34,768 nucleotides of DNA. Source: an uncultured Saprospiraceae bacterium (GTDB lineage Bacteria > Bacteroidota > Bacteroidia > Chitinophagales > Saprospiraceae). The notes under the pieces were generated by a model. That model saw nothing but the letters and a program-made list of their open reading frames with translations, did no database searches and was not told where the DNA came from. A program made the translations under genes and the position numbers. The first letter of the stretch is position 1. Each line of letters opens with the position of its first letter. Location of the stretch: positions 1-34,768 of the forward strand of contig CALDTJ010000425.1 in assembly GCA_937924145.1 (NCBI GenBank), read 5' to 3'. Shown here in pieces: positions 1-34,768 of the stretch.

Positions 1-29
1 CAAGTTAAATCGGCGTCTTTTTCCGTTAT

Positions 30-95
30 GCTTCGTTATTTTTTTATCAAAGAGCTACGGCTATTCTCTAAAAAAATGCCTAGCCTAACGAAAAA
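30..95. repeat. Hairpin-forming intergenic repeat copy S
   Basis: GCTTCGTTA-T7-...AGCTACGGCTAT...-A7-TGCCTAGCCTAACGAAAAAAT; aligns without gaps to 34681-34746. Confidence 0.45.
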
Positions 96-179
96 ATACA
101 CTCGATTAAACTATCAATTACTTATGATTTGAACCACTAGAAGGCATAAAAATCAAAGGTTACAACTATCTTAATTTCT

Positions 180-187
180 TATATTTG
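180..187 (+). promoter_or_regulatory. Bacteroidetes -7 box TATATTTG (TAnnTTTG) upstream of the SDR/GntP operon
   Basis: Exact TAnnTTTG match ~88 nt upstream of the ATG at 275; no clear -33 TTG. Confidence 0.5.
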
Positions 188-274
188 CGGATTCAAAGGA
201 TTTATTAGGTGTAGAGCTTTTTTTAGCCTACACAAATTTATCCATTAATTATCAATCTTATTACTTCAAATAAC

Positions 275-1045
275 ATGAATATTAACAGTAAGCTAATTGG
301 AAAAAATGTATTGATTACCGCTGGTGCTCAAGGAATTGGTGAGGCCATCACTAGACACTTTATTGATAGTGGAGCTAATGTGGCCATTCACTTTTTTTCT
401 AGCGGAGATACAGCCAAACAATTGACGAAATACGCTACTAGCAAAGGACAAAAGGCAGTCGCTATTAGTGGAGACTTAACAAAAGAAAGCGATGCGAATG
501 CCTTAGTTGAAAAAACGGTAGCAGCACTTGGAGGTTTGGATATACTGATTAACAACGCAGGTTCACTTGTTGCTCGTAAGAGATTGGGCGAATTAGAAAC
601 GTCGTTTTGGCATAAGGTAATGGACATAAATATGACCTCAATGATGTTTGTGACAAGGGCAGCAGCTCCCCATTTAGCCAAAAATGAGAACAGCAGTATG
701 GTTAATTTGGCCTCACTTGCTGGTCGAAAAGGAGGACATGCAGGGTCTTTGGCTTATTCGACTAGTAAAGGAGCGATCTTAACCTTTACTCGTGCTCTTT
801 CTTCGGAATTAGGACCACAGGGCACAAGGGTCAATGCTGTTGCACCAGGTCTTATCCTTGGTACTTCCTTTCACAATACGCATACGACTAAAGCATCAGC
901 TGCAAAAACCATAGCTGGCATTCCAATCGAACGAGCAGGTAATGCTGATGATGTAGCACGGGCAGTTTTATATCTAGCATCGGAATATGACGGTTTTATT
1001 ACAGGTGCGACCCTCGATATTAATGGAGGAGCCTATAATATGTAA
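275..1045 (+). CDS. SDR family NAD(P)-dependent oxidoreductase
   Basis: GAQGIGEAI cofactor motif, NNAG, YSTSKG (YxxxK), C-terminal 'TLDINGG'. Confidence 0.93.
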   Translation: MNINSKLIGKNVLITAGAQGIGEAITRHFIDSGANVAIHFFSSGDTAKQLTKYATSKGQKAVAISGDLTKESDANALVEKTVAALGGLDILINNAGSLVARKRLGELETSFWHKVMDINMTSMMFVTRAAAPHLAKNENSSMVNLASLAGRKGGHAGSLAYSTSKGAILTFTRALSSELGPQGTRVNAVAPGLILGTSFHNTHTTKASAAKTIAGIPIERAGNADDVARAVLYLASEYDGFITGATLDINGGAYNM

Positions 1046-1092
1046 TACTTCATGGATAGCTATTTAAAATAGCTACAAACAATCAAAACATC

Positions 1093-2469
1093 ATGGAAAC
1101 TGCAATTTCTTATTGGCCACTTACAGTCTTACTTATTGGTACTTTGGCCATTGTTTTATTTATCGTCGTTTTTCGACTGCATGCCTTTATTGCTCTGATG
1201 TTAGCAGCTATTTTAGTAGGTATCTTAGGACAAAGGGTACCTGAAGGCACAAATGCTTGGGTCTTGGCAGTAGAAAATTCGATGAAAGAATTTGGTATTA
1301 CTGCAGGGAAAGTTTCTTTTGTTATTGCCATCGCCTCTATTCTTGGCATCGCTTTGACCAAAAGTGGTGCGGCAGAAAGGATTGTCAATCAACTCATTAA
1401 ACTATTTGGAGAAGCTCGTGCGGCGATAGCTTTATTGGTCGCTGGCTTTATTTTGTCTATACCTGTCTTTTTTGATACGGTTTTTTTCCTCTTAGTACCA
1501 TTAGCTATCGTACTAGCTCAGAAGACAGGAAAGAATTTTGCTGTATTTGTTATGGCAATAGGTTGTGGTGCGGTGATTACCCACTCAGTTGTTCCGCCTA
1601 CCCCTGGTCCATTGTTGATGGCAGAAGAATTAAAATTAGATATGGGTTTAGCTATTTTAGTGGGAATCCTGTCTGGTATTTTACCCGCTTTTGCTGGTTA
1701 TAAATATAGTCAAATACAAAGTAAGCGGATTCAAATTTTACCGCCTGATTTCACAGGTGGTGAGGAGGAAATAGTTTCCAAGGAATTACCTTCTTTTATG
1801 AGTTCTATGATGCCGATTTTATTGCCTCTGGTGCTTATTATTGGTGCATCGGTAGTAAAAATATTCATGGGTGATCGAGATGATTTTTTTACTCAGAGTA
1901 TTACTTTCTTGGGTAATAAAAATATAGCGATGTTCCTTGGGCTATTGATCGCTTTATATTTATGGGCAAAACATAAAAATTTATCCCTAAAAGGATTAGG
2001 AGAACAGATGGAACGTCCATTAGAGATAGCTGGTTTGATTATCTTAATTACTGCTGCCGGTGGTGCATTTGGTGCTATGATTCGAAATACGGGAATTGGT
2101 GATATGATCCAAGCGATGTCTGCAAATGGATTTAGTATCAATTTGATTGTCGTCACTTTTATCATGGCAGCAGTGGTCAAATTTGCTCAAGGTTCTAGTA
2201 CTGTTTCTATTATCACTACCGCAGGAATCATTTCAGCTATTATCAGTAATACAACACTGCCTTATCACCCTATTTATTTATACATGGCAATTGGCTATGG
2301 GGCAATGGTTGGTTCTTGGATGAATGATAGTGGTTTTTGGATTGTTGGAAAATTAAGTGGTATGACGGAAAAACAAACCCTCCAAGTTTGGACCTTTTTA
2401 CTAGTCGTAATTGGTTTAGTAGGTGGAATACAAACTTTGATCCTATCTTATATTTTTCCTTTTGTCTAG
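1093..2469 (+). CDS. GntP-family (gluconate:H+ symporter-like) permease
   Basis: 458 aa hydrophobic protein; HSVVPPTPGPL, QGSSTVSIITTAG and SWMNDSGFW motifs typical of GntP; 47 nt downstream of the SDR gene. Confidence 0.9.
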   Translation: METAISYWPLTVLLIGTLAIVLFIVVFRLHAFIALMLAAILVGILGQRVPEGTNAWVLAVENSMKEFGITAGKVSFVIAIASILGIALTKSGAAERIVNQLIKLFGEARAAIALLVAGFILSIPVFFDTVFFLLVPLAIVLAQKTGKNFAVFVMAIGCGAVITHSVVPPTPGPLLMAEELKLDMGLAILVGILSGILPAFAGYKYSQIQSKRIQILPPDFTGGEEEIVSKELPSFMSSMMPILLPLVLIIGASVVKIFMGDRDDFFTQSITFLGNKNIAMFLGLLIALYLWAKHKNLSLKGLGEQMERPLEIAGLIILITAAGGAFGAMIRNTGIGDMIQAMSANGFSINLIVVTFIMAAVVKFAQGSSTVSIITTAGIISAIISNTTLPYHPIYLYMAIGYGAMVGSWMNDSGFWIVGKLSGMTEKQTLQVWTFLLVVIGLVGGIQTLILSYIFPFV

Positions 2470-2700
2470 TCGTTACTTCAATGACTCAAATTATTCCTGA
2501 TGTTCATCCTGAATTTTGGGAACGGTTATATGCTATGGTCTATGCGGCAATCGAGGATTAATTTCTTTTTGTTGAATCGATTTTAGAATTGTTGTATTTG
2601 TGATCTCTTGAAATAGAATAATTAGAGTATAACGCTCACTTACTGAGTTCTTAGACTAATACCTTATTTTTTGTTTGGATATAACTATTCACATCTAGAG

Positions 2701-2802
2701 TAACTATTTTCTTTATTTTACCATTTTAGACATTCAAGTTCATGTAGAACACGAATTAAATGAACTTAAATGTCTAAGATGGTAAAAAAATGAGTATAGT
2801 TA
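2701..2802. terminator. Long inverted repeat (about 42-nt arms, 18-nt loop) between convergent genes; probable bidirectional terminator or palindromic element
   Basis: TAACTAT..TTTTACCATTTTAGACATTCAAGTTCA pairs with TGAACTTAAATGTCTAAGATGGTAAAA..ATAGTTA; ~36/42 matching positions. Confidence 0.75.
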
Positions 2803-2833
2803 GCAGAACACTAAACAGTAATTTTGAATTTTA

Positions 2834-5800
2834 TTAAAACTTTCGCCCTTTCGTATAAGGAGCACCAGCCGCCGCCAATTCTGCCTCATATTTCTCAAAG
2901 TCCTGCAAATAAGTCTGCAAATTTCCTTTGAATTGAGTGAAATCACGACCAGCAACCTCAAGATTATCCCGATAAGTCTGAGTAGGCATTTGTCGAGTAC
3001 TCCAATGTCCATAAGCTACTTGCCCTACTCTACCACTGATGGAAGGAAGTGTAGACTCATCTAAACCTTGCCTAATTGGATCTCCCCAAAGTCGGGTTTG
3101 TAATGCTGTCAATGCTGTTTTAAGTGCTTTGTATTTGGCAAAATGTTCGGTCGTTGCTTTTGGAGTTTGTTTTAATGCCGCATATATAAACCGTAATCTT
3201 TCATTCAACTCACCTATTTTTCGACTTGCGCTTGAAATCTCTCTCATCATATCGCTCGTCTTTTTTTGGAAGGCTGCTACCGCTTTAAAATCTGTGCCAG
3301 TTGAGGAAGTCGGAACTGGTTTTACTATAAAAGATTGTGGAGTACCTTGACTAATTAATTCGCCATTATACTCTACAAAAAGTTCAACCGTATATTTTCC
3401 TGGAGCAGTTAGTGGCCCTTCTGCATCTCCTACCCAGGGCGGTTTGAAAGCTGGAGTAGTCAAACTGATAGGATTCGGAGCTGGAAGTTTAAGATCCCAA
3501 TTCGTTCGATGCAATCCATTTTTGGCAACTCCATCTATCCATCTTATCTGATTCCCATCTTCATCTTTAACCAATAATAAAACTTGTGGCTTACTTTCGG
3601 TGGACTCCGATCTTAATTTTTCATAACCAGGAAAAGGAGCATTCGCACTTTGTTTACGAGCGTTCTTTTCTGCCTTTTGACGTTCCATTTTTGCCGTTGT
3701 TGGTAAGTCTTTTAAATAATAGGTAAAGACTGCTCCAAAAGGAGGGTTTTCTGATTTGTAACTAGTAGATCCTAAAGTCGGCATGCCTTTAGCCTGCGAA
3801 GGTACAGAAGGAATATACCACCAAGCATCTCTGACAGGAAATAGTGCATTCGACGTTGATTTTGCCGCTGCACTAATATTTCTAAGGGAAGAATAATCAT
3901 CCAATACATAAAAACCTCTGCCAAAAGTAGCACCTACTAAATCATTATCTCTTCGGTGCAACTCAATATCTCTAAATGGAATTGTTGGTACACCACCTGA
4001 TAATTTCACCCAATTCGTGCCCTTGTTATAAGAAAAATAGAGACCATATTCCGTTCCTATAAATAAAAGATTTTCGTCTTCGTGATCTTGTTTTAGTACC
4101 CAAACTATCGTTCCTTTTGGTAAATCACCAGCAATGGACTGCCAAGACCGACCACGATTGGTACTCATAAAAAGGTAAGGACTGTAATCGCCAAATTTGT
4201 GGGCATCTGCTATGGCAAAAAGCGTATTTTCGTCATGCCTAGAAGGCTCGATATCATTGATGAAAGAGCGAGCAGGAACTTTAGGTAATGCGCCACTCTT
4301 TCGCCAATTTTGACCACCATCTTCACTAATATTGATGAGTCCATCATCTGAACCAGTATACAATAAACCTTCCACTAAAGGCGATTCTGCAATGGAAGTT
4401 AACGTTGCATATTTAGACATCGCACCATTGTCATACAAAGCATCTACACTCCAAACTCTATCCATCAATTCTAATTCATAGCGATTGGTATTAGTCGTCA
4501 AATCTCCGCTGATTGGTGTCCAAGCATCTCCTCGATTATCACTTCGCCAAAGCCGCTGTGAACCAAAATAAATTCGTTTATTATCATGTGGACTGATTAA
4601 GATAGGACTGTCCCAATTCCACCTTTCGGGTACATCATTAGGCCCTGCTTGCGGTTGAATATTTAGGACTTCATGGCTCTGTCGATCATAGCGGTGTAAT
4701 AACCCTCCTTGGATTTCAATATAGGCAGTATTGGGATCAGTCGGGTCAAAATGAGAATCATATCCATCTGCACCTAATGGCACATACCAATCTTGATTTC
4801 GGACACCCTCTGAGTGCATTGTTCTGGAAGGACCAATTAAAGTCCCCAGATCTTGCGCACCGCCAACTATGTTATAAAACGGTTCAGCATTGTCTAAGCC
4901 AAGTTTATAAAATTGAGAGATTGGTAAATTTGGAAAATGTCGCCATTTGGTTCCTTCGTCAAAACTCTCATATAATCCTGCATCTGTACCAGCGATTATA
5001 TGTTGACCATTATTTGGATCAATCCAAAAAGCATGATTGTCACTATGTTTTTCTCTACCTGTTCCTAGGTAATCGAAATGCTTTCCACCATCTCTTGAGA
5101 CATGGATAAATACATCCATTTGATAAATCAAATCTGGGTTCTCAGGAGAAACTTCGATTTCTTGGTAATAATGTGGTCCTGTACCACCAGAAGTATAGCT
5201 ACTTTGTTTTGCCCAACTTTCGCCTTTATCTGTAGACTTATAAAAGCCCTTTTCCTGATTATTCGCCTCGATAGTGGCATATACTAAGTTGGAGTTGGCG
5301 GGTGTAACTGCCAAACCAATCTTTCCCATATCTCCTTGGGGTAATCCCGAAGTTACTTGTTTCCAAGATGTTCCATTATCTGAAGATTTGTAAATACCAG
5401 ATTTTGGTCCACCTCCTAATAGTGACCAAGTATGTCGCCGACGTTGATAAGCAGCAGCATAGACAATATCTGGATTAGAAGGATCAAATTCTATATCCGT
5501 AACACCCGTATTTTTATCAATTTTTAATACTAATTGCCAAGTTTGTCCACCGTCTTCAGTTTTAAAAACTCCTCGATCTCCACCCGATGACCATAAAGGG
5601 CCTTCTGCTGCTACCAATACTACGTTGCTATTTCTAGGGTCTATTAAAATCTTGCCAATGTGTTCAGATTTTCCTAAACCCATTTTTTGCCATGTTTTAC
5701 CGCCATTTTGACTGCGGTAAATCCCATCACCCCAACCAACATGCCGACCACTCACATTCTCTCCCGTACCTACCCAAACAGTTTCTGTATTATTGGGATC

Positions 5801-6109
5801 AATGGCTACTGTTCCTATGGAATAAGATGGTTGATGGTCAAAAACAGGCTGCCAAGTGATACCACTATTATTGGTTTTCCACAAGTTACCTGAACCCGCT
5901 GCGACGTACCAATTACTCGAATTGGTAGGATTTACTGCAATATCTGCTATTCGACCTCCCATGAGTGCTGGGCCAATACTACGTAGCTTAAGCCCACTCA
6001 CCATTTCAGTAATGGATGTATTAACTGCTGTTTGGGCTACATTATTTGTAAAAGGGAAGACGATCACTGTCAACCACAAAAAAAGTATCTGATACCTATT
6101 ACTTAGCAT
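2834..6109 (-). CDS. Sortilin/VPS10-like BNR-repeat (beta-propeller) secreted protein, glycosyl-hydrolase-like
   Basis: 1091 aa; N-terminal hydrophobic segment; many repeats of the Asp-box type (S.DGG..W, SxDNGxSW, STDKGESW). Confidence 0.85.
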   Translation of the reverse strand: MLSNRYQILFLWLTVIVFPFTNNVAQTAVNTSITEMVSGLKLRSIGPALMGGRIADIAVNPTNSSNWYVAAGSGNLWKTNNSGITWQPVFDHQPSYSIGTVAIDPNNTETVWVGTGENVSGRHVGWGDGIYRSQNGGKTWQKMGLGKSEHIGKILIDPRNSNVVLVAAEGPLWSSGGDRGVFKTEDGGQTWQLVLKIDKNTGVTDIEFDPSNPDIVYAAAYQRRRHTWSLLGGGPKSGIYKSSDNGTSWKQVTSGLPQGDMGKIGLAVTPANSNLVYATIEANNQEKGFYKSTDKGESWAKQSSYTSGGTGPHYYQEIEVSPENPDLIYQMDVFIHVSRDGGKHFDYLGTGREKHSDNHAFWIDPNNGQHIIAGTDAGLYESFDEGTKWRHFPNLPISQFYKLGLDNAEPFYNIVGGAQDLGTLIGPSRTMHSEGVRNQDWYVPLGADGYDSHFDPTDPNTAYIEIQGGLLHRYDRQSHEVLNIQPQAGPNDVPERWNWDSPILISPHDNKRIYFGSQRLWRSDNRGDAWTPISGDLTTNTNRYELELMDRVWSVDALYDNGAMSKYATLTSIAESPLVEGLLYTGSDDGLINISEDGGQNWRKSGALPKVPARSFINDIEPSRHDENTLFAIADAHKFGDYSPYLFMSTNRGRSWQSIAGDLPKGTIVWVLKQDHEDENLLFIGTEYGLYFSYNKGTNWVKLSGGVPTIPFRDIELHRRDNDLVGATFGRGFYVLDDYSSLRNISAAAKSTSNALFPVRDAWWYIPSVPSQAKGMPTLGSTSYKSENPPFGAVFTYYLKDLPTTAKMERQKAEKNARKQSANAPFPGYEKLRSESTESKPQVLLLVKDEDGNQIRWIDGVAKNGLHRTNWDLKLPAPNPISLTTPAFKPPWVGDAEGPLTAPGKYTVELFVEYNGELISQGTPQSFIVKPVPTSSTGTDFKAVAAFQKKTSDMMREISSASRKIGELNERLRFIYAALKQTPKATTEHFAKYKALKTALTALQTRLWGDPIRQGLDESTLPSISGRVGQVAYGHWSTRQMPTQTYRDNLEVAGRDFTQFKGNLQTYLQDFEKYEAELAAAGAPYTKGRKF

Positions 6110-6215
6110 AACTTAAAATTTTAAAGTTTGAGTTATTTCTCTTTTTTTAAAAAGCAGCTAAGGTAAGAAGAAAATTGATTTGTTTGGTAAGCACATTAAG
6201 TATGGTCAGCAACCA

Positions 6216-6262
6216 TAAAAAAATAAAAACTGCCTCTCGCCCACAAAGGACGAAAAGCAGTT
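6216..6262 (-). terminator. Rho-independent terminator of the MBL-rhodanese gene
   Basis: Minus strand: AACTGCTTTTCGTCCTTTGTGGGCGAGAGGCAGTT followed by TTTATTTTTTT. Confidence 0.7.
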
Positions 6263-6288
6263 CTATTAATCATTCAATATTATATTTC

Positions 6289-7743
6289 TTAAGCCATCAC
6301 GTTCGAAGCTGCATCAATGACTTCTTGCGAAATAGTAGTTGGACATTGGTAATCGCTCAAAGTAATTGCTCCACTTTGTTCGATTCCTTTAAATCCATTT
6401 TGAACATCCACTAAATCATGAAAACCTCTAGCCTTTAAAATGGAAGCTGCAATGACTGAACGGAAGCCACTTCCACAATAGAGGTAGTAAGTCGTAGCTC
6501 TATTTAACAGTCCCATATTATTATTCAAATAACCTAAAGGTAGGCTCGTTGAATTTTGAACGTGGTGCGCTAAGAATTCTGTAGGCTTTCTAACGTCTAA
6601 GATTACCCCATTGTCATCACTAGAAATTTGCTGAGCGAATGTTGTTGGGGAAATCGACTTGACCGAATCAGTTTCTTTACCTGCTTTTTCCCATGCAGTT
6701 ATACCTCCTTCTAAATATCCCAAGGTGTTGTCGTACCCTACTCTAGCTAAACGAGTTACTGCTTCTTCTTCTCTTCCTTCTGGTGCTACCAACAAAATAT
6801 TTTGTGAAATATCTAAAATTAATGCACCTACCCAAGGAGCAAAAGTACCATCTAAGCCAATGAAGATAGATCCAGGAATATGTTTTTTTACAAACTCACT
6901 TTTGTGCCTAACATCTAATACTAAAGCATCTTCAGTATTAGCAATAGCCTCAAAATTGGCTGCATCTAATGCTACGACTCCTCGCTTTAAAACTGTATCA
7001 ATACTTGCATACCCTTCCTTATTCATCCGAACATTTTGACCGAAGTATTGAGGAGGTGGAGTTAGGCCTGAAGTGACTTCTTTAATAAATTCTGCTTTGG
7101 TCATATCGGCTCGTAAAGCGTAATTGACTTTCTTCTGATTCCCTAAGGTATCGACCGTTTCTTTCATCATATTTTTACCACAGGCAGAACCTGCACCATG
7201 TGCTGGATAGACAATTACTTCATCGGCTAGTGGCATGATTTTATTTCGTAAACTGTCAAATAAATGACCTGCTAAATCTTCGACGGTTATTTTGCCATTT
7301 TTTTGGGCTAAATCAGGTCGTCCTACATCCCCTAAAAATAAGGTGTCACCAGAAAAAATTGCATGGTCTTTGCCGTTTTCATCCTTCAGTAGAAAAGTTG
7401 TGCTTTCCATCGTGTGCCCTGGCGTATGTAGTACCTTTATCGTTACATCACCAATTTTAAATGTTTGATTGTCGGTAGCTACAATCGTCTCAAATTTAGG
7501 ATTGGCATTAGGCCCATAGATGATTGGAGCACCTGTTTTTTCCGATAAGGTAACATGACCACTTACAAAATCTGCATGGAAGTGCGTCTCAAAAATATAT
7601 TTCAATGTTACCCCGTCTTTTGCCATTTGATTTAAATATGGTTGCACTTCTCTTAATGGATCAATAATGGCAGCTTCTCCATTGGAAGTAATATAATAAG
7701 CACCTTGTGCTAAACAACCTGTATAAATTTGTTCTATTTTCAT
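6289..7743 (-). CDS. MBL-fold persulfide dioxygenase fused to two rhodanese domains (CstB-like)
   Basis: HFHADFVSGH, PGHT, SGDTLFLGDVGRPD, PAHGAGSACG metal motifs; first rhodanese without active-site Cys (LLVAPEGREEE); second with Cys (YLYCGSGFRS). Confidence 0.9.
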   Translation of the reverse strand: MKIEQIYTGCLAQGAYYITSNGEAAIIDPLREVQPYLNQMAKDGVTLKYIFETHFHADFVSGHVTLSEKTGAPIIYGPNANPKFETIVATDNQTFKIGDVTIKVLHTPGHTMESTTFLLKDENGKDHAIFSGDTLFLGDVGRPDLAQKNGKITVEDLAGHLFDSLRNKIMPLADEVIVYPAHGAGSACGKNMMKETVDTLGNQKKVNYALRADMTKAEFIKEVTSGLTPPPQYFGQNVRMNKEGYASIDTVLKRGVVALDAANFEAIANTEDALVLDVRHKSEFVKKHIPGSIFIGLDGTFAPWVGALILDISQNILLVAPEGREEEAVTRLARVGYDNTLGYLEGGITAWEKAGKETDSVKSISPTTFAQQISSDDNGVILDVRKPTEFLAHHVQNSTSLPLGYLNNNMGLLNRATTYYLYCGSGFRSVIAASILKARGFHDLVDVQNGFKGIEQSGAITLSDYQCPTTISQEVIDAASNVMA

Positions 7744-7799
7744 GATCTATTTATTGAATATTTTTGTGGATGAATTTTGAATATATTTCTTTTACAATG

Positions 7800-7844
7800 C
7801 AAAGTTACTGTTGCTATTAGCTAAAGTTTGTGATGCAAATCACG
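7800..7844 (-). promoter_or_regulatory. Crp/Fnr-like site (7829-7844, TGTGATGCAAATCACG on +) plus -7 box TAACTTTG (7800-7807 on -) upstream of the CstB-like gene
   Basis: Palindrome lies 21 nt upstream of a perfect TAnnTTTG. Confidence 0.7.
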
Positions 7845-7860
7845 CTTGACAATTTATTTC

Positions 7861-8142
7861 TTACGCCCTTAATATAGCTTTTACTTCTTTTAAGCTACCA
7901 CCATTGTAAATATCAGTTATTCCCTGAGTTTTTAGGTAGTTCATCGCTTGTCCACTGCGGTTTCCACTTCGACAATACACTACTATGGGCTTACTCATTT
8001 TTTGAAACTCTGATAGTCTATCCTCGATTTTACCAAGCGGAATATTTACTGCCCCTTTTGCTTTGCCAAAAAAGGTTTCAAAAGGTTCTCTTACATCTAC
8101 AATTGTGGTTGATTCTTGTTGGATTATTTTTTGTAGGTTCAT
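7861..8142 (-). CDS. Single-domain rhodanese-like protein
   Basis: DVREPFE..., active-site VYCRSGNRS; 93 aa. Confidence 0.92.
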   Translation of the reverse strand: MNLQKIIQQESTTIVDVREPFETFFGKAKGAVNIPLGKIEDRLSEFQKMSKPIVVYCRSGNRSGQAMNYLKTQGITDIYNGGSLKEVKAILRA

Positions 8143-8182
8143 TATTTTTGATTTATTAATTGAATAATTACTTACTTCATTA

Positions 8183-8227
8183 CAAAGTTATGGACATTAT
8201 TTGCCTATGTCTGTGATTTACTTCACA
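8183..8227 (-). promoter_or_regulatory. Crp/Fnr-like site (8212-8227, TGTGATTTACTTCACA) plus -7 box TAACTTTG (8183-8190 on -) upstream of the rhodanese gene
   Basis: Perfect TGTGA-N6-TCACA 21 nt upstream of a perfect TAnnTTTG. Confidence 0.75.
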
Positions 8228-8316
8228 GTCAAGAAATATATTGATATTTCTGTACAATTGAATTGATTATTTTAAATATCAACTGTAGAGACTTACACCT
8301 TCGTGAAAACCTAAAA

Positions 8317-10047
8317 TCAACTATTCGTTTGCAAAATGTACGATGCTGCATCAAGAGAAGGCATAGTAGCTGGCATTTTATCAATAAAATTAACCGCTTG
8401 TTGAATTCCCATAAAACAGTTATGGCGACCTATCTTTTCTAAAAAATGAGCTCTCTCCATCGCATCTCTAACTGGCCCCTTTACTCCCGTAAATAAAACA
8501 GTAACCTGATTGTTACGATAGTCTGCAACCACTTCTTCTAGCATGTGAATCGCACTACTATCTAAATTATTGATACTATTAAAACAAAGAATAACTGTTT
8601 TCAAGGCCTCGCCTTTTTGTGTGACCAAAGTATTCAGACTGTCTCTGAAATAATTGGTGTTCGCAAAATACAATTGAGCATCAAATCTAAAAATTAAAAG
8701 GTCTTTTCTTTCTTCTACTTGGTTAAAGCGATCAACATTTCTATAAAAGTGAGTACCTGGGACTTTGCCCAATTCTGCATAATGAGGTCGAGTGGTTCGG
8801 AAAATAATCATAGCGAGAGATAGGATAACTCCGATGCCAATCCCCTGTTCAATCCCTAAACCTAAAGTTGCTACAAAAGTTGCTACCAACATCCAAAAAT
8901 CGGATCGATTGGTAGCCCATAAGTGACGAGCTTCTTTTGCATCAATCAATCCAAAAACGGCTACCATAATAATAGAAGCTAAAATAGCATTGGGCAAATA
9001 GTAAAACAAAGGAGTCAAAAACAATAAGGTCAATACGATTAATGCTGCGCTAATGATGGAGGCCATGCCTGTCTTCGCACCTGCATCGTCATTTACCGCA
9101 GTACGTGAAAAACCACCTGTAACGGGATAGGATTGTAGAAATGAGCCACCGATATTGGCCAGACCAAGTGCAATTAATTCTTGATTAGGAACAACTTCGT
9201 AATCTTTATGTTTGGTTTGAATTGCTTTTGCAACTGCAATGCTTTCCATGAAACTAACTAAGGAAATCGCTAAAGCGACAGGTAGTAAGGTTTGGATCGT
9301 CGTCCAATCAAAATTTGGTACAGCAAAAGTAGGTAAGCCACTTGGCACCTCTCCAACTATTTTAACGCCATTATCTGTTAGTCCTAGTGTAATTACCACT
9401 AAAATTCCAAATACAACTGCCAATAAAGAACCTGGAATTGCCTTATTGATTTTTTTAACGGTGATAATCAATGCAATTCCTATTGTGCCAAGCAAAAAGG
9501 TACTTAAATTAACAGCTTCTATTTTGTCGAATGCTTCTAATAGTATTTCATGTACATGATGACTTCGAGCTAAGTCAATACCTAATAAATGCTTTAATTG
9601 GCTTAAACCGATGATTAAGGCTGCTGCCGAGGTAAAACCACTAATGACAGGATGAGATAGGAAATTGACTAAAAAACCTAAGTGAAATACGCCGAGCAAA
9701 AATTGTATTAAGCCTACCATCAAAGCTAGAGTAATCGCTAAGGCAATATAAGTTTCTGTACCACCTGCGGCCAATGCCCCAATTCCAGTAGCTGTAAGCA
9801 GTGAAATCATAGCTACGGGTCCTACTGCTAGTTGCCTAGAAGTACCTAATAAAGCATAAATAATTAAGGGTAAAGTAGACGCATATAGGCCATAGATCGG
9901 TGGTAGTCCTGCAATCATTGCATACGCCATTCCCTGTGGAATGAGCATTACTCCTACGGTCAGCCCTGCCGCTAAATCTCCTTTGAATTGTACTTTTTTA
10001 TAGTTGGAAAGCCAGTCAAAAGCTGGTATATATGATTTGATATTCAT
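8317..10047 (-). CDS. SulP-family anion transporter with C-terminal STAS domain
   Basis: GLTVGVMLIPQGMAYA, GLPPIYGLYAS, PVTGGFSRTAVN; STAS motif NNLDSSAIHMLEE. Confidence 0.95.
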   Translation of the reverse strand: MNIKSYIPAFDWLSNYKKVQFKGDLAAGLTVGVMLIPQGMAYAMIAGLPPIYGLYASTLPLIIYALLGTSRQLAVGPVAMISLLTATGIGALAAGGTETYIALAITLALMVGLIQFLLGVFHLGFLVNFLSHPVISGFTSAAALIIGLSQLKHLLGIDLARSHHVHEILLEAFDKIEAVNLSTFLLGTIGIALIITVKKINKAIPGSLLAVVFGILVVITLGLTDNGVKIVGEVPSGLPTFAVPNFDWTTIQTLLPVALAISLVSFMESIAVAKAIQTKHKDYEVVPNQELIALGLANIGGSFLQSYPVTGGFSRTAVNDDAGAKTGMASIISAALIVLTLLFLTPLFYYLPNAILASIIMVAVFGLIDAKEARHLWATNRSDFWMLVATFVATLGLGIEQGIGIGVILSLAMIIFRTTRPHYAELGKVPGTHFYRNVDRFNQVEERKDLLIFRFDAQLYFANTNYFRDSLNTLVTQKGEALKTVILCFNSINNLDSSAIHMLEEVVADYRNNQVTVLFTGVKGPVRDAMERAHFLEKIGRHNCFMGIQQAVNFIDKMPATMPSLDAASYILQTNS

Positions 10048-10066
10048 GATTGATGTATGGGGTGTT

Positions 10067-10717
10067 TTATCCTAAAAAAGTAATTTGATTTCTACTCAAT
10101 TTTACTAAGCCTAAATTTTCCATTTTTTTCAATAATCGAGAGACTGCCTCTCGGGATACATTTAGATCATCAGCAATTTGTTGGTGGGTATAACTAAGAA
10201 TATTGCTTCCTGTTGATTCACTAAGAGATTGTAAGAAATTCTTCATCCTAGTATCTAACCCTCGAAAGGCAATATTGTCAATCACTTTCACCAATTCTAA
10301 CATTTTGTTATCATAGGAACGCATGACAAAATTTTTCCAAACGGTATATTTAGTCATCCATAAATCGACATATTTGATAGGGATGCCAATTATCGTAGTT
10401 GGCTCAATGGCCTCTGTCCGAATCGCACTTTTTTTGTCCATCATACAGCAAGTAAAAGACATGGAACAGGTTTCTCCTGCATTTAAAAAATAGAGCAATA
10501 ATTCTTTACTCTCTATTTCGTCCTCTCTGCTGACTTTTATACTTCCTTTGACAATTAAGGGGACCATTTTCACATAGTTACCATAATCTAATAGTGTCTC
10601 GCCTGCTCCAAAGTGCAATAATTGCCCTACTTCCGATATTTCTTCTCTTAATTGCCTATCGGAAATTTGTGGAAATTGCGTTTGTAAAATCTGCGCTATA
10701 TTATTTATTGTACCCAT
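10067..10717 (-). CDS. Crp/Fnr-family transcriptional regulator
   Basis: cNMP-binding-like N-terminal region and HTH QQIADDLNVSREAVSRLLKKME; 19 nt upstream of the SulP gene on the same strand. Confidence 0.93.
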   Translation of the reverse strand: MGTINNIAQILQTQFPQISDRQLREEISEVGQLLHFGAGETLLDYGNYVKMVPLIVKGSIKVSREDEIESKELLLYFLNAGETCSMSFTCCMMDKKSAIRTEAIEPTTIIGIPIKYVDLWMTKYTVWKNFVMRSYDNKMLELVKVIDNIAFRGLDTRMKNFLQSLSESTGSNILSYTHQQIADDLNVSREAVSRLLKKMENLGLVKLSRNQITFLG

Positions 10718-10745
10718 ATTTGATCTTGTCTAATTTCTAATGTCA

Positions 10746-10791
10746 CAAAGATAAACTAGAAGTAGCGCTCAGGTCTGTGACGGATATCACA
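10746..10791 (-). promoter_or_regulatory. Crp/Fnr-like site (10776-10791, TGTGACGGATATCACA) plus -7 box TATCTTTG (10746-10753 on -) upstream of the Crp/Fnr gene
   Basis: Perfect TGTGA-N6-TCACA 22 nt upstream of a perfect TAnnTTTG; suggests autoregulation. Confidence 0.75.
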
Positions 10792-10933
10792 AAGCCTAAC
10801 TTTTCTTATTGTTTAAATAACTTTAGGCCGACATTTTAAGATAAAACTACCTTAAGCTGAAACCAGTTTAGACATAATCTTAAATTCATAGTTGTCTAAA
10901 TATTGGTTTTAATACCATAAAGTTTGAATATAC

Positions 10934-10968
10934 TTTGAACGGCACTTTTTAATCTACGCTTAAATTTG
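10934..10968 (+). promoter_or_regulatory. Putative promoter of the GHKL-ATPase gene: TTTG (10934-10937) and TAAATTTG (10961-10968)
   Basis: Bacteroidetes -33/-7 pair with 23-nt spacing, 26 nt before the ATG. Confidence 0.5.
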
Positions 10969-10993
10969 TTTATTTGCAGCTCAATAACAAATT

Positions 10994-12853
10994 ATGAAAA
11001 TAAATATATCTAAGGCAATCAAACAGTTCTTTCCAAATCCATCTTTGGACATGGTGTACTTTGAAGCTATAGCCAATTGCCTAGATGCTGGAGCCACGAA
11101 AATTCAACTAAAAATCAATATCCACTCTTATGATGACCCTAAATCGTTTAGAATCTCGGTGGAGGATAATGGATCGGGCTTTTCGGATAGAGGGTTTCAA
11201 AGGTTTTGTGAACTTTTGGAAACAGATAGTGCGGACAATAAAGGATTAGGACGTTTGGTTTTTCTGAACTACTTTGGGCAAGCGATTTATGATACGCTAT
11301 CAGAAGATCGCCCTCGTTCTTTCATTCTCAATAAAGAATTTGATAAGGAATGTAGTAAAACGTCTTCTCTTTCAACAAATGGGACAAAATTAGTGCTCAA
11401 CAATTATAAATTGATGAGTATTAAAACCTACGATTACCTGAGGGCTGAAACACTTGCAAAGTCCATACAATTACACTTTTTACCTAGACTTTTTTTATTA
11501 AATCAACAAAATATAAAGGTGGATATCTCCATCGAAGTGAACACTGAAGTAGAGAATTCCTCAAAACTATTCACTTCGGATAAGCAATTGGTTTCGTCTA
11601 GTAAGTTGCCGAAATTAATTTTAAAGAAATTTAAGGTTGATCACATTAACTTGTTCGACCAATTTGAGATACTTTACAAAATTGAAGAGGACTATGAGGA
11701 CACGAACTTAATTGTGGCTTTGAATGCTGATAATCGTACGATCCCAATATCTGATATTATTTCTAAGGACAATATACCTCAAGGCTACAATTGTATTTTT
11801 CTAATTCAGTCTGATTTTTTCAAAGGCAAAGTGGGAAATTCAAGACAAAAATTAGAAATAGATAAGCAAGAATTTTCTGCTTTAAAATATGCGATTATCA
11901 GAGAAATCAAACTGATATTAGATAAGGAAATCCCTAATATTATTGAACGGAATGATGCCGAACGGAAAATCTTGGATAAAAAATTCCCTCACCTGATAGG
12001 TTATTTTGATGATAATATTGCAGGACTAATTGATCGATCTAAAATTTTGGATAGAGCGCAAGTACGATTTTTTAGAGATCAAAAGAAAATTTTAGAAACT
12101 ACTGATTTATCCAATGGGCTCTTCAAAAAATCTTTGGAAGTTTCTTCTAGAGTACTGACTGCCTATATTTTGCATCGAAATCTAGTCATCAAGAAACTTC
12201 AAGAAACCAATTCGTTGGATAGTGAGGTGGAGATTCAACAGATGATTGTTCCATTGAGGGACTCTTCTAAAAGTAAGAATAAGTATGCTGAAATCTATCG
12301 CAATAATGCATGGTTGTTGGATGACAAATTCATGTCCTATAATACTACGCTTAGTGACTCGGCCTTTAATAAATTGATAAAAGGACTGGCAATCGAAGAA
12401 GAACTAGCCTTGGGTGCTACCTCAAAGCCTGATTTATCCATTGTATTTAATCGAAATCCTGCTGAATATTCCGCCGAAGTTGTAATCATCGAACAGAAAA
12501 ATAAGATAGTAGGACCAAACGCAAAAGAGAAAGTTGTAGACCAGATACAACGAAGGGCACAAAAGTTACTTGCCTATTATCCAAATAACATTCAACGAAT
12601 GTGGTTTTATGGATTGGTAGATATGGATAACGAATTTGAATTAGCGCTGCAAGCTGATGGATATACTCTAATTGATGGTGGTGAGCACACTTTTTATAAA
12701 AACGTAGATATTCAGCATGATAATAATGGTGTTACCCATCGTTGTCCTATTGGTATCTCGATTTTGTCAGCTAGTACATTCTTAGAGGTCGCAGAAAATC
12801 GGAATCAGCGGCTTTTAAATTTATTGAAAAAATCTTTTAAGGAAACTTCCTAA
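10994..12853 (+). CDS. GHKL (HATPase_c_3-like) ATP-binding protein with C-terminal PD-(D/E)xK nuclease-like motif
   Basis: N box EAIANCLDAGA, G1 VEDNGSGF, G2 NKGLGRL; C-terminal KPDLSIVF...AEVVIIEQKNK...QIQRR. Confidence 0.8.
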   Translation: MKINISKAIKQFFPNPSLDMVYFEAIANCLDAGATKIQLKINIHSYDDPKSFRISVEDNGSGFSDRGFQRFCELLETDSADNKGLGRLVFLNYFGQAIYDTLSEDRPRSFILNKEFDKECSKTSSLSTNGTKLVLNNYKLMSIKTYDYLRAETLAKSIQLHFLPRLFLLNQQNIKVDISIEVNTEVENSSKLFTSDKQLVSSSKLPKLILKKFKVDHINLFDQFEILYKIEEDYEDTNLIVALNADNRTIPISDIISKDNIPQGYNCIFLIQSDFFKGKVGNSRQKLEIDKQEFSALKYAIIREIKLILDKEIPNIIERNDAERKILDKKFPHLIGYFDDNIAGLIDRSKILDRAQVRFFRDQKKILETTDLSNGLFKKSLEVSSRVLTAYILHRNLVIKKLQETNSLDSEVEIQQMIVPLRDSSKSKNKYAEIYRNNAWLLDDKFMSYNTTLSDSAFNKLIKGLAIEEELALGATSKPDLSIVFNRNPAEYSAEVVIIEQKNKIVGPNAKEKVVDQIQRRAQKLLAYYPNNIQRMWFYGLVDMDNEFELALQADGYTLIDGGEHTFYKNVDIQHDNNGVTHRCPIGISILSASTFLEVAENRNQRLLNLLKKSFKETS

Positions 12854-12879
12854 TGTCTTATTCTATTATAGGAATGCGG

Positions 12880-13413
12880 TTAAAGTGACTGGTTACCAAC
12901 CAACTTTAACTCCTTGATTTGAGCAATGTGCTTGTGAGAATGGCCAGAGACAAAAGTCAACCAATTATTTCCATTCAAAACACCAATTCTCGGATGCGGA
13001 AAGGTGATTTCATCTAAATCCAGAGCATTACTATTGACAAAATCGTTTGTTGCTTGACGACATGCTTTGAAAGCTATGAGGGCTGCTTCTTTGCTTGTAA
13101 AAATACCTTCTGGCAGAAAGTTTTCAGGTGCTTTAGATTTGAGTTCCCGACTGGCACTTAATTCCATTACCTCAGCAGCACTTTTTGGCTGTTCTAAAGG
13201 AATATTTGTAGGTGATTTTGCTAATTGTTGCAAGGTAATTATGACCGTTTTTTCAACCTTGATGATATGTTCCATCACTTCTGCTATAGACCAAACATCG
13301 GGGGCAGATTTTGTGATAAATAGTTGATCTGAAACGTCTTCCACAACTTCCGTGATAGCATTTTCACTTTCATTTAGTTGACCTAAACAAGTTGCCTTTT
13401 GTATATCAGTCAT
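12880..13413 (-). CDS. DinB-family protein
   Basis: DVWSIAEVMEHIIKVEKT and HSHKHIAQIKELK (conserved DinB His positions). Confidence 0.85.
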   Translation of the reverse strand: MTDIQKATCLGQLNESENAITEVVEDVSDQLFITKSAPDVWSIAEVMEHIIKVEKTVIITLQQLAKSPTNIPLEQPKSAAEVMELSASRELKSKAPENFLPEGIFTSKEAALIAFKACRQATNDFVNSNALDLDEITFPHPRIGVLNGNNWLTFVSGHSHKHIAQIKELKLVGNQSL

Positions 13414-13415
13414 TG

Positions 13416-15371
13416 TTAAATTGTTAATTTTAAAAAATAATCCATCGCTGCTGGATTTCGGATAGCATCTCGATTTATCCCTTCTTTTGTAGTCATTTTC
13501 ATTAATATTCGCTTAACTGGGACTTCCATTTTTTTCCCACTTAGCGTGTAAGGAATATCGGGAACAACTATAATCCGATTAGGCACATGACGGGGCGAAC
13601 ATTGAGTTCTTAAATTCTTTTTAATCAATTGTTGAAGTTCATCGCTAAGTAACTGATTTTCCTCCAAAACCACAAATAACGGCATTATATCTTCTCCATT
13701 TGGCTGTTCTAGATTGATAATTAGGCTATCCTTAATCGCTGTGATTTCATCTAGGACACTATAAATTTCTGCAGTCCCAATCCTAATTCCATTCCGATTA
13801 AGCGTAGCATCCGACCGCCCTTGAATGATTAAAGAGCCATTTTTTTCAATTTTTATCCAATCGCCATGTCGCCATTTATTGGGAAAAGTATCGAAATAGG
13901 CCGCTTCATATCGCTCGTTATCCTTATCGTTCCAAAAATAGATTGGCATGGAAGGCATTGGTTGTTCGATGACCATTTCCCCTAGTGTTTCAGCTATTCT
14001 CTTGCCATCGGCTGTATAGGCGTACAAAGCACAACCTAAAGACCGACTTTGAATATATCCTTTGTAGACTGGTTGGGTAGGATTCCCCCCAACAAAAGCA
14101 GTGCAAACATCTGTCCCACCACTCATAGAACACAGCCAAATATCTTTGGAAATATGCTGATATATCCATTCAAAAACATCTGGTGGTAATGGCGCACCCG
14201 TTGAACCTAGTGACCGTAAATTACTAAAGTCAAATTGCTCGTTTAGTTTCAAATTAGCCTTCATACAAGCAGTCAAAAATGGAGCACTTGTGCCAAAATG
14301 ATGTATGGGTAAGGTGGAGGAAAATTCCCAAAGACTGTTTATTGATGGATGTGCTGGACTACCATCAAATAATACGGGAACTGCACCAACCAACATACTG
14401 GCTTGCAGAAAATTCCACATCATCCAACCAGTAGTAGTAAACCAGAAAAAGTTTTCTCCCTCTTTTACATCATTATGAAAGGACATATATTTCAAATGCT
14501 CTAAAAGTACGCCTCCATGAGCATGAGTAATGGCTTTTGGCTTACCTGTAGTTCCCGAAGAATACAATACCCAGATAGGATGATTAAAAGGAACAGGCGT
14601 AAATGTTAACCTTTTTTTGCTTTCAAAATCTTGTAGTATATTTTGCCAAAGGCTTGCCTTTTCAAGTTTAGCAGTTGGATCTAAGTAAGGAACAAAAACG
14701 GTATGCTGAATACTTTGAATGTCTTGCTGTATGTTTTTTACGGATTCAATTCTACTAAATTCTTTTCCACCATAGGAATAACCATCTACGGCAATCAGTA
14801 ACTTAGGATTTATTTGAGAAAATCGTTCAATAACTGTTTTTTCTCCAAAATCTGGTGAACAGCAAGTCCATACTGCACCAATAGAATTCACAGCTAAAAA
14901 ACAACTAATTGCAGTTGGAATATTAGGTAAATAAGCCGCTACACAATCCCCTTTCTGTATGCCTTGATGGATTAAAAATTGTTGGAATGCCTTAACCTCT
15001 TTTTCTAAAGTTGCCCACGAAATTGATACTTCAGTATGTTCATTTTTGAAAATTAAGGCGGGTCTTGAATTAGATTTTTGTCTAAAAATATGTTCTGCAT
15101 AATTTACTTCCGCACCTTCAAACCAACGCACTTTCGGCATTCCTTCATCTACTAAAACGGTATCGTATGGTTGATGGCTGATCACATTAAAATATTCCCA
15201 AATAGATTCCCAAAAGTCGCCTATTTCATTCGTTGACCAAGTCCATAATTCATCATAATCCTTAAAGGAAAGCTGTTTGTTTTTGCCCAACCATTTTTCA
15301 TAATCCTTTAGATTGGATTGCTCTATGAATTTGGAAGATGGCTGCCATAATATTTTTTGTGCTTCTTTCAT
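13416..15371 (-). CDS. Acetoacetate-CoA ligase (acetoacetyl-CoA synthetase)
   Basis: 651 aa AMP-forming ligase; YSSGTTGKPKAITHAHGG, TTTGWMMWN, HGDWIKIEKNGSLIIQGRSDATLNRNGIRIGTAEIY, C-terminal SGKKMEVPVK. Confidence 0.92.
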   Translation of the reverse strand: MKEAQKILWQPSSKFIEQSNLKDYEKWLGKNKQLSFKDYDELWTWSTNEIGDFWESIWEYFNVISHQPYDTVLVDEGMPKVRWFEGAEVNYAEHIFRQKSNSRPALIFKNEHTEVSISWATLEKEVKAFQQFLIHQGIQKGDCVAAYLPNIPTAISCFLAVNSIGAVWTCCSPDFGEKTVIERFSQINPKLLIAVDGYSYGGKEFSRIESVKNIQQDIQSIQHTVFVPYLDPTAKLEKASLWQNILQDFESKKRLTFTPVPFNHPIWVLYSSGTTGKPKAITHAHGGVLLEHLKYMSFHNDVKEGENFFWFTTTGWMMWNFLQASMLVGAVPVLFDGSPAHPSINSLWEFSSTLPIHHFGTSAPFLTACMKANLKLNEQFDFSNLRSLGSTGAPLPPDVFEWIYQHISKDIWLCSMSGGTDVCTAFVGGNPTQPVYKGYIQSRSLGCALYAYTADGKRIAETLGEMVIEQPMPSMPIYFWNDKDNERYEAAYFDTFPNKWRHGDWIKIEKNGSLIIQGRSDATLNRNGIRIGTAEIYSVLDEITAIKDSLIINLEQPNGEDIMPLFVVLEENQLLSDELQQLIKKNLRTQCSPRHVPNRIIVVPDIPYTLSGKKMEVPVKRILMKMTTKEGINRDAIRNPAAMDYFLKLTI

Positions 15372-15482
15372 AATTGGTAAATGTAGTTAGTCGCACTCTG
15401 TACGCTCGGCATTCGTAATTGTCGTTAGGAGACGACTTTGATATGGATTCCTAGTCAGGAGGAATATCAAGGTCTATTGTTA

Positions 15483-17084
15483 CTACATCCTAAATACCCC
15501 ATAGGTTTGTGTACCATTAATCGACTGATTATTAAAAATATTTAAACAAAAACCTAGGTAATTTCTAGTATCTCTTGGGTCAATAATACCGTCATCCCAT
15601 AGATGTCCACTTGCATACCAAGAAGAAGAAACTGCTTCATTATTTCTAATAATTTCCTCTTTAGTCGGAGCAAATTTTTCTTCATCAAACGGAACGCCTG
15701 CTCTTTTTGCCTTCCCTCGTTGGATGATTTCCATGACTCCTGCAATTTGCTCTGAACCCATCACCGATACTTTTGAATTAGGGTAAGCAAACATGAAATT
15801 TGGTTGGTAAGAACGACCATTCATCGCATAGTTACCTGCTCCATAGGAAGAGGCTAAATTGATGGTAATAGTCGGTACTTTACTATTGGCTACCGCATTA
15901 ATCATTTTTGCACCTTGCTTAATAATTCCGCCTTGTTCATACTCTTTTCCGACCATGAATCCTGTAATGTTTTGTAAGTAAATTAGTGGGCGATTATTTC
16001 GATTACAAAGCTGAATAAAATGGGTTGCCTTATTCGCAGATTCTGAAAATAAAACCCCGTTGTTTCCTATAATCCCAACAGTATATCCATGTATTTCTGC
16101 CCAACCAGTGATTAATGTCGTCCCATAATCTGGTTTGAATTCTAGAAACTTTGACCCATCTGTTATTCTAGCAATCACGTCTCTAACATCAAATGGAATT
16201 CTAACATTGGGAGAAATGATTCCTAATAATTCATCTGCATCATATTTAGGTGGTTCAATGTTTTTATTTGGCACAAAATGAGGTTTTGGGTCTTCTATTG
16301 AAACCATTAATTGTCTCGCTAATTTAATGCCTTCCAACTCGTCTGCTGCAAGGAAATCAGAAACACCCGATTTACTAGAGTGCATCTCTGCCCCACCTAA
16401 TTCCTCGGCATTGGCAATTTCATTCGTTGCCATTTTTAACAAGGGGGGGCCTGCTAAAAATACTTGCGCTTTATTTTTAATGAAAACAGAAATATCTGAC
16501 ATTCCAGGTACGTAAGCCCCGCCTGCGGTAGCATTGCCAAAAACTACAGAAATGGTCGTCAAACCTGCCTCAGAACGTCTAGTAATCTCTCTAAAATTTT
16601 CACCAGCCAGCCCAAAAGTTCGTACTTGATCTGGAAGATTTGCGCCGCCACTTTCTACTAATTGAATACAAGGCAATCTATTTTCAAGGATGATTTCGTT
16701 CATCCGAATGTACTTCTTAGTGGTGGAATAATCCATCGTTCCCCCCTTCTTCGTCCCTATATTCGAGTTAATCATGCACAATTTGCCCGAAACTAAGCCA
16801 ATGCCCATGATGGTCGTTCCATTGGCACCAAAACCATTGTCTACCCCCAAACCAGCCAAAGGCATCAATTCCAAAAAAGGACTATCTTTATCTAATACTA
16901 ATTGGATTCGTTCACTTGCCAACAATTGATTGTCATTTCTTGCTCGTTTGATCCGTGCCGCAGATCCTTGAAAACGGCTTTCTTCTTTGTAAGCTTCCAA
17001 CTGCTTTAATAAGGTGTTCATGCCCTCATAATTGGCTTGAAAGACCTTGGAGTTTTTATTGATGGTTGAATGTAGTACGTCCAT
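15483..17084 (-). CDS. Acyl-CoA carboxylase carboxyltransferase (beta) subunit, methylcrotonyl-CoA carboxylase-like
   Basis: LVESGGANLPDQ, GNATAGGAYVPGMSD, FLAGPPLLKMAT, SSYGAGNYAMNGR motifs of MCC beta. Confidence 0.9.
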   Translation of the reverse strand: MDVLHSTINKNSKVFQANYEGMNTLLKQLEAYKEESRFQGSAARIKRARNDNQLLASERIQLVLDKDSPFLELMPLAGLGVDNGFGANGTTIMGIGLVSGKLCMINSNIGTKKGGTMDYSTTKKYIRMNEIILENRLPCIQLVESGGANLPDQVRTFGLAGENFREITRRSEAGLTTISVVFGNATAGGAYVPGMSDISVFIKNKAQVFLAGPPLLKMATNEIANAEELGGAEMHSSKSGVSDFLAADELEGIKLARQLMVSIEDPKPHFVPNKNIEPPKYDADELLGIISPNVRIPFDVRDVIARITDGSKFLEFKPDYGTTLITGWAEIHGYTVGIIGNNGVLFSESANKATHFIQLCNRNNRPLIYLQNITGFMVGKEYEQGGIIKQGAKMINAVANSKVPTITINLASSYGAGNYAMNGRSYQPNFMFAYPNSKVSVMGSEQIAGVMEIIQRGKAKRAGVPFDEEKFAPTKEEIIRNNEAVSSSWYASGHLWDDGIIDPRDTRNYLGFCLNIFNNQSINGTQTYGVFRM

Positions 17085-17107
17085 TTAATTTTTGATTTTA
17101 TTCAGTT

Positions 17108-17268
17108 AGTAACGACGAAATAATAAATCCGTCAAGTTGGGCGAGGTTATTTTGTTCTCAGTTTTTGCCAAAAATTCTTTTCATAGCAGGGTTACGGAAA
17201 TAATTTTTGGTAGAAAATGAGGGCAAAAGAAACCGTCCAAATGGCGGAGTTATTGTTTTACCGTTACT
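17108..17268. repeat. 161-nt imperfect palindromic element bounded by AGTAACG / CGTTACT
   Basis: Left arm AGTAACGACGAAATAATAAATCCG...TTTTTGCCAAAAATTC aligns to the reverse complement of the right arm AGTAACGGTAAAACAATAACTCCG...TTTCTACCAAAAATTA, roughly 70-75% by eye over ~75 nt. Confidence 0.75.
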
Positions 17269-17303
17269 TATCTTAGAACAGGATAACAGCTCAATATCTA
17301 TTT

Positions 17304-18155
17304 TTAGAGACCCGGCAATACTTGACCAGCAATTTTCATAGCATCAAAATAACTATCCAAATTAAGTCCAATCTCAATATTTCGATCTCTAGCAAAACTA
17401 ACTAAATTTTCGGAAGGCATATTCCCAACTAATTTATTTTGTGCCATCGGACATCCTCCAAATCCTCTAATTGTTCCATCAAAACGGCGACAACCGCTTT
17501 CATAAGCGGATAGGACCTTTTCTTTCCAAGTATCGGGAGTCGTATGAAAATGTGCACCAATTTCTATATTGGGATTAGCAGGAATTAAGTTGCCAAATAA
17601 ATACTGAATATTTGCAGGTTCTGCTACGCCGATGGTATCTGATAGTTGGAAGATAGTAATATCTAATTTTGCTAATTGTTCTACCCATTCTTGCACTATT
17701 TCCACGTTCCAAATATCTCCATACGGATTTCCAAAACCCATAGAAATATAGATGAGTAAGGTTTTATTATTGGCTAAACATATTTCTTGGATGACTTTTA
17801 CTCTTTCCAAAGAATCGGCTATGGTCGCATTCGTATTTCTTAGCTGAAAGGTTTCTGAGATAGAAAAAGGATAACCTAAGACGTCCACTTCTGCAAAACT
17901 AGCAGCGCTGACCGCCCCTCTCCTATTGGCTACAATAGCTAGTAACTTAGTGGTCGTATCATCCAGTTCTAATTGCCCTAATACTTCCGCAGTATCTCTC
18001 ATTTGCGGAATGGCTTTTGGGGAAACAAAACTTCCAAAATCCAAGGTATCAAATCCCACTTTCAAGAGCGAATTTAAATATCGGACTTTTTCGGCTGTTG
18101 GGATAAAATCATGCAATCCTTGCATGGCATCCCTTGGACATTCGATTATCTTCAT
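17304..18155 (-). CDS. Hydroxymethylglutaryl-CoA lyase-like protein
   Basis: ECPRDAMQG (PRDGLQ-like), FGSFVSPKAIPQM, SDTIGVAEP, GAHFHTTP, GCRRFDGTIRGFGGCPMA. Confidence 0.9.
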   Translation of the reverse strand: MKIIECPRDAMQGLHDFIPTAEKVRYLNSLLKVGFDTLDFGSFVSPKAIPQMRDTAEVLGQLELDDTTTKLLAIVANRRGAVSAASFAEVDVLGYPFSISETFQLRNTNATIADSLERVKVIQEICLANNKTLLIYISMGFGNPYGDIWNVEIVQEWVEQLAKLDITIFQLSDTIGVAEPANIQYLFGNLIPANPNIEIGAHFHTTPDTWKEKVLSAYESGCRRFDGTIRGFGGCPMAQNKLVGNMPSENLVSFARDRNIEIGLNLDSYFDAMKIAGQVLPGL

Positions 18156-18260
18156 TAATAATAGACTTAATTCTGAAACGGTTTAGTCTTTCTAGCACTC
18201 CAGTGCTGGAATGACTTGGCGTACAAAAAAAATTAGAATAAACACGTTCAATAACAGTTA

Positions 18261-19421
18261 TTACTTTGTAGCCTCTTGATAAACTTTTTTGTCTAAAATC
18301 ATTTTCGCAATAATCTCACATAATATCTGAGAAGTACCACCACCAATCGGTCCTAATCGACTATCTCTAAACATTCTAGCCATAGGGTACTCTTCCATAT
18401 AACCATATCCGCCGAGTAGTTGTAGACAGTCATAAATTACCTCATCCGCTATTCTGGTAGATTCGAGTTTGGACATACTTGCCTCTTTTACCACATATTC
18501 TCCATCATTCAATCTTTTAGCAGTGACATAGTTGAAAGTTTTAATAATTTCTACCCTACTACTCAGTTCTGCTATTTTATGTCGGAGTACTTGAAACTTA
18601 TCCAGTTGCTTGCCAAAAGCAGTTCGTTCTGACATATATTGAATCGCGTATTCTAAGGCAAATTCTGCTCTAGCATGTGCATTGATGCCCATGATTAAGC
18701 GTTCTAAGGCAAAATGCTGCATGACATAAGGAAAACCTCGCCCCTCTTCTCCCATCAGATGGCTTGCTGGAATTTCTACGTCATTAAAGGCAATTTCGCC
18801 TGTATCCGATGCTCGCCAACCCAACTTATCCAACTTACTAGCACTTACACCTGGTGTATCTCGATCTACCAAAAAGACAGACATCCCTTTGTGCTTTGAT
18901 TCTAGATCTGTTTTAGCAATAACCACTAAATAGTCGCTATAAACGCCATTGGTAATAAATGTTTTGGAACCATTTAGAATGTATTTATCCCCCTTTTTGA
19001 CAGCGGTTGTCCTCATTCCTGCAACGTCTGAACCTGCAAAAGGCTCACTTATACAAAGACAGCCAATCATTTTACCTTCGATACTTTGGGCTAAATATTT
19101 CTCTTTAATTGCTGAGCTACCTTCCGCTTTTAGATGAGTCATAGCCAAATAAGCATGTGCCCACATGGCTGCTGCAAATCCTCCAGAATTGATTCGTTGC
19201 AGTTCTTCTAAGAAAATAACGGTATAAAACAGGTCTAAATCTAAGCCTCCGTATGCTTCTGGTTGGTTAATGCCAAAATAGCCCATTTCGCCAAATTTCT
19301 CCCAGATAAAACGGTCTATTTTTCCCGTTTTTTCCCACTTTTCGATATGAGGTACTACTTCTTGCTGAAGAAAACTTCTAAAGCCTTCTCTGAATAGGTG
19401 ATGTTCTTCCGTAAAATACAT
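18261..19421 (-). CDS. Acyl-CoA dehydrogenase
   Basis: CISEPFAGSDVAGMRTTA, GSKTFITNG, AFGKQLDKFQVLRHKIAE, LQLLGGYGYMEEYPMARMFRDSRL. Confidence 0.95.
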   Translation of the reverse strand: MYFTEEHHLFREGFRSFLQQEVVPHIEKWEKTGKIDRFIWEKFGEMGYFGINQPEAYGGLDLDLFYTVIFLEELQRINSGGFAAAMWAHAYLAMTHLKAEGSSAIKEKYLAQSIEGKMIGCLCISEPFAGSDVAGMRTTAVKKGDKYILNGSKTFITNGVYSDYLVVIAKTDLESKHKGMSVFLVDRDTPGVSASKLDKLGWRASDTGEIAFNDVEIPASHLMGEEGRGFPYVMQHFALERLIMGINAHARAEFALEYAIQYMSERTAFGKQLDKFQVLRHKIAELSSRVEIIKTFNYVTAKRLNDGEYVVKEASMSKLESTRIADEVIYDCLQLLGGYGYMEEYPMARMFRDSRLGPIGGGTSQILCEIIAKMILDKKVYQEATK

Positions 19422-19549
19422 ATAACAGCTTTTTGGTGCTTAAATACTCTTTCTAAATAGGAAACGTTTGTTTTCACTAATAGTTATATTGCTTATAAAT
19501 TCGTTTTAGATAGTGACCCTATTTCTTCAGTTTAAAACCATATTAGCAT

Positions 19550-19572
19550 TACCACATAGTACCTATGTGGTA
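19550..19572. promoter_or_regulatory. Perfect 10-bp palindrome TACCACATAG-TAC-CTATGTGGTA, candidate operator or short terminator
   Basis: Exact inverted repeat with 3-nt centre; no T run follows. Confidence 0.4.
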
Positions 19573-19686
19573 GTCAGCATCTAACTTTGAACGTGACCTA
19601 TTTGGTAATCCAAGTTTAATTCTGAACTGCTATTCCAAATACCATCTGTGGTTAAATAAATCATAGAAAAAACAGAAATATGATTC

Positions 19687-21435
19687 TTATTTTATCGTGT
19701 AATCTTTTCCATTTTTCGTATAAATAATCGTAAATGAATGATCGACTAAATTAGCCTTCAAATGGGCAATTTCTGCTCCATTAGTCCATGCAATATCAAG
19801 TAGACTGTCCTTGGTAGCATTAATTTTTATAGTGCCAGAGAACGCAGAAGATATATTTCTCAACCGCATGATCTCAAGCTGCTTTAAAACCATTGGATTT
19901 TTAAGTCCGTCATTAATATCTTGCAAGGTCAAAGTCGTCCGATTAATTTCCTTGTGTCCTCCACTTCCGCCTTTGTCAGCAGCGGCATAATCATTCTTCC
20001 CAGCGAAAATATCTAAATACCATATTTGTGGAATTCCAGGCATAAACATTTGAATGGCTCTAGCCAACAATAACTTTTGCTCGCTTTCGCCCAAGGCACT
20101 AAAGAAAGTAGCATTCACTTGGTAATAAGATATTTTATTCCCTTCTGGATCATATAGATTTTTCACTCGTCCACCTCTTTCCATGATTTTATTCATGATC
20201 CCCTCTATTTCTTTGTCAGCTAGTAAACCTTTATGATAAACGCCATTTCGCTCTTTTCCTTTCAGGTCAAGCACAGGAATACCATCATGACAGCCAAGCA
20301 TATTGACCGTTTTATAGCCTTTTTCGATGACTTCTTTTGTCCATGCTAAAAGTGCTTTGGCAGTCCCATTTTCGATAGAATGAATAACTAATCCAGGGAA
20401 GAAGAAATCGTAAATTTGGTAGCCTTTATTGGCGACCTCATTATGTAAATTTTGACCATATTCTGCATGGATTTCGGGCAGTAAAACCAAGTCGTACTTT
20501 TTGGCAATTTCATTGATTCGATCTAAATAATCCCAAGTGCCAGGTTTATTGAAAAAGTTCGTTTGACCAATCTCTTTATGCAAATAGGCAAAGGCATCTA
20601 ACCGCAATATTTTACAGCCAAATTCACTGACTTTTCTAAGCGTTTCGTCATAAAACTCCCAGACTAATGGAGATTTGGCGTTGACATCCATCTGCCCCAA
20701 ATAGGTTCTTTGTTGCTCTACAACTTGAAGTATTTCTTTTTTGAATGGATTATTTTGGGCAAGGTCTACTTCTGCAAGATTTTCCTTGTTGTCAATCGTT
20801 TGATTGATAGTTTCGGCAACAATTTTGGCTTGTTCTGGTGTCAACCATTCAATGTTTTTAAAGTCATTAGCAACAAACTTTGGATAACTTATCGCTTGAT
20901 AGAAAGTATTCCAATAAGGCCTTTCTGACCCATCAGGAAAACGAACTTTTAAAATTGGAAGTCCTGGTTTTCGCATGAATAATTTGTCAAAATATTCTTT
21001 TTTAGGAATAATAACGCCGTCTTCTCTAGGTGTGCCATTGCCTGCCCAAAACTCATTCCAGTTGATAAAAAAGTCTTTGTACTTGGATTGTTCTCCATGC
21101 TTTAGCATGTCTTGAAATTGAGGAGAACCAACTGATAAATGATTCAAGACTATATCGAATTTCAACATAATATTTAATGCTGCTAATTCTTTTAAATCAT
21201 CTTGGCTCACCAACTCCTCATTTAGGTTATAATCTATAATCGAAAACCCTCTATCTAAGTCACTATTAAAAAAGGTAGGCAGTACATAAAATAACGAAAA
21301 AACATCTTTAAATGCAGGATGTTTCAATACTGTTATAATGTCACTTAAATTCGTTCCAATACTATCGGGGTATGCATTTAGCATCACTCCATTAGGAATA
21401 TTATTTTCCGTACTTCTTACTTCTTTTGAACTCAT
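19687..21435 (-). CDS. GH13 alpha-amylase family protein, sucrose-phosphorylase-like
   Basis: LRLDAFAYLHK (nucleophile), LLPEIHAEYG (acid/base), GCHDGIPVLD; overall GH13_18-like layout. Confidence 0.82.
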   Translation of the reverse strand: MSSKEVRSTENNIPNGVMLNAYPDSIGTNLSDIITVLKHPAFKDVFSLFYVLPTFFNSDLDRGFSIIDYNLNEELVSQDDLKELAALNIMLKFDIVLNHLSVGSPQFQDMLKHGEQSKYKDFFINWNEFWAGNGTPREDGVIIPKKEYFDKLFMRKPGLPILKVRFPDGSERPYWNTFYQAISYPKFVANDFKNIEWLTPEQAKIVAETINQTIDNKENLAEVDLAQNNPFKKEILQVVEQQRTYLGQMDVNAKSPLVWEFYDETLRKVSEFGCKILRLDAFAYLHKEIGQTNFFNKPGTWDYLDRINEIAKKYDLVLLPEIHAEYGQNLHNEVANKGYQIYDFFFPGLVIHSIENGTAKALLAWTKEVIEKGYKTVNMLGCHDGIPVLDLKGKERNGVYHKGLLADKEIEGIMNKIMERGGRVKNLYDPEGNKISYYQVNATFFSALGESEQKLLLARAIQMFMPGIPQIWYLDIFAGKNDYAAADKGGSGGHKEINRTTLTLQDINDGLKNPMVLKQLEIMRLRNISSAFSGTIKINATKDSLLDIAWTNGAEIAHLKANLVDHSFTIIYTKNGKDYTIK

Positions 21436-21600
21436 ATTTCTTGAAAGATTTTATTCAATTCTATTTATGAAAATAAAAATTCAAAAGTAAGTTTTTTTGT
21501 TGAAAGACTTTTTTAAATGTGTCCTAGTTTTTCCTCGCTACATTTTCTACTACTTCCATTACTCGTAAAAAATTACCACCCATACCCAACCTCAATCAAC

Positions 21601-22341
21601 CTATAGTTTTCGTTTTGCTACAATCACATAAGTAGGAAAAGCATAAGAAGATTTTTCAATAATTTCCTTTATTTCAAATTGATTAATCGTCAAGTAAACT
21701 TCTAATTCATTAATGGTAAAAGTTCTGATGGTAGAATTGTCAATACCGAGTTCAACTTTATCTTCCCCTACCCTTTCATAATACGTCGAATCCCATTTTA
21801 CATTTAATCCACCCTCCAAGTCTAAGGACCAATGACTATCCCTCAAATAATGTTTTTCATTAAAACTGGCTTTGTGTGTGATGTTTTTTCCTTGGGCAAT
21901 GGTAGGGATAAATTGGTTGGCATCAATAAAGTCAAAACAGAGGATTCCTTTTGGTTTTAAATTTTTATAAATAGCTGAAAATGTATTATTTACGTCTTCA
22001 TTCTTCAACAAATAACTGATGGTTCGACCTGTAATAATTATGCTTTCCACGGGATTTCGTAAGCTAAAATCTCGCATATCACCTTGCAAAAATTGACCAT
22101 TGAGCACTTTTTGTTTGGCAATTTCGATCATCTCTTCACTGTAATCTAACCCTAGATATTCAAAATGGTTCTCCAAAAAATATTGGGCTAAATGACCTGT
22201 ACCACTTCCTATTTCTAATACTTCATTCTTCCCATATTTTTTAAGCAAATTACTGTAAAAGGCATATTCTTCTGGATAGTTGATGAAGGTCTGATACATT
22301 GCCTCGTAGATACTCGCTAAGTCTTTGTATAAATTGCCCAT
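21601..22341 (-). CDS. Class I SAM-dependent methyltransferase
   Basis: VLEIGSGTGHLAQYF, YLGLDYSEEMIEIA motifs. Confidence 0.9.
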   Translation of the reverse strand: MGNLYKDLASIYEAMYQTFINYPEEYAFYSNLLKKYGKNEVLEIGSGTGHLAQYFLENHFEYLGLDYSEEMIEIAKQKVLNGQFLQGDMRDFSLRNPVESIIITGRTISYLLKNEDVNNTFSAIYKNLKPKGILCFDFIDANQFIPTIAQGKNITHKASFNEKHYLRDSHWSLDLEGGLNVKWDSTYYERVGEDKVELGIDNSTIRTFTINELEVYLTINQFEIKEIIEKSSYAFPTYVIVAKRKL

Positions 22342-22571
22342 TTTGAATAAATTTTACTGATTGTAAGGTTTTGTCTATACAGAATAGTATTGTCACTCGG
22401 AGCTATTCATTTTAACCACTTCGTGGTTTACATGATAAATTGCTAATTTAAACTTTTGAAACAAAGCATTAGTAATTTTCTATTTAGATCATTGGTAGTA
22501 ATTCTTTAGGTTCATAGAAAAACATTAAAGTCTGAAATTTTCAATAAGATTTTTTATTTGCGAAAGTCAAA

Positions 22572-22638
22572 AAAAATAGCCCAAACATTCCACTTCTGAT
22601 AATTTAAAATTACCAAAAAAGAACGTTTGAGCTATTTA
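22572..22638 (-). terminator. Intrinsic terminator downstream of TonB receptor 1
   Basis: Minus strand AAATAGCTCAAACGTTC...GAATGTTTGGGCTATTTTTTTT. Confidence 0.75.
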
Positions 22639-22701
22639 GATAGTTCCTAAAAAATTAGTACGTCGCTTATAAAGGACATCTTTAATTTATGAACAATTTA
22701 T

Positions 22702-25434
22702 TTAGAACTGTACATTAACCGTTAAGTTAAAGATAGCACCTAATTGACTGAAATGGTAACCATCGTAAGTCATTTGAGAATAACGTTGGTTAAAGGTAAT
22801 CAAGTTAGACTGACCTTGTAAGAAAGCCTCATCATTCAATAAAGCCTCAGAACCTCTATCAGCTTTGAAATTCCACTCAGGTAAAACGCCTAATAAGTTG
22901 TTGATATTGAAAGCTACTGTTGTCTTATCTGTCAACTTATAAGTTACACCTAAATCTGTTACTACCTTAGGGTCAAACTGTGTAAACAATCCATCTACCA
23001 AACCTTGTTGTCTGAAAGTGGTTGGTCCGAATAAAGTATTGTTTAAAGACGCACCAAATTTATCGCCTTGGTAGTTAATTCCTAAGATAGCTTTATATTC
23101 TGGACGAGAAGTAAAGAATAACGCCTCTTGTGTTGCGTTAGAAACACTTTGTCCTGCAGCCTCTACAATTGCTGGGTTCTTAACCTCACCATCTCTTTCG
23201 TTTTGGATCGTCCAGTTACCAGACAATGTGAAACCTAAAGTTCCTGAACCTGCAGCTACGTTTTTGTAGTTTGCAACGAAGTCAATACCAGAAGTTTTAG
23301 TATCTAATGCGTTTACGAAGAAACTCAAATCAGATAAGTTGTTTTCTGCTAATAATTGATCCAAAGAAGTGTTTCCAGCAGCAGTAGCTCCAACTTCTGA
23401 ACTTAAAATTACTCTATCATCCACTTGGATATTGTAGTAATCTAATGTTAAGCTAAAGTTGTAGTTTGGCTTAAATCCTAAACCAACAGTTACGTTAGTA
23501 GATCTTTCTGGCTTTAAAGCATCTAAACCTAATAATCGTGCCTCTCTAGATACGTTGTTTACCAAACCACCTACTTGGATACCTTGTCCAGGTACAAAGC
23601 TATATTGTGCTTTTTGAGTATAAATTTGGTGTAAGTTTGGTGCTCTAAATCCTGTAGATGCAGAACCTCTCAAAGTTACTTTATCATCGTTAAATTTGTA
23701 TCTAGAAGATATCTTCCATACGGCAGCAGTACCAAAATCAGAGTAATTTTCTACCCGAATTGTACCATTAATTAAGAAATCATCAGACAAATCCAAAGCT
23801 AAATCAGCGTATCCACCAAAGTTATAACGGTTGAATTTACCTGAGTTTCTTGGATCGTTACCTGCAAATGAATCTGGTCCCCCATCTTCATAAGATGCCT
23901 CAGATCCTTCAATAACTGTAAAAGTTTCACTTCTAAACTCAGATCCGAATGCGATACCTACTACATCAGACAATCTTCTAGAAACATCAATGTTTCCTAC
24001 TGCGTGCCTAAAGTTAGTACCTCCTACGTCAAAGATCAATGGACTGTTTTCTCTATACTTATTAGTTCCATCAGGATTTAATGTACCGTTTCTGTTGTGA
24101 GAGTTTCTCACTAAATAAGTTTGTGTGTTACCACCAACAGTGAAACTTGCATCTGAGATCCATCCGTTCTTAGCACTTCTTACACCTATTGTTCCATTAT
24201 AATCATTCAAATCAGCATCAAAAGTAGGAACATATCCAATATATTCTCCGTTTGGTCCATTAGGGAAGAAATCCTGTAAATAAGGAAAAGATTCTAATGT
24301 TCTCCAGTAAGGTGTTCTGTAGTTAGCAAAACTGTTTACTTTCTTATAGACGTAAGCAGCGTTACCATAAATTTCCGTATTTTCGTTAATTTGAGATCCC
24401 ATGTTTACAGCAAACTTAGCCGCAGTAGTTTCTGGGTTACCATTGACGTTTCCTGCATCTGGAAACTGGTTCAAGAAAGCCTGAACTTCAGCTAGTGGCG
24501 CACCGAAGTCACCAGCCTCTCCTTCTGCACTTACCGTACCAGGACGGTTAGATACTTCTCTTTTTGACAAATCAATTGTATAGTTGATAAATCCATCTTT
24601 ACCTAACTTTGAGCCATTATTTAAGGCAACACCATAAGTTTCACCATCTCCTTCACCAGTAATACCACCTGTGAAAGTTACGCTACCATTATTAGCATCG
24701 TCTTTTAAGATAATGTTCATTACCCCTGCAATCGCATCAGATCCATATTGAGCAGATGCACCATCTCTCAAAATCTCTACTCTTTTTACAGCACCCTGAG
24801 GAATCGCAGAAATATCCGCACCTGTTTCTCCACGACCTGGAGAAGTTTGTGTATATAATAATGCACTCGTGTTCTTACGCTTACCGTTAATCAAGATCAA
24901 AGTCCTTGATGGTCCCATGTTTCTAATTTCAAATGGGTCCAATACCGCTGTTGCATCGTTTACTGGTGTATTTACCGAGTTAAAAGATGGTACTTTGTAA
25001 GTCAATGCTTTATCAAAAGAGTTTTGACCAGTTGAGATTAAGTCATTAGCATCTACTACATCAATAGGTAGTGGTGTATCTGTAGCAGAACGAGGTGCAG
25101 TACGAGTACCCGTTACGACAACGTCAGAAAGGTTGACCCCTTCACTGATCGTTATATCCATGTTCTTTGTTTCACCATTCGCCAAAGTAACATTGAAGGA
25201 TTCAGAAGAATATCCTGTGTAAGTTACTTCAATTGTGTAAGAACCTGGAGTTAATGAAAGAGAATACCTACCATCTAGGTCAGTAATTGTACCAATGCTT
25301 GTACCTGCAACTGCAACGTTAGCACCGATAATGGTTTCTTCAGCACTGGATACAGTACCTGTTAATGTTTGCGCAAATGACGCAAAAGGTAACGCTACTA
25401 ATAGCGCCAAAAATAATTTGGAAAATAGTTTCAT
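22702..25434 (-). CDS. TonB-dependent receptor 1 (CarboxypepD_reg-like + plug + barrel)
   Basis: Signal peptide, LTGTVSSAEETIIGANVAVAGTSIGTITDLDG, plug motif ILRDGASAQYGSDAIAGVMNIILK, C-terminal barrel strand ending in F. Confidence 0.93.
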   Translation of the reverse strand: MKLFSKLFLALLVALPFASFAQTLTGTVSSAEETIIGANVAVAGTSIGTITDLDGRYSLSLTPGSYTIEVTYTGYSSESFNVTLANGETKNMDITISEGVNLSDVVVTGTRTAPRSATDTPLPIDVVDANDLISTGQNSFDKALTYKVPSFNSVNTPVNDATAVLDPFEIRNMGPSRTLILINGKRKNTSALLYTQTSPGRGETGADISAIPQGAVKRVEILRDGASAQYGSDAIAGVMNIILKDDANNGSVTFTGGITGEGDGETYGVALNNGSKLGKDGFINYTIDLSKREVSNRPGTVSAEGEAGDFGAPLAEVQAFLNQFPDAGNVNGNPETTAAKFAVNMGSQINENTEIYGNAAYVYKKVNSFANYRTPYWRTLESFPYLQDFFPNGPNGEYIGYVPTFDADLNDYNGTIGVRSAKNGWISDASFTVGGNTQTYLVRNSHNRNGTLNPDGTNKYRENSPLIFDVGGTNFRHAVGNIDVSRRLSDVVGIAFGSEFRSETFTVIEGSEASYEDGGPDSFAGNDPRNSGKFNRYNFGGYADLALDLSDDFLINGTIRVENYSDFGTAAVWKISSRYKFNDDKVTLRGSASTGFRAPNLHQIYTQKAQYSFVPGQGIQVGGLVNNVSREARLLGLDALKPERSTNVTVGLGFKPNYNFSLTLDYYNIQVDDRVILSSEVGATAAGNTSLDQLLAENNLSDLSFFVNALDTKTSGIDFVANYKNVAAGSGTLGFTLSGNWTIQNERDGEVKNPAIVEAAGQSVSNATQEALFFTSRPEYKAILGINYQGDKFGASLNNTLFGPTTFRQQGLVDGLFTQFDPKVVTDLGVTYKLTDKTTVAFNINNLLGVLPEWNFKADRGSEALLNDEAFLQGQSNLITFNQRYSQMTYDGYHFSQLGAIFNLTVNVQF

Positions 25435-25763
25435 CTAAAACTTTTTTTGTTAATAAAGATTGTTAAAAATTGCTGAACGGTTGCTCAAAAGTGAGTTTGT
25501 GCAACCATCAGACTGCTATTGAAAGAATGAAGGTTTCGTTTAAAGTTGGTTTAAAGTAGCTGAACTACTTTGTGTATTATCATTCAATCAATTTGTTCTT
25601 CTATAGAAACCTTTATTTCTATTTGTTTTTTAAATTTTGGATATAAAAATGGCTTACTTTCGAGTGTCAATACACTTGAAAAATTGTTAGATTATTATTG
25701 GAATTATAGCTTAGCTTGAAATGACTCTTTAAATAATTAGTTCATCGTTTTTAGGAAGGAGCG

Positions 25764-25771
25764 CAAATATA
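25764..25771 (-). promoter_or_regulatory. -7 box TATATTTG for TonB receptor 1
   Basis: Perfect TAnnTTTG on the minus strand, ~330 nt upstream of the ATG at 25434. Confidence 0.45.
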
Positions 25772-25832
25772 ACATATATTTTTTTGTTTTATAATTTTGC
25801 TTCCTTAATTAACGATTTTATTTCTTATTTCA

Positions 25833-28800
25833 TTAAAAGTTTAAATTTAAGCGCGTAAAAAATCTGGTTCCATCTATCCCAAATTGGGTCGTCTGCCAAG
25901 GATATTTAAATCGTCCTACAAAATCTAAATTTTGATCTGGACTAATCCCGTTGTATGCCTCAACGTAACTATCTGGATACACATTGAAAATATTATTAGC
26001 ACCAAGTACTACATTAATTTTATCCGTAGCAGCATAAGCAAAACTTAAATCATTGAGTAGTTTCCCTCTATAGGTAGCGTCAAATGCTGGCTCTGTTGGA
26101 TGTTTAAATAATACACTGCCGTAGTAGAAAAACGATAAAGTAGTGGTCAATTTTCTAAGCGTATAAGAACCCGTTGCTATTACTTTTTGCTTGGGCCGCC
26201 AACTTTCTATCCGAGAAATATCCTCCCTTGATAAAATATTATTCATCAAATCTTGCTCTTCTATAAAGTTGGGTAAATTAACTTTATCAACTGTGGTCCG
26301 ATTGAAATTAGCGGCTATACTGCCTTTCAGATTCCCGTTTCCAATTCTTGTATCTTCAAAATTCAAAACTAAATCCACGCCTTTAGTAGTTGTATTGACC
26401 GCATTTAGAAAGAATCCTGCGGAGGCTGTATTGATGCTATTTAGCAATCGATCAATTGGTGAAGTGTTAATCCCTGTTTTTCCTACCTGTCCAGAAAGTA
26501 CGATTCTATCTTTTACTTTTATGTGGTATATATCAGCCGCCAGACCTATTTTTTTGCTGATATTATAGGTAAAGCCACCACCAATATTGAAAGATGTTTC
26601 TGGTTTTAATTTCGGAATTTCTAAGGTTTTAAGAGCTGGGTCTAAATTGTTAAGAATCCTATTTTGTACTATTCCATTCTGGGTCAAAGAAGTAGTCGTG
26701 GCAGTATAGTAAATCTGATGTAATGCAGGTGCTCTGAAACCATCACTCACCGATCCTCTGAAATTTAACTTTTCGGGTATCGCTTTAAATCTCCCGTTAA
26801 ATTTCCAACTAACATTGTCTCCAAAATCACTATAATGCTCAAACCTCAATGCTCCACCAATTAATAATCTTGGCGTAAAATCTGCATTTAACTCTGTATA
26901 CAAACCAAGATTATTTCTTGTATTTCTGGACGCATTTTCCGGTCTAAATCCACTAAATGACTCTGATCCGATTCGATCTAATTCATCGGGAGTGCCATCA
27001 CCATAAGATGCAAATTCACCAGCTTGCGTTCTAAAGTACTCTGTCCGTTGTTCTGCTCCAAAAGATACTGTTAAACTTGAAATACTTTCTGGTTTAAATG
27101 TTCTTATGATATCTAAATTATTGACAATATTGGAAAAACTATGTGCCCCATTATAAAAATCTTTCGGGCTATCTGCCCCTAAAGATTGATTGAAAGAATT
27201 AATTATATGATAACTGATTTTATTTCTACCAATAGTAGTACTTAAATCAATATCCCAATCGAAATGTGTTGTTTTAATACCAATAGCTAGTGTATTATCT
27301 TCAATTTCAGGAGCCATTTCTGGTAAGAAAAAGTCTTGATCTGGATATATTTGTTCGAAACCAGTTACCCAATATGGAGTTCTTGCGAATTGAGGAGAGG
27401 AACCTCTTCTAGACATTAAAGTTCCAAACGCGTATACTTCTGTATTGGTCGTCGAGTTTATGGTATAGCCTGAATTAAAAGCAAGATTAATCCCACTTTT
27501 ATCTGGCAAACCTACTTGACCTCCACCATTGGGATTTCTCGCTAGAAAAGATTCAAAATCTGATAGACTATAAATATTTGTATCGAAATATTCACTTTCC
27601 TTTTCTGGGCTACTTATTTCACCCGCTCTTTGGGAGCGTCTTTGATTGCTATAAGCTAAAGTGAAATTAGCATATCCTTGATCGAAAATATCCGTTGAAA
27701 ACCCTGTTGAAATTTGATATTGAGTACCATCCCCTTTTAAAGTGGTACTATATCCTGCATTGATAAATGGGGCTGTCTTTTTCTTTAACACTAAATTAAT
27801 AACGCCTGCTACCGCATCAGAACCATATTGTGCAGCAGCTCCATCTCGTAAGATTTCTACACTTTCGATAGCATCTGGTGCAATGGATTGCAAATCTACT
27901 CCTACTTCTCCCCTACCAACCGTAGTGACGCTATAAACCAAGGCACTACTATTTTTTCTTTTTCCATTGACTAATACTAAGGTTCTACTGGGTAATAAAC
28001 CTCTTAAATCTGCGGGATTAAAGTGAGCTGTTGCGTCTGATACTGGTTGCTGAGTTGCATTAAACGATGGCGCTTGGAACATCAATTGTTGGTCCAAGGT
28101 ATTTTTTCCTGTCGTTTTTAATACATCAATTGAAATATGGTCCACTGGAACTGGTGAATCAAAACTCGTTCGCGGTTTTCCTCTTGAACCAAAAACCGTT
28201 ACGCAGTTTAGCGCAACGCCTTCTGTTAGCTGAATATGGACACTTTCTTGATTAGCTATTTCTACCAATTCGTCTGAAAATCCAGTGTAAGTAACTTCAA
28301 GAGCAGTTGTTTTGGCAGGAATGTTTAATTGAAAATAACCATCGATATCAGTTGAAGTTCCTATGCTGGTGCCAGGTATGAGTACAGTTGCCCCAATTAG
28401 TCCTTCCCCATTGTCATCTGTTACTTTACCCTTGATCGTGCTATTTTGATTTAATTTATCAACTGTAGAAAATATATTTCTGACGGACTCTTTAGAATTT
28501 GAAATGGACAAATCATTAGACTCTCCTAAACGCTCAATTTGATTAATTTTACGTTGAATCTTTTTTAATTTTCGATTACCTGCTTTGGTGTTTTTGTGAA
28601 CTACAAAGAAATTAGCACCTAAGTATTTATACTTTAAGTTGGTATCTGCTAAAGCTCGATTTACTGCTGTTTCTAATGTTTCTATTGCTCTAAATTCAAA
28701 ATTCACCTTAATATTTTTAAGGTCTTTAGAATTATAAGAGAATACAACTTCATACTTTTCACCAATCTTCTCCAAAACCTCAATTATAGGCTCCTTTCCT

Positions 28801-28916
28801 CCAAAAAATGGAGCAGCTAGTACTTGGAAACTTCCAACTACTAGGGCGATTAAGGTCAGTGCTAATTGTTTGAGGTGCATTAAGTTCGTTCTATTTGATC
28901 CTTTGACAACCTTCAT
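25833..28916 (-). CDS. TonB-dependent receptor 2 with N-terminal STN (secretin/TonB short) domain
   Basis: STN-like GKEPIIEVLEKIGEKYEVVFSYNSKDLKNIKVNFEF; CarboxypepD_reg IKGKVTDDNGEGLIGATVLIPG; plug ILRDGAAAQYGSDAVAGVINLVLKKK. Confidence 0.93.
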   Translation of the reverse strand: MKVVKGSNRTNLMHLKQLALTLIALVVGSFQVLAAPFFGGKEPIIEVLEKIGEKYEVVFSYNSKDLKNIKVNFEFRAIETLETAVNRALADTNLKYKYLGANFFVVHKNTKAGNRKLKKIQRKINQIERLGESNDLSISNSKESVRNIFSTVDKLNQNSTIKGKVTDDNGEGLIGATVLIPGTSIGTSTDIDGYFQLNIPAKTTALEVTYTGFSDELVEIANQESVHIQLTEGVALNCVTVFGSRGKPRTSFDSPVPVDHISIDVLKTTGKNTLDQQLMFQAPSFNATQQPVSDATAHFNPADLRGLLPSRTLVLVNGKRKNSSALVYSVTTVGRGEVGVDLQSIAPDAIESVEILRDGAAAQYGSDAVAGVINLVLKKKTAPFINAGYSTTLKGDGTQYQISTGFSTDIFDQGYANFTLAYSNQRRSQRAGEISSPEKESEYFDTNIYSLSDFESFLARNPNGGGQVGLPDKSGINLAFNSGYTINSTTNTEVYAFGTLMSRRGSSPQFARTPYWVTGFEQIYPDQDFFLPEMAPEIEDNTLAIGIKTTHFDWDIDLSTTIGRNKISYHIINSFNQSLGADSPKDFYNGAHSFSNIVNNLDIIRTFKPESISSLTVSFGAEQRTEYFRTQAGEFASYGDGTPDELDRIGSESFSGFRPENASRNTRNNLGLYTELNADFTPRLLIGGALRFEHYSDFGDNVSWKFNGRFKAIPEKLNFRGSVSDGFRAPALHQIYYTATTTSLTQNGIVQNRILNNLDPALKTLEIPKLKPETSFNIGGGFTYNISKKIGLAADIYHIKVKDRIVLSGQVGKTGINTSPIDRLLNSINTASAGFFLNAVNTTTKGVDLVLNFEDTRIGNGNLKGSIAANFNRTTVDKVNLPNFIEEQDLMNNILSREDISRIESWRPKQKVIATGSYTLRKLTTTLSFFYYGSVLFKHPTEPAFDATYRGKLLNDLSFAYAATDKINVVLGANNIFNVYPDSYVEAYNGISPDQNLDFVGRFKYPWQTTQFGIDGTRFFTRLNLNF

Positions 28917-29016
28917 AAGGAATAGTTGTCATTGAATATCTAGTTTTTGTATATAGCCCGTTTATAAAAAGGCTAATCAATTAGGATAACATAAAGTCGA
29001 GTTTCATTCTAAAATA

Positions 29017-29046
29017 CTCCGCCTCTTCGCATGAAAAAAGGCGGAG
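29017..29046 (-). terminator. Hairpin between fecR and TonB receptor 2 (terminator or attenuator)
   Basis: CTCCGCC-TCTTCGCATGAAAAAA-GGCGGAG. Confidence 0.5.
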
Positions 29047-29074
29047 CTGGGTTGCTGCAAATTATATATTTACC

Positions 29075-30085
29075 CTATTTTATTTGGCTAATGATATAAT
29101 CACCATCACTTTGAGTTATTTCTACACTGAAAACTTCTGTGAGGGTAGAGAGCATTATTTCTTTATCTTGAGTCGGAACGCCACCAGACAAAAGTTGGTC
29201 GGCAACGGTTCCTTCTTCTATTTTAAATTGGATACCATAAATGGTACTTATTTCGGCTAATATTTCTACTAATGGTATATCTTCAAATCGTATAATGCCA
29301 TTTTTCCAAGAGGTATTCTCTTTTGAATTGCCCTTTCTTTTTTCGATAATTTTTTGCTGTTTTTTTGAATAACTAATCAACTCGCCAGGCAGCATTTCTA
29401 TTTTCGCTCCATCGTTCTCTTCCATTTCTATTAGAACTTTGCCTTCTTCCAAAAATACTTTAGTTTGTTCTTGGCGATTTTTTACATTAAAAACAGTACC
29501 GAGTACTTCAACTGTTAAGTCATTAGTGAAAACTTGAAAATTTTCTCCTGTTTTTGGCTTTTTAGCTACTTCGAAAAAGGCCTCTCCTTTTAACCAAACC
29601 TTTCTTGGCTGATGCTTATTATAACTTAGAGTAGAGTTGGCATTTAGCACTACTTTTGATTGATCTTCAAGCGTTATATGTTGAGTCTCTCCAAAATTGG
29701 TAGTGACTAAAACTTCATTGACTGTATTAGCATTTTGATAATATCCCCAAAAACTTAACCCAACTAGTAATATAGCAGCGGCAGTTTGCCATTTCTTATA
29801 AAATGGAACAACCTTCGCTTTTTTCGTTGGAGTTTCTTTTTTGGATAAACTACCCTGTAACCGTTCTAAAGCTACCTGACTGCGTTTTTGATCGCCTAGG
29901 TTATCTTTCTTATTAAGATTTAATAGGGCAAACTTGCCCATTTCAGCCAATTCAATATGCTCTGGATGTTGCTCAAAATAGACCTCCCATTTTTGAGTAT
30001 GTGTTAAGTTGGTATTTTTTGCCCAACCTACAAAGCTGTCATCTGACAACCATTTTTCTAATAAATCCGACTCACTTACCTTCAT
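29075..30085 (-). CDS. FecR-family anti-sigma factor
   Basis: TM segment AAAILLVGLSFWGYY, HITLEDQSKVVLNANSTLSY, GEAFFEVAK, VLGTVFNVK; DUF4974-like C-terminus. Confidence 0.95.
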   Translation of the reverse strand: MKVSESDLLEKWLSDDSFVGWAKNTNLTHTQKWEVYFEQHPEHIELAEMGKFALLNLNKKDNLGDQKRSQVALERLQGSLSKKETPTKKAKVVPFYKKWQTAAAILLVGLSFWGYYQNANTVNEVLVTTNFGETQHITLEDQSKVVLNANSTLSYNKHQPRKVWLKGEAFFEVAKKPKTGENFQVFTNDLTVEVLGTVFNVKNRQEQTKVFLEEGKVLIEMEENDGAKIEMLPGELISYSKKQQKIIEKRKGNSKENTSWKNGIIRFEDIPLVEILAEISTIYGIQFKIEEGTVADQLLSGGVPTQDKEIMLSTLTEVFSVEITQSDGDYIISQIK

Positions 30086-30219
30086 TAATTTAAAACTGTT
30101 TTTGGAGATGTTATGTGCTTATGACTGAAATAAAATTAATTCAATTATTCCTCCTTACCTATATAGAAGGGATAATTCAAAAAGTATAACATCCGGTTTC
30201 AATATTTTTTTGAAAAAAT

Positions 30220-30801
30220 TTAAAAATTTAATAAATGGACCATATTTACCATTAGTATTATTACCGATTTCAAGGATATTTCTTTTAACTTTTTTATTGC
30301 CTTATATACTGTATTTGAAACTACTTGAGTAGTAATCCCCATTATATCTCCGATTTCTTTGGCAGAAAGATCATTGAAAAACTTTAAATAAATGGCTTCT
30401 TTTTGTCGCCAAGGTAAGTTGTTGAGGTGGGTCTTTAAAAAATTATGCCTTTGACTGGATTCTTCATTTTCTATTAATAAATCTTCGGCAGAAAAATGAA
30501 TATTGATTGGGTCGTCAATTACAGCCTTTGTAGGTCCTTGCTGCTTTTTTTCTAAAATTCGTCTTCTAAAGGCGGTAATGAGGTAGGCTTTTACATTTTT
30601 AATATGCTTGAAATTAATTTCCTTTTCTATTAAGTAAATAAACAATTCTTGAATCGTATCTTCGATTAATTGCTCATTGGTCGAAAATGATTTACCATAA
30701 TGATAAAGCATAGCATGATTGACTAAGAAAAGTTGGTTAAACTCCTCTTGTTCCAAACCTAAAACTTGTTTTTTTAGCTTATGATTATCCTTTTCAGTCA
30801 T
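30220..30801 (-). CDS. ECF-type RNA polymerase sigma factor
   Basis: 193 aa; region 2 DTIQELFIYL; region 4 LPWRQKEAIYLKFFNDLSAKEIGDIMGITTQVVSNTVYKAIKKLK. Confidence 0.92.
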   Translation of the reverse strand: MTEKDNHKLKKQVLGLEQEEFNQLFLVNHAMLYHYGKSFSTNEQLIEDTIQELFIYLIEKEINFKHIKNVKAYLITAFRRRILEKKQQGPTKAVIDDPINIHFSAEDLLIENEESSQRHNFLKTHLNNLPWRQKEAIYLKFFNDLSAKEIGDIMGITTQVVSNTVYKAIKKLKEISLKSVIILMVNMVHLLNF

Positions 30802-30856
30802 CTAAAACATTATGGTAAAATCACAAGATTTTACAACAACTTAACGATATAGTTTA

Positions 30857-30873
30857 TATCTTGAGCCAAGATA
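30857..30873. promoter_or_regulatory. Perfect palindrome TATCTTG-AGC-CAAGATA overlapping GATATA-GTT-TATATC (30846-30860); putative ArsR operator
   Basis: Two overlapping palindromes in the divergent region between ECF sigma (-) and the ArsR-type gene (+). Confidence 0.45.
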
Positions 30874-30937
30874 GATTTTTTTTTTGAATAAATTTATTTT
30901 TACATTTTGATAATTACCGAATTATAGATTTTAAATT

Positions 30938-31240
30938 ATGAACTTAGTGGAAATCAGTAAAGTTTTGTCCAACGAAACACGATTGAAAATCTTACAATGG
31001 CTAAAACACCCCGAGGAAAATTTTCCCTACCAACACATTAAAGGCGACTTCGAAGATGGTGTCTGTGTACAATATATCGGAGAAAAATCAGGCCTTTCTT
31101 TGTCCACGATCTCTCATTATTTATCGACCATGCAAAGAGCTGGTTTAGTCATTCAGTCAAGGTTTGGAAAATACACTTATTATAAACGTAATGAACAGGA
31201 AATCGCTAATTATATCGACTTTCTGAAAGAACATTTATAA
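30938..31240 (+). CDS. ArsR/SmtB-type winged-helix transcriptional regulator
   Basis: LSNETRLKILQWL, EKSGLSLSTISHYLSTMQRAGLV, RFGKYTYYKRNE. Confidence 0.9.
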   Translation: MNLVEISKVLSNETRLKILQWLKHPEENFPYQHIKGDFEDGVCVQYIGEKSGLSLSTISHYLSTMQRAGLVIQSRFGKYTYYKRNEQEIANYIDFLKEHL

Positions 31241-31256
31241 TTGTCCATTTTCTTCT

Positions 31257-32564
31257 TTAGAACAACCTACCACGTCTTGGTCTTCTAGTCCATAACCTTG
31301 TAGATGGACTTCCAAATGCGTGTTCAGCTTTACGATAAATCTTAGTATTTGGTCCTTTTTGTCCTGTAATCAAATTTGCCCCGATAACAGCATAACCCAA
31401 GCAACCTTTAGCACCTACACCAGACATTCCACCGATGATAATAATATCTTGGTCCAAAGCACCATACTTATTTTGAATAGCTGTGACTAAGGGTATTTGA
31501 GACCTAGTTTCCGTGTAAACACAATTGTAGGCATCTACTAGTTCTATTTCTTTCTTCTTCAAATAGATTTCTAGCATTTCCATATACTTTCTAAATTTCT
31601 TTCTCACCCATTTTACCTCTTTTTTGATAGGTTTCATGGTCCATACTCGATCTAGATCAATGATGTTTTTACGGATTTTATGCCCTCCTGCTTTGATGAT
31701 AGGCGAACCATTTTTGTCCACTTCTTCTATCATCGAGAAATACTCCTTTCCAATTTGTGAAAACATAGGTTGTCCATCGAAAATGTTCTTAATTTCTGCT
31801 GGAGATAATTCTGCAAACCGTTTATCTTTGATCTTGAAAAAAGCTAAAAATACTCGCTTAGGAGTCAAAATTCTGTCAAGATATGGGGCGAATTTATTAA
31901 GCACTGAAACAGTATATGGGCCTGCGGCTACTACTACTTTTTTAGCTTTGATAACTTTGCTTTTTTGATTGCGAGTATTGACTACTTCAATTTCAAATAT
32001 GCCGTCCTTTTTTATTAAGCTCACCACTTTAGAATGGTATTTGATTACGCCATTTTTAGCAGCAATTCCCATTCTAAGTTTTTCAATTAGAACCTTGGGA
32101 TTAATCGTACCAGAATGCAGTTTTTTTTCTCGTACTAATACTTGATTCGGTTTTAATGTTACCCCAAATTTTCTGAAAGCAGAATTTCCTGATCCTTTAC
32201 GGTAATCATATTTTTGCTTTTTATACCTCAATTTATTGATTTGGTCATATTGAGATCGGTCATAAAGGTAGGATACAGGAGAGGTACTATAGACATCTTC
32301 CATCTTATGTAGCTTTCCAATGCCTACTGAATTTAGGAAATCAATCAATTTGGACACCTCCTTGACGGTCTTATTGTGGACATAAGAGAATACATCCTTT
32401 TTAGGTCCAAGACTTCTGGATATCCGTGCTGCTCCAAAACTGGAGCCATTATCATATTCTTTTCCTTGCTGCTCTAAAAGCAATACTTTTTCGCCACGTT
32501 CTGCCAACTTCCATGCAACGGAACTTCCCATTAATCCGCCGCCAATAACGACTATATTTTCCAT
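31257..32564 (-). CDS. FAD-dependent oxidoreductase, DAO / sarcosine-oxidase-like
   Basis: VVIGGGLMGSSVAWKLAERGEKVLLLEQ; GSSFGAARISR; NCVYTETRSQIPLV; GGMSGVGAKG. Confidence 0.85.
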   Translation of the reverse strand: MENIVVIGGGLMGSSVAWKLAERGEKVLLLEQQGKEYDNGSSFGAARISRSLGPKKDVFSYVHNKTVKEVSKLIDFLNSVGIGKLHKMEDVYSTSPVSYLYDRSQYDQINKLRYKKQKYDYRKGSGNSAFRKFGVTLKPNQVLVREKKLHSGTINPKVLIEKLRMGIAAKNGVIKYHSKVVSLIKKDGIFEIEVVNTRNQKSKVIKAKKVVVAAGPYTVSVLNKFAPYLDRILTPKRVFLAFFKIKDKRFAELSPAEIKNIFDGQPMFSQIGKEYFSMIEEVDKNGSPIIKAGGHKIRKNIIDLDRVWTMKPIKKEVKWVRKKFRKYMEMLEIYLKKKEIELVDAYNCVYTETRSQIPLVTAIQNKYGALDQDIIIIGGMSGVGAKGCLGYAVIGANLITGQKGPNTKIYRKAEHAFGSPSTRLWTRRPRRGRLF

Positions 32565-32581
32565 ATACTAATTTATTGATC

Positions 32582-32653
32582 GTTGGGTTAGCTATCTTTT
32601 CTAAAGCTTCATTTCTGGAGGAAAATGAAGCTTTAGAAAATAGCTAACCTAAC
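32582..32653. repeat. Long palindrome P1 (72 nt)
   Basis: GTTGGGTTAGCTATCTTTTCTAAAGCTTCATTT...AAAATGAAGCTTTAGAAAATAGCTAACCTAAC. Confidence 0.85.
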
Positions 32654-32710
32654 TTATTACATACCTACACTTATCATCCTAGTGCTGCCTTATCTTTATA
32701 GTATCAAAAA

Positions 32711-32778
32711 GTTAGGTTAGCAGTTTTAAGGCACTGAATTCTTTCGAATTTAGTGCCTTAAAAGACTGCTAACCCAAC
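32711..32778 (-). terminator. Long palindrome P2 (68 nt), terminator-like for the SDR gene and related to P1
   Basis: GTTAGGTTAGCAGTTTTAAGGCACTGAATTC...GAATTTAGTGCCTTAAAAGACTGCTAACCCAAC; minus strand continues into TTTTT. Confidence 0.85.
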
Positions 32779-32783
32779 CGGGA

Positions 32784-33395
32784 TTATACATAAATTCGAA
32801 TAACCTGTCCTCTTCCTCGTCCCATTACACTACGAATATAGCCATTCATCATTTTATCCATTTCAATTGGAGGATGACCAGGGAAATAGCTGGCATATTT
32901 ATCCCAAGAATCCATCACGGCACCTGAAGAGACTACATTTACTCGAATCTGTTTTGGCATTTCTAAGGAGACGGCTTGCACAAAACTGTGTACACCTCCA
33001 TTGACCATTGCCGCACTAGCTGTTTTGAATACAGGATCATCTGCTAAAACACCAGTCGTCAAAGTAATAGACCCTTTTTTCTTAACACACTTTTTACCCA
33101 ATCGGACTACATTTACTTGCCCCATCAATTTACTACGCAAACCAATGTGGTAATCTGTCTCGGATAAATCTTTAAAAGGTGCCCATTTCGCCTCACCTGC
33201 CGCACAAATAATGGCATCAACTTTACCTTCCTCCTTAATCTTTTTAAATACTCTTTTGATAGATCGAGTATCTGCGATATCCATTGGATAATCTTTTGAA
33301 CTCCGTCCAGCAATGAGAACTTGATGATCTTTTGAAAAATGTTCGACTATTCTTTTACCAATAGTTCCTGTTCCGCCAATGACTAATATTTTCAT
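32784..33395 (-). CDS. Short SDR-like protein (203 aa) apparently lacking the catalytic YxxxK
   Basis: GGTGTIGKRIVEHF, CAAGEAKWAPF, VVSSGAV; expected YxxxK region reads AAMVNGGVHSFVQA. Confidence 0.85.
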   Translation of the reverse strand: MKILVIGGTGTIGKRIVEHFSKDHQVLIAGRSSKDYPMDIADTRSIKRVFKKIKEEGKVDAIICAAGEAKWAPFKDLSETDYHIGLRSKLMGQVNVVRLGKKCVKKKGSITLTTGVLADDPVFKTASAAMVNGGVHSFVQAVSLEMPKQIRVNVVSSGAVMDSWDKYASYFPGHPPIEMDKMMNGYIRSVMGRGRGQVIRIYV

Positions 33396-33437
33396 TTTAA
33401 TTATATTTAAACTTTATGATTTTTTAAGTTATTCGCT

Positions 33438-33468
33438 AGAAAGCGGTGCTTTGAAAGCACCTCTTTCT
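33438..33468. repeat. 31-nt palindromic unit A
   Basis: AGAAAG C GGTGCTTT G AAAGCACC T CTTTCT. Confidence 0.85.
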
Positions 33469-33484
33469 TTTTTAAATTATCAAT

Positions 33485-33515
33485 AGAAAGCGATGCCTTG
33501 GAAACATCTCTTTTT
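33485..33515. repeat. 31-nt palindromic unit B (degenerate)
   Basis: AGAAAG C GATGCCTT G GAAACATC T CTTTTT. Confidence 0.75.
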
Positions 33516-33528
33516 TATTATTTTTAAA

Positions 33529-33559
33529 AGCAGGCGGTGCTTTCAAAGCACCACCTGCT
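33529..33559. repeat. 31-nt palindromic unit C
   Basis: AGCAGG C GGTGCTTT C AAAGCACC A CCTGCT; begins 6 nt after the racemase-family stop on the minus strand. Confidence 0.85.
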
Positions 33560-33564
33560 GTGGT

Positions 33565-34605
33565 TTACCTAAATATAAACCCTTCCTTGTAAGGATCATT
33601 TGGGTCAAACCAACATTCGTTTTTTCCAACAAAACTTGCTGATCCAGTTACTTTAGGTAGTACCGCTTCATAACCATGAAAATCTATTTGTTCTATAGCC
33701 TCGACGGTCATGGTACTACCTAAAATACTTTCAATAGTGATCGGTTGATTTAGTTTCAATTCTCCTTTTGAAAAATGTAATCCTGCTCTTGCACTCACAC
33801 CTGAACCAGTAGCAGATCTATCCACTTCTCCTTCTGCGAAAATGCAAACATTTCGAGAATGGTGCTTTTCATCTTCTGGTGAACCAGTGAAAATCGTCCC
33901 GTATAAAAATCCTAAATCTGACTCAGTCGGATGTACAATTTCAAATTTATCCATGACTGCATACTTAATTCGTCGGCCATAGTCTATCAGTTGATTGTAA
34001 TAAGCTGGCGTCATTTTCAAGCCTACGGATGCTGCATCTACAAAGGCATAATAGGCACCACCAAAAGCAATATCAAAAGTTACTTTGCCAATACCATCTA
34101 CTTCAACTACTTCCTCTTTCAGATGCAAATAAGACGGGACATTGATGAAACTACTTTCTACCACTACCCCATTTTCAATTTTCGCTTCTGCATAGACCGT
34201 TCCACAGGGCACATTTATCGTTAATTTATTGTCTGTTTTATTTGGTATTAAATTGGTTTCAAAAACAAATTTTGTCAATGCTAATACGGCATGACCACAC
34301 ATCGTCGAATAGCCTTCATTATGAATAAAAAATACATCAAAATCCGCATCTGCTGAACTTGGATCTGAAATTATTGCTCCATACATATCCGCATGACCAC
34401 GAGGCTCGAACATCAAACCAGTACGGATATGATCATAATTTTCTTTGAAAAAACGTCGCTTTTCTAATACAGAACCTCCTTCAATTTTTGGTAAACCAGC
34501 AACGGGAATTCTCAAAGGTTCACCGCCTGTATGCATATCTATAGTGGTGATTTTTTGAAAATTACTCGGTGGTTTAAAATCGAAATTTTTTAATAACTGA
34601 TTCAT
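33565..34605 (-). CDS. Proline racemase family protein; residues suggest trans-3-hydroxy-L-proline dehydratase
   Basis: HNEGYSTMCGHAV (first catalytic Cys) and DRSATGSGVSAR (Thr where racemases/epimerases have the second Cys). Confidence 0.85.
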   Translation of the reverse strand: MNQLLKNFDFKPPSNFQKITTIDMHTGGEPLRIPVAGLPKIEGGSVLEKRRFFKENYDHIRTGLMFEPRGHADMYGAIISDPSSADADFDVFFIHNEGYSTMCGHAVLALTKFVFETNLIPNKTDNKLTINVPCGTVYAEAKIENGVVVESSFINVPSYLHLKEEVVEVDGIGKVTFDIAFGGAYYAFVDAASVGLKMTPAYYNQLIDYGRRIKYAVMDKFEIVHPTESDLGFLYGTIFTGSPEDEKHHSRNVCIFAEGEVDRSATGSGVSARAGLHFSKGELKLNQPITIESILGSTMTVEAIEQIDFHGYEAVLPKVTGSASFVGKNECWFDPNDPYKEGFIFR

Positions 34606-34680
34606 CTATAGTGGTAATATATTGAGTTAAGTACCAAGTCACAATTATCTATAAGTAATTTTAGTTTCTTTTTTCCTTTA

Positions 34681-34746
34681 GCGTCGTTAAAAAAAGTCGA
34701 TAGAACTAAGGCTATACCGAAGTTTTTTGCCTTGCTAAAGAAAAAA
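34681..34746. repeat. Hairpin-forming intergenic repeat copy E
   Basis: GCGTCGTTA-A6G-...AACTAAGGCTAT...-GT6-GCCTTGCTAAAGAAAAAAAT; same layout as 30-95 with T/A stem blocks swapped. Confidence 0.45.
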
Positions 34747-34768
34747 ATAATTCTAAAATTTTACTTAT

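Follow-up and report, generated by a model that had tools for sequence, protein, structure and literature searches.

The window analysed here, a stretch of 34,768 nucleotides from the genome of an uncultured Saprospiraceae bacterium, carries a gene for a Crp/Fnr-family regulator among genes for predicted sulfur-handling proteins. The question raised by this locus is whether the regulator controls those genes, and its own, through the three similar operator–promoter modules at this locus.

The sulfur locus and its operator–promoter modules

The regulator is a 216-residue protein encoded on the minus strand (10067..10717), assigned from its HTH_Crp_2 match (4.5e-11) and from alignments, and its recognition helix, SREAVSR, spans residues 188-194. 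The next gene, for a SulP-family anion transporter with a STAS domain (8317..10047, minus strand; TIGR00815, 540 bits against a cut-off of 380), starts 19 nt past the regulator stop codon. The earlier note had given this distance correctly and had placed both genes on one transcript; the adjacency is kept in the relatives L061, L062, L065, L067 and L070 and in others, and the two genes are probably cotranscribed. Further along the same strand are a small single-domain rhodanese (7861..8142; 93 aa, PF00581 6.7e-13) with a YCRSGNRS loop, and a CstB-like enzyme (6289..7743) in which an MBL persulfide-dioxygenase-like domain (PF00753) precedes two rhodanese domains (two PF00581 stretches). The middle rhodanese domain has no catalytic Cys and the last one carries YCGSGFRS, which is the domain order of the CstB-type persulfide dioxygenase-sulfurtransferases (MBL, Cys-less rhodanese, Cys-bearing rhodanese), and the protein aligns over its whole length to PDB entries 3r2u and 3tp9. 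Elsewhere in the window, a 619-aa GHKL-type ATPase protein (10994-12853; HATPase_c_3, weak MutL similarity) is encoded divergently to the regulator, and a likely leucine/acetoacetate degradation cluster (13416-19421) comprises genes for acetoacetate-CoA ligase, a carboxyltransferase, an HMG-CoA lyase-like protein and an acyl-CoA dehydrogenase.

Each of the three modules consists of a TGTGA-N6-TCAC palindrome and, downstream on the minus strand, a perfect TAnnTTTG -7 box. Operator 1 (10776..10791; TGTGATATCCGTCACA on the minus strand) lies 5' of the regulator–SulP pair and is separated by 22 nt from its box (10746..10753; TATCTTTG), which is invariant in the promoter alignment. Operator 2 (8212..8227; TGTGAAGTAAATCACA on the minus strand) precedes the small rhodanese gene, with a gap of 21 nt to its box (8183..8190; TAACTTTG). 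Operator 3 (7829..7844; CGTGATTTGCATCACA on the minus strand), imperfect in one end base, precedes the CstB-like gene, again with a 21-nt gap to the box (7800..7807; TAACTTTG). The distance from box to start codon is 28 nt for the regulator, 40 nt for the small rhodanese and 56 nt for the CstB-like gene. The positions of the palindromes and the gaps of 21, 21 and 22 nt are those given in the earlier note, and a motif scan found the same gaps and boxes again.

All three operators are kept in promoter alignments. In same-genus relatives the same genes are preceded by the same modules, and the main islands of identity in the three promoters are the palindrome half-sites and the -7 boxes, while the spacers drift; this is the result of the phylogenetic footprinting that the earlier note had suggested. 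The CstB-like promoter of one same-genus relative (L063:4691-4917) retains palindrome and box at a gap of 44 nt instead of 21, which is about two helical turns longer.

In the 7.0-Mb source genome neither motif is informative by itself: TGTGAN6TCAC gives 36 directional matches genome-wide against 32 for a reversed control, and TAnnTTTG is common. The exact palindrome and box together, with the gap left free between 14 and 34 nt, occur three times, two of them here, and the reversed control gives none; about 0.06 exact modules with a gap of 21/22 nt would be expected in this genome. Because the composite is rare and its control empty, it is the combination that is significant. Two exact modules and one with a single mismatch stand within 3 kb of one another, and in a genome scan allowing two mismatches the window modules score 0, 0 and 1 mismatch, with at most one mismatch found elsewhere only on contigs C481, C320 and C630.

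The C481 module, TGTAACCAAAATCAC(A) followed after 21 nt by TACCTTTG, was recovered in that scan directly 5' of a gene for a 196-aa Sulf_transp protein (YeeE-type, PF04143) and then a 137-aa DUF6691 gene. In the relatives L064 and L074 these two genes adjoin the regulator and have a module. The operator–promoter layout as such recurs ahead of the same genes in dozens of related genera, throughout the family and, with an altered half-site, in the class. Since the unlinked YeeE/DUF6691 operon has a near-perfect module of its own, the regulon is wider than one locus, and the description of the circuit as local, made in the earlier note, does not hold.

A gene-blind view of the regulon across the family

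The composite was also scanned for, blind to gene content, in 99 genomes of the same family, nearly all from different genera. This returned 138 palindrome–box pairs, 106 of them with a gap of 21/22 nt, where about 13 would be expected if gaps were uniform (binomial p ~5e-79). A control pattern with C at the fourth half-site position (TGTCA/TGAC) gave 34 matches in the same genomes, of which four had this gap. The palindromes by themselves are at background level genome-wide, as modules arising by chance or from base composition would require; the composite counts, the TGTCA control, the kept spacing and the kept target genes are all against such an origin, whose likelihood is negligible, and the fixed spacing together with the control led to its rejection. 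The three modules of the window are thus real, as judged from conserved footprints and from a regulon recovered without reference to genes.

Core sulfur-gene operons are headed by 54 of the 103 canonical modules whose surroundings were retrieved, and in 44 cases a core gene comes first. These 54 operons contain MBL-rhodanese (24), rhodanese (16), SulP (11), YeeE (9), DUF6691 (9) and regulator (8) genes. By comparison, one of 12 modules with a non-canonical gap heads a core sulfur operon, and most of the others lie inside genes. About half of the family's canonical modules have other genes, or no called gene, downstream; further targets include thioredoxin, methionine sulfoxide reductases (MsrA/B), 1-Cys peroxiredoxin, carbonic anhydrases, and Tll0287-like and cytochrome-type proteins. 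The regulator neighbourhood is likewise dominated by MBL-rhodanese, rhodanese, SulP and YeeE genes. The idea of a sulfur regulon under a Crp/Fnr protein, proposed in the earlier note, is supported, apart from the word local.

Two further observations concern gene content near the regulator and its targets. In four relatives (L067:5980-6435, with homologues in L068, L069 and L072) a 151-aa ArsR-type HTH protein is encoded near the Crp/Fnr regulator and is possibly a BigR/SqrR-like co-regulator. In some relatives an Fe-S/NrfD fusion and a molybdopterin oxidoreductase, a set that resembles a sulfite-oxidising complex, lie beside SulP and the CstB-like gene (L067:11474-13099, L093:7089-9956); for the source genome, a SoeA-like sulfite oxidoreductase (955-aa subunit) was rejected, the best match showing only 25% identity.

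Module presence follows the regulator. Of the 45 genomes whose best regulator match scores 180 bits or more, 36 have modules, compared with 6 of the 54 others (Fisher p 1.6e-12, a value that overstates the evidence because the threshold was set after the data had been seen and the genomes share ancestry, the latter effect being limited by sampling one genome per genus). Pairs with non-canonical gaps show no difference between genomes with and without a close regulator. This correlation bears on the idea that a different Crp/Fnr paralogue is the main protein at these sites, which would leave no local autoregulation. A candidate is encoded on C320 of the source genome (L080:8233-11820): a paralogue with 41% identity to the window regulator, a SREAISR helix and a CCC triad, beside a one-mismatch module of its own, in which 21 nt separate TGTGATCTATGTCACA from TATATTTA. 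This module precedes a gene for a molybdopterin oxidoreductase of 765 aa, an arrangement found again in L084. Against this, module presence across genera tracks close relatives of the window regulator, several module-rich genomes contain a single close homologue, and the window regulator's own promoter bears a module, likewise in relatives, as the autoregulation proposed earlier would have it. Binding mainly by a paralogue is accordingly quite improbable.

The recognition helix and its operator

In E. coli CRP, with the half-site numbered T1G2T3G4A5, Arg180 contacts G2, and Arg185 and Glu181 read the G4:C4 pair (PMC11253593). The window regulator keeps all three residues, as R189, E190 and R194 in the alignment. 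Some related regulators have Val in place of this Glu (SRVVISR), and in these relatives the -42 position of the sulfur-gene promoters is occupied by TGTAAC-N4-GTTACA. Loss of the Glu together with a change of G4 to A fits the CRP precedent, since it is Glu181 that takes part in reading this base pair.

A loose TGTAA-N6-TTAC pattern was not clearly above its control, and TGTAAC-N4-GTTAC was used instead. In the same 99 genomes this has 13 matches, every one at a gap of 21/22 nt, ahead of MBL-rhodanese and rhodanese genes and of TauE/SafE-like and cytochrome bd-like genes recognised by eye. Across 245 genomes of the same class, 47 of 54 matches are at this gap; the targets are MBL-rhodanese, rhodanese and SulP genes by BLAST and, by eye, several TauE/SafE-like, one SQR-like and one Hcp-like gene. 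TGTGA modules occur in 38 of 53 Glu-type but 2 of 23 Val-type genomes (p 5e-7), and TGTAAC modules in 7 of 23 Val-type but 3 of 53 Glu-type genomes (p 0.007). The proposed pairing of SREAVSR with TGTGA half-sites is thus seen across genomes as a co-occurrence of the Glu-type helix with TGTGA modules. The exceptions are G118, which keeps the Glu (SREVISR) and has two TGTAAC modules, and the Glu-type genomes G086 and G081 with one each; the G118 regulator (loci L284, L263 and L268) is a possible intermediate of a specificity change. The regulator tree contains at least six Glu/Val changes and three supported independent pairs, a number at which independent-pair tests have no power, and a single main swap, or a few, may underlie the covariation.

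Because helix residue and half-site change together, while operator position and gene types stay the same, it is very likely, on the strength of these sequence comparisons, that the window regulator itself reads the palindrome. Its DNA target appears to change with a change of one residue.

Mode of action, signal and relation to known systems

The flavobacterial TAnnTTTG box spans -12 to -5 (PMC9723704). With the box so placed, gaps of 21/22 nt put the palindrome centre at -41.5/-42.5, in agreement with the class II position near -42 named in the earlier note; for these predicted start sites, the geometry of the window modules would be that of a class II Crp-type activator. No conserved -33 element was seen in 111 aligned modules. 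Activation is favoured because the fixed gap centres the site at about -41.5 and a conserved -33 element is absent.

The regulator might alternatively act as a repressor over the -35 region that is freed by persulfide. An operator adjacent to a promoter can repress, and two reports describe CstR and SqrR/BigR as repressors, with FisR as an activator (PMC9774590; PMC5823870). Repression would, however, tolerate varied operator placement. A constant 21/22-nt gap, which centres the palindrome at -41.5, and promoters without a conserved -33 element agree with class II activation, and the repressor model is rather improbable.

As to the family of the regulator, HTH_Crp_2 is the best Pfam match and is above its cut-off, and profile matches to CRP, NtcA, FNR and 3dv8 extend over both domains (winged HTH and cyclic-nucleotide fold). 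A CsoR- or ArsR-family (CstR/BigR) assignment was rejected on these grounds: the match to ArsR HTH_5 is weak (4.4e-05, 23.7 bits) and confined to the HTH stretch, and the two-domain Crp profile opposes it. The earlier note's choice of a Crp/Fnr protein over CstR/BigR-type control is in line with this result. The protein does not fall in the cAMP-activated CRP class (equivalog score 37.5 against a cut-off of 266), and in an alignment with CRP the residues at the cAMP-binding positions Glu72, Arg82, Thr127 and Ser128 differ. The Fe-S oxygen sensor FNR has four cluster cysteines, three of them near the N-terminus. No such set is present in the regulator, which scores 22.7 bits as FNR (cut-off 228) and has Cys only at positions 84, 90 and 91. 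This triad, C84-x5-C90-C91, lies in the region aligned to the phosphate-binding cassette of CRP and is invariant in close homologues; it is also found in paralogues with other, non-sulfur neighbours. Since the effector pocket contains this invariant triad and the cAMP residues are absent, a persulfide or similar thiol-reactive signal read by the triad is plausible.

If the protein responded to general redox state, NO or oxygen and had sulfur genes as incidental targets, this would account for the thioredoxin, MsrA/B, 1-Cys peroxiredoxin, carbonic anhydrase and cytochrome-type targets, for the cytochrome bd-like and Hcp-like genes recognised by eye, and for the triad in the non-sulfur paralogues. 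MBL-rhodanese, rhodanese, SulP and YeeE genes nevertheless dominate both the blind regulon and the regulator neighbourhood, and this alternative, though serious, is unlikely. With good confidence, the best explanation is an autoregulated Crp/Fnr class II activator of a sulfane sulfur/thiosulfate regulon. A regulator dimer would bind the three TGTGA-N6-TCACA operators, whose centres lie at about -41.5/-42.5, and work in class II fashion to activate sigma-A promoters that have a TAnnTTTG box and lack a conserved -33 element. This would switch on the regulator and SulP, the rhodanese, the CstB-like persulfide dioxygenase-sulfurtransferase and the unlinked YeeE/DUF6691 sulfur transporter for the handling of sulfane sulfur/thiosulfate. 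The presumed signal is persulfide or another thiol-reactive species, which the Cys triad would sense in what was once the cAMP pocket.

Such a system shares with E. coli CRP, where the latter acts on class II promoters, the fold, the R-E-x-x-x-R helix contacts, the TGTGA-N6-TCACA operator and a centre near -41.5, and differs in the loss of the cAMP residues, in having sulfur rather than carbon targets and in its Bacteroidota-type -7 box. FNR, DNR and HcpR belong to the same Crp/Fnr superfamily, and HcpR reads a TGTGA-like palindrome; unlike them, the regulator has its three Cys in the effector domain without an FNR-type Fe-S set, and its targets concern persulfide/thiosulfate. Similar targets (CstB, Blh, rhodaneses, transporters) are described (PMC9774590; PMC5823870) for CstR of S. 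aureus, BigR/SqrR and FisR, which unlike the window regulator belong to the CsoR, ArsR and Fis families, respectively; CstR, BigR and SqrR are repressors and FisR is a sigma-54 activator. The window enzyme has the MBL–rhodanese architecture of CstB/Blh persulfide dioxygenase-sulfurtransferases but is under predicted Crp/Fnr-type control. The unlinked target resembles YeeE/YedE-SoxT transporters (PF04143 Sulf_transp plus DUF6691 half-proteins) but is split into two small proteins, with sulfur as putative substrate. No paper describing a Crp/Fnr sulfur regulon was found in the open-licence literature, which is not proof of novelty, and such a regulon is apparently undescribed so far.

Overall, persulfide/thiosulfate control has so far been described via CsoR-, ArsR- and Fis-type regulators. 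For a Crp/Fnr-type route across many genera, the present results offer an operator, a promoter geometry and a set of targets that are open to testing, and its regulons would be predictable from sequence alone. More tentatively, and with somewhat more doubt than conviction, a class-wide, Cys-based Crp/Fnr family may be the main persulfide/thiosulfate activator of Bacteroidota, in which a Glu-to-Val swap at the equivalent of CRP Glu181 moved specificity between TGTGA and TGTAAC and left position, promoter type and target genes unchanged. This would be a possible natural case in which a transcription factor changed in step with its operators, by one residue and one base.
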